Source: Planctomycetota bacterium (GTDB lineage: Bacteria; Planctomycetota; Phycisphaerae; Sedimentisphaerales; Anaerohalosphaeraceae). From it: a stretch of 64,000 nt of DNA. Positions 1-64,000 of this stretch are shown here, piece by piece (within the stretch, counting starts at the first letter, position 1; every line of letters begins with the position of its first letter). The stretch covers positions 1 to 64,000 of the forward strand of contig DUZQ01000005.1 of NCBI GenBank assembly GCA_013349435.1, given 5' to 3'. The notes under the pieces were generated by a model that was not told the DNA's origin, searched no databases, and was given only the letters and a program-made list of their open reading frames with translations. Made by a program: the position numbers and the translations under genes.

Positions 1-160
1 TCAAAAATTAAAGTGCAAAATTGTGGTGTCGCTACGCGACGGCAGTTTTATCCTGGATTCCGGCTCGTGGGCCGGAATGACATAGAAAATGCAAAAATCA
101 AAAATTAAAGTGCAAAATTGTGGAGTCGCTACGCGACGGCAGTTTTATGCTGGATTCCGG
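1..160. repeat. Direct repeat, two 63-bp copies (1-63 and 98-160), containing a GGATTCCGG...CCGGAATGACA-type dispersed element
   Basis: tcaaaaattaaagtgcaaaattgtgg(t/a)gtcgctacgcgacggcagttttat(c/g)ctggattccgg occurs twice with 2 mismatches in 63. Confidence 0.85.
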
Positions 161-161
161 A

Positions 162-989
162 TTAAATCCCGAATGACAGTTGTGTGCTGAATTTCAGCCG
201 GGACAGGTCCTCGGCGTGTTTTGGTTTGCGAAAGACAAACAAATGCTCGTGCATGATTAGATAGAACTTATCGCGTTTTGCCTTCCACTCCCAGCGTTTA
301 GTATAGGCGCAGTTGTGCTGGACTTTGACGATGTCCTCCTTTAGGACGAATCCGACATTTAAGAATCTTTGCATGACGTTAAAGGCAAGTGGGACGAAGT
401 GTTTGCCCCTGCGAGTGTCGCCGATGAGTATGGCGCAGTATCTGTCGGGTTTGAGGACGCGGAACAATTCGGCGGCTATGGTTTCAACTGCATCGCAGAA
501 TTTCGGTAAGCTGCCGATATTCGAGAGGTCTGCGGGTATTTTGCCTTCGGAGTATTTTATGATGTTCATATAAGGCGGATGGGTGAGGATTAAATCAAAG
601 GAGTTATCTTTCAAGAAGGATAAGTCCCGTGCATCGGCGACCTTGACTTTTTGTTTACTTGGCGGGTGATGGGTGAAGTTGAGTGCCTTTTCGGTAAGAG
701 CGACAAAGGCAGGGTTGATATCGAGGCCGAGGGCGTTACGGGCGAGGAGTTTGGCTTCGATGAGAGTTGTGCCGCCGCCCGCCATAGGGTCGAGGATTGA
801 TTCGCCCTTAGCCGAATACATCTCAATAATATTCCGCGCTACCTGCGGTGCGAAGTTGCCGCGAAAACCGGGACTGTGCGTAGCCCAATTACCACGCTGG
901 GGGAATGACCAGACGGTTGTGTATTCCAAAGGCCCAAATGGGGCCTCGGAGATATCTGTGAACAGGTTGTTTGCTGTTGCGCTCGCCAC
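162..989 (-). CDS. DNA methyltransferase (adenine-N6/cytosine-N4 type)
   Basis: SAM-binding motif ILDPMAGGGTTLIEAKLLARNALGLDINP followed by motif IV-like DLILTHPPY; motif order X-I-IV. Confidence 0.82.
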   Translation of the reverse strand: MASATANNLFTDISEAPFGPLEYTTVWSFPQRGNWATHSPGFRGNFAPQVARNIIEMYSAKGESILDPMAGGGTTLIEAKLLARNALGLDINPAFVALTEKALNFTHHPPSKQKVKVADARDLSFLKDNSFDLILTHPPYMNIIKYSEGKIPADLSNIGSLPKFCDAVETIAAELFRVLKPDRYCAILIGDTRRGKHFVPLAFNVMQRFLNVGFVLKEDIVKVQHNCAYTKRWEWKAKRDKFYLIMHEHLFVFRKPKHAEDLSRLKFSTQLSFGI

Positions 990-1108
990 AATTCCCGATC
1001 AAAAAAATTCGATCGGGATCGTAACGACTAAAATGAAATGATCGACTGCCTATAGGTAGCAATTTTAAAAATTGGAAAATTGTCATGATCAGAGGAGATC
1101 TACTCGAT

Positions 1109-1879
1109 CTACTGATTCCTTTTCCAGCGATAATGGCCGGGTGATATGAACTGTAAATATCCGAGGTCGCGCAGGATTTGCAACTGCTGGCGTATTTTCG
1201 GTCTTACGTTTTTGTTGTCAGGGTGCATCTTCGACAAAACCTTTTCGAATGAATATGCATCGGCTATAGTAAACTCACGTTTGTTGAGAGAGCGAAGAAC
1301 GGTAAGGACATCGAGTGTCCAGCCTCTCTTTTTGACCGACATATCTGCAAGAGGTTTTACAGTGCGGAAGTTTTTTCTTACTGATGATTTCGGAACTATG
1401 CCGCCGGATTTTATTACCGGGATTCGGCCCTCCGGCGGAACCAGGTCCAGAAGGATATTACAGCCGACCCACCCTGCACGTCGGGCGGTAGGGCTGAGTG
1501 GATTCCGGGCTTCTATGGCGGAAGGGGGTAAGCAAAAATTGGGTATCAACAACAAATCGCTGACGGTCAAGTTATTATAGGTTAGAAAAAGAAAGTGCGG
1601 CAGGCGGTTTTGGAGAACCGCGCGCATCATTGCATCGTAAGCGGCATCGACTATTTTTCGTCCTATCGAACCGGATTTAGCTTTGAGTTGAAAAGTAGAA
1701 TCACAACGGGCGCAGAGAAAATCGACGGCTTCGGTGCCGTCTTTGGTAGGTGTTAAACTATTCGATACACACGCAGGGCAGAACATATTTCTGTGCATCC
1801 ATGTTTCGGTAATGACGCGGGTCCTTTGCGATGCGCTTTTGTAACCCTCGGCTGCTTCAATAGGTAAGTTCAAGATCAT
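1109..1879 (-). CDS. DpnI/Dam-replacing-family restriction endonuclease homologue
   Basis: Colinear with remembered DpnI: YKSxSQxxR, CPxC...DFxCxxC, SPTARRAGWVGCNI (DpnI APTARRAGWIGCNI), KIRQQLQILRD. Catalytic Glu64 position is Gln. Confidence 0.88.
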   Translation of the reverse strand: MILNLPIEAAEGYKSASQRTRVITETWMHRNMFCPACVSNSLTPTKDGTEAVDFLCARCDSTFQLKAKSGSIGRKIVDAAYDAMMRAVLQNRLPHFLFLTYNNLTVSDLLLIPNFCLPPSAIEARNPLSPTARRAGWVGCNILLDLVPPEGRIPVIKSGGIVPKSSVRKNFRTVKPLADMSVKKRGWTLDVLTVLRSLNKREFTIADAYSFEKVLSKMHPDNKNVRPKIRQQLQILRDLGYLQFISPGHYRWKRNQ

Positions 1880-2085
1880 TTTGGATCGTTTCTCTTATTC
1901 TTCGAATATATTGATGGATTAGTTGAAACTTTTGAAGTCTTAAGAATATATTTCCGATTCATGAACCATCTGGATTATTATTAACCGATTTCGGGAATTA
2001 GTCAAACCTGAACTAAAATATTTACGATATAAGAGAAAGCTGAAATTGTGAAACATGAAATTCGAATATATAGAGGAATAGAATC

Positions 2086-2622
2086 GTGCGTTTGTGGACG
2101 TGGCAAAAAAAGGATTTTTCGCTTACCGAGGGAAAAGTAGAAAGCCTTGAACATTCTGATTATCTAAATCACCCTTGTATACCAGAGTGCGAAAAGGCTC
2201 TCTTTAGGGAAGCGTATAAAAAACTTCGGGAACGACTCGGAACGGGTCAATTCTTGTGGTGTTTCGCAAATGAAGAGGAGGCTAAAAACAATCCCAGCAA
2301 ACTGGAATATGAAGGCAAAGTGCTTTGGGAAATAGAAGTTCCTGACAATAGTATATTCAGGATTGTTTGTAATACGGCATGGAATATAATCATAGGTACT
2401 GGGCCCTCTTCGGAAAAATATCGTTTAGTAGAAAATTTTGATGATTGGTGGCGCGCAATAACATTTGACGAAACGTGGAATATGCTCTTCGTAGATAAAG
2501 GAAAATTAAAACATAGCCTTTTAAGAGAAATGATAAAAGGATGCACGCAAGTTATAATTCGTCATCCTGTAGAAAAAGAATGGGTTAAGGGCTCTTGGCC
2601 TTGGAAAGATGTTTATTCTTAG
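2086..2622 (+). CDS. DUF3841-like hypothetical protein
   Basis: Intact 178-aa ORF starting MRLWTWQ, Trp-rich, with WEIEVPD motif resembling DUF3841. Confidence 0.5.
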   Translation: MRLWTWQKKDFSLTEGKVESLEHSDYLNHPCIPECEKALFREAYKKLRERLGTGQFLWCFANEEEAKNNPSKLEYEGKVLWEIEVPDNSIFRIVCNTAWNIIIGTGPSSEKYRLVENFDDWWRAITFDETWNMLFVDKGKLKHSLLREMIKGCTQVIIRHPVEKEWVKGSWPWKDVYS

Positions 2623-2654
2623 GCGACTACCCATATGTGATGAATTTGGTGGGG

Positions 2655-2873
2655 TTAAGGATTCGGTACATCTAATAAAACTCGCACTGATACGCTTAGT
2701 GCATTTGCTATTTTTTGTAGGTTTTTCAGGCCGATGTTTTTTTCGCCGCGTTCAATATGACCAATGTATGCGCGGTGCAGGCCGGCAAGCTTTGAGAGCT
2801 GTACCTGGGTCAGGCCTTTTTCCTCTCTGATTTTCCTGATCCTGAACCCAACTTCCTTGTTAATGTTTTTCAT
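2655..2873 (-). CDS. XRE-family HTH transcriptional regulator (controller-like)
   Basis: RIRKIREEKGLTQVQLSKLAGLHRAYIGHIERGEKNIGLKNLQKIANALSV. Confidence 0.88.
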   Translation of the reverse strand: MKNINKEVGFRIRKIREEKGLTQVQLSKLAGLHRAYIGHIERGEKNIGLKNLQKIANALSVSVRVLLDVPNP

Positions 2874-3039
2874 AGTTTTCTCCTGAGTACAATGTGGGTA
2901 TGTTAGTACAAAGCCGGCTACCTTTTGGTAGCATTCTGAAATTTTTCATTTTTTTTCATTATTGATCGTTCGTTTGGTTGTGTAAACGAGACTATAAGTA
3001 GCAATTTTTCACGGCCATCACGTCGGCGGAAGTTGTTAG

Positions 3040-3330
3040 TCGTTAGTGATTCGTGGCTTGTCGCTCGTCGCTGGTGGTTCGTGATTCGTGTAGCGTACAT
3101 CGTATAGCGGACGTTGCGATTTTATTCCCGCCTGCGCGGGCACAAGCATTGTATATTTGATATTTTATATTGGATTGAGATTCTTCGCTGAGGAAAAATG
3201 AAAAAAAGAACAACCAAGCCATCATTGTCAATCCTTATCATTACCGTTCGTTAAATTAGCGTGCAGCGTGCAGCGTATAGCGTTAAAATAGCGTACAGCG
3301 TATAGTGGGGGGCGTGATTCGTGATGTGAC
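3040..3330. repeat. Low-complexity degenerate tandem repeats (gtgattcgtg / gcgtacagcgtatagcg words)
   Basis: Repeated words such as gcgtgcagcgtgcagcgtatagcg...gcgtacagcgtatag and gtggttcgtgattcgtg between the HTH gene and the glycosyltransferase. Confidence 0.6.
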
Positions 3331-3354
3331 GTGCGTGATGCGTAAATAGTGAAT

Positions 3355-3505
3355 TTAGATTCTTCACTTCGTTCAGAATGACGGAATGAACGTCGAACGT
3401 CCAACACTCAACTTCGAATGTGGAGTCGCTTCGCGACGCTGATTAAAAAGATTCCTCCGCTACGGTCGGAATGACAGGGACAAGTTCGGAATGACAGGCG
3501 TAAGT
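3355..3505. repeat. Dispersed intergenic repeat of the agattcttc...GGAATGACA type
   Basis: gattcttcacttcgttcagaatgacggaatga ... tcggaatgacagggacaagttcggaatgaca. Confidence 0.6.
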
Positions 3506-3521
3506 TTCGAGAATCGAGCGG

Positions 3522-5888
3522 CTAAGCTGGTTTTTCTGCGGTTGTTTGTTTTGTGGTGGCTTTTGGGTGAATTTCTTTAATTGCCTGTCGTTTTTTTTCA
3601 TCCGGGGGCTCTGCCTCGGGTGTCAAAAAAAAATTCTCATCGGCCGACTTTCCGGTTGCGGTATATCCTTCCACTACGCACAACAGACTCAGCAGAAAAC
3701 TGAGCATGCTCTCGGCACCCTGGTTGACGTTTACACCGCTCGGGGTCAGGCCGTCCGAACAGCCCTTTGTCCTGAAGTCATAGACCGGGACGTGTAAATC
3801 ATTTTCACCGAGGAACCAGTCGAAAGCCTTTTTCTGTATCTTCAGATATTCCCTTCGGCCGGTGGCATCAAATGCGGCCCTTAACATCATAACGGTGCTT
3901 GCCGCCTCGATTGGCTGCTGGTCGAAGACCGCTCTTTCCCCGCGGCGTTTGTACCATCCCTTACAGCCGACGAAACTGAAACTCTGACCGTCAAATGTAT
4001 TTTCCAGCAGGAATTCGGATGTTTTGTTCGCAATCTGGAGGTATTTTTCCTCACCCACGGTCAGTGCCGCCTTATAGAGTGCATCCGGAAGGGCCGCATT
4101 GTCGTAGGTCAGTTCATTTGCAAACCACTGCCAGTTAGGCGCCGAGCATTCTTTATATCTGGCGATAATATCATCAGCGGCCTGTGCCAAATATCGCTTT
4201 ATATCGCTTGCGCCGGGAAATTGCCTGAGGTACTGAGCCATTCCGAATATCGAATAAGCCTTGCCGCGGAGAGAAAGGCTGGGAACATGTTTTACGGATT
4301 TATCAAAACAGTCTTTTATCACCGGCAGATACCTCGGCAGCGGGGGTGAAGCCATAACGGCTCCGAAGGCCCATAATGTTCTTCCGAGCGCATCGTGCAC
4401 CGGTTCATTCGGCATCCATCGGCGGTCGAAGCCCATAAAGTTTCGTACCGTCCCATCGGCCTGCTGAGCGTGACAGACAAATGACAAATACGTCTCGAAC
4501 AGTCGCAGTGCCGCGGTTTCTGCATACTGTGCGCAATACTTTGTCATCGCAACCACCGCCCGAGAATTATCATCTGTACAGTAACCATGCTGCCTGTCCG
4601 GGATTGTGAACTTTGCGTGTTGCCACAAACCCGTGTCGTCGGTAAGCCTCTGCAAATGGTCCAGTGGCGGCTCCGGGACCTCAAGTATTGAAACAGCTTC
4701 ATCAACTGAAGCGATAGCCTTTGCAGGTGCACCGGCCGGCGGTCTTTTTGCGCTGAAAGTCTGCCAGTAGGTTTTACCTATCTGCGGCCAGGTCATTTTT
4801 CTTCCGTGTTCGTATGCCTTTCTCCTGAGCGAGTAGAACAATGACTCATTTGCTGCTACTTCTATTATAGATTCAGCCAGGTGAGCGGGGTCATTAAATC
4901 TGACGAGTCTTCCCCTTCCCCTTGCCAGGAGGTCCTGTGCGGCCCAGTAGGGCGTTGAGACAACCGCTTTTCCTGTTCCCACGGCGTAGGCAAGGGTTCC
5001 GCTGGTCATCTGCTCCCTGTTTAGATAAGGCGTAACGTAAATATCCGCTGCGCAAAGGAAATTCTGTAGTTCCTCGTTACTGACAAACCGGTTATGGAAA
5101 ATCACATGTTCTGTGAGGCCAAGATCTTTTACCATTCGATTCAGACTGAGCCTGTACGCCTCGCCTTCGTGGCGGGCGACTTCGGGGTGCGTTGTTCCCA
5201 ATATGATGTACAAAACAGTGGGGTCGGCTTTGACTATTTCGGGCATCGCTTTTAGCATCATCTCGATACCTTTGCTTCTGCTCAACAGGCCGAATGTGAG
5301 GATAGTCCTTCGGCCGTCTATTCCGAACTTGTGTTTGTAATAGCTGCTGTCAACAAAGGGCAAATCCGGCATCCCGTGCGGTATAAGGTCCACTTTTTTG
5401 GAAGTTACCGAGTATATATCCCTGAGCATCTTTACGGCGCGTTTGTTCATAACGATGATTTTGCTTGAAGCTTCGCAGACAGCTACCATAGCCCTGTAAT
5501 AGGGAGTCTGCGGTTCATCGAGTACGGTATGTAATGTTGTAATTACGGGTGCGTTTACCCTTCGCAGCAACAGGTTCAGATGAGAACCGGCATCGCCCCC
5601 GAAAATGCCGAATTCGTGCTGAACGGATATGAAGTCCACATGACTGAAGTTTATATAATCTGCAGCGGAGACGTAGTCGTTCTTGACATTTTGTCGTATC
5701 TCAAACTTGACGGGATTTGCATACTGGCAGGGACTTCCCGCCTGCATCGCAACAACCAGCGGCTCAAAGTCTTTTCCGGCCACTGTGCTGACGCTTTTGA
5801 CCAGGTCTGACGTGAAGGTAGCGATGCCGCATCTTCTCGGAGGAAAGGACGAAATAAATGCAACCTTCCTGGCCGAAGTTTTTGCCAT
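3522..5888 (-). CDS. Family 4-type glycosyltransferase with C-terminal alpha/alpha-barrel-like domain
   Basis: N-terminus KVAFISSFPPRRCGIATFTSDL, GT4 features ILTFGLLSRSKGIEMMLKA and YVTPYLNREQMTSGTLAYAVGTGKAVVSTPYWAAQDLL; ~390-aa C-terminal extension. Confidence 0.82.
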   Translation of the reverse strand: MAKTSARKVAFISSFPPRRCGIATFTSDLVKSVSTVAGKDFEPLVVAMQAGSPCQYANPVKFEIRQNVKNDYVSAADYINFSHVDFISVQHEFGIFGGDAGSHLNLLLRRVNAPVITTLHTVLDEPQTPYYRAMVAVCEASSKIIVMNKRAVKMLRDIYSVTSKKVDLIPHGMPDLPFVDSSYYKHKFGIDGRRTILTFGLLSRSKGIEMMLKAMPEIVKADPTVLYIILGTTHPEVARHEGEAYRLSLNRMVKDLGLTEHVIFHNRFVSNEELQNFLCAADIYVTPYLNREQMTSGTLAYAVGTGKAVVSTPYWAAQDLLARGRGRLVRFNDPAHLAESIIEVAANESLFYSLRRKAYEHGRKMTWPQIGKTYWQTFSAKRPPAGAPAKAIASVDEAVSILEVPEPPLDHLQRLTDDTGLWQHAKFTIPDRQHGYCTDDNSRAVVAMTKYCAQYAETAALRLFETYLSFVCHAQQADGTVRNFMGFDRRWMPNEPVHDALGRTLWAFGAVMASPPLPRYLPVIKDCFDKSVKHVPSLSLRGKAYSIFGMAQYLRQFPGASDIKRYLAQAADDIIARYKECSAPNWQWFANELTYDNAALPDALYKAALTVGEEKYLQIANKTSEFLLENTFDGQSFSFVGCKGWYKRRGERAVFDQQPIEAASTVMMLRAAFDATGRREYLKIQKKAFDWFLGENDLHVPVYDFRTKGCSDGLTPSGVNVNQGAESMLSFLLSLLCVVEGYTATGKSADENFFLTPEAEPPDEKKRQAIKEIHPKATTKQTTAEKPA

Positions 5889-6413
5889 ATTTTGCCTCCC
5901 TGCCGTTAATTAGAAAAGCATTAATCAGAAGCAGAGATATTTTATGCCTGATGTTACAGGCTGTCAAGCGAAATTTATATTTTTCCGCGTTAAAGCCAAG
6001 AAAAGGGTATTGTGTCAATTTGTGATACGAAGAACCAAACAGAATATTGTTGCGCACACAAATATACGACAAAAAATATGGCTATACTAACAACATCTGG
6101 TATTTTTTTCATACAAAAGAAAGGTTTGTTCCTGATGGTTGACTTTTTTAGAGGGTGGTTTTTATGGCCCTTTCAGGCTTTTTATGGGGTTGACGTTGGC
6201 CCTGGGTTTTTACCCTGTGTTATTGTTTTTCAACTTGTAATACTCATCAGGAGAGATGCGGTTATTGGTCATTGGCAGCGGAGCAGGCGTGCGGATAAGG
6301 TTACGAATGGTTTAAAACACGTTCTTGCATACTCTGCCGGAAAATGTTAGACTAACCAGCCTTAACACACTCTATATCGTTTTTTATAAAGCAAAGTAAG
6401 GAGTTTTATTTAA

Positions 6414-7415
6414 ATGGGCAAAAATGTAGCTATAGCAGGTGTTACCGGCGCGGTCGGACAGGAGTTTCTTAAAATTCTGTCCGAGAGGGATTTTCCTATT
6501 GATTCACTGCGTGTCTTGGCGAGCCAGCGTTCTAAAGGCAAGAAGATCGAGTTTAAGGGCAAAGAATATACGGTCGAGGTTCTGAGTAATGACAGCTTCG
6601 ATAATATCGATATCGCTTTGTTTTCCGCAGGTGCCGGGCGCAGCAAGGAATTCGCCCCTGCTGCGGTCGAAGCCGGGGCGGTCGTTGTAGATAACTCCTC
6701 GGCGTTCAGAATGGACCCTCAAGTGCCTCTGGTTGTCCCGGAGATAAACCCGGAGGCCATAGGCCAACACAAGGGGATAATCGCAAATCCCAACTGCTCG
6801 ACAATAATAGGTATTGTACCGGTCTGGCCGCTGCACAAGGCCAATCCGGTAAAGCGGATGGTGGTAAGCACCTATCAGGCCGCCAGCGGGGCCGGTATGG
6901 CTGCGATGCTGGAGCTTGAGCAGCAGGCAAGGGAAATTTTAGACGGCAAAGAGCCGACCTGTAACGTACTTCAATATCAGCTTGCGTTTAACGTATTCAG
7001 TCACAACTCAGCACTTGACAAAGATGGTTACAATCTCGAAGAGGTCAAGATGGTCAAGGAGACCAGAAAAATCTTCAACTGTCCTGATATTGCCATCACG
7101 TGCACCTGCATACGTGTACCCGTTCTTCGTGCTCATTGTGAGAGTATAAATCTTGAGTTCACCGACCCGATTACCCCACAGCAGGTAACGGAGCTTTTGA
7201 GCATGTCTCCCGGTGTAAGTGTAATTGACGACCGAGCCAATAACCGCTTTCCTATGCCTATCGATGCGGCGGGCAAAGACGATTGTTTTGTCGGCCGAAT
7301 CCGGCAGGATTTATCCATTCCTGATGAGCGTGGGATAAATTTCTGGGTCGCCGGCGACCAGCTCCGAAAAGGAGCGGCGCTTAACGCGGTCCAGATCGCC
7401 GAAAAGCTCCTTTGA
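6414..7415 (+). CDS. asd: Aspartate-semialdehyde dehydrogenase
   Basis: KNVAIAGVTGAVGQEFLKIL, ANPNCSTI, STYQAASGAGMAAMLEL. Confidence 0.95.
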   Translation: MGKNVAIAGVTGAVGQEFLKILSERDFPIDSLRVLASQRSKGKKIEFKGKEYTVEVLSNDSFDNIDIALFSAGAGRSKEFAPAAVEAGAVVVDNSSAFRMDPQVPLVVPEINPEAIGQHKGIIANPNCSTIIGIVPVWPLHKANPVKRMVVSTYQAASGAGMAAMLELEQQAREILDGKEPTCNVLQYQLAFNVFSHNSALDKDGYNLEEVKMVKETRKIFNCPDIAITCTCIRVPVLRAHCESINLEFTDPITPQQVTELLSMSPGVSVIDDRANNRFPMPIDAAGKDDCFVGRIRQDLSIPDERGINFWVAGDQLRKGAALNAVQIAEKLL

Positions 7416-7425
7416 TGCAGGCACG

Positions 7426-8166
7426 ATGGCTGTGCGTAATATAAAACTTACCGTTCATTATGACGGCAGTAATTATCACGGCTGGCAGGTCCAACCGGAC
7501 CATTTGACCGTGCAGGCGGAGATTACCGGCGCGATTGCCAGGCTCACGGGCAAGGATGTCATTGTCAACGGCGCAAGTCGTACAGACGCCGGGGTGAGTG
7601 CTCTGGGCCAGGTTGCCAATGTCAGAATTGACACGCCCATTCCGACGGAAAACTTTGTAAAGGCCCTTACCGAGATTCTTCCAAATGATATTGCAGTTAC
7701 CGAAGCCGTTGATGTGCCCTATGAATTTGACGCTATAACCTCGGCTAAGCATAAATTATACCGCTATAGTATTTATACCGGCCCTGTCCGGCCGGTTCTG
7801 GACATCAGGCACTGCTGGCACCTTCCGAGAAAGCTCGACGCCGACCGTATGGATAGAGGGGCAAAACTGCTTGTCGGCACAAAGGATTTTAAGTCTTTTG
7901 CTTCCGCTGCCGACAAACGCCAAAGCTCTGTAAGGACCGTTACCCGGTGTGATGTAAAAACCGAAGGCGAATGGATATATATTGCTGTCGAAGCGGACGG
8001 CTTTTTGTATAATATGGTGCGTAACATTGTAGGAACACTTGTCGAGATTGGCCGTGGGCGCTGGAGAGCTGAGAGGATAACCGAGATTCTTGAAGCAAGG
8101 GATCGCACTGCAGCAGGACCGATTGCACCGGCAGCGGGCCTTTGTCTTATACAAATTGAATACTGA
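7426..8166 (+). CDS. truA: tRNA pseudouridine(38-40) synthase TruA
   Basis: YDGSNYHGWQVQPDHLTVQ, GASRTDAGVSALGQVANV, FLYNMVRNIVGTLVEIGRG. Confidence 0.95.
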   Translation: MAVRNIKLTVHYDGSNYHGWQVQPDHLTVQAEITGAIARLTGKDVIVNGASRTDAGVSALGQVANVRIDTPIPTENFVKALTEILPNDIAVTEAVDVPYEFDAITSAKHKLYRYSIYTGPVRPVLDIRHCWHLPRKLDADRMDRGAKLLVGTKDFKSFASAADKRQSSVRTVTRCDVKTEGEWIYIAVEADGFLYNMVRNIVGTLVEIGRGRWRAERITEILEARDRTAAGPIAPAAGLCLIQIEY

Positions 8167-8241
8167 AGCCTCAGGGAGTTAAAAAGAAAATATTCTTAGC
8201 CAAAGATAAATTGAAGAAAAAAAACTCTGTGGCAAGATAAT

Positions 8242-9423
8242 ATGAGAATTGTTCACATAATAACCCGGCTCATACTCGGCGGCGCGCAAGAGAACACGCT
8301 GATTACCTGCAAGCTCTTAGCTGAGCGGGGCCATGATGTAACGCTTATAACAGGGCCTGCCCTTGGTCCGGAAGGAGCGCTTTTTCAGCAGGCCTTGAGC
8401 GAAAATTACAGAGTTGTCGTGATTAACAAGATGCGTCGAGCGATACACCCGCTTTATGATGCGATAAGTTATCTGCAAATCAAAATGTACTTGAAGCGGA
8501 TACAGCCGGACATTGTCCACACTCACTCGGCCAAGGCGGGCATATTGGGCCGATACGCCGCCCACAGCCTGAAGGGCAAACCGGGCGGCAAAGGCCGAAA
8601 CGTCCCCCGTGTTGTTCACACCATCCACGGCCTGGCGTTTCATCCTTATCAAAGTGATTGGCTGAACAAGTTTTACATTGCCATCGAAAAGGCGGCCGCT
8701 CACAAGACCGATGCCTTCATATCCGTTGCCGATGCGATGACTGAAAAGGCCGTTGCCGCTGGTCTCGGAAAAACTGAAGATTTCACCACTGCCTACTCCG
8801 CCATTGATGAAGCCGATTTCCTAAGCTCCCCAGACCCGGAGGAGATAAGAAGCTTTCGGCGGAAGTACGGGATAGGCCGGCAGGCGATTGTTCTTGTTAC
8901 TATTGGTCGTCTTTTTGAACTGAAAGGACACGAGTATATAATCGAGTCCGCCCGAAGACTGGCACCGAAGTATGAAAATCTGGTATGGCTTTTTGTCGGC
9001 GACGGCAAATTGGCCGGCCAAATCAAATCCGACATCCACTTAGCCAACCTCGGTTACAAATTCAGATTCACAGGCCTCCTTGGCCCCGAACAGATACCAC
9101 TCGCTATACACGCCTCGGATATACTCGTACACTGCTCGCTACGTGAAGGTCTGGCCCGCGTGCTGCCCCAGGCGATGCTTTGCGCTAAACCCGTTGTCAG
9201 CTTCGATATTGACGGGGCAAAAGAGGTTGTAAGCAGGAAAACGGGTTTCCTAGTCGAACCTGAAAATATTGAACAGTTGACGCAGGCATGTGAACAACTG
9301 GTAACAAATCCTGAGTTGAGGATTAGGCTGGGCCAGTCGGGCAGGGAGTTTGTCAAGGAACAATTCGCCCCGGAGACAATGGTCGACACCATTGAACAAG
9401 TCTATCAAAAACTGACAAAGTAA
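8242..9423 (+). CDS. Glycosyltransferase family 4 protein
   Basis: IITRLILGGAQENTL, VTIGRLFELKGHEYIIESA, HCSLREGLARVLPQAMLCAKPVVSFDIDGAKEVV. Confidence 0.9.
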   Translation: MRIVHIITRLILGGAQENTLITCKLLAERGHDVTLITGPALGPEGALFQQALSENYRVVVINKMRRAIHPLYDAISYLQIKMYLKRIQPDIVHTHSAKAGILGRYAAHSLKGKPGGKGRNVPRVVHTIHGLAFHPYQSDWLNKFYIAIEKAAAHKTDAFISVADAMTEKAVAAGLGKTEDFTTAYSAIDEADFLSSPDPEEIRSFRRKYGIGRQAIVLVTIGRLFELKGHEYIIESARRLAPKYENLVWLFVGDGKLAGQIKSDIHLANLGYKFRFTGLLGPEQIPLAIHASDILVHCSLREGLARVLPQAMLCAKPVVSFDIDGAKEVVSRKTGFLVEPENIEQLTQACEQLVTNPELRIRLGQSGREFVKEQFAPETMVDTIEQVYQKLTK

Positions 9424-9509
9424 CTCTGTATTTTAACTATGTCGGCATGGTTCGCTCTTGAGGTTATGGAAGGTGTTTACCAAAGTAGTAATTAGCGGAG
9501 AAATATCAG

Positions 9510-10382
9510 ATGACAAAAGACCTTATCAACATCTTGGACTTAGTTGGTCGTAAAGCCGTACCAGAGCCTTGGGCAGAGGGGGATAATATTCCCTGGAGCG
9601 AACCTGGTTTCAGTGAGAGAATGCTAAAGCAGCATTTGTCACAGGCCCATGATTTGGCGAGCAGGCGATTTGAGACCATTGATACGCATATTGCGTGGAT
9701 TCATCAAAAATTACTGGAAGGTAAACAATCTAAAATCCTTGATCTTGGTTGTGGGCCGGGCTTTTATGCCGGCCGATTGGCAAAGCTGGGCCATGAATGT
9801 GTTGGGATTGATTATTCGCCGGCTTCGATAAAATATGCTGCCGAACAGGCAGGCAAAGAAAAGCTGATTTGTAATTATTTGCATGAGGATATAAGAAAGG
9901 CTGAATTCAACATCGGATTCGACCTGGTTATGCTTATCTATGGTGAATTGAACGTTTTTCGGCCTGCTGATGCTACGGCTATTCTTAAAAAAGCTAATCG
10001 TGCTCTCAGCGAACACGGGATTTTGCTTCTTGAACCACATTCTTTTGGTGTGGTTAAGAGCATCGGCGAGCAGCCATCTTCTTGGTATTCCGCAAAGTCG
10101 GGACTTTTTTCAGATAAGCCTCACATTTGCCTTGAGGAAGGTTTTTGGGACGGGCAAAGCAACACCTCAACAAAGAGATACTTCATAATTGATGCGTCAA
10201 CTGTTGATGTAGCCCATTATGCAACAACTTATCAGGCTTATACGGACCAGCAGTACAGCAGTTTACTTAAAGAGAGCGGCTTTGAAGCGATAGAATTTTA
10301 CCCATCATTGGGAGAATCTAAGGATAAATATCAGGAGGATCTGATTGCGATAGTTGCAAAGAAAAGTAATGATGGCAAATGA
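9510..10382 (+). CDS. Class I SAM-dependent methyltransferase
   Basis: ILDLGCGPGFYAGRLAKLGHECVGIDYSPASI. Confidence 0.88.
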   Translation: MTKDLINILDLVGRKAVPEPWAEGDNIPWSEPGFSERMLKQHLSQAHDLASRRFETIDTHIAWIHQKLLEGKQSKILDLGCGPGFYAGRLAKLGHECVGIDYSPASIKYAAEQAGKEKLICNYLHEDIRKAEFNIGFDLVMLIYGELNVFRPADATAILKKANRALSEHGILLLEPHSFGVVKSIGEQPSSWYSAKSGLFSDKPHICLEEGFWDGQSNTSTKRYFIIDASTVDVAHYATTYQAYTDQQYSSLLKESGFEAIEFYPSLGESKDKYQEDLIAIVAKKSNDGK

Positions 10383-10477
10383 ATAACCTTTGATATAAGG
10401 GCAACGACACAGGCACAAGGCATTATAGCAAAAAGACCGGATATTAACCGGCGAGTAAATGCAAGGAGAATAACATT

Positions 10478-10894
10478 ATGAGAAGTTACAGAAAAGAGTT
10501 GTGGTTTCAAACAAAACAAAGACGTGAATTTATCAACATCACTCCAGAGATCCAGGCCTGCCTTGCCGAGAGCGGCATTAAGGAAGGTTTCGTGCTTTGC
10601 AACGCCATGCACATTACCGCAAGCGTCTTCATAAACGACAACGAGTCCGGACTGCACCATGATTTTGAGGTATGGCTCGAAAAGCTCGCCCCGGAAAAAC
10701 CTTACTCCCAGTACCGACATAACGGCTACGAGGACAACGCCGATGCACACCTTAAGCGTACCGTAATGGGCAGGGAAGTGGTCGTTGCGGTAACAAACGG
10801 CAGGCTCGACTTTGGTCCGTGGGAGCAGATTTTCTACGGCGAGTTCGACGGCAAACGCAAAAAACGCGTCCTTGTAAAAATTATCGGCGAATAG
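10478..10894 (+). CDS. YjbQ / UPF0047 family protein
   Basis: [48 protein letters not shown]...[39 protein letters not shown]. Confidence 0.9.
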
Positions 10895-10909
10895 AAAGCG
10901 GACACCTTT

Positions 10910-11545
10910 GTGATGAGTACGCTTACATTTCTTGCCAGTGCCGTTATTATATCGCTGTCCGGCGTGATGGCGCCGGGAGCACTTACAGCCGCCACCATAG
11001 CACAAGGCACACGCTCGAAAAATGCAGGTTCACTTATCGCCATAGGTCATGCTGTCATCGAAATCCCGCTAATAGGCCTACTTGTGCTCGGCTTTGATAT
11101 TTTTCTTAAAAGTGAAAAAACACAAATTGTTATCGGCTTTGCAGGCGGTCTTTTTCTGCTCTGGATGGGTATTGGAATGATTCGAGGCCTTCAAAAGGCC
11201 GAGCACTCCTGTTCCGACATCTATAAAACCGGCCCGGTCATGACGGGTTTTATTCTTTCAGTCAGCAACCCGTACTTTCTGCTTTGGTGGGCAACTGTAG
11301 GGCTGAACCTTGCATTGAAGGCACAGGCTCTTGGTGTGCTTGCGCTGGTGCTTTTTACCGCCGTTCACTGGCTGTGCGACCTTGTGTGGCTGGGCGCTCT
11401 GTCATTTGCAAGCTTCAAAGGTTCTGCGCTTCTAAGCCCCCGAAGACAGAAATTCGTGTTCGGCTTTTGTGCAGCCGCTCTGGTTTGTTTCGGCGCCAAA
11501 TTCATCTATGACGCCTCATCGGCATTGTCGGGCCTCTATCGGTAA
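10910..11545 (+). CDS. LysE-family translocator
   Basis: Hydrophobic 211-aa protein with APGALTAATIAQGTR and FILSVSNPYFLLWWATVG. Confidence 0.85.
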   Translation: MMSTLTFLASAVIISLSGVMAPGALTAATIAQGTRSKNAGSLIAIGHAVIEIPLIGLLVLGFDIFLKSEKTQIVIGFAGGLFLLWMGIGMIRGLQKAEHSCSDIYKTGPVMTGFILSVSNPYFLLWWATVGLNLALKAQALGVLALVLFTAVHWLCDLVWLGALSFASFKGSALLSPRRQKFVFGFCAAALVCFGAKFIYDASSALSGLYR

Positions 11546-11560
11546 AGTCCTTTTAACGTG

Positions 11561-14221
11561 CTACTTCAAAACTTTCTCCAAGAGTCTCAGTCCCTGTCTG
11601 ATTGCTTCGGATTCGAGGAGCTTTTGGACATTGATTTTAGGATTGTCCAGGGTTCCCTCAATCGGAAGTTTGATTCTGTCGGCGGCAGTTTCTCCCCCTT
11701 TAACAGTTCCACCGCTGAATGTGTACGGCAGCGTTACGTTCATATCAAGGCTTTTGTCCAGGCCGATTTTGCCTGCAAAGTTTACGGGATTCTCGCCGAC
11801 ATTTATCTGCATGTCATCGTAGCTTAAAACTCCCTTTTGAAGAACAAATTTTGTCGGCATCATCGTCATATCCACACCGCGTCCGCCCGTTACCGAAACA
11901 ATCTGAGCCAACAAATCCGACGCCTCCAGTCGCATCTTTTCTATACTTACAGTCCCCGCAACGACCGCATCGCCTTTTGCGGCGCCTTCAAGTGGAATGC
12001 TCAGTTTCTCACAGTAAAAATCGGCTACCCCGCGAACATTTACCGCATCGGCGAAAACAGGATTAAGATACATTAGTAACTGTCTGCTTGTATCATCGTT
12101 TATATTAACCTTTTCTATTATCCGCATAGGTCCGGAAATCTTGAAAAGCACAGGTTTTTCTTTGAGGTTCACCGCCCCTGCCAGATTGAGTTTGCCGTTG
12201 TTGACGGTCGCCGAAAAAGGCTCAATCGAAAGAGCGCCCTGTTTGACCGTGATTTGCATCTCTGTCGGACCGAAGTGCAGACCTTTATATGTTGCTTTGT
12301 CGAAACCGAATTTCGCAGCAGTATTCAGATTTGCAAGCAGGGAACCTTTTTCGGCGGGGTTGTATTCTGATTCAATTTCTATATCAGTGGTTCGTTTTCC
12401 CTCCATTGTCAACCCACTTGGGATAAATGCACCGGCTATGGTAGAGGCCGCGGCAAGGTCGTACTCGGCATCGATTCGGCCGCTCAATTTGGTTCTTTCC
12501 GCGGCGCCGGTCTGTGTAAGATTGCCGGTTACATCTATCTGTGAGCTGTCAATCCGTAAATCCCGTATCTGGTAAGTCTTTTCAGTAAAATCCAGGAGCA
12601 CATCTGCAAAGATACTAATCAACTTTTCTTCAAAAGGTTTTTTCCCGGGCAGGTTTATCCGGGCATCGGTAATCTGTGTTGAGTCGGTTGCCACTGTCAG
12701 TTTCCTGTTTTCCCCGGCGACCGAAAGGTCTGACTTTAAGTTGCCGCTTACCGTCATCCCTTCAGCAAGCGGTTTGACAAGTTCGATAAAGGGCTGTGCC
12801 TTTTGCAGGTCGATGTCCGCTTTAATCCCCAGTCCAAGCTTCTGAGCGGCTTGTTCACCCAGTGGCACAACCGAATCTGCAATTTTCACCCTTCCGAAAT
12901 CTGCCGTTGTTTGAAATGAATTGATATTCAGGAGGTCCCCTTCCGTATCGACCCCAAGCACGAAATCCATATCAACAGAAGAAGCTGGCGTCGCTTTTTT
13001 TCCGTTGCCGGCAATAAATTGTTCAATAACAGCCTGTCCGCGGACGGTTATTTTTTCGTCGTCGAAAGATATTTTGCCCGTCTCTGTAGCCCTGCCTGCA
13101 ATCGTGTAATCACCGAAGTCTATGAACTGTCCGGCAAAGGCCTGCAAGCCGGCAAGGTCCGCTGTTGCTTCATAGTCAACGGAATTTATTCCGCCTCCAC
13201 AGTCAATGGTGCAAAAAGATGATTTTAAGTTGAGCTTGTCGATAATAATGTTTTTGTCGTCGGAGGATATTTGGGCATCCATTGTAACAGGCTCGGCAAT
13301 TGCCGTTTTTTTTCCGCGTATATCCTTTTCAAAACCCGACAAGACGGCGCTTGCCTGCAGCTTTTCGAATCTACCGTCGTCGATTCCGGCGGTTATATCT
13401 CCGTTAAGTATGCCGGCGGCGTCTATTTCCCTGCCCGCCAAGGCAAAAAGCGGGCCAAGAGTTTCCAGGTCGAGGTTTTCAACCTTGACGGTAAAATCTC
13501 CACTTGTTTGCTTTAGTGTCCAGCTCTTTTTTGTAGCAGGTGTCAGGTTTCCCTTCGCGGAGATTTTGGATTCGGTCCGGCTGTCGGCCACCTTAATCGC
13601 AACGTCAAAAGTCGATTTTTTCCCCAATGGATTCAGGTCCAGTTTCGATCCTATGTTGCTGACTTTAAGGACGTTAAGGTCCCTTTGCCCGGATGCCGGT
13701 ATTATCGTTAGGTCCCCCCCATTTACGGTAAGGTCAACCTTTGCCAGAGCCAGTCGGGTGTTTTTTTCTTTTTCTGCAGCAGTTTTTTCCCCCGGCGGTG
13801 CAGTCTTATCGTCTGTGTCTTTGGTCCGGCCTTTGACATTGATTATCACCTGCGGCTCATCAATCAAAGTTTCACCGAGGGCCACTATTCCAAGAAGCAA
13901 CGGCATATAGTGGGGTTTTGTAGAAAACTCCTTAATCCTGGCCGAAGTCGCTCCGGAGTCATCTTCAAAGGTCAAATCCCTGACTCTGATTCCCTTGTAC
14001 CACCCCATGGAAAAATCCCCCATACCTACTTTTCCGTTGACAGAGCGATTTATTTTACCGAGGATGAAGTTTTTGCCGCTGTTTGAAGACAGGTATAGCG
14101 GCATAACAATAACAAGCAGCAAGACAAATACCACAGCAATTACTGCTATCCAGCCTATAGTTTTGATTTTAACGAGGCCTTTGCTTTTTTCCGTATGTAC
14201 AGAATTGTCGGCGGTGCGCAT
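11561..14221 (-). CDS. AsmA-like membrane-anchored protein
   Basis: Single N-terminal TM segment followed by ~830 aa of beta-rich repeats; C-terminal YTFSGGTVKGGETAADRIKLPIEGTLDNPKINVQKLL. Confidence 0.7.
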   Translation of the reverse strand: MRTADNSVHTEKSKGLVKIKTIGWIAVIAVVFVLLLVIVMPLYLSSNSGKNFILGKINRSVNGKVGMGDFSMGWYKGIRVRDLTFEDDSGATSARIKEFSTKPHYMPLLLGIVALGETLIDEPQVIINVKGRTKDTDDKTAPPGEKTAAEKEKNTRLALAKVDLTVNGGDLTIIPASGQRDLNVLKVSNIGSKLDLNPLGKKSTFDVAIKVADSRTESKISAKGNLTPATKKSWTLKQTSGDFTVKVENLDLETLGPLFALAGREIDAAGILNGDITAGIDDGRFEKLQASAVLSGFEKDIRGKKTAIAEPVTMDAQISSDDKNIIIDKLNLKSSFCTIDCGGGINSVDYEATADLAGLQAFAGQFIDFGDYTIAGRATETGKISFDDEKITVRGQAVIEQFIAGNGKKATPASSVDMDFVLGVDTEGDLLNINSFQTTADFGRVKIADSVVPLGEQAAQKLGLGIKADIDLQKAQPFIELVKPLAEGMTVSGNLKSDLSVAGENRKLTVATDSTQITDARINLPGKKPFEEKLISIFADVLLDFTEKTYQIRDLRIDSSQIDVTGNLTQTGAAERTKLSGRIDAEYDLAAASTIAGAFIPSGLTMEGKRTTDIEIESEYNPAEKGSLLANLNTAAKFGFDKATYKGLHFGPTEMQITVKQGALSIEPFSATVNNGKLNLAGAVNLKEKPVLFKISGPMRIIEKVNINDDTSRQLLMYLNPVFADAVNVRGVADFYCEKLSIPLEGAAKGDAVVAGTVSIEKMRLEASDLLAQIVSVTGGRGVDMTMMPTKFVLQKGVLSYDDMQINVGENPVNFAGKIGLDKSLDMNVTLPYTFSGGTVKGGETAADRIKLPIEGTLDNPKINVQKLLESEAIRQGLRLLEKVLK

Positions 14222-14297
14222 TTTTCCAGTCCTTCGAAAAACGTTTTTGAGATTTGCTTCTTTCGGCCCGGCCCGTCAGACGTCCACTGATGTAAAA

Positions 14298-14858
14298 TCA
14301 GTCCGACATAATTTCATCCGACTTTGTCTTAATAACCACATCCACCTTTTCGGTATATTCTTTGGTAAGATTGTCTATTTTCTTCTTGCCTCTGTCCCGC
14401 TGGTCTTCGGTAATAAGCTTTTCCTTTTCCTTTTCGTCCAACTGTTTGTTGGCGTCGCGTCTTATGTTCCTGATACCCACCTTGGTCTTTTCGCCCATCT
14501 GCTTTACCTGTTGTGTAAGCTGCTTTCTTCTTTCGACACTCAAAGGCGGAATATTCAGCCGAATAATTTTTGCATCGGCAATGGGATTAAGGCTCAGGTC
14601 ACTGTTTTTGATGGCTTTTTCAATATCTTTGAGGCTTGCCGGGTCGAACGGCTTAATGACTATAGTGGCAGGTTCGGGGGTGGCAATGGTCGCCAACTGT
14701 TTCAGGGGAGTCCTACTGCCGTAATAATCGACCATGACGTTTTCCACGAGTCCGGAGGAGGCCCTTCCGGTGCGAACCGAACGCAGTTCGGTTTGCAGAA
14801 ACTGGACCGATTTGTCCATGTGCTGCTTGTGCTCTTCAATTATCTGTCTTCCGGGCAT
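14298..14858 (-). CDS. frr: Ribosome recycling factor
   Basis: LQTELRSVRTGRASSGLVENVMVDYYGSRTPLKQLATIATPEPATIVIKPFD. Confidence 0.97.
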   Translation of the reverse strand: MPGRQIIEEHKQHMDKSVQFLQTELRSVRTGRASSGLVENVMVDYYGSRTPLKQLATIATPEPATIVIKPFDPASLKDIEKAIKNSDLSLNPIADAKIIRLNIPPLSVERRKQLTQQVKQMGEKTKVGIRNIRRDANKQLDEKEKEKLITEDQRDRGKKKIDNLTKEYTEKVDVVIKTKSDEIMSD

Positions 14859-14952
14859 ATTTGTTAATCCCCTTCTTGATAAAAATTCACCTCAACCCCG
14901 CGTAAAATGCGGGGCTAAATAAATGTAGTGTGCGATGTATCGCACCACTCCT

Positions 14953-15063
14953 ATCGGGCGGCTCGCGCCGCCGCGCTTCTGTTTCTTTTGCTTTTCTATC
15001 GGCTCGCGCCGCCGGGCTTCTGTTTCTTTGCGTATCGGGCGGCTTGTGCCGATGCGCTTTTGT
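14953..15063. repeat. Three direct REP-like elements in the pyrH-frr intergenic region
   Basis: tcgggcggctcgcgccgccgcgcttctg / tcggctcgcgccgccgggcttctg / tcgggcggcttgtgccgatgcgctttt. Confidence 0.8.
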
Positions 15064-15065
15064 TT

Positions 15066-15782
15066 TCAACTGATGAGCGTCCCGATGTCCTGGCCGTAAA
15101 GAGCTTTTGTAATGTTACCCTTCTTGAAGATGTTCAGAACCACAATGGGAATATTGTTGTCGCTGCAAAGACTTATTGCCGCCGGGTCTATCACACGCAG
15201 ACCACGCTTCAAAACGTCATTGTATCTCAACGCCTTCAGCAGTTTTGCCTCGGGTTTCTTCATTGGGTCATCCGTATAAACGCCATCAACCTTGGTGGCC
15301 TTTATGATAACATCTGCATCAAGTTCAGCCGCCCTAAGCGCTGCGCAGGTATCCGTTGAGAAGAACGGATTTCCCGTCCCGCCCGCCAGAATCGCAACTC
15401 TGCCAAGTTCCAGGTGTCTGAGGCATCTGCGCCGTATGAAAGGCTCACAAATCGCCGCGACCTCGATAGCACTTAAAACCCTCGTCGGCTGACCGAGCCT
15501 TTCCAGAGTTTCCTGCAGTGCACAGGCGTTAATCACGGTAGCCAGCATACCCATATAGTCGGCGGTGTTTTGGGGGATGTGGCTTTGTTTCGAGAACGTC
15601 TCGCCTCTAAGGAAATTTCCACCACCGACGACAATCGCAACCTGTGGGCCGAGCTTGCATATCTGGGCAATCCGTTGGGCAATGGACTCAAGAGCATCTC
15701 CGTCGATACCAAAACCGCCCGGCCGGCAAAAACTCTCACCCGACAGTTTCAACAACACGCGCTTGTACTTTATTTTTTCCAT
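15066..15782 (-). CDS. pyrH: UMP kinase
   Basis: YKRVLLKLSGESF, VAIVVGGGNFLRG, TDDPMKKPEAKLL. Confidence 0.96.
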   Translation of the reverse strand: MEKIKYKRVLLKLSGESFCRPGGFGIDGDALESIAQRIAQICKLGPQVAIVVGGGNFLRGETFSKQSHIPQNTADYMGMLATVINACALQETLERLGQPTRVLSAIEVAAICEPFIRRRCLRHLELGRVAILAGGTGNPFFSTDTCAALRAAELDADVIIKATKVDGVYTDDPMKKPEAKLLKALRYNDVLKRGLRVIDPAAISLCSDNNIPIVVLNIFKKGNITKALYGQDIGTLIS

Positions 15783-15845
15783 TCGCCTGCCGAAATACCC
15801 AAAACATCGTAAGATGATTTTGCCGATGTTGATTATATCGCTGTT

Positions 15846-16706
15846 TCAGCCGATTTCAAATCGTACAAATTTCTTTATTTTTGCCTCGCCCCCCGCCTGC
15901 TTAGCCACCTCTGCCAAGACCTGGGCGACCGTCTTACTGTCATCCTTTACAAAGGGTTGTTCAACAAGGCAGTTTTCTTTGAAGAACTTTTTCATTTTTC
16001 CTTCAACGATTTTGTCAATGATGTTCGCAGGCTTATTTTTCATCTGCTCGGCGGCGATTTCCTTTTCCCTCTGTATAATTGCCGGGTCAATCTTATCGCT
16101 GTCCACCGCCACGGGCTTTATTGCCGTAATGTGCATCGCAATATCGGCGGCTATCGTTGACAAAGCACCTGCCGACTCGTCTGTATCCGCTTCAATCTGG
16201 ACCATTGCTCCCACTTTATTATTAAAGTGAACATAAGTCCCGATAACGCCTGAGTCTGGTACAGTGTACCTCGTAAAATCACCAACTTCAATTTTCTCCC
16301 CAGTCTTGCTTACCGCCTCGGTTAGTACCTCTGAGAATTTTTTGCCTTCAACATCGGTCTCAAGAATAGCATCGGTTCCCTCATCACTCCGGCAAGCCAG
16401 CATATATTTTCCGAGTTCATGCGCGGCGGTGGTGAAATCGTCGCTTTTTGCAACAAAATCCGTCTCGCAGCAAAGTGCCGCCATTGCCGCAGTGGTGCTA
16501 TTTGCATCTTTTTTGCAAACGATTATTCCCTCGGTAGTTTCTCTTGCGGCCCGTTTTGCTAATGTTGCCAGGCCTTTCTTTCGCAGAAGCGCCATTGCTT
16601 CTGTTATGTCACCATTTGTTTCGACAAGTGCCTTCTTACAGTCCATCATACCCTGACCGCTCATCTTACGAAGCTTCATTACAACCGAAGCAGCAATCTC
16701 CGCCAT
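15846..16706 (-). CDS. tsf: Elongation factor Ts
   Basis: VMKLRKMSGQGMMDCKKALVETNGDITEAMALLRKKG, CETDFVAKSDDF. Confidence 0.97.
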   Translation of the reverse strand: MAEIAASVVMKLRKMSGQGMMDCKKALVETNGDITEAMALLRKKGLATLAKRAARETTEGIIVCKKDANSTTAAMAALCCETDFVAKSDDFTTAAHELGKYMLACRSDEGTDAILETDVEGKKFSEVLTEAVSKTGEKIEVGDFTRYTVPDSGVIGTYVHFNNKVGAMVQIEADTDESAGALSTIAADIAMHITAIKPVAVDSDKIDPAIIQREKEIAAEQMKNKPANIIDKIVEGKMKKFFKENCLVEQPFVKDDSKTVAQVLAEVAKQAGGEAKIKKFVRFEIG

Positions 16707-16769
16707 TTCTTTATGCTCCCATAAAAACTAAAAAACTCAAACCTCTATGCCATTCTGAGGCGAAGCCGA

Positions 16770-16850
16770 AAAATCTCAATTCTCCGAAAATGTCATTCCG
16801 AACCCATTCGGCTGCGCTCCTTCCAGAATGACATACACCTCTGACTTCTG
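16770..16850. repeat. Dispersed inverted repeat of the TGTCATTCC...GGAATGACA type, tsf-rpsB gap
   Basis: tgtcattccgaacccattcggctgcgctccttccagaatgaca. Confidence 0.6.
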
Positions 16851-16859
16851 ACTTCCGAC

Positions 16860-17762
16860 TTAGGCAGAACCGTTTTTCGGCTCTTCATCTGTCGCCTTAG
16901 TCTCTTTTGTTTGAACCTGCACCGCAGCACCGGTTTCGATTTTTTCCGGCTCGTCGACACTCCGGGCGGGCTGTTCGTTTTTCGCCTCCTGCTCCTTTTT
17001 ATCGGCACCTGCGCTGGCTAACGCCCGTCTTCTGGAACGTCCACGAACACTAGCCGCCGGCCCGGCGGCCTGTTTAAACATAGTCTTTCCCGCTGCTACC
17101 GCATCGACTAACTCTGTAAGCAATAACTCAATAGCCTTGATTGAATCATCATTTGCCGGGATAGCCACGTCAACCATATCCGGGTCTGAATCCGTGTCGA
17201 TAATACCGATGGTTGCGATACCCAGTTTTCTCGCCTCTCGCAAGGCGATGGTTTCATTTCTTACGTCCACCACCACCACAACGCCCGGCAGCCTGCCCAT
17301 CTTGCGTACACCCTCGAGGTTCGTCTTGATTTTGCGCATCTGGCGCCGCAGGCGCGAACCCTGTTTCTTGCTCTGGGCTGCAAGCTGACCGCTCGACTCC
17401 ATTTCTTCCAGTTCTTCGAGTCTTTGCAAACGAGAACGTACCGTTCGGAAGTTGGTCAGCATCCCCCCAAGCCAACGCTCACAAACATAGTGCATGCCGC
17501 ACTTGCCCGCTGCCTCCAATATCGGTTTTTTCGCCTGACGCTTCGTGCCGACAAATACAGCGTCTTTTCCAGAAGAAACCACGTCGATAAGGAGCTTTTT
17601 GGCAATCAGCAGCCCCTTAAGTGTTTCCTTCACGTTAATAATGTGGATCATACCGCGTTTTCCGAAGATATACGGCTCCATCTTCGGATTCCATCGGCTG
17701 ACCGCATGGCCAAAATGTACGCCCGCGCTTATCAGTTCACGGGCCAATTGCTTATTCACCAA
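16860..17762 (-). CDS. rpsB: 30S ribosomal protein S2 with low-complexity C-terminal extension
   Basis: ISAGVHFGHAVSRWNPKMEPYIFGKRGMIHIINVKETLK; ~65-aa charged Ala/Glu/Lys-rich tail. Confidence 0.97.
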   Translation of the reverse strand: MVNKQLARELISAGVHFGHAVSRWNPKMEPYIFGKRGMIHIINVKETLKGLLIAKKLLIDVVSSGKDAVFVGTKRQAKKPILEAAGKCGMHYVCERWLGGMLTNFRTVRSRLQRLEELEEMESSGQLAAQSKKQGSRLRRQMRKIKTNLEGVRKMGRLPGVVVVVDVRNETIALREARKLGIATIGIIDTDSDPDMVDVAIPANDDSIKAIELLLTELVDAVAAGKTMFKQAAGPAASVRGRSRRRALASAGADKKEQEAKNEQPARSVDEPEKIETGAAVQVQTKETKATDEEPKNGSA

Positions 17763-17933
17763 TACTTTACCTCCAGAGAACCATCTTTTATTTCTATCCA
17801 GCTATCAAGGCCATTGCACCGTTGCCTTGGCCTATAAAGACAGTAAAGTAATACAAGTTGTTCGTAATGTCCAACAAATTCTGCCGATTATGAAATTTTT
17901 TGCACCCCCGCAAACCTGAACCCCAAAACTCGT

Positions 17934-19778
17934 TTACCCGGCTCGTTTTTTCAAATAAATCTGCAAAACGGTGATGTCAGCGGGGCTGATTCCGGCTATC
18001 CTTGCCGCCTGGGCAAGCGTGGCGGGGCGAAACGCCGACAATTTTTCCTTGGCTTCGGCGCGCAGATGGATTATATCCTGATATTCTAAATCAGCCGGCA
18101 GCTTTATATTCTCGAGATTCCGGAAACCTGCGACCTGTTTGGCCTGTTTGACAAGATAACCTTCATATTTCGCATCAATGGTCGCTGCCCTGAGTACGTC
18201 CGTCTGTAAATTCATTTTTTTGACATCCGCCATATCATGCAGGTCCCGCTCAAGAGGATTTTTCGGTTGCTTGAGCAGATGCCACAGGCTTTGGCCGTTT
18301 CGCCTTGTCTTTTTTAAATAACCGCTCAATCTGCTGATATCTTCGATTTTCTTTTGATACCTCTGCCATCGCGAGTCTTCAACAAGCCCAATCTCTCTGC
18401 CGACAGGAGTGAGCCGACGGTCGGCATTGTCCGACCGCAGTGAAAGTCTGTACTCGGCCCTCGAAGTGAACATTCTGTAGGGTTCGGCAATATTCTTTGT
18501 CAGGAGGTCGTCAATCAGTACTCCGATATATGCCTGGTCTCTTCGCAGTACAACAGGTTCTTTGCCCTCCAGTTTCCTTGCGGCGTTTATGCCGGCGATA
18601 ATGCCCTGTGCAGCGGCCTCTTCGTACCCGCTTGTGCCGTTAATCTGTCCTGCAAGGAACAGACCTGTTATCTTTTTCGTCTCCAGGCTCGGCTTCAATT
18701 GAATCGGCGGGCAATAATCATACTCAACCGCGTACGCATAATAAACAATTCGCGCGTTTTGGGTCCCCGGCAACATCCTGAGCATCTGTCCCTGAACATC
18801 CGCCGGCATGGATGTGAATATACCGTTACAGTAAATCGTCTTTATCTGTTCCTCCTCCGGCTCCAGGAAGATACGGTGCTGCTTTTTGTCGGCGAACCTG
18901 ACCACCTTTGCCTCGATACTCGGGCAGTAACGAGGGTCCGTCCCGGTTATCCGGCCCGACGAAAGCGGGGCCCGGTGCAGATTGTCCCGAAGCAGTTTGT
19001 GTATTTTTTCATTGGTGTATGTTATCCAGCAGGGAATCTGGGGGCGTTCTATTCTGTCTGTTATAAAGGAAAACGGCACCGGCGACTCATCGCCCGGCTG
19101 TATTTCCAATCGGTCAACACCCACCGTTTGCGCGTCGAGCCTCGGCGTCGTATCTGTCGCCATTCGTCCAAGCTGCAACCCAATTCTTCTCAGACTGTCT
19201 GAAAGCCGGTCGCTTGCAGGCTCATCCCGTCTGCCGCCCGGCCATTTGTGCTCGCCCATATACAACATCGCACCCAAAAACGTCCCCGGCGTCAAAATCA
19301 CAGTCTCAGCACGGCATTTTGACCCATCTTTGCACGCTACCGCTTCCACTTCGCTGTTTTTCGCTCGTATCTGCGTTGCTGTTGACTCGATAATGGTAAG
19401 GTTCTCGGTTTTTTCGAGCCTGTGCTGCATCCACTTTTGATACTTACCCCGGTCGGCCTGTGCCCGCGGAGACTGCACCGCAGGACCTTTCGACCGGTTC
19501 AGCATCCGAAACTGAATCCCTGTCGCATCTATCGCCAGACCCATCAGTCCGCCAAGGGCGTCAATCTCACGTGCAATTTGCCCCTTTGCAAGCCCTCCGA
19601 CAGCCGGATTGCAGCTCATCTCGGCGATTTTGTCCCGGCTCATTGTTATAAGGGCGGTCTTAGCGCCGAGCCTCGACGCCGCATGGGCAGCCTCGACACC
19701 TGCGTGCCCTGCCCCTACAACAATGCAATCAAAGCAGTTTAGTTTCTTAGTCATATCCATCATATACCCCAATGTCAT
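17934..19778 (-). CDS. mnmG: tRNA uridine-5-carboxymethylaminomethyl(34) synthesis enzyme MnmG
   Basis: CIVVGAGHAGVEAAHAASRLGAKTALIT, MSCNPAVGGLAKGQIAREIDALGG, GTSGYEEAAAQGIIAGINAA. Confidence 0.97.
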   Translation of the reverse strand: MTLGYMMDMTKKLNCFDCIVVGAGHAGVEAAHAASRLGAKTALITMSRDKIAEMSCNPAVGGLAKGQIAREIDALGGLMGLAIDATGIQFRMLNRSKGPAVQSPRAQADRGKYQKWMQHRLEKTENLTIIESTATQIRAKNSEVEAVACKDGSKCRAETVILTPGTFLGAMLYMGEHKWPGGRRDEPASDRLSDSLRRIGLQLGRMATDTTPRLDAQTVGVDRLEIQPGDESPVPFSFITDRIERPQIPCWITYTNEKIHKLLRDNLHRAPLSSGRITGTDPRYCPSIEAKVVRFADKKQHRIFLEPEEEQIKTIYCNGIFTSMPADVQGQMLRMLPGTQNARIVYYAYAVEYDYCPPIQLKPSLETKKITGLFLAGQINGTSGYEEAAAQGIIAGINAARKLEGKEPVVLRRDQAYIGVLIDDLLTKNIAEPYRMFTSRAEYRLSLRSDNADRRLTPVGREIGLVEDSRWQRYQKKIEDISRLSGYLKKTRRNGQSLWHLLKQPKNPLERDLHDMADVKKMNLQTDVLRAATIDAKYEGYLVKQAKQVAGFRNLENIKLPADLEYQDIIHLRAEAKEKLSAFRPATLAQAARIAGISPADITVLQIYLKKRAG

Positions 19779-19862
19779 TCCTGCGAAAGTTTGTCACCCC
19801 TGCGAAGGCAGGGGCCCACATCCAGAAGAAAACATGGATTCCGTGTCAAGCCCAGAATGACA
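19779..19862. repeat. Dispersed TGTCATTCC...GAATGACA element
   Basis: tgtcattcctgcgaaagtttgtcacccctgcgaaggcaggggcc...tggattccgtgtcaagcccagaatgaca. Confidence 0.65.
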
Positions 19863-20063
19863 ACAGCAAAGTGTTTTTCATCAAAGGCTTTAGCCAGTAT
19901 AGCTGTTTGAACTTTCAAATCAAGTCTTGACAACCGATGTTATTTTTTTCATAATGGTATCAAAATTTGCAGTAGAGACTGTTATGGTCAAAGAAAGCAA
20001 AGAACTATCATTAGCGCTTTGCATAGAGAATACCGAATGTGAGGATTCGGAGAAGACAAAGAC

Positions 20064-20567
20064 ATGCAGAATAACTTTCTGGAAGAGATTGTCGCCGAGT
20101 GGCTCGAATACGAAGGGTATATTGTTAAAAGGAATGAGCGAGTCGGTCGCCGTGCCGTCGGCGGACATGAAGGGGAACTGGATGTTGTGGGCTTCAATCC
20201 AAAGACAAAGCATCTCATCCATGTCGAAACGTCAACAGATGCCGACTCCTGGAAAGTCAGAGAAAAAAGATTCGAGAAAAAATTTTCCTCCGGCGACAAA
20301 TATATCAAAAAACTTTTCGAAGGATTAGCCATTCCCAATCAGGTGGAGAAGAAGGCAATCTTTGCTATCGGCAGTGACAAGAACCACAAGGAGATAGGCG
20401 GCGGCGAAGTTGTTATTGCTGAGGACTTCATCTTGGAGATTCTCCACAAGTTCAAAGGCACGTCTTTCCTCTCGCGAGCGGTGCCTGAGAAATACCCGAT
20501 CCTCCGGGTTCTTCAAATGATATCTCATCATCACAAGAAGGTTGTCAGAGAACTGAAAGAGGAATAA
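20064..20567 (+). CDS. Predicted restriction-endonuclease-fold-like protein
   Basis: EIVAEWLEYEGYIVKRNERVG...HEGELDVVGFNPKTKHLIHVETSTDADSW resembles a PD-(D/E)XK core (D..E), but the Lys position is not canonical. Confidence 0.45.
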   Translation: MQNNFLEEIVAEWLEYEGYIVKRNERVGRRAVGGHEGELDVVGFNPKTKHLIHVETSTDADSWKVREKRFEKKFSSGDKYIKKLFEGLAIPNQVEKKAIFAIGSDKNHKEIGGGEVVIAEDFILEILHKFKGTSFLSRAVPEKYPILRVLQMISHHHKKVVRELKEE

Positions 20568-20649
20568 CCGCCAAACCAAAGGGTTGAGTATCTGCTCCGG
20601 CTCAGTTTTATGTGCTTTTAGAGCTTGAAATTGAATACAATCCAGTCCA

Positions 20650-20700
20650 GCTACGGCTCATCGGAGGTTTTGGCCGGAGGCGAGAGGCCGAGCTGTAGCC
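20650..20700. repeat. Imperfect inverted repeat (13-bp arms, about 12 pairs including one GU)
   Basis: ccagctacggctc ... gagctgtagccgg between the nuclease-like gene and hicB. Confidence 0.5.
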
Positions 20701-20734
20701 GGATTAGATATAACGAATTAATGATATAAATTGC

Positions 20735-20763
20735 TTGATTTTTCAGACGTTATCTGGTATTCT
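20735..20763 (+). promoter_or_regulatory. Candidate sigma70-type promoter for hicBA
   Basis: TTGATT - 17 bp - TATTCT. Confidence 0.4.
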
Positions 20764-20784
20764 TATTATCGAGGTGATTAAAAA

Positions 20785-21015
20785 ATGAAAAAACGCTATC
20801 AGTTGCCAATATTAATAGAAAAAGACGAAGATGGGTTTTACGTAGTTGAATGCCCTGTATTTTCGGGATGCTACAGCCAGGGAAAAACTATGGACCAGGC
20901 CCTGAAAAATATTCGTCAGGTAATCGACTTATGTCTAGAAGAGAAAGAAAATAGGCAAGCCCTTAAAGATTTCCATCCCCAGGAGTTGAGTTTCTACACG
21001 TTATCTTATGCCTAA
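20785..21015 (+). CDS. HicB-family antitoxin
   Basis: YQLPILIEKDEDGFYVVECPVFSGCYSQGKTMDQALKNIRQVIDLCLEE; overlaps the downstream HicA-like ORF. Confidence 0.85.
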   Translation: MKKRYQLPILIEKDEDGFYVVECPVFSGCYSQGKTMDQALKNIRQVIDLCLEEKENRQALKDFHPQELSFYTLSYA

Positions 21016-21235
21016 ATTACCCGTTATTTCCGGCAATCAAGCTATAAAGTGTTTTGAAAAGGCAGGCTACCGAGTAATTCGTCAACGAGGTAGCCATGTG
21101 CGGATGTGTCACAAAGGTAATAGCACTAAACAGCCCTTAACCATACCTCGTCACAAGATACTGGGCAAAGGTCTCATGCGCAAATTATTGCGTGATGCTG
21201 AACTTACTATTGAAGAATTTTTAAAGTTACTTTAG
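21008..21235 (+). CDS. HicA-family toxin
   Basis: SGNQAIKCFEKAGYRVIRQRGSHVRMCHKG...LTIPRHKILGKGLMRKLLRDAELTIEEFLKLL. Confidence 0.88.
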   Translation: MPKLPVISGNQAIKCFEKAGYRVIRQRGSHVRMCHKGNSTKQPLTIPRHKILGKGLMRKLLRDAELTIEEFLKLL

Positions 21236-21271
21236 CGCTGTAAATTATTTCGGTACGACTGTCCAGGAAAA

Positions 21272-21514
21272 ATGAGATGGATATTTATGAGAGCTAACGA
21301 ATTTGACAAAAAGTTTGATGACGGCAAGGACATTTCCAAGTACCTTGATATTTCAAAAGCCGTACGGCCCGGACAAGAACAGAAAAGGGTAAATGTTGAT
21401 TTCCCTCTATGGATGATCCACTTATTAGATAAAGAGGCAAAACGTCTGGGCGTGCCCCGACAATCCATCATCAAAGTGTGGATAGCCGAACGCATGAAAA
21501 AAGTCCCATTCTAA
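21272..21514 (+). CDS. CopG/BrnA-like antitoxin (orphan)
   Basis: NEFDKKFDDGKDISKYLDISKAVRPGQEQKRVNVDFPLWMIHLLDKEAKRLGVPRQSIIKVWIAERM; no adjacent toxin ORF of its own. Confidence 0.75.
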   Translation: MRWIFMRANEFDKKFDDGKDISKYLDISKAVRPGQEQKRVNVDFPLWMIHLLDKEAKRLGVPRQSIIKVWIAERMKKVPF

Positions 21515-21542
21515 ACATCTGATTCTAAACTATTCACCACGC

Positions 21543-21923
21543 CTATCTTTTTGTCAGTGCCACCGCTGAGGCAATGGCGAAATTAGCGGTATGTGTAATA
21601 CTAAGTGCTATTTCTTTTATCCCGGCCTCGGTTGCGATTCTTTTAACTTCACCGTCGATTTTGACTTCGGGCTGACCCAAGGCATTATTGACGATTTCTA
21701 TATCGGTCCAGGCGATTTTACCCCGCCAGCCTGTGCCGAGCAGCTTCAGCACCGCCTCCTTTGCGGCAAATCGTCCGGCAAGCTTTTCCACCTGATTGTG
21801 CACGGCCTGTGCGTCCGCCTGTTCCCGCTTTGTAAAAACACGGTCGAGGAACCGCTCACTGTGACGGGCGACCATCGATTCAATCCTCGGAAAATCCACC
21901 AGATCTATTCCGTGTAATATCAT
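21543..21923 (-). CDS. acpS: Holo-[acyl-carrier-protein] synthase
   Basis: HGIDLVDFPRIESM, RFAAKEAVLKLLGTGW, LSITHTANFAIASAVA. Confidence 0.93.
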   Translation of the reverse strand: MILHGIDLVDFPRIESMVARHSERFLDRVFTKREQADAQAVHNQVEKLAGRFAAKEAVLKLLGTGWRGKIAWTDIEIVNNALGQPEVKIDGEVKRIATEAGIKEIALSITHTANFAIASAVALTKR

Positions 21924-21941
21924 TTTCAGTAACCTGAAGAT

Positions 21942-23108
21942 TCAAAGATTATGTCGTGTGCTGGTAATGCGCCTGTAAGCCGATTCGACACAGAAGTTAA
22001 TGAAAGGTTCCATATTGGCAATGTTTGCCTGTCTTATCAACCTGTTAATCATCTCATCAAAGGCGGCTTTTCGCCGCTGGAACTGTATCTCGGCCTCGAT
22101 CCTGGTCTGAACGTCCTGAAATGGCTGGTAACCCGGCTCTGTTTTGTCTTCAAGCTTCATAATGAAGATGTGCCCGTCGGCTTCTATAGGTCCGTTCACT
22201 TCGCCGATCTTCATTTTTTGTGCCGCCTTTTCAAGAACATCGTGAGGGGGTGCCAGCGAACCGGGTGTTACCGGATCCCACAAACCGCCCTTTTTCACAC
22301 GGTGTGGGGCGTCGTTCGAGTATATCCGGGCCAACTCACCGAAATCGCGGCCCCGGCTGATTTTTCCCAAGAGTTTGCCGGCAAGTTCCATCGCCGTCTG
22401 TTTTTGTGTACCCGATTCCGGGGGCTGAATTGTTTCTATTTTGTCAATCGCAATGTCGATGAGGCGAAACTGTATTTGACCCTTCTGCGAAAAATACTCG
22501 TCCTTCATTTGGTTATACTTTTTTAGCAGCTCAGTGTGTGTTACAGGCTCTTGTGCGCCCAGTTCCTGTGATATATAGTACTGGGTCAGTAACAACTTCT
22601 TCTGATAGTCGTGAAACCGGCGCCAATCCATCCCCATCTCTTCAAGCACCCTGTTGGCTTCAGGAAGGTTGCCCCGGTAATTTGCGATGAATTTGTTGAC
22701 CTCAGCCTGTGCGGCTTTGTCGATCGCACTGTCGTTTATGTTTCCGTCCGCCTGTTTTTTTGCCTGCTGGTACAATAGCGCATCGGCAGTCTTGCTCATT
22801 ACGACCTGTGAAATCACAGGCCTTGCCTGCAAAATAAACCTGCCAAAATCTCCGCCCTCGGCCATAGGCTTAAGTGTCGTCATTATCGGAGAAATAATTT
22901 CATCGACGGTTATTGTCTCTTTATTTATGCTAAGCACAAGTCCCCCGGAAGGTGCCGGTAGATTTTGGCGCAGCGGAAGTTCATACTCAGCCATTTGTTC
23001 GGCGGTGAATTTGCCCTGTTTTACCCGGGTGTTTTGACACCCGGTTGTGGCCACTGCAAAAGTCACCAAAAGAGCACCACCGAGTATATATATAAACAAC
23101 TGCCTCAT
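21942..23108 (-). CDS. PpiC/SurA-like parvulin peptidylprolyl isomerase lipoprotein
   Basis: Lipobox-like VATTGC; parvulin segment GRDFGELARIYSNDAPHRVKKGGLWDPVTPGSL...GPIEADGHIFIMKLEDKTEPGYQPF. Confidence 0.85.
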   Translation of the reverse strand: MRQLFIYILGGALLVTFAVATTGCQNTRVKQGKFTAEQMAEYELPLRQNLPAPSGGLVLSINKETITVDEIISPIMTTLKPMAEGGDFGRFILQARPVISQVVMSKTADALLYQQAKKQADGNINDSAIDKAAQAEVNKFIANYRGNLPEANRVLEEMGMDWRRFHDYQKKLLLTQYYISQELGAQEPVTHTELLKKYNQMKDEYFSQKGQIQFRLIDIAIDKIETIQPPESGTQKQTAMELAGKLLGKISRGRDFGELARIYSNDAPHRVKKGGLWDPVTPGSLAPPHDVLEKAAQKMKIGEVNGPIEADGHIFIMKLEDKTEPGYQPFQDVQTRIEAEIQFQRRKAAFDEMINRLIRQANIANMEPFINFCVESAYRRITSTRHNL

Positions 23109-23175
23109 TTTGCTCGTTTACCTTATTGACTTCAGTTCTGCAAAAGCTCCACGGTCAAACAGAAATACGATACTG

Positions 23176-24009
23176 TTACTGGTTTTCAGATGGCTGGGCC
23201 TTTAAGATTTCCAGAAAAGCCGGGTGTGTTTTTTTGCCCGCTGCAAGGATGTTGTATTCCCGGCCTGTGTAATTTTCCGGGTCGGCAGGAAAGACCTTGT
23301 TTCCGGCGAGATCGGTCATAATACCATCGGCGTTGGCGATTAACAGTGCGCCTGCGGCGATATCCCACAGCTTTGCATCTATTGCGATGGCGCCGAGCAA
23401 AGCGCCCCTGGCAACATAGGCAAAGTGAAGCGAGCCGCTTCCAAGAGCACGAAATTTTGTCCGGCGCATTATTTCATTAACACCTGCTGCGTGTTCCGGT
23501 TTGAAATGCGTGTCAATACCGAAGGCGGCAAATTCGTTTATATCCTCGCCGCTTACGGTTATTCTCGAAGCATTAAGCTGGGCGTCGGTATCCTTTGCAG
23601 CGGTGTACATAGACTCGGTTGCCGGTTCAAAGATTACCGCTGCGACAGGGTGTCCCTGGTATAGTGCCGCGACAGCGACGGTGAAGAAAAGCAGGCCGTG
23701 CGCGTAATTACTGCTGCCGTCGATCGGGTCGATAATCCACCAGACAGGCTCCGACGACCTCGGCGGCTGTTTGAGCATCTGGTCGCCGGGGCCTTCTTCA
23801 GCTATAAAACCATGGTCGGGATATGTTTCCTTGATGCGATTTACAATCAAATCCTGGCAGATGCGGTCCGCATTTGTGACAATTTGGCGGTTTTTCTTTA
23901 TCGAGGTTTTTACATACTTTATTTCTTCCATTGCTCGCTGGCCTGCAAGGCGTGCGGCAACAACCGCAACCTCCAACATTCGACTGATTTCAGTATGTTC
24001 CAGTGGCAT
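23176..24009 (-). CDS. Inositol monophosphatase family protein
   Basis: FIAEEGPG, WIIDPIDGSSNYAHGLLFFTVAVA, KLWDIAAGALLIANADG. Confidence 0.92.
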   Translation of the reverse strand: MPLEHTEISRMLEVAVVAARLAGQRAMEEIKYVKTSIKKNRQIVTNADRICQDLIVNRIKETYPDHGFIAEEGPGDQMLKQPPRSSEPVWWIIDPIDGSSNYAHGLLFFTVAVAALYQGHPVAAVIFEPATESMYTAAKDTDAQLNASRITVSGEDINEFAAFGIDTHFKPEHAAGVNEIMRRTKFRALGSGSLHFAYVARGALLGAIAIDAKLWDIAAGALLIANADGIMTDLAGNKVFPADPENYTGREYNILAAGKKTHPAFLEILKAQPSENQ

Positions 24010-24250
24010 ATCAAACCTTTTAAATCACAATGAACCGGCAGTCAATCATTTTAACTTAATAACCCCGGCCTGCAAGCAATTTTCAACGATGCTACTCATA
24101 CCTGGTTTCTCACAGGCTTAGTGCAATAAAAGAGAACCCGTAGCCGTCTTTAAGTTGGAAGTCCGGTATTGGAAACGCGGCTTGCATGCCGGCGGTCGGC
24201 GTGCCAACCAACCTGAATGGAAACTTTAAACTGTTTCGGAGACTGATGTT

Positions 24251-24802
24251 ATGAAAAAGTATGAAATGTTAGTGTTGGCAATCCTTGCAGGTTTGGCGGT
24301 AGCGTGGCCCCTGTTCGCCCAGGAAAAAGGCCAACGCGAGGAAGGAAGAAGCCGCCTGCAACGCAGCGGACGGCGCTGGATGAGCCAAGAGGAGCAACAG
24401 AAAGCTTTTGCGACGATCGAGGAGCAATTGGGCAAGATGAAGGCAGGTACCGAAGGTATGCCCCGCAGCAGGGAAGGGTGGCGCGACCTTTCCGATGAAG
24501 AGCGAGACAAACTGAGAGAAAAATTCAGGATGATGCGGGACGAGCGACAGAAATCACTTGAGGTTATCGCCGAGCAAATCGACAAGCTGAAAGGGCCGAG
24601 GCAGCTAAGACGTGAACACGAAGAGGCTATCAGCCAACTGCAAGACGTTCTCAAGTTGGCTCAAAAGGAAAAGGCCAAGGAGACGATTGCGAGTATCGAA
24701 AAGCTGATTGCCGAGAAAAAAAAACGGCTTGAGGAAAAGCTCAAAGCGATTGGTTTCGATCCTGACGCCGGTCGTGAAAGGCGACAGAGACGTCCGCTGT
24801 AA
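24251..24802 (+). CDS. Secreted charged coiled-coil protein
   Basis: Signal peptide (MLVLAILAGLAVAWPLFAQ) followed by a Glu/Lys/Arg-rich helical region. Confidence 0.65.
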   Translation: MKKYEMLVLAILAGLAVAWPLFAQEKGQREEGRSRLQRSGRRWMSQEEQQKAFATIEEQLGKMKAGTEGMPRSREGWRDLSDEERDKLREKFRMMRDERQKSLEVIAEQIDKLKGPRQLRREHEEAISQLQDVLKLAQKEKAKETIASIEKLIAEKKKRLEEKLKAIGFDPDAGRERRQRRPL

Positions 24803-24870
24803 GGAGGTATCCGTTTGGCCCGTAAGCAGGAGCAGGGCAATAAGTGGTGCATAACATTTATCTTGACTGG

Positions 24871-24897
24871 GACCGGGTAAAATTACCCGGTCTTTTT
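24871..24897 (+). terminator. Intrinsic terminator
   Basis: GACCGGGTAAAATTACCCGGTC followed by TTTTT. Confidence 0.8.
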
Positions 24898-24990
24898 AGT
24901 TGTTAAAAAGCGGGCGATTTTGTACGATGAAAGAATCTTGATGTTTGTTCTATTGGTCGTGTTTGTGGGGGTATAGTTTTTTGAGTGTTT

Positions 24991-25125
24991 TTCGGGCGGC
25001 TTGCGCCGCCGCGCTTGTGCTGTTGATTGTTTTAGTTTCTACAGAAGCCGAGCCGCGCAAGCGGCCGAATTAAAGGGTGGAATAACAGAATTGTCTTTCG
25101 GGCGGCTTGCGCCGCCGCGCTTCTG
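24991..25125. repeat. REP / inverted REP / REP array upstream of the RAYT
   Basis: ttcgggcggcttgcgccgccgcgctt (24991-), cagaagccgagccgcgcaagcggccgaa (25042-), ttcgggcggcttgcgccgccgcgcttctg (25097-25125). Hairpins GGCGGC-TTGC-GCCGCC and GCCGC-GCAA-GCGGC. Confidence 0.85.
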
Positions 25126-25164
25126 CTGGAAAATTGGATATATGTAATTTTTAGGGGATAGTTT

Positions 25165-25661
25165 TTGTATAATAAGCCGGTGGCGTATTTTATTACATTT
25201 ACAACACACGGAAGCTGGCTGCATGGTGACCTGCGAAACAGTATCGTCCGGGATGACGGCATACCAAAACTAATCGGAGTCAATACACGTCTCTATCGGC
25301 AGAAACAAGCAAAGCTGAAAACGCCACCTGTCTCTTTGAATAAGGAACAGCAGTTTATTTGGAAACAATCATTCAACACTGTCGCATCAGGCAATGGCAA
25401 TTGATAGCTGCGCACGTCAGGGGCAGTCATGTACATATACTGGTCCGGGCCGACCAGGCCATCGGCAAGGTTGTGAATGAACTGAAAGCATGGTCCAAAC
25501 GAAAACTCCGAAAGGCAGGATATCATATCCCGAAGGTCTGGACTGTCGGAGGCAGTAAACCATATGTATTTACGGATGCGAAGCTTCGGGAAAAAATTCA
25601 CTACGTGATCCATGAGCAGGGCCGGATGATGGAGCATTATCTGGATAAAGGTTTTCGTTAG
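25165..25661 (+). pseudogene. REP-associated tyrosine transposase (RAYT, Y1/HUH), disrupted by a frameshift
   Basis: ORF 25165-25404 begins VAYFITFTTHGSWLHGDLR; overlapping ORF 25359-25661 in another frame carries the HUH motif AAHVRGSHVHILVRAD and a candidate catalytic Tyr (KIHYVIHEQG). Confidence 0.82.
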
Positions 25662-25664
25662 TTT

Positions 25665-25912
25665 CCACAGAAACCGGGCCACGCAGGCGGTCGAATTAAA
25701 GGGTAATGTTATTATTTTTTCCTTCGGGCGGCTTGCGCCGCCGCGCTTCTGCTGTTGATTGTTTTAGTTTCTACAGAAGCCGAGCCGCGCAAGCGGCCGA
25801 ATCAAAGGGTGGAATAATAAAATTATCCTTCGGGCGGCTCGCGCCGCCGCGATTGTGTTATTATGGCGCGTTGCCGCGCTTCTGTTGTTATGGCGCGCCG
25901 CCGCGATTGTGC
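25665..25912. repeat. Inverted REP / REP / inverted REP / REP array downstream of the RAYT
   Basis: cagaaaccgggccacgcaggcggtcgaattaaagg; ttcgggcggcttgcgccgccgcgcttctg (25724-); cagaagccgagccgcgcaagcggccgaatcaaagg (25773-); ttcgggcggctcgcgccgccgcgattgtg (25829-); then degenerate copies. Confidence 0.85.
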
Positions 25913-25959
25913 CGGGGAATTGAAGCCAAAGCTCAGGACACTTTCTTTGCCAGTATCTT

Positions 25960-26595
25960 CTATTGAGTTTGGGTGATTATTTTTTGGGCGTATGACCGCC
26001 AGTCTGTAGCGCCGTTGTCGAGGAAATAATCAAAGGATTTGTCGCCGGCTAACCGACCTAAGACGGCTTTTCGTTCGGCAGGGTCGGCGACCTGATCTAT
26101 GATATGTTTTCTTATAGATTCAAGCTCGATAACAAATCGGCCGTGGTCATCGGTGAACTGGTCCTGGAGTTTTTTTCTTAAGTGTCCTGCATAGGCGGGG
26201 CAGTTGCCATCGGTTCCGACAGCGATTTGCAACGGGCCGCGCTTGACGACTGCGGGAACGAAGAAATCGCACAGGTCCGGCTGGTCAACCACGTTACACA
26301 GCACATCAAGCTCCTGGCAGTCTTTGTAGATTCTGCGATTCAGTTCGAGGTCGTTTGTCGCAGCTATAGCGAGAACAGCCTCTGCGAGGTAGTCCTTTGA
26401 ATAAGCACTTATGACAACCTCTACATTCGGCAACTTGCAGGATTTCTCGAAGACGGGATCCACTTTTTTGGCGATGACGATTACCCTTGCACCGGCTTCG
26501 TGCAGGGAGCTTACCTTTCGGGCGGCGACTTGGCCTGCACCAATGACAACGACGCGTTTACCGGCGAGTTCGAGATATATGGGGTACTTAGCCAT
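25960..26595 (-). CDS. Precorrin-2 dehydrogenase / sirohydrochlorin ferrochelatase-like (siroheme synthase N-terminal domain)
   Basis: YPIYLELAGKRVVVIGAGQVAARKVSSLHEAGARVIVI; NVVDQPDLCDFFVPAVVKRGPLQIAVGTDG. Confidence 0.92.
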   Translation of the reverse strand: MAKYPIYLELAGKRVVVIGAGQVAARKVSSLHEAGARVIVIAKKVDPVFEKSCKLPNVEVVISAYSKDYLAEAVLAIAATNDLELNRRIYKDCQELDVLCNVVDQPDLCDFFVPAVVKRGPLQIAVGTDGNCPAYAGHLRKKLQDQFTDDHGRFVIELESIRKHIIDQVADPAERKAVLGRLAGDKSFDYFLDNGATDWRSYAQKIITQTQ

Positions 26596-26791
26596 TGGTT
26601 CCGATTATACCTGCTGCGTAAGAACAGGCAACAATTCAATTGGATAAAATTTTGGGGCGAAAAATATTATCGATGTTTTCTCAGAAAATGGAAAAAACAG
26701 AGTCTCCGTAGCTGTAGTTGATACCGTGACCTTGATATTATGAGACTTTAAGGCGATTTTGCAACAATCTTAACTTTGGCTTCATATATCC

Positions 26792-26820
26792 TTGACATAG
26801 CTTAGCGATTATGATATACT
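26792..26820 (+). promoter_or_regulatory. Strong sigma70-type promoter
   Basis: TTGACA - 17 bp - TATACT. Confidence 0.75.
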
Positions 26821-26847
26821 AACATTGTATTAATGAGGGGAGAAGAT

Positions 26848-27021
26848 ATGAGTTTGATAAAAAGCATGCTCAGATTTTTCGAGGTGGTTGAATCGGGGCG
26901 GGGTCCGCCGGTTAACCAGGGAGGAAAGCTTTTTGGTCGTTATGTTATCCGTTCAGAAACAAATCTTGCGCCCATCATTTCAGATTCAAAATCTCTGAAT
27001 TTTCAGTACAAATCATTGTGA
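26848..27021 (+). CDS. Small hypothetical protein (57 aa)
   Basis: ATG preceded by gaggggagaagat, downstream of a near-consensus promoter; MSLIKSMLRFFEVVESGRGPPVNQGGKLFGRYVIRSETNLAPIISDSKSLNFQYKSL. Confidence 0.45.
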   Translation: MSLIKSMLRFFEVVESGRGPPVNQGGKLFGRYVIRSETNLAPIISDSKSLNFQYKSL

Positions 27022-27046
27022 TGCGAGTCTGCGCCCTGATTTAGCT

Positions 27047-27832
27047 TTATGGTTGTGGTTCGATGCCGAGCATTTCCGTGAGTGGGCCGAACAATCGAGG
27101 TCCTGCGGCGACGAGCCCTTTAAGACGTGTTTGACGGCGGTTGAAGATAAGACAAGCCCCCTGCGTGTCGCTCACCTTGCCACCGGCGGCGGTAACCAAA
27201 AAGGTGCCGGCAGCAATATCCCACTCGTTCTTAGGAACGAGGGTAAAAGTGGCATCGGCCAAACCGGCGGCGACGAGGGCAAGTTTATAAGCTACCGAGC
27301 CGACAGGCACAACAGTAAACTCACTATCGGCAAAACGCTCCCACAGCCCCCTACCAACTTCAGTTCGGCTGGCTAAAATCCTTGCCCCGGCAAGAGCGGA
27401 ATGATTGCTTGTGGTTACAGGTCTGCCGTTGAAGGTAACGCCCGTTCGGCGTGAGCCGAGGAAAAGCCGGTCCGCGGCGGGATTGCAGATACCAGCAGCG
27501 GTTACGTGCCCATCAACCGCTAATGCGACGGATATACACCATTGGTCTATCCCCTCGATAAACTCGCGTGTGCCGTCTAACGGGTCAACTATCCATACAC
27601 GTCTTTTTTTCAGTCGTCCCAGGTCGTCTGCGGTTTCTTCGGAAAGCCAGCCGTCATCGGCATCGACAAGTGTCTCTCGCAGGAGCCGGTCAAGCTCAAT
27701 ATCAGCGGCGGTAACCGGATCACCTCCCGTTTTAAGCTCGGCCCTGATGCGACCGCTTGTGAAGGTGCCCACCACAGTCCGTGCCAGTTCGAGTGCGTGC
27801 TCAATCTTTGCAAGGTCTTTATCCGATGACAT
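27047..27832 (-). CDS. cysQ: 3'(2'),5'-bisphosphate nucleotidase CysQ-like (inositol monophosphatase superfamily)
   Basis: WIVDPLDGTREFIEGIDQWCISVALA; WDIAAGTFLVTAAGGKV; located in the sulfate-assimilation block. Confidence 0.85.
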   Translation of the reverse strand: MSSDKDLAKIEHALELARTVVGTFTSGRIRAELKTGGDPVTAADIELDRLLRETLVDADDGWLSEETADDLGRLKKRRVWIVDPLDGTREFIEGIDQWCISVALAVDGHVTAAGICNPAADRLFLGSRRTGVTFNGRPVTTSNHSALAGARILASRTEVGRGLWERFADSEFTVVPVGSVAYKLALVAAGLADATFTLVPKNEWDIAAGTFLVTAAGGKVSDTQGACLIFNRRQTRLKGLVAAGPRLFGPLTEMLGIEPQP

Positions 27833-27872
27833 GCATATTTCCTTTACCGGAAGTTGGTGGCATGATACGGCC

Positions 27873-29696
27873 TTAAGGCTTGAAAATAATGCCCTTATCC
27901 TGCAACATCATTTTTACCTCCTCGACGGTATCATTCAGGTCCCAGCCCTCGGATACAAGTAAATCATAGTTGACATCTGTAAGATTTGGTCCGACCCACA
28001 CAACCTCAATCGAGTCGGTATCGACGGCGGCACTTATGATGTCGAGGTCGCTTTGCGTGAGGGCTATCGCGGTTACTACGAGAATCGTTCCGGCGTCCAG
28101 CATTATGTTTGCAACCTCCGCAAGTCTTCTTAAGTGCTCGTCTCTGTTTTCTGCGGTTCCTGCCACCTTTATATCCGCATCGACACCGTACAGGATGTTT
28201 CCGATTCCCATAAAGTACACAATCTTGCCGTCGGCGAAGAGCCTTGCTTCTACGGCTTTGGCGATTGTCTTTTTGCCCACGTCTTTTCGGCCCGTAACGA
28301 GGACGAGAGTGGGTTTTTGGTTGTACCTTTCGGCCCTGTCCTCGCGCGATATGGTACTGGTCTGCCACTTGTAGTTCCTCGTCATCACATAATCGCGCAT
28401 CCACAACTGTGTATCTGTAAGGGCTTCTGTGATAATTCCACCGCCGCAAATCTCGTAATCATCGACTATTACGAACCGGCCGGTGGCGGCTATCTCATCG
28501 GCGCAGTCGAAGGCAACAGCGCGGTGTACCGACAAAATACACTCGGCAACATCATGGTATTCGATACAGTTCTTTGCTTCTGTAGAGCTTAAGTCCGATG
28601 CGTTAATAACTCTTTTGACCTCATCAAGCTCGACGGGCTGTTTTGCTGTGCCAACCTTAATCAGGTAGGTCTTGTCTTTTATCATGGGTTTAGCGCCCAT
28701 CCAGAAGAGACTTGCCCGGATACGGCTGGTTACCCGGGGTTTGGTTTGTTTTTGCCTTGCGGCTATTTCGCCTCGTGTAACATAGATTTGCCTGTCAAGG
28801 GTAAAAGCACAGGGCTGACCTGCCTGCGCCGAGGTTTGGGGGGGCTGGTTGAAGCCCTCGATGCTCTTTATTGTGCTGGTTTTGCCGGACGGATAAAAGA
28901 CGACTTCGTCTCCAGCGGCAATTCGGCCTGATTCAATAGTGCCTGCGACAATACGGCGTTTATCACCGGCCCTGGTGAATTTATATACGTCCTGAACGGG
29001 CATTCTAAACGGTTTATCGACAGGCTGAGGTTCCTTTTCAAATGCATCAAGAGCCTGCAAAACCGTTCTGCCGGTGTACCATCCGAGCCTCTCGCTGCCG
29101 ACGGCGATGTTGTCTCCCGCCTTTCCGCTTACCGGGACAAAGTCGCAGGTTATGCCTATCTCGGCAAGAAACCTTGTGTACTCAGCCATAATACGGTCAA
29201 ATGTGTCTTTGCTGTATTCGACCAGGTCCATCTTGCTGACGAGCACTACAATTTGTCTGATACCTAACATCGAAAGCATATATCCATGTCTTCGAGAGTT
29301 TTCCTGCACTCCTTCGACTGCATCTATCACAACAAGTGCAGCTTCGGCGCGGGAGGCGCCCGTAACCATATTGCGCAGAAAGTCTATATGTCCGGGAGCA
29401 TCAATAATAATGTAATCGCGTGCAGAGGTACTGAAAAAAACGCGGGCCGAATCAATCGTAATTCCCTGAGACTGCTCGTCTTTTAGGGCATCGAGCAGGA
29501 AAGCGTATTCGAAGGGCTTCGAATTTCGCCGGCACGTCTGCCTGATATGCTCAAGTTTTCCTTTCGGCAGTGAACCGGTGTCGGCCAGGAGTCTGCCGAT
29601 AATCGTACTTTTGCCGTGGTCAACGTGGCCGGCAATAACAATGTTCATCCGTTCTGTTGTTTGTTCGTCCGCCATTTTTATATCAGGGGTACTCAC
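27873..29696 (-). CDS. cysN: Sulfate adenylyltransferase subunit 1 (GTPase) fused to a degenerate APS-kinase-like domain
   Basis: [40 protein letters not shown]-terminus [47 protein letters not shown]. Confidence 0.92.
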
Positions 29697-29748
29697 TTTC
29701 TTTCATTCCAAACCTGATTTCCCGATTTATTCGGTCAGTTTGAGTATT

Positions 29749-30630
29749 CTACATATAACCGTCTCTGCGAAGGGTTTCAAGACCGCCTCCGTCTTCGGCG
29801 TCCTGAGCCCTGCCGGACCGCTCGGCGATATTTGCAAGTTTGCCGCTTTTGAGTTCTTCGATTATCTCTTTGACTGTGGACGCATCGGATTCGATGGGAT
29901 TCGTGCACGGCCGGCAACCAAGCGAACGGTATCTTTTCCCTTCGCCCTGATTATAATAAAGCGAAACCGTTGGAATCTTCTCTCGCTCGATGTATTCCCA
30001 GATATTCAGTTCCGTCCAGTCCAACAGAGGATGAATGCGGACGTGAGTTCCGGGAGCAAAGTCGGTCTTGTACTGATTCCAGAACTCCGGCGGCTGTTCG
30101 GCAATATCCCAGTCGTTTTGCCTGTCACGTGGCGAGAAATATCTTTCCTTCGACCTTGTGCCTTCCTCGTCGGCCCTGACTCCGACAATTACGCCCGTGA
30201 ACGGCTCTGTATTCGAATCAAGCTGGTACTTTTTTTCCGAATGATTGTACCGGTAGCGAGGCCATCTGCCGCTGAGGGTATGCTCAAGGGTTTCTGTCTT
30301 GAGGATACGACAGCACTCGATACGACCGGCATTGCCGTCGGGAAATGTCTGCTTGTTGTTCAACGCCTCGGTGTTAATCCCGTAAATCATATTCAGGTGC
30401 CATTTTTGAGTAAGCCTGTCCCGATATTCTATCATTTCGGGTATTTTGTATCCGGTGTCGATATGAACGAGAGGGAACGGCACATGTCCGATGAAAGCCT
30501 TCCTTGCAAGCCAGAGCAGGACCGTGCTGTCTTTGCCTATGGACCAGAGCATACACAGTTGCTTGAAATTGGCGTATGCCTCCCGCAGGATGTGTACGCT
30601 TATACTTTCCAACTGTTCCAGGTGGTCCAT
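29749..30630 (-). CDS. cysD: Sulfate adenylyltransferase subunit 2
   Basis: [69 protein letters not shown]. Confidence 0.96.
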
Positions 30631-30640
30631 TGTAGTTCCC

Positions 30641-31339
30641 TCAAAGATATTTTCCTATAAAATCGATAATCACAGAAGCCGATTCATCCACACTCTGTTC
30701 GTCTGTATTGACGATTATATCGGGTTTTTCCGGCTCCTCGTATGGGTCGTCCAGGCCGGTGAAGTTTTTGATTTGCCCGGCCCTGGCCCTGGTGTACAAT
30801 CCCTTGACATCCCGCTTCTCACAAACATCCAACGGCGCGTGTACATACACCTCAATGAAGTTTTTGCATACGTCTCTGACGAATCGCCGGGCGTTTCTGT
30901 AGGGCGAAATAAAGGAAGCCACCACAATTACACCGTGTTTTTCGAGCATCGAGGCCATAAATCCCACTCTTTTGATATGTTCATCTCTCTGCTGCCTTGT
31001 AAAACCCGTCGCAGGAAAGAAGCCTCGCAGGATGTCCCCGTCGAGTTTTTCGACACTGAGGCCTTTTTTACTTATAAATTCATATATCCTGTCGGCCAGG
31101 GTGGTCTTTCCGGAACCTGACAGGCCCGTCAGCCACAAAACAAACGCTTTATCGGGTTCTTTCACTTCAGTCTTCCCTCGGACCGATAATTTGAGGCGGT
31201 TTCCCAAAACCTTTGCCGTACGGTTTTGGACATATTTGCATCGGCATATATTTAAGGCATGGTGAGTCTTTTTGCAAGCATGTGTTGGGATATAATCGGT
31301 ATATTTGCCAAAGCCCTGTTCTGATTCAACTTTGAGCAA
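30641..31339 (-). CDS. cysC: Adenylylsulfate kinase
   Basis: [83 protein letters not shown]; true start may be internal. Confidence 0.93.
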
Positions 31340-32168
31340 CGAATTCTTTGAATGCGTCTATCAATAATTTTGTGTATCTGCCCGGCCTGCCCGTTCCGAT
31401 TCCGGCACCATCAAACCGTACAACCGGCACAATATCCAATGTTGTTACAGCTATAAAAAGCTCATCGGCCTTTTGTGCTTCGGCCGGCGTTATCGCCTGC
31501 TCCAAAACATCCAGCCCCACTTGTGAAGTAAGGCCCATTACGAAACGCCGGGTTATTGAAGCGAGGATTTCCGAACCAAGGGGTCTTGTTACCAGTCTGC
31601 CGCCGGCGAATATCGCAAAAAAGGCCGAGCCGGCCGCCTCCGTAATAAAACCGTCCTCGTTTACAAGTATCGCCTCTGCGCAGCCACGATGCTCGGCTTC
31701 CATCCTTGCAAGCACGTTCGGCAATAAATTGAGCGTTTTAATGTCGCATCTTTTCCAGCGCCAGTCGGGATAGGTGCAGACCGAAATGCCCGTCTCTTTC
31801 TGCTCGCTGCTGTCGGGTAATTCGGTAACCGTCAGGAAGAAGTTCGGCTTCAAATCCCTGTCGCCCGCGTGGCTTCTGAGGTGTGAACCTCTGGTAACAT
31901 GAAAGTAAATCTTTGCATTTGCAATCCCGGCGGTCCGGTATGCCTGTTCGACCCTCCTGCGGATTTGGTCGATATCCACTCCCGTTATACTTATCTCGTT
32001 GAGGCTCCTGACCAATCTTGTAAGGTGCTCCTGGAGCGCGAATATCCTGCCGTCATAACTCCGCACAACCTCGTAAACACCGTCGCCGAAATATGTGCCT
32101 CTGTCCAGGTAAACAGGGTCAAGTTCGCTCAAGGGGACAATTTTGTCTTGTATCATCGCTATCTGCAT
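31326..32168 (-). CDS. Aminotransferase class IV
   Basis: YLDRGTYFGDGVYEVVRSYDGRIFALQEHLTRL; CAEAILVNEDGFITEAAGSAFFAI. Confidence 0.9.
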   Translation of the reverse strand: MQIAMIQDKIVPLSELDPVYLDRGTYFGDGVYEVVRSYDGRIFALQEHLTRLVRSLNEISITGVDIDQIRRRVEQAYRTAGIANAKIYFHVTRGSHLRSHAGDRDLKPNFFLTVTELPDSSEQKETGISVCTYPDWRWKRCDIKTLNLLPNVLARMEAEHRGCAEAILVNEDGFITEAAGSAFFAIFAGGRLVTRPLGSEILASITRRFVMGLTSQVGLDVLEQAITPAEAQKADELFIAVTTLDIVPVVRFDGAGIGTGRPGRYTKLLIDAFKEFVAQS

Positions 32169-32191
32169 CAGGACCCCTCAAAACCAGCCCT

Positions 32192-32680
32192 CTATTGTGT
32201 CGGGCCGGTGTCTGTCGATTTCTGTTCCTGGGCCTGCTGGCGAAGGCCTTCTTCAAACTCCGCTGCGGCCATCTCCTTCATCTTGTGCGCTTCTTCAATA
32301 AGTTCGGCCCGCTGCGGCGTCTGGTACTCTGTCAGCCGGAAGCTCCACTCGTACTCATCCACAATACGCCCCGGCCAGATGACCTCGGCGAAAAAGTCTA
32401 TCGGAAAACAGTCATGCAGCGGCGCCTTGAGTCTTCGGTGTGTATTGAGCGTTTCGAAGCCTTCTTTACTGATTCGCACCTTATAATCGCCGTACCAGTT
32501 AAACTCGACTGTAACGGGGCTTTGGCCTATCTCTTCGTCATTGAGCCACACAATCGCGCCGGCCGGGGCGGTATTGATAGTCAGCCTCCGCTCGACACAA
32601 CCGGCCTGTGTCAAGAGGGGCAGCAATACAGCCCCCACTGCTATCAACTTCACCGCAAATGAATGTCCTGCTTTACACAT
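32192..32680 (-). CDS. PEGA-domain lipoprotein
   Basis: TQAGCVERRLTINTAPAGAIVWLNDEEIGQSPVTVEFNWYGDYKVRISKEGFE. Confidence 0.8.
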   Translation of the reverse strand: MCKAGHSFAVKLIAVGAVLLPLLTQAGCVERRLTINTAPAGAIVWLNDEEIGQSPVTVEFNWYGDYKVRISKEGFETLNTHRRLKAPLHDCFPIDFFAEVIWPGRIVDEYEWSFRLTEYQTPQRAELIEEAHKMKEMAAAEFEEGLRQQAQEQKSTDTGPTQ

Positions 32681-32828
32681 ATCACATCCTTTATAACGCC
32701 GCCTTGATTCCTTCGTATTATCCTTACATCGAATAAATTACCACCACCCGACTAAAAAAGCAACGAGACAACAAAGGTCATCGGCGCAAGGTCAAGAAAA
32801 ACCGACACATTTACTGAATATATAAGGT

Positions 32829-35666
32829 TCAGTCTTTTTCGGTGCGCACAACCGTTACGGGGGCGATTTTTTCAAGTTCCTCTTTGATTTTGTCGGCATC
32901 ACCTACAACAACGATAATCATTTTATCGGGATTCAGTGTCTCATCGACCAGTTTATCGCAGTCATCTTCGTTGGTTTGTGCGATTTTGTCGAGCAGCCTT
33001 TCAAGATAATCGGCCCCCAGCTTCTGCGATTGAATCAGCCATAAATCCTTTGCAACCTGCTGAGGTGTTTCACGTGTTCTGACAAAACTTCCGGCAAAAT
33101 AGCTTCTGCTGGTCTTAAGTTCCTTTTCGGTGGGTTTTTGGGCCTGCAAACGTCGTATTTCATCGAGGGCTGCTCTTACGGTTTCAGCCGCCGAATCGGT
33201 CTTGGTAAAGGTGTTTACAGTAAAATCGCCGCTTAATGCGTGAGCTGTATAGCCGCCGTAAGCACCATAAGTCAGGCCCTTTTTTACGCGAATAGTTTCG
33301 TTAAGCCTGCTGTTGAAAGAGCCTCCGAAGTAGTATCCTACTACCCTGCTGATAAAATATTCCGGCTGGTCGTGCCGGGTAATGCCCAATTGTCCGATTC
33401 GAATTTCACTTTGCATACTGCCCGGCTGATCCACAAGGTATATGTGCGTATCTTTTGCCGCGGGGATATCCGCCACTTGAATCGCCGGCTGGGCGGTTTG
33501 TTTCTTCCAGCCGCCCAAAGTCATCCCGGCGAGCGACACCGCTTTTTCATAGTCGATATCACCTGCAAAAATCAGGACGGCCTTTTCGGGTCTTACGTAC
33601 CGACTCCACCACTGTTTGAGGTCTTGTACACTCAAAGCTTCGACATCTTCGGGTTCGCCCTCGACCGTTCTGGCGTATGGATGTGCGCCGTAAAGCCTCT
33701 TACGTAATTCCTTGTCGGCCAGGTATCTTGGTGTAGCCGACTCAACTGCAAGAGATGTAAGTACCTGTTTGCGCAGTTTCTCGAATTCGTTTTCGTCGAA
33801 TGTCGGCGCAACCACGACTTCGGCTAACAGTTCCATAGCGCGGCCGATATGTTCGGCAAGACAGTTTGCACTAAGTTGGCTCGTGTCCAGTTGGGCCGAG
33901 CCTTCCAGTGATATCGCATATCGCTCGAGTTCGGCGGCAAGTTCGGCCTCGTTGTGTTCGGCGGTACCCCTGGTGAGCATCTGCATCGCCATAGAGGCGG
34001 TGCCCGGTTTGTTCTCTGTCCAGGTGCCGTTTAAAAGTCCCAGCGTAACGCTGACAAAAGGCACCTCATGATTCGGTACGACCATCACCTTTAAGCCGTT
34101 TTCAAGACTGTCTGAGGTATGCTCAAGCTTCGTTTTGAAGTCTGTCAACTCGGCAAAAGGCGCTTGGGCCGGGAAGTATTCGGGACGCACAACGCCCTTG
34201 CGCCCCGGAGGAGGTGCTTTTCCTTCAGGCTCGGCTGTAATCGGGGCGGTTTCATCATCCTTTGCACCGGCCATCGCACCTTTTGTGTTCCTTTTTACTA
34301 TCACGGTCAGGGCGTGAGAATCTGCAAGGTATCTGTTCGCAACCCTTTGCAAATCTCTTCTTTTTACCGCGCTGATTTCATCCAACATCGTGTTTACACG
34401 CGAGGTATCACCTAATACTACCGCAGCAGAGCCTAACATCCCGGCCTTGCTGCCGACGGTTAAGTTCGTTGTTACTACACGTTTGAGCATCTGGTTGCGG
34501 GCCTTTGTCAACTCCTGTTGGGTAACACCTTCGGACCTTATCTTCTCAATATTTTTATAAATCAGTTCGCGTATGACCGAAAGCTCGGCATTCGGCGTCT
34601 GGACGGCGTCGGCGAAAAAAATCCCATCGTGCTCAAGGTTGTAAGTTGACGCCGAGGCACTGACGGCGAGTTGTTTTTCGGCCACAAGTTCGCGATACAG
34701 CCTGCTGCTGTTACCTCCGCCTAAAATTTCGCCGAGCAAATCGAGCACGACTTCATCTTTGTGCCCGGCCGGGACCGTCCTGAATATAACCTCAACCATA
34801 CCGGCAGGTGCATTCTCATCATCGATTATCAATTCCTCGGCGGCGGTTCTTTCAGGCTCGCGGACCCTAACGCGCTTGGGCTGGTCCCATGTCGGTATCC
34901 AGCCGAAATAGCGCTTCGCAAGGGCCTGAGCCTCGGCGTGTTTGACCGCCCCGACGATAATCAGCGTCGCGTTATTCGGCACATAAAACCTCGTCCAGAA
35001 ATCCCTCAGTTCCCCAACACTGGACGCTCGCAAATGCTCAAGCCTGCCAATCGGCATCCAGCGGTATGGATGCACCTTAAACAACTTCGCGAATGTCTTC
35101 TTTGACAGTGTACCATAAGGCCTGTTTTCACCCATCCGCAGCTCTTCCTCGACCACACTCCTTTCGGTGTCGAATGCATCCTGGTCAATCTTCAAAAAGC
35201 TCATCCGCTCGGCCTCGAGCCACAGGGCAAGAGCAAGTTGATTTGCCGGCAGCGTCTGGAGATATACCGTTTTATCAAAGCTGGTGTATGCGTTGTTCGT
35301 GCCCCCGACGCGCTGGATGAAATCAAAATGTTCACCCGGCCCGACCCGGTCGGTGCCTTTGAACATCATGTGCTCGAACATGTGAGCAAAACCCTGTCTT
35401 TCTGGATTCTCATTTTTCGAGCCAACATGATACCAGACCTGCACCGCAACTATAGGGCACGAGAAATCCTCCAGGGTTATGACCTGCAGGCCGTTATCAA
35501 GTTCAATTTGGCGATAATCAAAAAGAGGCTTGGCTGTTTTTTGCTCTCTGACTTGCTCGGGATATATAATGACTTGCTCACAACCGCCCGCCAGGAATGT
35601 AAATGTCGAGGCCAGCGAGAGTGTTGTCGCTAATGTAATTTTTCTAATCCAGGTGTCTTTATTCAT
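32829..35666 (-). CDS. M16-family zinc metallopeptidase (double domain), lipoprotein
   Basis: FAHMFEHMMFKGT (HxxEH), second M16 domain from about aa 520, LAGGC lipobox. Confidence 0.95.
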   Translation of the reverse strand: MNKDTWIRKITLATTLSLASTFTFLAGGCEQVIIYPEQVREQKTAKPLFDYRQIELDNGLQVITLEDFSCPIVAVQVWYHVGSKNENPERQGFAHMFEHMMFKGTDRVGPGEHFDFIQRVGGTNNAYTSFDKTVYLQTLPANQLALALWLEAERMSFLKIDQDAFDTERSVVEEELRMGENRPYGTLSKKTFAKLFKVHPYRWMPIGRLEHLRASSVGELRDFWTRFYVPNNATLIIVGAVKHAEAQALAKRYFGWIPTWDQPKRVRVREPERTAAEELIIDDENAPAGMVEVIFRTVPAGHKDEVVLDLLGEILGGGNSSRLYRELVAEKQLAVSASASTYNLEHDGIFFADAVQTPNAELSVIRELIYKNIEKIRSEGVTQQELTKARNQMLKRVVTTNLTVGSKAGMLGSAAVVLGDTSRVNTMLDEISAVKRRDLQRVANRYLADSHALTVIVKRNTKGAMAGAKDDETAPITAEPEGKAPPPGRKGVVRPEYFPAQAPFAELTDFKTKLEHTSDSLENGLKVMVVPNHEVPFVSVTLGLLNGTWTENKPGTASMAMQMLTRGTAEHNEAELAAELERYAISLEGSAQLDTSQLSANCLAEHIGRAMELLAEVVVAPTFDENEFEKLRKQVLTSLAVESATPRYLADKELRKRLYGAHPYARTVEGEPEDVEALSVQDLKQWWSRYVRPEKAVLIFAGDIDYEKAVSLAGMTLGGWKKQTAQPAIQVADIPAAKDTHIYLVDQPGSMQSEIRIGQLGITRHDQPEYFISRVVGYYFGGSFNSRLNETIRVKKGLTYGAYGGYTAHALSGDFTVNTFTKTDSAAETVRAALDEIRRLQAQKPTEKELKTSRSYFAGSFVRTRETPQQVAKDLWLIQSQKLGADYLERLLDKIAQTNEDDCDKLVDETLNPDKMIIVVVGDADKIKEELEKIAPVTVVRTEKD

Positions 35667-35900
35667 TGCAAACTCCTGAGACTTTACAAAACTTTACCGT
35701 TTTTAAAAGCTTATCCACTATAAGTTTCGCCGGCGTCAGGGTCAAGAACTTTTACGTACGGGATCCAATATCGGGTGCGTCTGCCCTTTTTATGTAGATG
35801 TTTTGTTTGTTTTTTTGATAATAAAACCCCGGACACCTATCCTTTTTAAAGTACTACGGAGGGTAGGCGGGTGCCGGGGGTAAATTTTTTGCAGATATAT

Positions 35901-36117
35901 GTCGGGCGGCTTGCGCCGCAGTGCTTCTGTTGTAGAGTTTGATGGTTCCCGCAGAAGCCGAGCCGCGCAAGCGGCCGAATTAAAGGGTAAAGCAATTATA
36001 TTATGCTTCGGGCGGCTTGCGCCGCCGCGCTTCTGTTATTATGATAGGCCGGTGCGCTTCTGTTGTTATGATGGGCCGGTGCGCTTCTGTTGTTATGATG
36101 GGCCGGTGTGCTTCTGT
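35901..36117. repeat. REP / inverted REP / REP array plus short tandem repeats of cttctgttgttatgatgggccggtgcg
   Basis: Same REP and iREP consensus as around the RAYT, followed by three ~27-bp tandem units. Confidence 0.82.
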
Positions 36118-36339
36118 ACAGTAAAAACCCGGTTTGTGGTTGAAAACCAGTTGCAGCTAAATCGGATAATTCATATAGCTTACACCGGCATTGTTCCAAA
36201 TTTTCCTTGCAAACGTAAAATATTTATTGATAATCCGGTTGTAATGACTGCCACCTGATTTGTCGTGGTTTTCTTTGTATTTTATTGTCAACCGGCTTAT
36301 AAATAGGTGGCGGGAACCTTTTGAAGGAGGTATAAGATA

Positions 36340-36738
36340 ATGAAGATTAGCAGGTCGGCTGAATACGCTTTAATCGCCGTGGGATACATCGCTGAGAATC
36401 GTAAAAATGGTCCTGTATTAACTTCGAGAATCTCGAAAGAATACAACATCACACCCGACTATCTTCCAAAAATCCTACAGCAACTGGTAAGGGCCGGTAT
36501 ATTAAAAAGCAAAAGGGGCCTTCACGGCGGTTTTTTCCTTGCAAGAAATCCCGATGATATTACCCTGCTTGAAATAGTAGAAGCGGTTGACGGCTCATTG
36601 AGGGACCATCCGCGGCTTTCAGTACTGACGAAGGACGCACCGTTCAGCGTTAAGATGGAAGCTGTTTGTCGAAACGCAAGCGAGTACGCCAGGGCAATCT
36701 ACGAAAAATCCACTCTCTCCAGTTTCATAGAGACTTAA
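36340..36738 (+). CDS. Rrf2-family transcriptional regulator
   Basis: MKISRSAEYALIAVGYIAEN...ISKEYNITPDYLPKILQQLVRAGILKSKRGLHGGFFLARNPDDITLLEIVEAVDG. Confidence 0.93.
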   Translation: MKISRSAEYALIAVGYIAENRKNGPVLTSRISKEYNITPDYLPKILQQLVRAGILKSKRGLHGGFFLARNPDDITLLEIVEAVDGSLRDHPRLSVLTKDAPFSVKMEAVCRNASEYARAIYEKSTLSSFIET

Positions 36739-36759
36739 TCAATAAGGACGACTCAAAAG

Positions 36760-37020
36760 ATGCAAATCAGAGAATTCCAAGAATTGATCCGGTGTAAATA
36801 TGGAAGCCGCGATCGCCAGCGCGGCACAGCCGCTACATTTATGTGGTTCATCGAAGAGGTGGGTGAACTTGCAACGGCATTGGGGGCGAACGACAAAAAC
36901 AAAGCCGAAGAATTCGCGGATGTATTGGCGTGGCTTTGTACGCTTGCTAATATTAACGACATCGACCTTCAAGATGCCTGCCGTAAGTACACAAGCGGAG
37001 AGGTTTCAGGATTCAAGTAA
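36760..37020 (+). CDS. MazG-like nucleotide pyrophosphohydrolase
   Basis: WFIEEVGELATALGANDKNKAEEFADVLAWLCTLANINDIDL. Confidence 0.85.
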   Translation: MQIREFQELIRCKYGSRDRQRGTAATFMWFIEEVGELATALGANDKNKAEEFADVLAWLCTLANINDIDLQDACRKYTSGEVSGFK

Positions 37021-37068
37021 AAGTGTCCGGCAAAGCCGGCAGGGAGCGATGAATCGCGGCCTTTTACT

Positions 37069-39138
37069 TTAATCGACAGGACCCGAACTCGGCTCAGGTA
37101 AGTCGGATTCATCTTTGCCCGCAGCGGCCATCGCACGGTAAAAACACCAGCCCAATCCGCCTATTATCATCAGGAGCATCACCCCTAATATTACGTCCGA
37201 CACGCCGGTAAGATGCTCGGCCGGGGCGTGTGTCGCCGTTGCGGTCGGGGCCTTTTTAGTTAAGTTGGTAAGTGTAACAGCCAAGAACGCGCTTATATCG
37301 AGTGTGGCAATAATTCCAGCCCAACCAGCCAGCCACGAAGGAAAAGAATAATCGCCGACGTGCTTGTCCACGATGTAATTGCTTATAAGGATTGCGACAA
37401 TGGCGACCGTCAGGGACTGAAACAGGAAGTAATTTTGGATTTTACCTGAGATGTTACCCCTGAGCACAACTACAGCCAGCATTGCCGCCGATGCTATCGC
37501 CAGACAAAATGCCACGAATCCGCCCATTCTTCCTGCGCAAAGATTCGGGTTCTTTACCCCGGGAACATTATCATATTGCTCGGCTCTTACAGGGCTTTTA
37601 ATCAAGCTCACGGCTACTGCAAGGACCGGAGCTGCGGCTACCACTGTTAAGCCCACACAATTTTTCAGTATCCAGTTTCCCTGTTCGTCAAAAATGAAAC
37701 CGCCTGCCTGGGTGAGGTCTTCAAAAAGGCTCCAGAAGAAAATAGTCCCCAAAACAATGGGGACAACGATTCTAATAGCGTAATTCCACCACCTGCCCAG
37801 GTTCCAGTCGCTCCTGTCGTTGGCATGTGTTCTGAGTGTGTCTATTCGCCAGAGCCAGCCGAGTACAACACACTCGGTAAGCCCAAGGAAAGCGATACCC
37901 CATGTTCCATCAATAAAATCTCCAACCACCTCCAGCCAGTTCAGGCCGCCTTCGGTTGTATAGATAACACCAACGGCGATACCTATCACAGTCATTACGG
38001 GCAGTACAAGACCTCGTCTCCAGCCGGTTTTATCAACCACCGCCGCGAGTACGGATTCAGTAATGGAAAAGCCCGAGTCAATACCTAAGGTAACAAGAGT
38101 AAAGAAGAAAACAAAACTCCACCATGCAGAATACGGCAACTGTGCAAGGGCGTATGGAAACACGATAAACGCCAGTCCCGCGCCGCCTCTGACAACCTGG
38201 TTAATTGCCACCTCCGTGCCGGCCTGTGCAGTAACGAAGGCCATGCCCCCCAAAGTCGAAAAAATCGCCAGACCCGCAATAAAACTCGTTCCGAAGTCCG
38301 CCAGACATATAATCGCAGCGTTGTTGTTAAGGTCGCTTCTTCTGTGCAAAAAACTTGCGTAAGTAATCATTACCCCCCCAAAAGCCAGACTCAAAGAAAA
38401 GAAGGCCTGACCGAATGCAAAACGCCAGGTAGTCGCTTTTGCCAGTTCCGGCCACGAGGGATTAAGATAATAAGCCAGCCCCTGGATACTTCCGGGCAGT
38501 GTCAGTCCGCGTACGGTCAGCACCAACAGCATCAGCCACGGCAAAGGAACGGTAAGCCAGACAATCTTGCCAACCAGCTTAACACCTTTGCATATACAAA
38601 GATACATCACCACCCAGGTGACGACCAGCGGCCAAAAGATATTCCAGCGAATCGCTCCGAGTGCGGAACCGGTTGTGTGGCCGAGATATGTTTTGAGGAA
38701 AAAGTCTTCCGCTTTTTTAACGCCTTCGATTCCCTCGGCCGCCCAGGGCAGCTCGCCTCCGGCCAAAATGCCTTTGAAACTGAACCATAAAAAGCTGAAG
38801 CAGTAAGCCAGCACAACTGCATAGAAGCTGATTATGACAAAACCTAAGATAGTGCTCCACCATCCCACAAATTCGAATCTTTTGTGCCCGTGGGCGAAGG
38901 CATCGGGAGCGGCCCGCTGCGTTAAATGGCCCAGGCCAAATTCCATAATGAGCATCGGCAGACCGACCACGAATACCGCGATTATGTATGGGATAAGAAA
39001 CGCCCCGCCGCCGTGGTCATAAAGTTCATAGGGGAACCTCCACAAATTGCCTAATCCTACAGCCGAACCTATAGCAGCGAGGACAAAGCCTCCACGGGTA
39101 CCCCAGTTTTCCCTTTGTTCTTCCAACATTTCCATCAA
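37069..39138 (-). CDS. Sodium-dependent transporter of the neurotransmitter:sodium symporter family
   Basis: WGTRGGFVLAAIGSAVGLGNLWRFPYELYDHGGGAFLIPY. Confidence 0.94.
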   Translation of the reverse strand: MMEMLEEQRENWGTRGGFVLAAIGSAVGLGNLWRFPYELYDHGGGAFLIPYIIAVFVVGLPMLIMEFGLGHLTQRAAPDAFAHGHKRFEFVGWWSTILGFVIISFYAVVLAYCFSFLWFSFKGILAGGELPWAAEGIEGVKKAEDFFLKTYLGHTTGSALGAIRWNIFWPLVVTWVVMYLCICKGVKLVGKIVWLTVPLPWLMLLVLTVRGLTLPGSIQGLAYYLNPSWPELAKATTWRFAFGQAFFSLSLAFGGVMITYASFLHRRSDLNNNAAIICLADFGTSFIAGLAIFSTLGGMAFVTAQAGTEVAINQVVRGGAGLAFIVFPYALAQLPYSAWWSFVFFFTLVTLGIDSGFSITESVLAAVVDKTGWRRGLVLPVMTVIGIAVGVIYTTEGGLNWLEVVGDFIDGTWGIAFLGLTECVVLGWLWRIDTLRTHANDRSDWNLGRWWNYAIRIVVPIVLGTIFFWSLFEDLTQAGGFIFDEQGNWILKNCVGLTVVAAAPVLAVAVSLIKSPVRAEQYDNVPGVKNPNLCAGRMGGFVAFCLAIASAAMLAVVVLRGNISGKIQNYFLFQSLTVAIVAILISNYIVDKHVGDYSFPSWLAGWAGIIATLDISAFLAVTLTNLTKKAPTATATHAPAEHLTGVSDVILGVMLLMIIGGLGWCFYRAMAAAGKDESDLPEPSSGPVD

Positions 39139-39167
39139 AAATTACCTCCCTGTAAATTGGTGGAGCA

Positions 39168-39950
39168 CTAACCTTTTCTTACACCCAGAAGAGCAAGGGT
39201 ATCACGCTCGATTATGGCGCGGATTTTTTCTCTGGGAACCGTGGGCAGACTGGTATCGGCCAGGAGCTTGTTAAAGCCCAAGAGTGTCTCTATACAGTTG
39301 TCCGCCCTGGCGAAGGGGTAGCCGCTGCCGAACAGGAGCTTATCCATCACACCCGCTTCGTGGGCACTGAGGACAATGTTGTAAATCTGCCAGACCTTTT
39401 TTGGTGAAATTGTAAGGTCTGCATAAACGTTTTCATGCTTGGCCAACATGGAAATGGTCTGAGATACAAAGGGGACGCCCATGCTGCCGATGATGATTTT
39501 CAGCGAGCCGAATTTCTGCGCGACCTCGTCGAGCAGGTAGGGCTGAGCATACTGGAGTATCGAATCCGGCCCGAAGGCGGCGCCGTTGTGAAAGAAAACG
39601 GGCAGAGCCAGTTCCTCGCAAGCCTCGTAAAGCCGCATTGCCCGCGAGTGAGCGGGGTGGAACTTGCGGTCCGGGCAATACACCACTACGCCGGCCAGAC
39701 CCAGCTCGCTGGTGTTGGCTTTAATAGGGCGTGTGCCGACCTTGTCCCGAGTCGGATTGATTATAGCAAAGCCCACCAGCTTGCGGCGACCTTTAACGTA
39801 TTTGCTTACCTCTTTATTAACCTCGGCACTGTCGCCGGGGCCTCGTGCGAGCACAATACAGGCGTCCACTTTTTCACAAGCCTCTAAGTGTTCGGCGACA
39901 TCTATTTCGCTTGAGGGTGAACTTATGTGTGTATGACAGTCAACTATCAT
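39168..39950 (-). CDS. Amidohydrolase family protein (TIM-barrel metal-dependent hydrolase)
   Basis: MIVDCHTHI; LLFGSGYPFARADNCIETLLG. Confidence 0.85.
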   Translation of the reverse strand: MIVDCHTHISSPSSEIDVAEHLEACEKVDACIVLARGPGDSAEVNKEVSKYVKGRRKLVGFAIINPTRDKVGTRPIKANTSELGLAGVVVYCPDRKFHPAHSRAMRLYEACEELALPVFFHNGAAFGPDSILQYAQPYLLDEVAQKFGSLKIIIGSMGVPFVSQTISMLAKHENVYADLTISPKKVWQIYNIVLSAHEAGVMDKLLFGSGYPFARADNCIETLLGFNKLLADTSLPTVPREKIRAIIERDTLALLGVRKG

Positions 39951-40075
39951 AATATTGCTTCGACTCCTTTCACTTTTATCAGCAAGACCCGGCCCTGCCG
40001 CAGACTGTAGTCTTCAATATAATATTGCGGCACCCTTAGACCTGTCAAGTAAAAAGATTCAGGCACATTTTTTCA

Positions 40076-40296
40076 GGGTGCATCTGTAGTTTGTAGGGGG
40101 ATTTTTACAAGACGGCAAAATTCATAATAAGGCTTATGGCGCCCTATCAGGGCTTAAAATGAAATGTTCTGCCCTATCCCCAGGGCTTGCGCCCTGGGCT
40201 ATATTATGGCGCCCTTTCAGGGCTGGCTATATTATGTCGCCCTTTCAGGGCTTATAAGGTTGTGGATTTTTTTACCTACAAACGACAGATGCACCC
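40076..40296. mobile_element. MITE-like element with 22-bp terminal inverted repeats
   Basis: Left GGGTGCATCTGTAGTTTGTAGG (40076-40097), right revcomp GGGTGCATCTGTCGTTTGTAGG (40275-40296). Interior has repeated GCCCTTTCAGGGC palindromes and CCCAGGGC-TTGC-GCCCTGGG hairpin. ATTTTTTC present on both flanks. Confidence 0.7.
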
Positions 40297-40440
40297 ATTT
40301 TTTCGTTTTTTGTGGTTTTTCATTGAAAGATTTCCTTGTATTATGTAAATACTCTGCCGACCGGCCGGCCCTCACGGTCTTAAACTGTCGGACCGGGTTA
40401 TTCGTATATCGAGCCGGCCAGATTACGACACATACAAAAG

Positions 40441-41559
40441 TTGAATTTCAGTCGTGATTCGGCACTTACCTTGCTTGAGATTAAATGTATTCGTATATAT
40501 GACGCAAGTAACAAAAGGAATATAGATTTGAGCAACTCCGAAGCTGAGCATAATTTAACAAAACAGTTGTCGGCTCTGTACCGTCAGCAGGTTGACTGCG
40601 GATTTGTTCTTTCCGACCCGCTGAACGGCAAAGGCCAGGAGGAGAAACGTTTCTTTGACGAAAGCTGCGGTGTTGAATTTCGTTTTTTGTGGAATCCCAA
40701 TCGAGAGCTGAGGAAAAACCATGAATTGCTGATTCAACGCGGGGTGGTGGCGAAACACGTTGATACGGACAAACTTATCAATAAAGACAAGAATGGAAAG
40801 GCCTGCTATCTCTGCAAGGAGAATATAGCCTTGCAGAATCCGGCTGAAGTGCTGTTTCCCCTCAAGCTGGCGGGTGAAGAGTATTTTGCCGGAGCCAATT
40901 TCGCCTACATAACAAACAACCATTTTACGATAATGAATTCTCTGCACCGACCCCAAAAATACCGCAGGGGCGTGCTTGCGGCGCTCGATGACTTTGTCCT
41001 GCAAACGGATGGTTTCTTTCGGGCGATATTCAACGGATTAGCGGGAGCTTCCATACCATGGCACGAGCACATGCAGGCGACAACGGAAAAGTTTCCTATC
41101 GAAGATATAAAGATTACAGATACCGATATTCTTCGTGATGACGGCCGTATTCGGGCCTCTACGCCGTATTATTATATCAGTGTAGGGCTTGTGGAGGGAA
41201 ATTCGAGGGCCCAGGTTGAGGATACCGCCGACAGGGCAATCGAAAAGTGGCACAGCTTCAACAAAAAACGCCACACCGAGAATGTCATCGCTACTATGAT
41301 TGACGGGCGTTTCCGTATGTTCATCATATTAAGAGACGCCGCTAAACGTGCCGGCAGTGGTAAAGCCGGTGCGATGGCCGCCTTTGAATGTGGCGGCAAT
41401 ATCGTGCTGTCTTACGAACCTCCGGAGACCCAAAGCGATAAAGTAAACGAAAGAATTACATTTGACCGGGCATCGCTCGAAACCGCCAAACAACTGCTTA
41501 GTGATGTTGCTCCCGACTCTGGAACGGCAAAGGCGGCCTTTCAGGAAGCCTGGCTTTAA
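40441..41559 (+). CDS. DUF4922/HIT-superfamily nucleotide phosphorylase-like protein
   Basis: NHFTIMNSLHRPQKY and IPWHEHMQATT (HxH-type motif), CxxC in ACYLCKEN; start uncertain. Confidence 0.65.
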   Translation: MNFSRDSALTLLEIKCIRIYDASNKRNIDLSNSEAEHNLTKQLSALYRQQVDCGFVLSDPLNGKGQEEKRFFDESCGVEFRFLWNPNRELRKNHELLIQRGVVAKHVDTDKLINKDKNGKACYLCKENIALQNPAEVLFPLKLAGEEYFAGANFAYITNNHFTIMNSLHRPQKYRRGVLAALDDFVLQTDGFFRAIFNGLAGASIPWHEHMQATTEKFPIEDIKITDTDILRDDGRIRASTPYYYISVGLVEGNSRAQVEDTADRAIEKWHSFNKKRHTENVIATMIDGRFRMFIILRDAAKRAGSGKAGAMAAFECGGNIVLSYEPPETQSDKVNERITFDRASLETAKQLLSDVAPDSGTAKAAFQEAWL

Positions 41560-41642
41560 CCTGCCAAGAGATGTTTACATGTGTAGCCGGCGGATCCCTG
41601 CGCAGAAATTTCCTAAGTTATCAGGATTTTTTAAACAAGGCC

Positions 41643-41670
41643 TTGACATTTGCCGAAAACCGTTAATAAT
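41643..41670 (+). promoter_or_regulatory. Strong sigma70-type promoter for the ileS leader
   Basis: TTGACA (41643-41648) - 16 bp - AATAAT (41665-41670). Confidence 0.7.
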
Positions 41671-41706
41671 AGTTACTGTTTTGTTGCTTTCCAAGGAGTT
41701 TTTTAT

Positions 41707-41829
41707 ATGAATAGTATGAGAAGAGACATTCAAATCGAGTCGAGAGATTCGGCCCTGTGCATAAATTATATGCACACACGAATAGTTCTGGGCATCGTTA
41801 TTATTACGGAGAGACTGAAACCGCTCTGA
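41707..41829 (+). CDS. Candidate Ile-rich leader peptide upstream of ileS
   Basis: AAGGAG 8 nt upstream of ATG; 40 aa MNSMRRDIQIESRDSALCINYMHTRIVLGIVIITERLKPL; 7 Ile, 4 of them within 8 residues (IVLGIVII). Confidence 0.6.
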   Translation: MNSMRRDIQIESRDSALCINYMHTRIVLGIVIITERLKPL

Positions 41830-41852
41830 GAAAGCAAAATTGTATTTTACAG

Positions 41853-41887
41853 GCCTTCCGGAGCGACAAGCCCCGGAAGGCTTTTTT
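41853..41887 (+). terminator. Intrinsic terminator (attenuator) upstream of ileS
   Basis: 9-bp perfect stem GCCTTCCGG/CCGGAAGGC followed by TTTTTT. Confidence 0.88.
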
Positions 41888-42024
41888 ATTGGTTATTTGT
41901 TTGAAAGAAGGCTGTATGGGCTGCAATTTTCACGATTTGGTGGAAGGGACGGGTTTGCTGCCCATGCTGAAAGTTGACACAAATGGTCAGCGCGCGTAGT
42001 ATATGTGATTCTTAATTATGGTTT

Positions 42025-44919
42025 ATGAGGTTTACAGCGATGTCGGATGACAAGAAAAAAGGTTATCGGGATACACTTAATCTGCCGAAGACGGGCTTTT
42101 CGATGAAAGCGAACCTCGTCCAGCGAGAGCCTGCCCAGCGCAAGAGCTGGGCGCAGATGGATATTTACAGCAGGATTTTAGACAATCGAAAAGGTGCGCT
42201 TTCGTACATACTGCACGATGGGCCGCCCTACGCCAACGGTGATATTCACATGGGCCATGTTATAAATAAGGTGCTTAAGGATATTGTAGTCAAATACAAA
42301 ACTATGGCGGGCTTTTGCGCGCCATATGTCCCCGGCTGGGACTGCCACGGCCTGCCTATTGAAGTGAAGGTAATGGCCGAACTTGGCGACAGGGCCAAGG
42401 AAATGGACAAGCTGCAGATTCGCACCCAGTGCAAAAAATATGCGAGCAAGTATGTTAAACTTCAGTCGAAACAGTTTCAGTCGTTGGGGATTTTCGGGGA
42501 TTTTGAAAATCCGTATCTGACGCTCAAACCTCAATATGAGAAAGGCATCCTGGAGATTTTCGCGGAGCTTGTCGGTAACGGCCTTGTTTATAAGCAGTTA
42601 AAACCGATTCACTGGTCGGTGGGCTGCCAGACGGCCTTAGCCGATGCCGAATTAGAGTATCAGGACATAAGCAGCCCGAGCATTTTTGTGAACTTTCCTG
42701 TTGCTGCCGAGTCGGTTGATAAACTTGTCGAATTAGGCCTGGTTGATAAGTCATCGGACACAAAGCCGTGCTTTATGATATGGACCACGACACCGTGGAC
42801 ATTGGCGGCGAACCTGGCGGTTGCGGTGCATCCGCGGCTCGAATACGTCAGTGTCGGTTATGAAAAAGATGGCCGAAAGTTTACATCAATCATCGTGGCA
42901 GACAGACTTGAAGCCGTGCTCGCAGCCGCCGGTCTCGAAAAAGCCGGCTATACCGTGAGCGAACGGATAAGAGGCAGTCAGCTTGAGGGTTTACGATATG
43001 TTCATCCGTTTATCGAGTCCAATCCGACCGACAAGGAAGCTTATATGGTGATAAGCGCCGAGTTTGTTACGACCGAAGACGGCACCGGCATCGTGCATAT
43101 CGCTCCGGGTCATGGTGTAGAGGACTACGTAGCAGGCAGACAGAACGGGCTGGCGGTTTATTCTCCGGTAAAGGATGACGGCTGTTACGATGATACGGTG
43201 CCCGAATGGCTGAGGGGTAAAAATGTTCTGGATGTGGATAAAGACGTCAACAGCCGGTTGCGGGCCGATGGTTACCTTGTACACGATGAAAAGATGCTGC
43301 ACAGCTATCCTCACTGCTGGCGGAGCAAGATGCCGGTGATTTTTCGGGCAACCGAGCAGTGGTTCATCAGCGTTGATACCCCTATTCGGCGAACCGGCAA
43401 GAGCCTCCGGCAAATGGCCCTTGAGGCGGTCAACGGCGTGCAATGGGTGCCCGGCTGGGGCAAGAAGCGAATCGAGGGTATGCTGGAATCCCGGCCCGAC
43501 TGGTGCATCAGCAGACAGAGAAGCTGGGGTTTAGCCATACCTTCCTTTGTAAACGGCAAAGGTTATTCGCTCCTGACGGTTGACCCGGCTGTCGGCAAAA
43601 AGGTGGTGTTGGCGGTAGCCGAACATATCGGGAATAAAGGTTCGGATAGCTGGTTCACAGCTTCTCCAAAGGAAATTCTTGGGGCCGATTTCGATTTGCC
43701 GCAAGGCTTCAGTTGGGATGATTTGCACAAGGAGGAAAATATTTTCGATGTATGGTTCGAGTCGGGCTGTAGCTGGCACAGTGTTGCCGCCGGGGCCGGC
43801 TGGCCGATACCGGTCGATTTGTATCTTGAAGGCTCGGACCAGCACCGCGGCTGGTTTCAACTGTCGCTCTTGCCGGCTCTTGGGTCGGCAGGCAAGGCGC
43901 CCTTTAAGACGGTGCTTACGCACGGCTTTACGGTCGATGAAAAGGGTATGAAGCAATCGAAGTCGGCGGGCAATTATGTAAACGCGCTGGATGAGATACA
44001 TAAATACGGAGCGGATATCCTGCGGCTGTGGGTGGCCAGTGTGAACTATCAGGAGGATATGCGGTGCAGCGATGAGCTTATCGGCAGGCTCCAGGATGCG
44101 TACAGGAAGATAAGAAATACCCTGCGGTATCTTTTGGGCAATACTGATGATTTTGTCCCGGTGTCGATGAAGGTTTCTTATGAGGATATGTTCGAGATTG
44201 ATAGGTGGGCGATGCAGCAGTTGCAAAAACTGATTGTCAGGGTCGGTGACGCTTACGAGAGCTTTGCCTTCCACAGGGTCTTTTCGCTTATTTACAATTT
44301 CTGCACGGTCGAGATGAGCAGCATATATATGGATGTTTTGAAGGACCGGCTCTACTGCGATGCCGCCGACAGTAAATCCAGACGCAGCGCCCAGACGGCA
44401 ATGCACCGGATATTAGACGCCCTGGTACAGATGTTGGCTCCCGTGTTGGCTCACACGGCAGAAGAGGCATGGTCGGCAATGAAGCATAAATCCGAAGACG
44501 TCCAAAGCGTGCATTTAGCTACAATGCCGAAAGTTGACGAATCAATAGATTGGCAAAGCGAAGAAGCAAAATGGGATAAGGTAATGGGCCTTCGAGACGA
44601 GGTCCTTCGTGAGTTAGAAGGCTTAAGACAAGCCCAGAAAATCGCCAGTAACCAGGAATCCGCTGTAAGCATCACCACCGACAACGAAGAATTGATTTCG
44701 CTCGTCAGTGATTTAGGGGTAGAGACTTTTGCAGCGCTCTGTATCGTAAGCGAGGTAAAGCTGCAAAGCGGCGACTGCTTAAAGGTCGCAGCGGATAAAA
44801 GCAGCCACGCCAAGTGTCAGCGCTGCTGGAACTACCGGCCGAGCGTCGGCGCGGTCGGCACTTATCCAGACCTATGCCGGCGGTGCGTCGATGTGGTCAG
44901 CGATAAAAAGCCGGTTTGA
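42025..44919 (+). CDS. ileS: Isoleucyl-tRNA synthetase
   Basis: HDGPPYANGDIHMGHVINKVLKDIVVKYKTMAGFCAPYVPGWDCHGLPIE; KMSKS-like GMKQSKSAGN; C-terminal CQRCWNYRPSVG zinc site. Confidence 0.97.
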   Translation: MRFTAMSDDKKKGYRDTLNLPKTGFSMKANLVQREPAQRKSWAQMDIYSRILDNRKGALSYILHDGPPYANGDIHMGHVINKVLKDIVVKYKTMAGFCAPYVPGWDCHGLPIEVKVMAELGDRAKEMDKLQIRTQCKKYASKYVKLQSKQFQSLGIFGDFENPYLTLKPQYEKGILEIFAELVGNGLVYKQLKPIHWSVGCQTALADAELEYQDISSPSIFVNFPVAAESVDKLVELGLVDKSSDTKPCFMIWTTTPWTLAANLAVAVHPRLEYVSVGYEKDGRKFTSIIVADRLEAVLAAAGLEKAGYTVSERIRGSQLEGLRYVHPFIESNPTDKEAYMVISAEFVTTEDGTGIVHIAPGHGVEDYVAGRQNGLAVYSPVKDDGCYDDTVPEWLRGKNVLDVDKDVNSRLRADGYLVHDEKMLHSYPHCWRSKMPVIFRATEQWFISVDTPIRRTGKSLRQMALEAVNGVQWVPGWGKKRIEGMLESRPDWCISRQRSWGLAIPSFVNGKGYSLLTVDPAVGKKVVLAVAEHIGNKGSDSWFTASPKEILGADFDLPQGFSWDDLHKEENIFDVWFESGCSWHSVAAGAGWPIPVDLYLEGSDQHRGWFQLSLLPALGSAGKAPFKTVLTHGFTVDEKGMKQSKSAGNYVNALDEIHKYGADILRLWVASVNYQEDMRCSDELIGRLQDAYRKIRNTLRYLLGNTDDFVPVSMKVSYEDMFEIDRWAMQQLQKLIVRVGDAYESFAFHRVFSLIYNFCTVEMSSIYMDVLKDRLYCDAADSKSRRSAQTAMHRILDALVQMLAPVLAHTAEEAWSAMKHKSEDVQSVHLATMPKVDESIDWQSEEAKWDKVMGLRDEVLRELEGLRQAQKIASNQESAVSITTDNEELISLVSDLGVETFAALCIVSEVKLQSGDCLKVAADKSSHAKCQRCWNYRPSVGAVGTYPDLCRRCVDVVSDKKPV

Positions 44920-44924
44920 AAAAA

Positions 44925-45050
44925 TCATTCTGAGCGGAATGCAATGAAGCGAAAAACCTTGGTACACGAAGACGTGAGATTCTTTCCTTAGACAAGCTCA
45001 GGACAGGCTAATTGCGCCTCAGAATGACATCCGTGCCCTCAGAAAGACAT
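44925..45050. repeat. Dispersed attctgagcggaatg...cagaatgaca element
   Basis: cattctgagcggaatgcaatgaagcgaaaaacc...gagattctttccttagacaagctcaggacagg...cagaatgaca. Confidence 0.55.
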
Positions 45051-45081
45051 TTTGTGATTTTGAGTTCTGATAATCTCTTCG

Positions 45082-46035
45082 ATGAACCTTACAGAGGCCA
45101 CAAAGCAAAAAGCGATTGAGCTTGGTTTCGACGTTGTTGGTATAACAAGCGCCGAACCAATAGACTCCGTTCAAACCGAGGAACTCAGGAACTGGCTGGG
45201 CACAGGCCGGGCCGCAGGCATGAGTTTTATGCACAGAAATTTTGCCAGCCGGATTAATCCTGCCGGGCTGCTTGCCGGCGCAAAATCCGTGATTTGTGTA
45301 GGCCTGAATTACAAACCCGGGCCGAGGGAGAATTTGTCCGGCCGAGCCAGAGCCAGTTGCGGCAGAATCGCCAACTATGCGCTGTGGGAGGACTATCACC
45401 CCTTTATCAAGAAGCGTCTGCGAACACTCGCCCGATTTATTAGCGATTCAGCCGAAGCTGACAAATGCTCATTCAAGATATGCGTCGATTCGGCGCCTTT
45501 GGCGGAACGGGCGTTGGCTCAGCGAGCCGGATTGGGCTTTATCGGCACCAATCGCATGCTGATAAATCCGCATCTGGGCCTGCAGATATTTTTGGGCGAA
45601 ATTATTACCGACATCAAACTCGATTACGACACGCCGATGACAACCCGGTGTGCAGAGTGCAATAAGTGTATCCGGGCCTGTCCGACCGGTGCTTTGGATT
45701 GTGCGGGAAATTTCGACGCCAACAAATGCATCAGTTATCTGACCATTGAACACAAGGGCCAAATCCCCGATGAACCTGCCCGCAAAATCGGCGACCGTCT
45801 TTTCGGCTGTGACGAGTGTATCCTTGTGTGCCCCTACAACCTCAATGCCCCCCCCTGCGAAAATACACAGCTTCGTTTCTTCACCGGATACAAAGAGATA
45901 CAGCCTGATTCGGTCCTTACCTGGGACAAGGCGCGATTTGACGGATTTTTTGCGGATTCAAGTATCAAACGCCTGGGACTCGAAAGGTTCAAAAGAAATG
46001 CAAAGCTCTGTCTGGACAACATCGAAACCGGTTAA
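45082..46035 (+). CDS. queG: Epoxyqueuosine reductase
   Basis: DSAPLAERALAQRAGLGFIGTNRMLI; 2x[4Fe-4S] CAECNKCIRACPTGAL and CDECILVCPYN. Confidence 0.95.
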   Translation: MNLTEATKQKAIELGFDVVGITSAEPIDSVQTEELRNWLGTGRAAGMSFMHRNFASRINPAGLLAGAKSVICVGLNYKPGPRENLSGRARASCGRIANYALWEDYHPFIKKRLRTLARFISDSAEADKCSFKICVDSAPLAERALAQRAGLGFIGTNRMLINPHLGLQIFLGEIITDIKLDYDTPMTTRCAECNKCIRACPTGALDCAGNFDANKCISYLTIEHKGQIPDEPARKIGDRLFGCDECILVCPYNLNAPPCENTQLRFFTGYKEIQPDSVLTWDKARFDGFFADSSIKRLGLERFKRNAKLCLDNIETG

Positions 46036-47093
46036 GGGGCAAGGAAAATATCTTCCTCGCAACTGGGCACTTCGCAACCCGAATAGTACTCAGCGTCTCT
46101 GACTGTGTAGATGTCGTCGCCAAAGACGACCCTCGTTTTCATAAACGAGCTGCTTCCGTCTCCGAACAGGATGTTTTGTCCACGTCCCGCATGATTTGCA
46201 CTCATGATATTCAAAAGCTGCTTGCTCAGCAAAACCTTTGTGCGCTCGTCAGGTATGCACATCCCCTTTTCCCCCTTGAATATCCTCTCAAACACGGGGT
46301 TCAGGTCGGCCAACAAAACAGTTTCCCGGCCTTTTTGATATTTACCGCAGTTGTCAGTGGTAAACTTAAAACTGTAGCTTATGTGCCATCTCGAAGGAAA
46401 ATCGTGATATTTTGCCAGTTCAGCCTGTCCATATGTGGCTCGGGCGGCATTTTTCATGCCCGGGCAGATGCAGTCTTTGCCGTCAAGATACCCCTTTTTT
46501 ACCAAAAGCCACATATGTCGTGTATTCGACTGGTTTTCTTCGCCCTGGTATCCGACTTTCCACCAGGATGAACCGGCTTTGATAGGTACCGCGGGAAGCG
46601 CGCCGTTGTTGTCATTTGCATATCTGGCAACCGCCTGACCTATACGCATCAGATTTGCCTGGCAAACCGCCCTGGCCCGCATCCTGGAAAGCGAAGGCAG
46701 CGATACTCCCGCTACGATCAGCACAACCGCTGCTATTGCTGCAACCTGTGCAAAATTTTGCCAGAAGCTTCGGCTGGTCGTGGAAGTTTGACTTTCGATG
46801 TGTGGTGTTTTTCTCTGTTCGGCGGCAAGGAGACTTTCCAGGCGAGCCTGCTCCGATGAGGCAGCTAATTTAAGTTTGGCAACGGTAATCTCGACCAGGT
46901 TGTCGGGGCAGGGTTCGTACTTGACACTGTCCAACCACCTGAGACTGTCTTCAAGGCCTGCGTACAATTGAGCAGCTCCGGGATTGGCGGCTATCAGGTC
47001 CCGACCTCTGTTTATTCGCTCATCGTCTCCGCAGCGAAAATAAAAATCAAGGATGACCTCTTTTTCTTCATTACTGAGACTATTCATTATCAA
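46032..47093 (-). CDS. Putative anti-sigma factor with pseudopilin/DUF1559-like C-terminal region
   Basis: Cytoplasmic N-terminus, TM helix AAIAAVVLIVAGVSLPSLSRMRARAVCQANLMRIGQAVARYANDNNGALP, C-terminal GRGQNILFGDGSSSFM; directly follows an ECF sigma gene. Confidence 0.65.
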   Translation of the reverse strand: MIMNSLSNEEKEVILDFYFRCGDDERINRGRDLIAANPGAAQLYAGLEDSLRWLDSVKYEPCPDNLVEITVAKLKLAASSEQARLESLLAAEQRKTPHIESQTSTTSRSFWQNFAQVAAIAAVVLIVAGVSLPSLSRMRARAVCQANLMRIGQAVARYANDNNGALPAVPIKAGSSWWKVGYQGEENQSNTRHMWLLVKKGYLDGKDCICPGMKNAARATYGQAELAKYHDFPSRWHISYSFKFTTDNCGKYQKGRETVLLADLNPVFERIFKGEKGMCIPDERTKVLLSKQLLNIMSANHAGRGQNILFGDGSSSFMKTRVVFGDDIYTVRDAEYYSGCEVPSCEEDIFLAP

Positions 47094-47704
47094 TCATTGC
47101 TCCGGTTCGCGGCTTTATACTTCTTTGTGAAGTAAACCACAGCGGTGTGGAGGCGGCTTTTGACCGTTCCTATAGGTATACTGAGTATCTCGGCCATTTG
47201 TTTGTAAGAAAATTGTTCGAAATATGCCAAAATTAATATTCCGCGTAGTTTTTCCGGCATATCCGCGATAATCTGCCTTACACTTTGAGCAGTTTCATTC
47301 TGGGAGACCTCGTCATCAGGCGTTGTTTTATAAGACGCAAGAAGATTTACCACATCGTCAATCGAAACATCCCCGGCATCGGCGACAACACCTAATTCCA
47401 TTGAAGAGTCCCTTTGCATCTTACGCAGGGCGTCCTTGGCCTTGTTCGCTGCTATTGTAAAGAGCCACGGACGCAACGGCCGGCTCGTGTCAAAGCTCTC
47501 TTTGCTCATATAAAGCTGCAGAAACGTCTCCTGGAAGACGTCCTCGACAAGCTCCTGGCGGTTCAGGAAACGCTTCAAAAATGCGTACAGTGGGTTCTTA
47601 TAACGGCTGATGAGTTCGGCGAATGCATCTTCGTCCCCCGCCATGTAACGGACGAGCAGTTCTGAATCCTTCAGCTTTTTTGTCGATGCGTTCATTATTT
47701 GCAA
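47090..47704 (-). CDS. ECF RNA polymerase sigma factor
   Basis: LVRYMAGDEDAFAELISRYKNPLYAFLKRFL...VEDVFQETFLQLY...LAYFEQFSYKQMAEILSIPIGTVKSRLHTA. Confidence 0.93.
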   Translation of the reverse strand: MQIMNASTKKLKDSELLVRYMAGDEDAFAELISRYKNPLYAFLKRFLNRQELVEDVFQETFLQLYMSKESFDTSRPLRPWLFTIAANKAKDALRKMQRDSSMELGVVADAGDVSIDDVVNLLASYKTTPDDEVSQNETAQSVRQIIADMPEKLRGILILAYFEQFSYKQMAEILSIPIGTVKSRLHTAVVYFTKKYKAANRSND

Positions 47705-47738
47705 TCTTTACTATCGGAAATTACTTGTATAAACCGAC

Positions 47739-48659
47739 TTAATCCGAGACAACCTTCGCCGATTTTATCATTACCTGCTCAGCAGGGACATCAGAATATC
47801 GACCTTTCCGCGCTGTTTTGACTGCTGCTATCGCATCCACAACGTCCATACCTTCGACAACCTTACCGAATACCGCATATCCGGGCTTATCCTTACCGGC
47901 ATAGTTGAGAAAGGTGTTGTCCTTATGATTGATAAAAAACTGACTCGTGGCACTATCAGGGTTGTTTGTACGAGCCATTGCGACTGTACCTCTGTCGTTT
48001 TTCAGACCGTTTGCGGCCTCGTTGACAATTGGTTCGTGGGTTTTTTTCTGCGCCATGTCCGGTGTAAAGCCTCCGCCCTGGACCATAAAGTTCGCTATAA
48101 CACGATGGAAAATGGTACCGTCGTAGAATCCCTCTTTGACGTAGGTTACGAAATTAGCTACAGTTACCGGCGCCGCCTTTTTATCAAGTTCAAGCAAAAT
48201 GTCGCCTTTGCTCGTTTCGAGTTTAATCATTACAGAATCAGCCATCGGTTCATATTTCCTTTCAGAGACAATAAAATTCGGCTTTGAAAATACCGCCACA
48301 CTTCCATTATAAGCCGGCCTTGCTTGTTGGTTTTTGACATCTTTGAGGAGGAACACCCCTGTATCCCCAACTTTAAGGGCCGGGTCAAAACCCTTTTCGC
48401 CACGGCAAGACAAAACCACCTTAAGCGTGCCTGTTCTTGGCTTTCCTTTCAAAACAGCACCGATTCTGATATATACCTCGTCCGCTTCAGTGGAAATTTT
48501 CGAGACCTTAACCACCTCGGCTAAAACGATAACCTCCGCACTATCCGAAAGCTCGGCTAATTCCATCTTCTTTATCTCGGACCCGAATGCCCCCGCCTCG
48601 CATACCAAAACTGCAATTGCACACACCAGCGGCAAATTGAAAATGAACTTTTTCATCAT
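47739..48659 (-). CDS. Cyclophilin-type peptidyl-prolyl cis-trans isomerase with N-terminal extension
   Basis: [40 protein letters not shown]; signal peptide. Confidence 0.93.
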
Positions 48660-48947
48660 ACAAACCTTCTTTAATAAACAATACTATTTTACTTTCGTTT
48701 TGAGAGCTTATACACCATCAGTAGTCGAAAGTCAACATTCAAATACCAAGTAATGTTTCCCTGTTCAGCGTGTCCTGTGCTGGTTCAGTTCCTCAGGGAC
48801 GGGGCCGGCCGGAGCAGGACGGTTCAAATGTTTACTTTTTCCAAACCAGAGGACCATTTTACAGGCAAAACCTTTTATCTCTTGAAAAAAGACCGCATTG
48901 CATTTATTTTTATGTATATTCAGTTTCTGGCAATAATGAGATTCCCT

Positions 48948-50375
48948 ATGGACATCGACCAAAGATACCAAAAAGCGGTCAAAAATTTGTCTGCTGTCGG
49001 CCAGAGCCACTTACTGGCTTTCTACGACCGGTTGAGCGACCTCGAGAAGCAGAAATTACTCGGACAAATTGAACGGCTTGACTTCTCACAGATACCCCTC
49101 TGGGTTGAAAAGTATGTTAAAAATTCTCAATCGATTTGTGTTCCGGACATTTATGAGCCTGCCCCGGCCTATCCTCCAAATCCCAAAGGCCCGGCTCAAC
49201 AGGAAAAATATGAATCGGCCCGGAAGCTGGGTGTCGAATTGCTTTCAGCCGGGAAGGTAGCCGCCTTCGTGGTTGCAGGCGGACAGGGCACACGTCTGGG
49301 CTTTGACGGGCCGAAAGGCAATTTTCCAATCAGTCCGATTAAAAACAAGACGCTTTTTCAGATTTTTGCAGAAATGATTCTTTCGGCCGGGGAAAAATAC
49401 GGGGCGAAGCTTTGCTGGTATATTATGACAAGCCCGCAAAATCATAATGCCACCGTCGAGATTTTTGATTCGAACAACTATTACGGCCTTAGCAAAACCG
49501 ATGTATTTATCTTTGAGCAGGGAACGCTGCCGAACTTTTCATTCGAGGGCAAAATACTCCTGGCCAACAAGGCAACAATCGCCACAAGCCCTGACGGGCA
49601 CGGTGGTTCACTGAAAGCCCTTTATAACAGCGGCGCTCTTTCTGCTATGAAGAGCAGGGGCATCGAATACATCAGCTACTGGCAGGTTGACAATCCGCTG
49701 GTCAATATCTTTGACCCGCTTTTTATCGGGCTGCACGCACTCGACGATGCTGAAATGTCGGCAAAGGCACTCGTCAAATCCGGCCCAACCGAAAAAGTCG
49801 GCAATCTCTGCCTCGCAGACGGAAAAGTTACCGTAATAGAGTACAGCGACCTTCCGGATGAGCAGGCCCGGAAGCGAAATCCGGACGGTTCTTTGCTCCT
49901 CGAACTCGGTTCCATCGGGATTCATATTATAAATGCCGCCTTTGTGGAGAAGCTGAACAAAGATGGATTTGCACTGCCAATCCACCGTGCTGTCAAGAAG
50001 ATCCCGCATATCAACACAAACGCAAATGCAGTAAGACCGGCAGAGCCGAATGGTCTGAAGCTCGAAACTTTCGTATTCGACGCCCTTCCGTTGGCTTCAA
50101 AATCCGTGATACTTAAAACCATCCGAAGCGAAGAATTTGCCCCTGTGAAGAACGCCGGCGGCGAAAACAGCCCCGATGTTACCCGAAAAATGATGATTGG
50201 CCGAGCCGCAGGATGGCTGGAATCGGCGGATGTAAGTATCCCTCGAAAACCGGACGGCTCACCCGACTGCATTATAGAAATCGCCCCGGGCTTTGCCCTT
50301 TCAGCCGAGCAGGTCAAGGCCAAAAAGGGTCGGATACCTCCGATAAGGACCGGTGATAAGGTTTATTTGGAATAA
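48948..50375 (+). CDS. UDP-sugar pyrophosphorylase (UDPGP type 1 family)
   Basis: VAAFVVAGGQGTRLGFDGPKGNFPISPIKNKTLFQIFAE; ORF track begins at 48753 but ATG at 48948 fits the domain start. Confidence 0.88.
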   Translation: MDIDQRYQKAVKNLSAVGQSHLLAFYDRLSDLEKQKLLGQIERLDFSQIPLWVEKYVKNSQSICVPDIYEPAPAYPPNPKGPAQQEKYESARKLGVELLSAGKVAAFVVAGGQGTRLGFDGPKGNFPISPIKNKTLFQIFAEMILSAGEKYGAKLCWYIMTSPQNHNATVEIFDSNNYYGLSKTDVFIFEQGTLPNFSFEGKILLANKATIATSPDGHGGSLKALYNSGALSAMKSRGIEYISYWQVDNPLVNIFDPLFIGLHALDDAEMSAKALVKSGPTEKVGNLCLADGKVTVIEYSDLPDEQARKRNPDGSLLLELGSIGIHIINAAFVEKLNKDGFALPIHRAVKKIPHINTNANAVRPAEPNGLKLETFVFDALPLASKSVILKTIRSEEFAPVKNAGGENSPDVTRKMMIGRAAGWLESADVSIPRKPDGSPDCIIEIAPGFALSAEQVKAKKGRIPPIRTGDKVYLE

Positions 50376-50383
50376 TACCCGGC

Positions 50384-51433
50384 TTAAATAATCAGCATTG
50401 CATCGCCGTAAGAGTAAAATCGGTATCGCTCTTCAACTGCATGATGGTATGCCTCTAAGACTTTATCCAATCCTGCAAAGGCGCAAACCAGAGCAAGCAG
50501 GCTGGAGCGGGGCAGATGAAAATTCGTTATCATAGCGTCAACCATCCGAAATTCATACCCCGGCATAATAAATAAATCCGTTACCCCCTCAAAAGGGGCT
50601 ACTTTCCCATTACGGCAAACCGCTTCCAGAGTTCTTACTGAAGTGGTTCCGACTGCGATAATTCGCCCGCCCTTTTGTTTTGTATCGTTAATGAGGTTCG
50701 CACTGTCCGGCAGGATACTAAACCACTCGGCGTGCATTTTGTGTTCTTCGAGTTTCTCTGTCTTTATTGGAGCAAAAGTGCCGGGCCCAACGTGCAGGGT
50801 AATAAAGGCAAGCCGGACTCCTTTTTGCTTCAATTGCTCTAAAAGTCTCTCTGTAAAGTGCAAACCTGCGGTCGGTGCCGCCACGGCACCTGATTTTTCG
50901 GCATACACCGTCTGGTAACGCCGAAGGTCCGTTTTTGCCAACTGCTTGTTTTCATTGCGCTTAATGTAAGGAGGCAGCGGGGCAAATCCTATTTGAGCCA
51001 AAATCCGGTCTGCATTTTGAGCCGAGCCGACATCAAGCAGCCACCGTCCATCCCTGGTTCTCTCGACAGCTTTTACCCGGTGAAAATCAACCCCTTCCCT
51101 GTTCCGAAGCACTATCATTTCACCGGTTTTAACCTTGCCTGCACCTTTGACCATCACTTCCCACAAACCGTTGCGCCTCTGTGATACAAATAAGGCCTCC
51201 AGCTTTGCCCCCGTCCGGCGTCTGGCAAAAAATCTTGCCGGCAGGACCTTCGTATTATTAAAAACCACACAGTCTCCGGCGCCGATATATTCAAGGACGT
51301 CTGCGAATCGCCTGTCCAAAACCGTTCCCGCCCGCCTGTCCATTACCAAAAGCCGTGAGGTGCCGCGAGTCCTGTTCGGGCTTTGCGCAATCAACTCGCT
51401 CGGCAAGTTATAATTTAAGCATTTGGTCCGCAT
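50384..51433 (-). CDS. queA: S-adenosylmethionine:tRNA ribosyltransferase-isomerase
   Basis: YNLPSELIAQSPNRTRGTSRLLVMDR; GAVAAPTAGLHFTERLLEQL; LHVGPGTFAPIKTEKLEEHKMHAEWF. Confidence 0.96.
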   Translation of the reverse strand: MRTKCLNYNLPSELIAQSPNRTRGTSRLLVMDRRAGTVLDRRFADVLEYIGAGDCVVFNNTKVLPARFFARRRTGAKLEALFVSQRRNGLWEVMVKGAGKVKTGEMIVLRNREGVDFHRVKAVERTRDGRWLLDVGSAQNADRILAQIGFAPLPPYIKRNENKQLAKTDLRRYQTVYAEKSGAVAAPTAGLHFTERLLEQLKQKGVRLAFITLHVGPGTFAPIKTEKLEEHKMHAEWFSILPDSANLINDTKQKGGRIIAVGTTSVRTLEAVCRNGKVAPFEGVTDLFIMPGYEFRMVDAMITNFHLPRSSLLALVCAFAGLDKVLEAYHHAVEERYRFYSYGDAMLII

Positions 51434-51632
51434 AGCCCCACGTTAATACCGCCGGCAATAAATTGCCAGCAAATTCTCCGTTAAGACGTGTGCCTGAGAA
51501 GGCTCATAAAAATTTTCAGAAATTGCACGTTTTTCACAGCCTGACACAACTTCAAAGTTAACCCGCCTTTTTGCTTTACCGATAGCATAACTGTGATTGA
51601 ATGTAACAGCAACACTTTCAGTGGAAAATATC

Positions 51633-51833
51633 ATGGCGTCAACTCGGTCGTATGAACAGGTAGCCTCAGGAGTAAGCTCCTTAACCAAATCACAGCTAAA
51701 GCGTCGTCTGCTCAATTTTAAAGGCCGTTTAAGGCTCGACTTTACCGAGAAATATCTCGACAGTCTGACGGTTGATAAATTAAGACATATCCTCGCCGCA
51801 GCGCTGCTTACAAACATGAAAAATCACGTCTAA
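51633..51833 (+). CDS. Small hypothetical protein
   Basis: MASTRSYEQVASGVSSLTKSQLKRRLLNFKGRLRLDFTEKYLDSLTVDKLRHILAAALLTNMKNHV looks like a compact folded protein; overlaps an antisense ORF. Confidence 0.5.
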   Translation: MASTRSYEQVASGVSSLTKSQLKRRLLNFKGRLRLDFTEKYLDSLTVDKLRHILAAALLTNMKNHV

Positions 51834-52012
51834 TATATTCACGCTGTTGCGGTAAAGAAAAGCGGCACAGTTAAAATGCCCGGCAAGCCTAAAACGCACA
51901 ATAAGCCTGTCATGCAATTTTGAGTAAGTATGTCCTTTTTGGGTTTATTTTTTCCGTTTTCTGCAATAAAAGCGCTTTACAGTACGTCTAAACCAGTGTC
52001 AACTGGTTAAAT

Positions 52013-52564
52013 ATGGAATCGCAAAGGGACCTAAAAGAGATAATTGCCGCTTGTCAGGCCGGGAGCAACGATGCGTTTTCGCTGCTGGTTGATATTTACG
52101 CAAGTCGTTGTTACAGCTATTTTTATCGGCTGACGGGCAACTTCGCCCAAAGCAACGACCTGCTCAGTACGCTGTTTTTGAAACTTGTCGAAAAGATTGG
52201 CACCTTCAGACTCACCAGCGGCTCTTTTGAAAAATGGCTTTTTACTATCGCGTCCAATATTTTTCGCGACCATTTGAGGCGCCAATACCGGCAAAAAAAG
52301 CTGCTGGCGGACAAGGCTGAAGAGTTAGAGATTCAGACCGCAACAACTCCGAGCAAAGCCGACATTGAGACGATAGACGAGCTTCAGGTCCAAATGGCCA
52401 AGCTGGACGCAGAAACCGTTGAACTTTTAATGTTACGTTTTTATGGGGGATTAACCTTCCGGCAAATCGCCGAGATGCGGTCCGAGCCTGTCGGAACGGT
52501 CCTTTCAAAAGTCCATCGCGGACTGAAGAGATTAAGAGAACTGATGGAGCGTGGTAATGACTGA
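52013..52564 (+). CDS. ECF RNA polymerase sigma factor
   Basis: IIAACQAGSNDAFSLLVDIYASRCYSYFYRLTGNFAQSNDLLSTLFLKL...LLMLRFYGGLTFRQIAEMRSEPVGTVLSKVHRGLKRLREL. Confidence 0.9.
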   Translation: MESQRDLKEIIAACQAGSNDAFSLLVDIYASRCYSYFYRLTGNFAQSNDLLSTLFLKLVEKIGTFRLTSGSFEKWLFTIASNIFRDHLRRQYRQKKLLADKAEELEIQTATTPSKADIETIDELQVQMAKLDAETVELLMLRFYGGLTFRQIAEMRSEPVGTVLSKVHRGLKRLRELMERGND

Positions 52565-53069
52565 GAACAGAGAAAATCTGGATGAACTATTGTCAAGGTT
52601 TTTTGACGAGGGTAAGACCCACGAAGCCGCCGAGGAAATCCGGGCTGGGGAAAAGCTTTTAGCTTCTTTTTCTGCGCCTGTCTGCGACCAGGCCGTGATT
52701 AACAACATAAAGGCCAAAATCAGGCTGCAACTAAAGGCCCGCAAAAGAAGGCAACTGGTCAGGTCGGTTTTCGACCGGGTAGCCGTTGCTGCGGTAATTA
52801 TCGTCCTGGCCATAGCAGGTGTCAGATTCTTCCCTGCATCTGAAAATCGACAAACGACGACAAGCAAATCCGGTGTTGACTTTAACTGGGATGACCAAAG
52901 CGTCGGCAACGGCTATGAGCAATTTGCAGCTTTGACAGACCAAATCGAAGAAATAGAATCAAGCATACTCGCCATCAGGCTGGGTGAGTATGAAGCCGGG
53001 AGCAGCATGATTCTGACGGACCTTGAGGCGGAAATGAGTGAAATTAATGGAGATTTCTGGAAAGGGTAA
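52551..53069 (+). CDS. Putative anti-sigma factor / single-TM protein
   Basis: Overlaps the sigma gene by 14 bp; cytoplasmic N-terminus, TM VAVAAVIIVLAIAGVRFF. Confidence 0.6.
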   Translation: MVMTENRENLDELLSRFFDEGKTHEAAEEIRAGEKLLASFSAPVCDQAVINNIKAKIRLQLKARKRRQLVRSVFDRVAVAAVIIVLAIAGVRFFPASENRQTTTSKSGVDFNWDDQSVGNGYEQFAALTDQIEEIESSILAIRLGEYEAGSSMILTDLEAEMSEINGDFWKG

Positions 53070-53721
53070 ACAAATGACAACGCTGAAGAAAAATAATTAT
53101 CTAATCGCAATAGTGCTGAGCGCATTTATCGTACTGCTGTCGGGAATCGGTGTAAGCTACGGCGCCAAAAAGCCGGCGTCTAAGCCGGCGGACAAACAAA
53201 AATCCGGACAACTCGAGAAGCAGAACAGGCAAAAGGTCAATAGGTTTCTTAAAAGAGTGGAAAAAAACAATCCAAAACGAGCGGCTCGACTCAGGCGACT
53301 CCGCAAAAACAATCCGGCGAAGTTCAACGAGAAAGTTCGCAAAGCAGTGCGAGGCCGCGCGCGCAAATCCGAAGCACAGACTAAAAAAGCCTCGAAGCAA
53401 AATTGGCGCAGAGGCGGCCCGCGCAGAGGCGAATGGCCAGGCCGGATGGGTTGGCACAGAGGCGGCCCGGGCAGAGGCGAATGGCCAGGCCGGATGGGTT
53501 GGCGCAGAGGCGGCCCGGACAGAGGCGAATGGCCAGGCCGGATGGGTTGGCGCAGAGGCGGCCCGCGCAGAGGCGAATGGCCAGGCCGGATGGGTTGGCG
53601 CAGAGGCGGCCCGGGCAGAGGCGAGTGGCCAAGCCGGATGGGTTGGCGCAGAGGCAGGCAATTCGAAGGGGCCAAACACCTGCAACACGATGAATCAGAT
53701 ATATGGGGCGACGATGATTAG
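53038..53721 (+). CDS. Secreted Arg/Gly-rich repeat protein
   Basis: Signal-like TM LIAIVLSAFIVLLSGIGVSYGA; basic module NNPKRAARLRRLRKNNPAKFNEKVRKAV; five RGGPxRGEWPGRMGWR repeats; likely start MTTLKKN (53074). Confidence 0.65.
   Translation: MKLMEISGKGKQMTTLKKNNYLIAIVLSAFIVLLSGIGVSYGAKKPASKPADKQKSGQLEKQNRQKVNRFLKRVEKNNPKRAARLRRLRKNNPAKFNEKVRKAVRGRARKSEAQTKKASKQNWRRGGPRRGEWPGRMGWHRGGPGRGEWPGRMGWRRGGPDRGEWPGRMGWRRGGPRRGEWPGRMGWRRGGPGRGEWPSRMGWRRGRQFEGAKHLQHDESDIWGDDD
53413..53652 (+). repeat. Five tandem 48-bp (16-aa) coding repeats
   Basis: ggcggcccg(c/g)(g/a)cagaggcgaatggccaggccggatgggttggc(g/a)caga repeated five times in frame. Confidence 0.92.
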
Positions 53722-53783
53722 GACCGGCAGCAGGCAGGGAAGGTATTTTTGAGTTAACGAGGATTTGTGGAAAGGATAAAGAT

Positions 53784-54770
53784 ATGACAATCAGAAGAAT
53801 CCCCAGATGGCACGTGGCGGCGGCTTTCGCAGCGATACTGACGCTGATTAGCCTGACACCCGCAATTCAGGCCGAGGCCGATGAGGATATGTGGTCGGAT
53901 GAACCGACTGAAATGAGACAACGTCCCGGACTCAGCGACGAGAGAGCCGAGGAGTTTCTCGACCGTCTCGCAGAGCTGCATCCCGAACGCGCCGCGGAAT
54001 TGCGCAAGCTAAGAGAGGACAATCCAGATCAATTCGGCAAAGAAATCCGCCAGGCATTTGCCGAAAGACACCATGTGGGAGATCGCCGGGGCGGCGAGTT
54101 TCGCGGCCAAGGCAGAAGCGGTGAACGCCCAGGACGCAGGACAGGACGCCGAGACAGTGAGCATTCAGGACGCAGGACAGGGCCCGGCCTTATGCGAGAC
54201 AAGCCCGGAGCAGACGGGCAGCGCGAACGCGGAGCCGGACACAGCGGCAGAGGCGAGCGGTGGAGGCAGCACTTTGAAAGGAGACATGATGAGTACATCG
54301 AATGGCTCGATAAGAACTTCCCTGAAGAGGCCGGGAAACTGGCGCGGCTGCGTGAAAGGGAACCGGAGGACCTCGAGGAATACATTCGGCAGGTTATCGA
54401 CAGCAGGGACAAGTTCGGTGAAATAATGGAGGCCGAGGAAAGGAATCCGGAATTAGCAGAGGTACTGAAGGAAGACTTCGAAATAAAACGTGAGCGTGAA
54501 ATACTTCTGGAGAAAATCCGCAGTGCCAAAGGAAAACAAAGCGGCAAACTCAACAAGCAACTTGAGGAATTAGTCAACAGAAGATTCGACCTGATTGTGC
54601 GAAAAAAACAACTTCGGTATGAACACCTTCTCAGAAGGCTTGAAAGACTGCAAAAAGAGGTAAGGCGTCGCGAAGCGGACGTGGAAAAAATGAAGAACAA
54701 AAAGCCGCAGCTAATCAAGGAGCGGCTTGAAGAACTGACAGGCAGGTCAGAAAAGATAAACTGGGACTGA
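53784..54770 (+). CDS. Secreted highly charged protein with two 'NPerAaeLrkLRe' modules
   Basis: Signal peptide; FLDRLAELHPERAAELRKLREDNPDQFGKEIRQAF and WLDKNFPEEAGKLARLREREPEDLEEYIRQVI; C-terminal coiled coil. Confidence 0.65.
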   Translation: MTIRRIPRWHVAAAFAAILTLISLTPAIQAEADEDMWSDEPTEMRQRPGLSDERAEEFLDRLAELHPERAAELRKLREDNPDQFGKEIRQAFAERHHVGDRRGGEFRGQGRSGERPGRRTGRRDSEHSGRRTGPGLMRDKPGADGQRERGAGHSGRGERWRQHFERRHDEYIEWLDKNFPEEAGKLARLREREPEDLEEYIRQVIDSRDKFGEIMEAEERNPELAEVLKEDFEIKREREILLEKIRSAKGKQSGKLNKQLEELVNRRFDLIVRKKQLRYEHLLRRLERLQKEVRRREADVEKMKNKKPQLIKERLEELTGRSEKINWD

Positions 54771-54850
54771 ACTGGATAACAGGCCGCAGATAATATAAGA
54801 CAGAAAAGGTTCACCTGCGACCGGGTGATGTTTGTCCATTAAGGTCCGGT

Positions 54851-55690
54851 CTAAATTCCACGCTGCCGGCGTCTGGATGCTTCGCGTAACATTTTCTTTT
54901 CTTTCCGGGTCAGGCTTGTAATCCCGTGTGAGTGAACTTTATCGAGGATTCGGTCAATCTCCGCCTGAAACGCTCTCTGCCGGTTTATATCGCTTTCCCA
55001 CGTGAAGGTTCGTCGGGGCCTTTTTGCCGCGTATTTCTTCCAACGGGGCCACAGCACATAAACGGCACCTGCAGCCATACCGGCAAGATGCGCGGCCTCA
55101 CCGCCGGCGTTGGCACTTCCGGTAACACTCATAAAGTTCAGACATGCAAAAATAATCGCCAAAACATACAGCCGAATCGGAAATATCCCCCAAAAATAGA
55201 CCTGCATATTCGGATGCAGTATTGCACCGGCGGCCAAAAGGCCATAAATCGCGCCTGACGCCCCTATTAAAAAACCTACTTTCAAAATCCCCGCAAAGAC
55301 CAGCAGCGTATATAATACCCCGCCCATCGCTCCACATATCAGGTAGAACACAAGAAACTTTCTGCCGCCCCACTGCCCTTCAAGCATAGGGCCGAAGAAA
55401 TACAGAATAAGCATATTCCAGATGACATGCCAAAAACCGCCGTGCAGAAACTGGTATGTTATCAATCGCCAAATCTGCAACGACATACCAACAGTCTCCG
55501 GAAGCACAGAGAACCATAAAAGAAACAGATTCCCAATGGCCGGTATCATATAGGAAACCACAAACACCACTATGTTAATAATGAGCAGCCACTTTACGAC
55601 ATGCGTCATAGGTGGCAGCGTAATTTGGACCTGCCGGCCGTACATTCCGCCATCCGGTTCGCGGGCGTAATCTCTATCGTAAATTCCCAT
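54851..55690 (-). CDS. Rhomboid-family intramembrane serine protease
   Basis: FLHGGFWHVIWNMLILYFFGPMLEGQWG; GASGAIYGLLAAG. Confidence 0.93.
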   Translation of the reverse strand: MGIYDRDYAREPDGGMYGRQVQITLPPMTHVVKWLLIINIVVFVVSYMIPAIGNLFLLWFSVLPETVGMSLQIWRLITYQFLHGGFWHVIWNMLILYFFGPMLEGQWGGRKFLVFYLICGAMGGVLYTLLVFAGILKVGFLIGASGAIYGLLAAGAILHPNMQVYFWGIFPIRLYVLAIIFACLNFMSVTGSANAGGEAAHLAGMAAGAVYVLWPRWKKYAAKRPRRTFTWESDINRQRAFQAEIDRILDKVHSHGITSLTRKEKKMLREASRRRQRGI

Positions 55691-55754
55691 AATACCGCAA
55701 AATCACCTATCCTGAATCCATATTCTCCATTATACTATTTACTATGCTCTGAAA

Positions 55755-55978
55755 AAACCTTATAGATGTCATTCTGATCCCTTCGCTTCGCTCGAGGACA
55801 GGCTCTGTGAAGAATCTCACTGTTTCGAATATGTCATTCCGGGCTTGACCCGGAATCCAGAACTCTAATATCTGGATTCCAGCTGGAGTTTATGCCGTAC
55901 TCTGATACGGTGCTGGAATGACAGACGCAAGCCAGAGATTCTTCACCCCGATAAATCGGGTTTCAGAATGACACAGAG
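55755..55978. repeat. Cluster of dispersed TGTCATTCC...GGAATGACA elements
   Basis: tgtcattctgatcccttcgcttcgctcgagg..., tgtcattccgggcttgacccggaatccag, ctggattccag...tggaatgacag, agattcttcacc...cagaatgacac. Confidence 0.7.
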
Positions 55979-56040
55979 CTTTACTAAAACCCTATTATAG
56001 TATCGGCAGAATATGTCATTGTTCAAGGGAAAATCCAATA

Positions 56041-57231
56041 ATGGATAAATTCGCTTTTCTGCAGGAACAGTTAAGAGAACTTGAAAGCTGCGGTTTGCTC
56101 CGGCGGCTCCTTTGTGTGGAGTCTGCGCAGGGGCCTGTGGTACGGTTTGAAGGTGATCCGGGCGAGAAAGTACTTTTTTGCAGCAATAATTATCTCAACC
56201 TGGCTGAAGACAAGCGGGTCGCTGCCGCTGTTACAGCAGCGGTGAAGCGATACGGCTACGGAGGAGCCGCCTCACGGCTAATCAGCGGCACTATGAAGCC
56301 GCATCTTGATGTTGAGTCGACTTTTTCTGAGTTTTTCGGCACCGAATCTGCGCTTTTATTCCCTTCCGGCTGGACTGCAAACGAGGCGGTCCTGAAGACC
56401 ATACCACAAAAAGGGGACATTGTCCTGCTGGATAGGTTCGACCATGCCTCGATTATAGATGCAGCAAGGGCCGGCGGTGCCGAATTTCGCACCTATCGCC
56501 CCGATAACTTAGACAGACTGGAGAAATTTCTTGCTATTAAAAAGTACAAGCGCAGATTTATTGTTACAGAAAGTGTCTTTTCGATGGACGGCAACGCAGC
56601 AGACCTTGCCAGGCTCGCTGGCCTTAAGAGAGCATATAATGCCGTCTTAATTGTCGATGAAGCACATGCTCTGGGCTGTCTGGGGGAAACCGGAGCGGGT
56701 CTTGCCCAGGAGGTCGGACTGCTCGGCGAGATTGACATTATTGTCGCGCCTCTGGGTAAGGCAGTCGCTGCAACCGGTGCAATTGTTGCCGGCCCGAGAA
56801 CGGTCATCGACTATCTTATTAATAAAGCCAGGGCCTTTATCTATACCACCGCGCCGGCTCCGGTAACCTGTGCAGCGATATCAGCCGCCCTGAAGATAAT
56901 TAAAACCGAGCCGCAAAGGCGGGAAAGATTGAAGGCTAACGCCGAATACATCCGCACCGGATTGGGTAAGCTCGGCGCTGATACCGGCAAAAGTACAACT
57001 CATATCATCCCGGTCATCATAGGCCCCAGTAAAGATACACTACGTATTTCGAAGGATTTGTACGACAGAGGTTTTTTCATCGCGGCAATCAGGCCGCCAA
57101 CGGTGCCTGAAGGCTCGGCAAGACTCAGAATCTCGGTTCAATCGGACCACACAAAAGAACAACTCGACGGTCTTGTCGAAGCGATTGAAGAGATAACAAA
57201 GGGAACGTCGGCTATTTTGCGTTGTCGATGA
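56041..57231 (+). CDS. Aminotransferase class I/II, 8-amino-7-oxononanoate synthase-like (alpha-oxoamine synthase)
   Basis: FCSNNYLNLAEDKRV, GYGGAASRLISGTMKPHLDVE, DEAHALGCLGETGAG. Confidence 0.9.
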   Translation: MDKFAFLQEQLRELESCGLLRRLLCVESAQGPVVRFEGDPGEKVLFCSNNYLNLAEDKRVAAAVTAAVKRYGYGGAASRLISGTMKPHLDVESTFSEFFGTESALLFPSGWTANEAVLKTIPQKGDIVLLDRFDHASIIDAARAGGAEFRTYRPDNLDRLEKFLAIKKYKRRFIVTESVFSMDGNAADLARLAGLKRAYNAVLIVDEAHALGCLGETGAGLAQEVGLLGEIDIIVAPLGKAVAATGAIVAGPRTVIDYLINKARAFIYTTAPAPVTCAAISAALKIIKTEPQRRERLKANAEYIRTGLGKLGADTGKSTTHIIPVIIGPSKDTLRISKDLYDRGFFIAAIRPPTVPEGSARLRISVQSDHTKEQLDGLVEAIEEITKGTSAILRCR

Positions 57232-58621
57232 TTGCCTTTGCGATGTCGTTTATTGCGGTGCGGGTCCGGCCATTTGCACCGGTGGTAAGGATGCTGAATA
57301 TGTAATCGCCGTCGGCGGTGGTGGATACGCCGGAAAAGGACTTGGCAAGTTTTACATAGCCTGTCTTGCCTAATATCCTGCCTTTGTATTTTGCCTCTTC
57401 GAAATATTTTGCAATCGTCCCGTCACTTCCCCCCACCGCTAATGATTCGATATACAACCCGCGATTTTGGCTCTTATAAATATCCAAGAAGACCTTTGTT
57501 ACGGCGTTTGGGCTGAGCTTATTTTCTTTGCTGAGTCCGCTGCCGTCGTCCAGATTAAACTCGCCCGGGTCGATGCCCAGCTTGATGAGATACTGTTTTA
57601 TTAAATTCAGGCCGTGGGGCCAGGAGCCGTTAAGTCTGCCGCTGTTTTCGGCGGATATCGTCTTAACGAGTGCTTCTGCGGCCAGGCCGAGACTGTCTTT
57701 GTTGCAGCGGGAAAGGACGTCGGCGATCGGTGAAGAGTAAGTTTTGAGTATATTGATTCTGCTGTCGTTCCTGACGAGTCTGCCCTCGAGCTTGCCAGTA
57801 ACTTCGATGCCTGCTGCTGCGAGTTTTTCAGCTAAGACAAATCCGAAGAACTCGGCGGGGCTTTCAATAGCCACATCAAAGCCGGCCTGCTTTGTGCACT
57901 TACCCTTAATGGTAAGCTTGTTCGGGGTTGTGTTGCGATAGGCCCCTACCGCGCTATTGCCCCGTGATGTCGGGACGACCTTGTTTACAAGCCGGACGTA
58001 GCCGGTTTGAGGTTGAATGGTTATGCCGACTTTTCCGCCGGTATTTTTTGTGGTTATCCTGACGCAGTTGCAGTTGTAGTTCAGTCCGCTGACTTCGCAG
58101 GCGTAGGGTCGATTGAGTTGGTCGCGGGGCCAATTGGGATGTACACGGTTGTCATCGAAGAATGTGCTGTCAATGATAATCCCGTTGAGGGAGGTGATGC
58201 GGGCTGCTTTTAGTGTGGCGATTATGTCGTTAATTATCCAGTCAGCCGCCCTGTTGTGCTTTTTGTCGGTATTATCGTCTCCGAGCAGTGGGTCGCCGCC
58301 GCCGATAACGGCCAGGGTTTGTTCGAGAAGGCCGACTCTTGTGGTGAACTCGTAATCGGGTCCGAGGTATTCGAGTGCGGCAGCGGAGGTTATTATCTTC
58401 ATATTCGAGGCCGGTATCATAGGTTTGTCGGCGTTGCGTGCGTAGAGAGTTTTGCCGGTTTTGGCGTTTATCACCTTAACGGCGAAGCAGACTTTCTTTT
58501 GGCTCTTTCGGTTGATGATAGAATTGATCCGGCTGGTGAGAGAAGCGCGTGCGAAGGTAGGTGCGTACAAGCTGAAAATCAGCAGAACGAGTAACTTTTT
58601 GCCAATACTTTTTCCAAACAT
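57212..58621 (-). CDS. dacB: D-alanyl-D-alanine carboxypeptidase/endopeptidase (PBP4/DacB-like)
   Basis: MIPASNMKIITSAAALEYLGPDYEFTTRVG; DDGSGLSKENKLSPNAVT; GKTGYVKLAKSFSGV. Confidence 0.92.
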   Translation of the reverse strand: MFGKSIGKKLLVLLIFSLYAPTFARASLTSRINSIINRKSQKKVCFAVKVINAKTGKTLYARNADKPMIPASNMKIITSAAALEYLGPDYEFTTRVGLLEQTLAVIGGGDPLLGDDNTDKKHNRAADWIINDIIATLKAARITSLNGIIIDSTFFDDNRVHPNWPRDQLNRPYACEVSGLNYNCNCVRITTKNTGGKVGITIQPQTGYVRLVNKVVPTSRGNSAVGAYRNTTPNKLTIKGKCTKQAGFDVAIESPAEFFGFVLAEKLAAAGIEVTGKLEGRLVRNDSRINILKTYSSPIADVLSRCNKDSLGLAAEALVKTISAENSGRLNGSWPHGLNLIKQYLIKLGIDPGEFNLDDGSGLSKENKLSPNAVTKVFLDIYKSQNRGLYIESLAVGGSDGTIAKYFEEAKYKGRILGKTGYVKLAKSFSGVSTTADGDYIFSILTTGANGRTRTAINDIAKAIIDNAK

Positions 58622-58706
58622 ATATGAATAAATTCAAAATCAGGTACAAGTGTCGCCCTTCTTCGCCGCTGGAGTTTTTCGCAGGAGGGGCGCACGTAGA
58701 TTTCAG

Positions 58707-59027
58707 TTAGTTTTTTCTGAAGACTGCGACGACATTTTCGACTTCTACGACAAAAAGGCGATTATCACCCTCAAAATCTACCGGAATTGCCCCTTTGGGA
58801 TTAAACAAGACCTTGTCATACTGTTTCAAAGGCAGTTCGGCGGAGATTTCGACCTCGGCTGATACGGATACAATCCGCCCTGTGATGGTTGGAATCTCGA
58901 TATTATCGGGCAGTTGAATCCCACCTTTGGTTTGCTTTTTGTCCTGGTCTTTGCGAATCAGGACCCTTTTACCGATAGGCTCAACGGTTTCAAAAATCCC
59001 GGCCTTTGTGTCCTGCTTTTTTGGCAT
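58707..59027 (-). CDS. GroES-like co-chaperonin
   Basis: VEPIGKRVLIRKDQDKKQTKGGIQLPDN...LKQYDKVLFNPKGAIPVDFEGDNRLFVVEVENVVAVF; no groEL adjacent. Confidence 0.8.
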   Translation of the reverse strand: MPKKQDTKAGIFETVEPIGKRVLIRKDQDKKQTKGGIQLPDNIEIPTITGRIVSVSAEVEISAELPLKQYDKVLFNPKGAIPVDFEGDNRLFVVEVENVVAVFRKN

Positions 59028-59252
59028 TTGAAAATTATTCTCACAAAATATTTTTTTGCTTTAAAGCCGGTTTTAGCTTCGGTCGATATTCAATCGTAGC
59101 TAAAGGAATTTTATTTTTCCTCCTCCATAGCAGTAGCGTGCTTGCCTTCGGCGGTGCGTTACTGCCTTTTTATTCGCAACTTCATTTTTTTATCGGACGC
59201 AAATATACATTTTATGCGTCGCCTTTGTTAAAGTCAAGTCTTTTTGCAATAC

Positions 59253-61637
59253 TCAGGTGTTTTTTGCAGATTCTTTCGCGGCCCTTTTGGTTTTTGCGGA
59301 TTTTCTTCCGAGTAACTCGTCGGCCTGTTCCCATGTTTCGGGCGGCCATTTTCCATCTGCCTGGAGCTTTTTCAGGTTGTCGAGCTGGTTTATACTGATG
59401 ATGGTCCTGCACCTGGGGAATTTGTTGCAGCCGAGAAAGGGGCCCTTTTTGCTCTGGCGTATTACGAGTTGACCGTCCTTGCATTTGTAACATTTTACAC
59501 CGGTAGGCTCGGGCGGCGGTTTAGGCGGCAGGATGTTGCCGTCTTTGTCGATGCCGAGGATGGTTTTGCAGTCCGGATAACCGGAACAGCCCAGGAAGGG
59601 ACCGAAACGCCCCTGCTTGTGTACCATAGGCTTATGGCAGTTGGGACATTTATGTTCGGATTCTTTTTCTTCTATCATTTTACCCTCCTTATCACATGGG
59701 GCCGCGAATTTGCATTTCGGGTAGGCTGAGCAACTCAAAAATCTTCCGTTTTTACCGAAACGATACACCATAGGTTCATTACATTTTGCACATTTGTATT
59801 CGCTGGGTGTTGTCTCGGCCTTTGCATGCTTCATCCTGTCGGTTGCTTTGTCGAGGCTCTTTTTGAAGGGACCGTAAAATTCATTAAGCACGCCGAGCCA
59901 ATCGATGTGCTGCTCTTCAATCCTGTCTAATTGTTCCTCCATATGGCGCGTAAATGTGATATCCATAATATTCGGGAAGAACTCCGAAAGCTTGTCGGTT
60001 ACAACCTCGCCGATATCGGTAGCGTAGAATTTTCGCTCGTTCTTTTCGACATACTTTCTGTCCTGTATGGTCGAGATGATTGAGGCGTAGGTACTGGGCC
60101 TGCCGATACCTTCTTTTTCGAGAGCCTTTACGAGAGAGGCCTCGGTGTATCTGGCTGGGGGTTTTGTGAAGTTCTGTTTTGCCTGGATGTCAACCGGCGC
60201 AAGTGTATCACCAATGTTCATTTTCGGCAGGTGCTGTTCGGCAGAAGAAGTCGTCCAGATTTTTGTAAAACCGTCAAAGACCAGAATCCTGCCGGTGGTT
60301 TTATACCTGCACGGTCCGACATCAGTTTCAGCCTTGATTTCAACCGAGGTGGTGTCCCACCGGGCTGGCGGCATCTGGCAGGCGAGAAAACGCCGCCAGA
60401 TAAGGTCGTATAATTTGAACTGCTCGTCGGTAAGAAACTGCTTTATCTGTGCCGGAGGCAGGTCCGGATCCGTAGGCCGGATTGCTTCGTGAGCCTGCTG
60501 GGCGGTTTTCTTGGCGGCGAATACGTTGGGTTTTTCGGGCAGATATTCGGGCCCGATGTTTCGGGAGATGTAATTTCTGGCAGCGTCCAGTGCCTCGGTG
60601 GAAAGATGTGTGCTGTCGGTTCTCATATATGTAATCAGGCCCAGCGCGCCCATCGAACCCATGTCGATTCCTTCATACAATTGCTGAGCGACTCGCATGG
60701 TTCGCTTTGTGGCGAATCCGAGACGGTTTGCAGCGGCCTGCTGAAGGGTAGAGGTTATAAAGGGCGGCGCCGGCTTTGAGGTTACTGTTTTTGTTTTCAG
60801 GTCAGCGACTCTGAAGTCTGCCTTTTTCAGGGCAGCTAAGATTTTGTTGGCTTTGGCGCCTTCTGCGGCCTCGAACTTTTCATTTTTAACGGTTATAAGC
60901 TCGGCCTTGAAGGCGTTATGCTTTGTGAGCCATTTGTTCTGCTCGGCAATGGTTCGCCCTTTGTCGGGGTCTTTGGCGGATTCGAGGAACTGTTTCCATT
61001 CTTCTGAATAGTCGGTTTTCAAATCCGTTGTAAAAACTGCAGGTATCAGCCAGTACTCAGCCGGCTCAAATGCGCGGATTTCGCGTTCCTTGTCCACGAT
61101 TATTTTCACGGCAACGGACTGTACCCGTCCTGCGCTGAGGCCGCGTGCGACCTTTCGCCACAAAAGCGGGCTTATCTGATAGCCTACTATGCGGTCGAGA
61201 ATCCTGCGGGCCTGCTGGGCCATAACCTTGTCCATATCGATTCGGCCGGGGTCGGCGAATGCATGCTGGATGGCGTTTTGAGTTATGGCGTTGAAGACTA
61301 CGCGGTATGTGTCTTTTTCGGCAAAGCCTAAAACCTCCGAGAGATGCCAGGCGATAGCCTCACCCTCCCGGTCGAGGTCGGTAGCCAAATAAAGCCTGCC
61401 GCTTTTTTTCGCAGCAGATTTTAGAGAGATGACCGTCCGTTTTTTGCCGGGCGAGATTTCGTATGTAGGCGCAAAATCGTTGTCGATATCAACATTTAAG
61501 CCTTTCGAGGGCAGGTCACGTATGTGGCCCATAGAGGCCTTGACCTCGAACCCTGGGCCGAGGTACTTGTTTATAGTTTTAGCCTTTGCCGGCGATTCGA
61601 CAATTACCAACGATTTTCGTTTTGATGCTTTTGCCAT
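59253..61637 (-). CDS. topA: DNA topoisomerase I
   Basis: KSLVIVESPAKAKTINKYLGPGFEVKASMGHIRDLPSKGLNVDI; several C-terminal topoisomerase zinc ribbons. Confidence 0.97.
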   Translation of the reverse strand: MAKASKRKSLVIVESPAKAKTINKYLGPGFEVKASMGHIRDLPSKGLNVDIDNDFAPTYEISPGKKRTVISLKSAAKKSGRLYLATDLDREGEAIAWHLSEVLGFAEKDTYRVVFNAITQNAIQHAFADPGRIDMDKVMAQQARRILDRIVGYQISPLLWRKVARGLSAGRVQSVAVKIIVDKEREIRAFEPAEYWLIPAVFTTDLKTDYSEEWKQFLESAKDPDKGRTIAEQNKWLTKHNAFKAELITVKNEKFEAAEGAKANKILAALKKADFRVADLKTKTVTSKPAPPFITSTLQQAAANRLGFATKRTMRVAQQLYEGIDMGSMGALGLITYMRTDSTHLSTEALDAARNYISRNIGPEYLPEKPNVFAAKKTAQQAHEAIRPTDPDLPPAQIKQFLTDEQFKLYDLIWRRFLACQMPPARWDTTSVEIKAETDVGPCRYKTTGRILVFDGFTKIWTTSSAEQHLPKMNIGDTLAPVDIQAKQNFTKPPARYTEASLVKALEKEGIGRPSTYASIISTIQDRKYVEKNERKFYATDIGEVVTDKLSEFFPNIMDITFTRHMEEQLDRIEEQHIDWLGVLNEFYGPFKKSLDKATDRMKHAKAETTPSEYKCAKCNEPMVYRFGKNGRFLSCSAYPKCKFAAPCDKEGKMIEEKESEHKCPNCHKPMVHKQGRFGPFLGCSGYPDCKTILGIDKDGNILPPKPPPEPTGVKCYKCKDGQLVIRQSKKGPFLGCNKFPRCRTIISINQLDNLKKLQADGKWPPETWEQADELLGRKSAKTKRAAKESAKNT

Positions 61638-61980
61638 AAAGACAGAATAAATAAATTACCCACACTGACTTTTTTAATCACGGATTAACACTGTTTTCTT
61701 TAGAACTTTATTAGACACGGATTTACACGGTTTAACACTGCTTTCAAGGAAAAATCTTAAAACACTCTTTCATCACTTTACACACCTTTTCGGCGTCTGA
61801 GGCCCAAACCTTGAAAATTCAACAAAAGACAGATAACAAATCGGCGGTAAAGATGTCAATAAAAAAGCGAAAAGGATGGATATCTTGATTTGAGGCGGAA
61901 TATTTTGCCTGCATTTGTAAAATGAGGGTAAAAAACGTTCAGACAGGGTTGATTTCAACATAATAAGGGCAAAAAAGTTC

Positions 61981-62009
61981 TTGATACTTCAGCGGCAGCT
62001 CGCTATAAT
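61981..62009 (+). promoter_or_regulatory. Strong sigma70-type promoter
   Basis: TTGATA - 17 bp - TATAAT, about 75 bp upstream of the secreted-protein ORF. Confidence 0.75.
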
Positions 62010-62084
62010 TGTATGGGTTTTCTCGGACCTGCGGAAGTTGTGTTAAATTCAGACTGAAGAATTTAAAGAAAAGGAAGGTGGATT

Positions 62085-63350
62085 ATGATTAAGAAATTGT
62101 TGGTCTTAACAATGCTATTTGGTTTTTGTGCCTGTAATGTGTGGGCAGTGGACATCTTTTCGAGTTGGGTTGGTGATGATGGGGGCTTGTGGGACCAGGC
62201 GAGCAACTGGAATCCGGGCATCGTGCCGGACAATTCCGGTGGAAACAACTTTTATGTAACTATCAGTCCGGCTGGAAGCAACAGCATCCGGTTCACTCAG
62301 GATCGTACTGTCAGCCGGATAACTTGTTACGGCGAGGTTGATTTGGAGATTGGCGAACGCACACTTTCTCTGCTGGACCCTAATGGCCTGATTAACCATG
62401 GGATATTCGAGGCCACTGGCTCAGGGGTGGAACACGAAATAAATGGGAATATACTAAATACTGAAGGCGCAATTATAGAAGTTTCATATTGGTTCCAGCA
62501 TCAAGGTAAATTTGTCAACAACGGACAGCTTATGGTTATTCCGGGCGGCAATGCATCAATTGAGGATGGTAACCTGATAAATAATGGTACGGTTTGGCTC
62601 TACGATGGGACCGCAAGTGCTGATGGTCTGGAAAACAGCGACAGTGGTATAATCAGCGGTTTTGGTTCACTTTATGGAGGACAGGTGATTCAGAACGCCG
62701 GTTCAATCCGAGCTTTTGGTGGTCCATTAACTATTGCCTATGATTTGTCTTTGAACAATTCAGGTTCCCTGGTTAACGAGCCCGGGACTGCGCTGCAGAT
62801 AGGGCCGGTGGGTTCGCCCGAAGATGTAAACGACATAAACAACCATGGTACAATCGAAGTTAATGCGGGCGGTTCGGTTGTTTTTGATGCCGATGTGGTT
62901 AATGAGCCGGATGGTTTCATTGAACTGAATGGCGGGACTTTTGGTGCGCGAACAATAACGCAATCAGCCGGTGCAGAGTTTGAAGGTCTTGGAACGATCA
63001 CAGGTGATGTTGTGATTGAGCCTAACAGTGTGGTTGGGCCTGTTAGTATAATCAGACTTACGGGTCCGACGAATGTTTTTGGTAATGTAACAATCGGCGC
63101 CGGTGCAACGTTTGAAGTAAGTGATGGTACGACGATAATAACCGGCCATACCACCTGTAACAACGGAACCATCCACATGATCGGCGGCAGAGTGATATGT
63201 CAGGGAGGCCTGACGGATAACAACTGTGAGATTATCTGGGAGCCGGGTATCGACAGCAATGCTGCCGACTATAATCTCGACGGCAGGGTGAATCTGGAAG
63301 ACTACGCTCAGTTTGCAAGGACCTGGCTCTGGGAGGCAAGCTGGCGGTAA
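62085..63350 (+). CDS. Secreted beta-helix-like protein with C-terminal dockerin-like motif
   Basis: Signal peptide, WVGDDGGLWDQASNWNPGIVPDN, Asn/Gly-rich repeats, C-terminus AADYNLDGRVNLEDYAQFARTWLW. Confidence 0.75.
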   Translation: MIKKLLVLTMLFGFCACNVWAVDIFSSWVGDDGGLWDQASNWNPGIVPDNSGGNNFYVTISPAGSNSIRFTQDRTVSRITCYGEVDLEIGERTLSLLDPNGLINHGIFEATGSGVEHEINGNILNTEGAIIEVSYWFQHQGKFVNNGQLMVIPGGNASIEDGNLINNGTVWLYDGTASADGLENSDSGIISGFGSLYGGQVIQNAGSIRAFGGPLTIAYDLSLNNSGSLVNEPGTALQIGPVGSPEDVNDINNHGTIEVNAGGSVVFDADVVNEPDGFIELNGGTFGARTITQSAGAEFEGLGTITGDVVIEPNSVVGPVSIIRLTGPTNVFGNVTIGAGATFEVSDGTTIITGHTTCNNGTIHMIGGRVICQGGLTDNNCEIIWEPGIDSNAADYNLDGRVNLEDYAQFARTWLWEASWR

Positions 63351-63359
63351 ACCGACCGA

Positions 63360-63420
63360 TGCTATTTTAGACACGGATTAACACAGATTAACACTGATTT
63401 TTTTAATCAGCGTAATCCGC
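63360..63420. repeat. Dispersed repeat acacggattaacacagattaacactgattttttt
   Basis: Related words also at 61678-61740 (cacggattaacactg, acacggatttacacggtttaacactg). Confidence 0.6.
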
Positions 63421-64000
63421 GGTTTCAAGCAGTTTTGCAAGTAGTGGTTTTAGTTTTCGGATGGCGTTGCCGCGGTGGGATATTGCGTTTTTTTCTTCAG
63501 AGCCAAGCTGGGCAACGTTCCTGCCGACAGACGGAACGAAAAAGATAGGATCATAGCCGAAGCCGTTACAACCGGCTGGGCTTTGGGCAATAACACCTTC
63601 AAGTTTGCCCTGCGTTTCAATCAAGATTTCTTCCGACTTTGCCAGGCACAGGCTGCAAACGAATCTTGCGGTTCTTTTCTCGGTCGGGACATCTTTTAAC
63701 AAGTCGAGGACTTTGGCGCAATTGCGATAGTCAATCAGACATCTTTCTTGATGTGGGGCGGGTTCGCCGCTAAAGCGTGCGCTTTTTACGCCCGGCGCGC
63801 CATCCAGCGCATCTATGACCAGGCCGGAGTCGTCGGCGATAGTCCACAAACCGGTCGCCTTGGCATATCCAAGGGCCTTTTTTCGAGCGTTTTCCTGAAA
63901 AGTTTGGCCGTCTTCGGCTACTTGGGGCACATCGGGAAAGTCGGAAAGGCTGAGCCAATCAACATCCAAATCGAGCATCGCCGAAAGCTCGGCCATCTTG
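63403..64000 (-). CDS. rdgB: XTP/dITP diphosphatase (RdgB/Ham1), N-terminus truncated by the window end
   Basis: QTFQENARKKALGYAKATGLWTIADDSGLVIDALDGAPGVKSARFSGE; ORF continues through the window edge and the expected N-terminal residues are missing. Confidence 0.93.
   Translation of the reverse strand, partial: KMAELSAMLDLDVDWLSLSDFPDVPQVAEDGQTFQENARKKALGYAKATGLWTIADDSGLVIDALDGAPGVKSARFSGEPAPHQERCLIDYRNCAKVLDLLKDVPTEKRTARFVCSLCLAKSEEILIETQGKLEGVIAQSPAGCNGFGYDPIFFVPSVGRNVAQLGSEEKNAISHRGNAIRKLKPLLAKLLETADYAD

Follow-up and report, generated by a model that had tools for sequence, protein, structure and literature searches.

In textbooks, ileS is a gene controlled by T-boxes. The T-box (RF00230) at ileS of Firmicutes and Actinobacteria senses tRNA-Ile charging by binding the tRNA directly, without a leader peptide. 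In the pheST (PheM), trp, his, leu and ilv attenuators of Proteobacteria, a short open reading frame (ORF) containing cognate codons is combined with an intrinsic terminator and a mutually exclusive antiterminator; pheST, too, is a tRNA-synthetase operon. A first-pass annotation of the locus described here remarked that leader control of ileS is not commonly described, and indeed we found no leader-peptide attenuator of ileS in the freely accessible literature; Lopatovskaya et al. 2010, reportedly a comparative paper on the attenuation of synthetase operons, might mention the gene. Nor did we find in that literature a description of leader attenuators in the order concerned, or in Planctomycetota. 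Candidate leader-peptide attenuators have been predicted for leuS and trpS of Streptomyces, in a study that assigned translational T-boxes to ileS of Actinobacteria (PMC1262725). These candidates likewise lie at synthetase genes outside Proteobacteria, and their amino acids and phylum differ from those of the present locus.

We analyzed a stretch of 64,000 nucleotides of planctomycete DNA (the window), which sits within a draft genome of 3.1 Mb. The region ahead of ileS contains the following features, several of which are predictions.

41643..41670, + strand: P1, predicted sigma-70-type promoter of the leader (TTGACA 41643-41648, 16 nt, AATAAT 41665-41670)
41693..41698, + strand: Shine-Dalgarno sequence AAGGAG of the leader ORF (duplex with the anti-Shine-Dalgarno sequence, -8.0 kcal/mol)
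41707..41829, + strand: leader ORF, ATG 41707, 40 sense codons, TGA 41827-41829, MNSMRRDIQIESRDSALCINYMHTRIVLGIVIITERLKPL
41782..41805, + strand: Ile control region ATA GTT CTG GGC ATC GTT ATT ATT, the last Ile being codon -8
41821..41834, + strand: segment 2, antiterminator 5' arm with the stop codon within (partner-swap test, covariation; CGCTCTG of the first-pass annotation, 41822-41828)
41853..41866, + strand: segment 3, common to antiterminator and terminator (partner-swap test, covariation; CGGAGCG of the first-pass annotation, 41859-41865)
41871..41881, + strand: segment 4, terminator 3' arm (folding, covariation)
41882..41887, + strand: T6 run of the intrinsic terminator (sequence; leave-out HMM match 41816-41887)
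41974..42002, + strand: P2, predicted proximal ileS promoter past the terminator, TTGACA-17-TAGTAT (sequence; relatives)
42040..44919, + strand: ileS, isoleucine--tRNA ligase (NCBIfam TIGR00392, 886 bits versus a cut-off of 621)

The promoter, Shine-Dalgarno sequence, ORF, Ile cluster, pairing segments and T6 run are all present where the first-pass annotation had placed them, its terminator arms being 41853-41861 and 41873-41881. P1 scores 11/12 against the consensus, and a sister species (G001) carries TTGACA-16-GATAAT in the same place. A short ORF with a ribosome binding site is thereby found ahead of the terminator; its Ile run is interspersed with Val, Leu and Gly. Folding of the leader RNA (41677-41890) gives -66.4 kcal/mol, which is lower than dinucleotide shuffles by 5 sd. 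The start of ileS is likely ATG 42040 and not 42025, as it is preceded by GAGG and aligns with the relatives' ATGTCGGAT. The gene upstream of the leader (40441-41559) weakly resembles hexose-1-phosphate uridylyltransferases, below all cut-offs.

The arrangement shares with pheST and the trp, his, leu and ilv attenuators the cognate-codon ORF, the intrinsic terminator and the exclusive antiterminator. Unlike them, it occurs in planctomycetes, has ileS as its target, has no conserved hairpin of segments 1 and 2 (the 1:2 protector), always carries its stop codon inside the antiterminator arm and is followed by a second promoter past the terminator; in some relatives, GNAT acetyltransferase or methyltransferase genes lie within the unit. 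With the T-box it would share the sensing of tRNA-Ile charging and the control of ileS. No T-box (RF00230) match was obtained at the window leader or in 21 genomes of the order, whereas control genomes do match. At the window leader, all Rfam families stay below their cut-offs, and in twelve related loci Rfam matches were confined to a tRNA and a group II intron, both away from the leader. His_leader (RF00514) weakly resembles 41792-41888; this identity was rejected because the match (26.1 bits) falls below the gathering score of 49 and the codons are Ile, not His.

The leader is conserved among relatives. In the other genome of the genus it occurs at 77% DNA identity over ∼260 nt, before an IleRS fragment that is 92% identical, and inspection of 500–1500 nt upstream of ileS across the family revealed a like arrangement in ∼10 genomes. 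A covariance model, R1, built from eleven leader sequences, matched 88 of 162 genomes of the order (probably Sedimentisphaerales) at E ≤ 0.01, a count that includes matches away from ileS; since about half of the genomes yielded no match, ileS can do without the leader. In a class-wide sample (E ≤ 0.001) nearly all R1 matches lay within the order, one outside genome having weak matches, and in a phylum-wide sample (E ≤ 1e-4) two genomes only matched, both of the same family. The element before ileS thus appears restricted to this one planctomycete order and practically absent elsewhere in the class and phylum. The general core model R2, run on the window genome for further attenuators, gave only the ileS copy as a strong match; weak R2 matches were not used because at weak scores the model is largely a terminator finder.

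Among the R1 matches examined, the ileS group comprises 63 leaders at 62 loci, one locus having two tandem leaders. Wherever the contig is long enough, ileS follows an Ile-rich leader on the same strand, in L046 at a distance of ∼2.5 kb on the same contig; at L079, L080 and L091 the contig ends before a downstream ileS could appear. At L095:597-1727, a tandem pair of Ile-type leaders ∼1 kb apart is followed by one ileS. In five genomes of family f5 (G039, G044, G048, G052, G056) the best IleRS match is divergent (∼30% identity), and an Ile-leader was not observed there.

An ORF of 16–46 codons is present in 61 of the 63 leaders, and 56 have at least four Ile codons within the last 22. The first-pass claim of an Ile-codon leader upstream of ileS, which would have fallen had the ORF or its Ile codons been unconserved in relatives, is therefore borne out. 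Ile occurs at codons -8, -9, -10, -11 and -12 before the stop in 83, 86, 75, 81 and 65% of the 63 leaders, respectively, and in none at codons -1 to -4. All three Ile codons are in use (ATT 218, ATC 76, ATA 74), which indicates that the amino acid is conserved rather than the DNA. Because R1 contains the Ile codons, some bias toward Ile among its matches is expected; the model nonetheless recovered Ile-poor leaders at other genes. The spacing between stop codon and terminator arm is 27–31 nt in 60/63 leaders, and that between the last Ile codon and the antiterminator arm is 14 nt in 47/63, so that the spacing of the cognate-codon cluster from the antiterminator is fixed. A ribosome extends about 14 nt beyond its A site.

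Comparison supports both the intrinsic terminator and the antiterminator that excludes it. An HMM of the core from segment 2 to the terminator, built without the window genome and its sister species, found 41816-41887 in the 64-kb window with E = 2e-16 and 55.8 bits, the best of 20 shuffled windows reaching 10.2 bits; the element in the window is more than chance. In a MAFFT alignment of the 63 leader cores, 96.5% of cells are paired in the terminator (3:4), with nine doubly changed pairs, and 85.9% in the antiterminator (2:3), with seven. For both pairings, the covariation score is higher than in any of 500 shuffles or any slid register; if only doubly changed pairs are counted, 26 of 500 shuffles reach the value of the antiterminator, and antiterminator pair 11-55 is non-standard in 35/63 leaders, mostly C-A. 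When each segment was paired with a partner from another genome (partner-swap test), native partners were superior for 3:4 (z = -10.6) and for 2:3 (z = -3.4, p = 1e-4; z = -3.2, p = 6e-4 in 36 non-redundant sequences). The control pairing 1:3 was null (z = -0.3) and 2:4 weak (z = -1.9; -1.0 in the non-redundant set); kinship among leaders partly remains in both the covariation and the partner-swap controls. The compensatory changes proposed as a check for the 2:3 and 3:4 stems were thus found in both. The stop codon lies inside segment 2 throughout (alignment columns 13-15 of the 63 cores), which means that segment 2 would be directly covered by any ribosome that completes the leader.

We therefore propose that the element is a transcription attenuator operated by the ribosome, which responds to charged tRNA-Ile and tunes read-through from P1 into ileS and, in some relatives, into GNAT or methyltransferase genes before it, a reading to which we assign a probability of roughly 0.83. 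With ample Ile-tRNA, the ribosome would reach the stop codon and cover segment 2; segments 3 and 4 would then form the terminator, and transcription would end near 41887. With scarce Ile-tRNA, the ribosome would stall at the Ile codons, the last of which ends ∼14 nt before segment 2. Segment 2 would then be available to segment 3, their pairing would block the terminator, and RNA polymerase would enter ileS. P2 would give a basal IleRS supply independent of the switch. Comparative sequence shows the ORF, the Ile positions, the two pairings and the link to ileS; that P1 and P2 drive transcription, that the leader is translated, that ribosomes stall on it and that charging is sensed is what we infer.

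A conserved P2 after the terminator had been overlooked in the first-pass annotation. A sigma-70 site scoring at least 9/12 starts 52–82 nt before ileS in 72 of 78 distinct upstream regions, as against 35 of 375 control windows; it occurs both with and without the leader, and a few loci lack a clear P2. Because P2 lies between terminator and ileS, the attenuator would act only on distal P1 transcripts, and because this holds in most loci, the switch may add little to IleRS supply. An exception is L106:600-1230 (L106/G132), in which Ile-leader and terminator come first, then a GNAT gene that shares a TAATG overlap with ileS; P2 is undetectable, and ileS apparently depends on the attenuator. The link from leader to ileS that had been proposed stands, but it missed the genes that ∼22 leader loci carry between terminator and ileS, mostly GNAT acetyltransferases or SAM methyltransferases (of 30 intervening ORFs, 17 match a GNAT and 10 a methyltransferase family). 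In L046, L101 and L107, two to five co-directional genes, largely GNATs, occupy this position. Among sampled ileS loci that lack a leader, the closest ORF upstream is encoded on the other strand, is missing or is doubtful. A GNAT-IleRS fusion (NCBIfam NF040702) was considered and rejected, as the window protein falls far below the cut-off and the intervening GNATs do not match.

The same gene families recur at R1 matches away from ileS, where methyltransferases come next in 13/28 and GNATs in ∼10/28. The Ile run is confined to the ileS leaders; leaders at other genes have other residues. Leaders without Ile runs precede class I SAM methyltransferases at L125, L126, L129, L132, L136, L141, L142, L149 and others; in this group they lie ∼15–60 nt from the gene, often end in KExxP and have similar N-terminal parts such as LTSRKAAAMLMRT, some with IFV/IIV-like motifs. 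Similar leaders stand directly before GNAT acetyltransferases at L118, L123, L130, L134, L135, L137, L139, L143 and L147. At L112 and L119, leaders with GMGMG Met repeats precede methyltransferases and are possibly Met-responsive, and at L124 a Trp-containing leader ending in IKWKWPTP precedes a PhzF-family gene. Aromatic leaders with terminators are found at L128:607-1572 (LFYFWFYF) and L145 (VFYFGYWFWFYY). The gene after the L128 leader scores above cut-off as an ADH synthase, an enzyme of aromatic biosynthesis; the leader is likely an attenuator of amino acid synthesis, which suggests that amino-acid-matched attenuation is in use in the order.

The first-pass annotation had drawn a classical, trp-type four-segment attenuator, in which a 1:2 protector hairpin blocks antitermination when the leader is untranslated. 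This part of its geometry did not survive, whereas the Ile-codon ORF, terminator and exclusive antiterminator are conserved. The window sequence allows the 1:2 stem (CGGAG 41807-41811 with CTCTG), but this stem is complete in just 4/63 leaders, is not better paired than some slid registers and shows no covariation, native partners being no better than swapped ones (z = +1.3). We rejected the protector hairpin and regard the four-segment scheme as unlikely; for an untranslated leader, the two-structure scheme would predict the opposite outcome. Short ORFs upstream of terminators are common, yet the conservation, the covariation and the positional Ile profile refute the idea of a plain intrinsic terminator that follows an ORF by chance, and we give it practically no credence.

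It is improbable that the leader forms a short transcription unit of its own, producing a small RNA or peptide, with ileS served by P2 alone. The presence of P2 with or without a leader and a terminator-to-ileS distance ranging from 54 nt to several kb would fit such a unit, but ileS invariably follows Ile-rich leaders on the same strand where contigs allow, P2 is weak or missing at some loci, among them the overlapping GNAT-ileS operon of L106, and the conserved antiterminator would be purposeless. Alternatively, the Ile-rich nascent peptide itself may arrest the ribosome, for example together with an antibiotic, and the attenuator would answer arrest instead of tRNA-Ile charging. The run is hydrophobic, IFV/IIV-like motifs occur in some related leaders, and these leaders precede genes of the GNAT and methyltransferase families, in which drug-modifying enzymes occur. 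An Ile run found at ileS only, however, is a match of amino acid to gene that leaders of other genes do not repeat, and we consider peptide arrest a poor prospect beside attenuation by charged tRNA-Ile. A broader and rather doubtful extension of the tRNA-Ile attenuator is that the leader-peptide attenuators of the order are stress sensors. The Ile version might report that isoleucylation is blocked, also where a natural antibiotic inhibits IleRS, and switch on GNATs or methyltransferases that could neutralise the inhibitor, along with extra IleRS; sister leaders might do likewise for other GNAT and methyltransferase genes.

Taken together, the comparative data very probably identify an Ile-codon attenuator that occurs across the order and acts on the distal ileS transcript, as far as we found previously undescribed at this gene. 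The covariance model provides a ready marker for the element, and the recurrent link to GNAT and methyltransferase genes raises a new question, namely what signal these operons answer. Much of a Planctomycetota order appears to use coupled transcription and translation for ileS in place of the T-box; if so, the two processes would be coupled so closely in these bacteria that RNA polymerase can be steered by a stalled ribosome.
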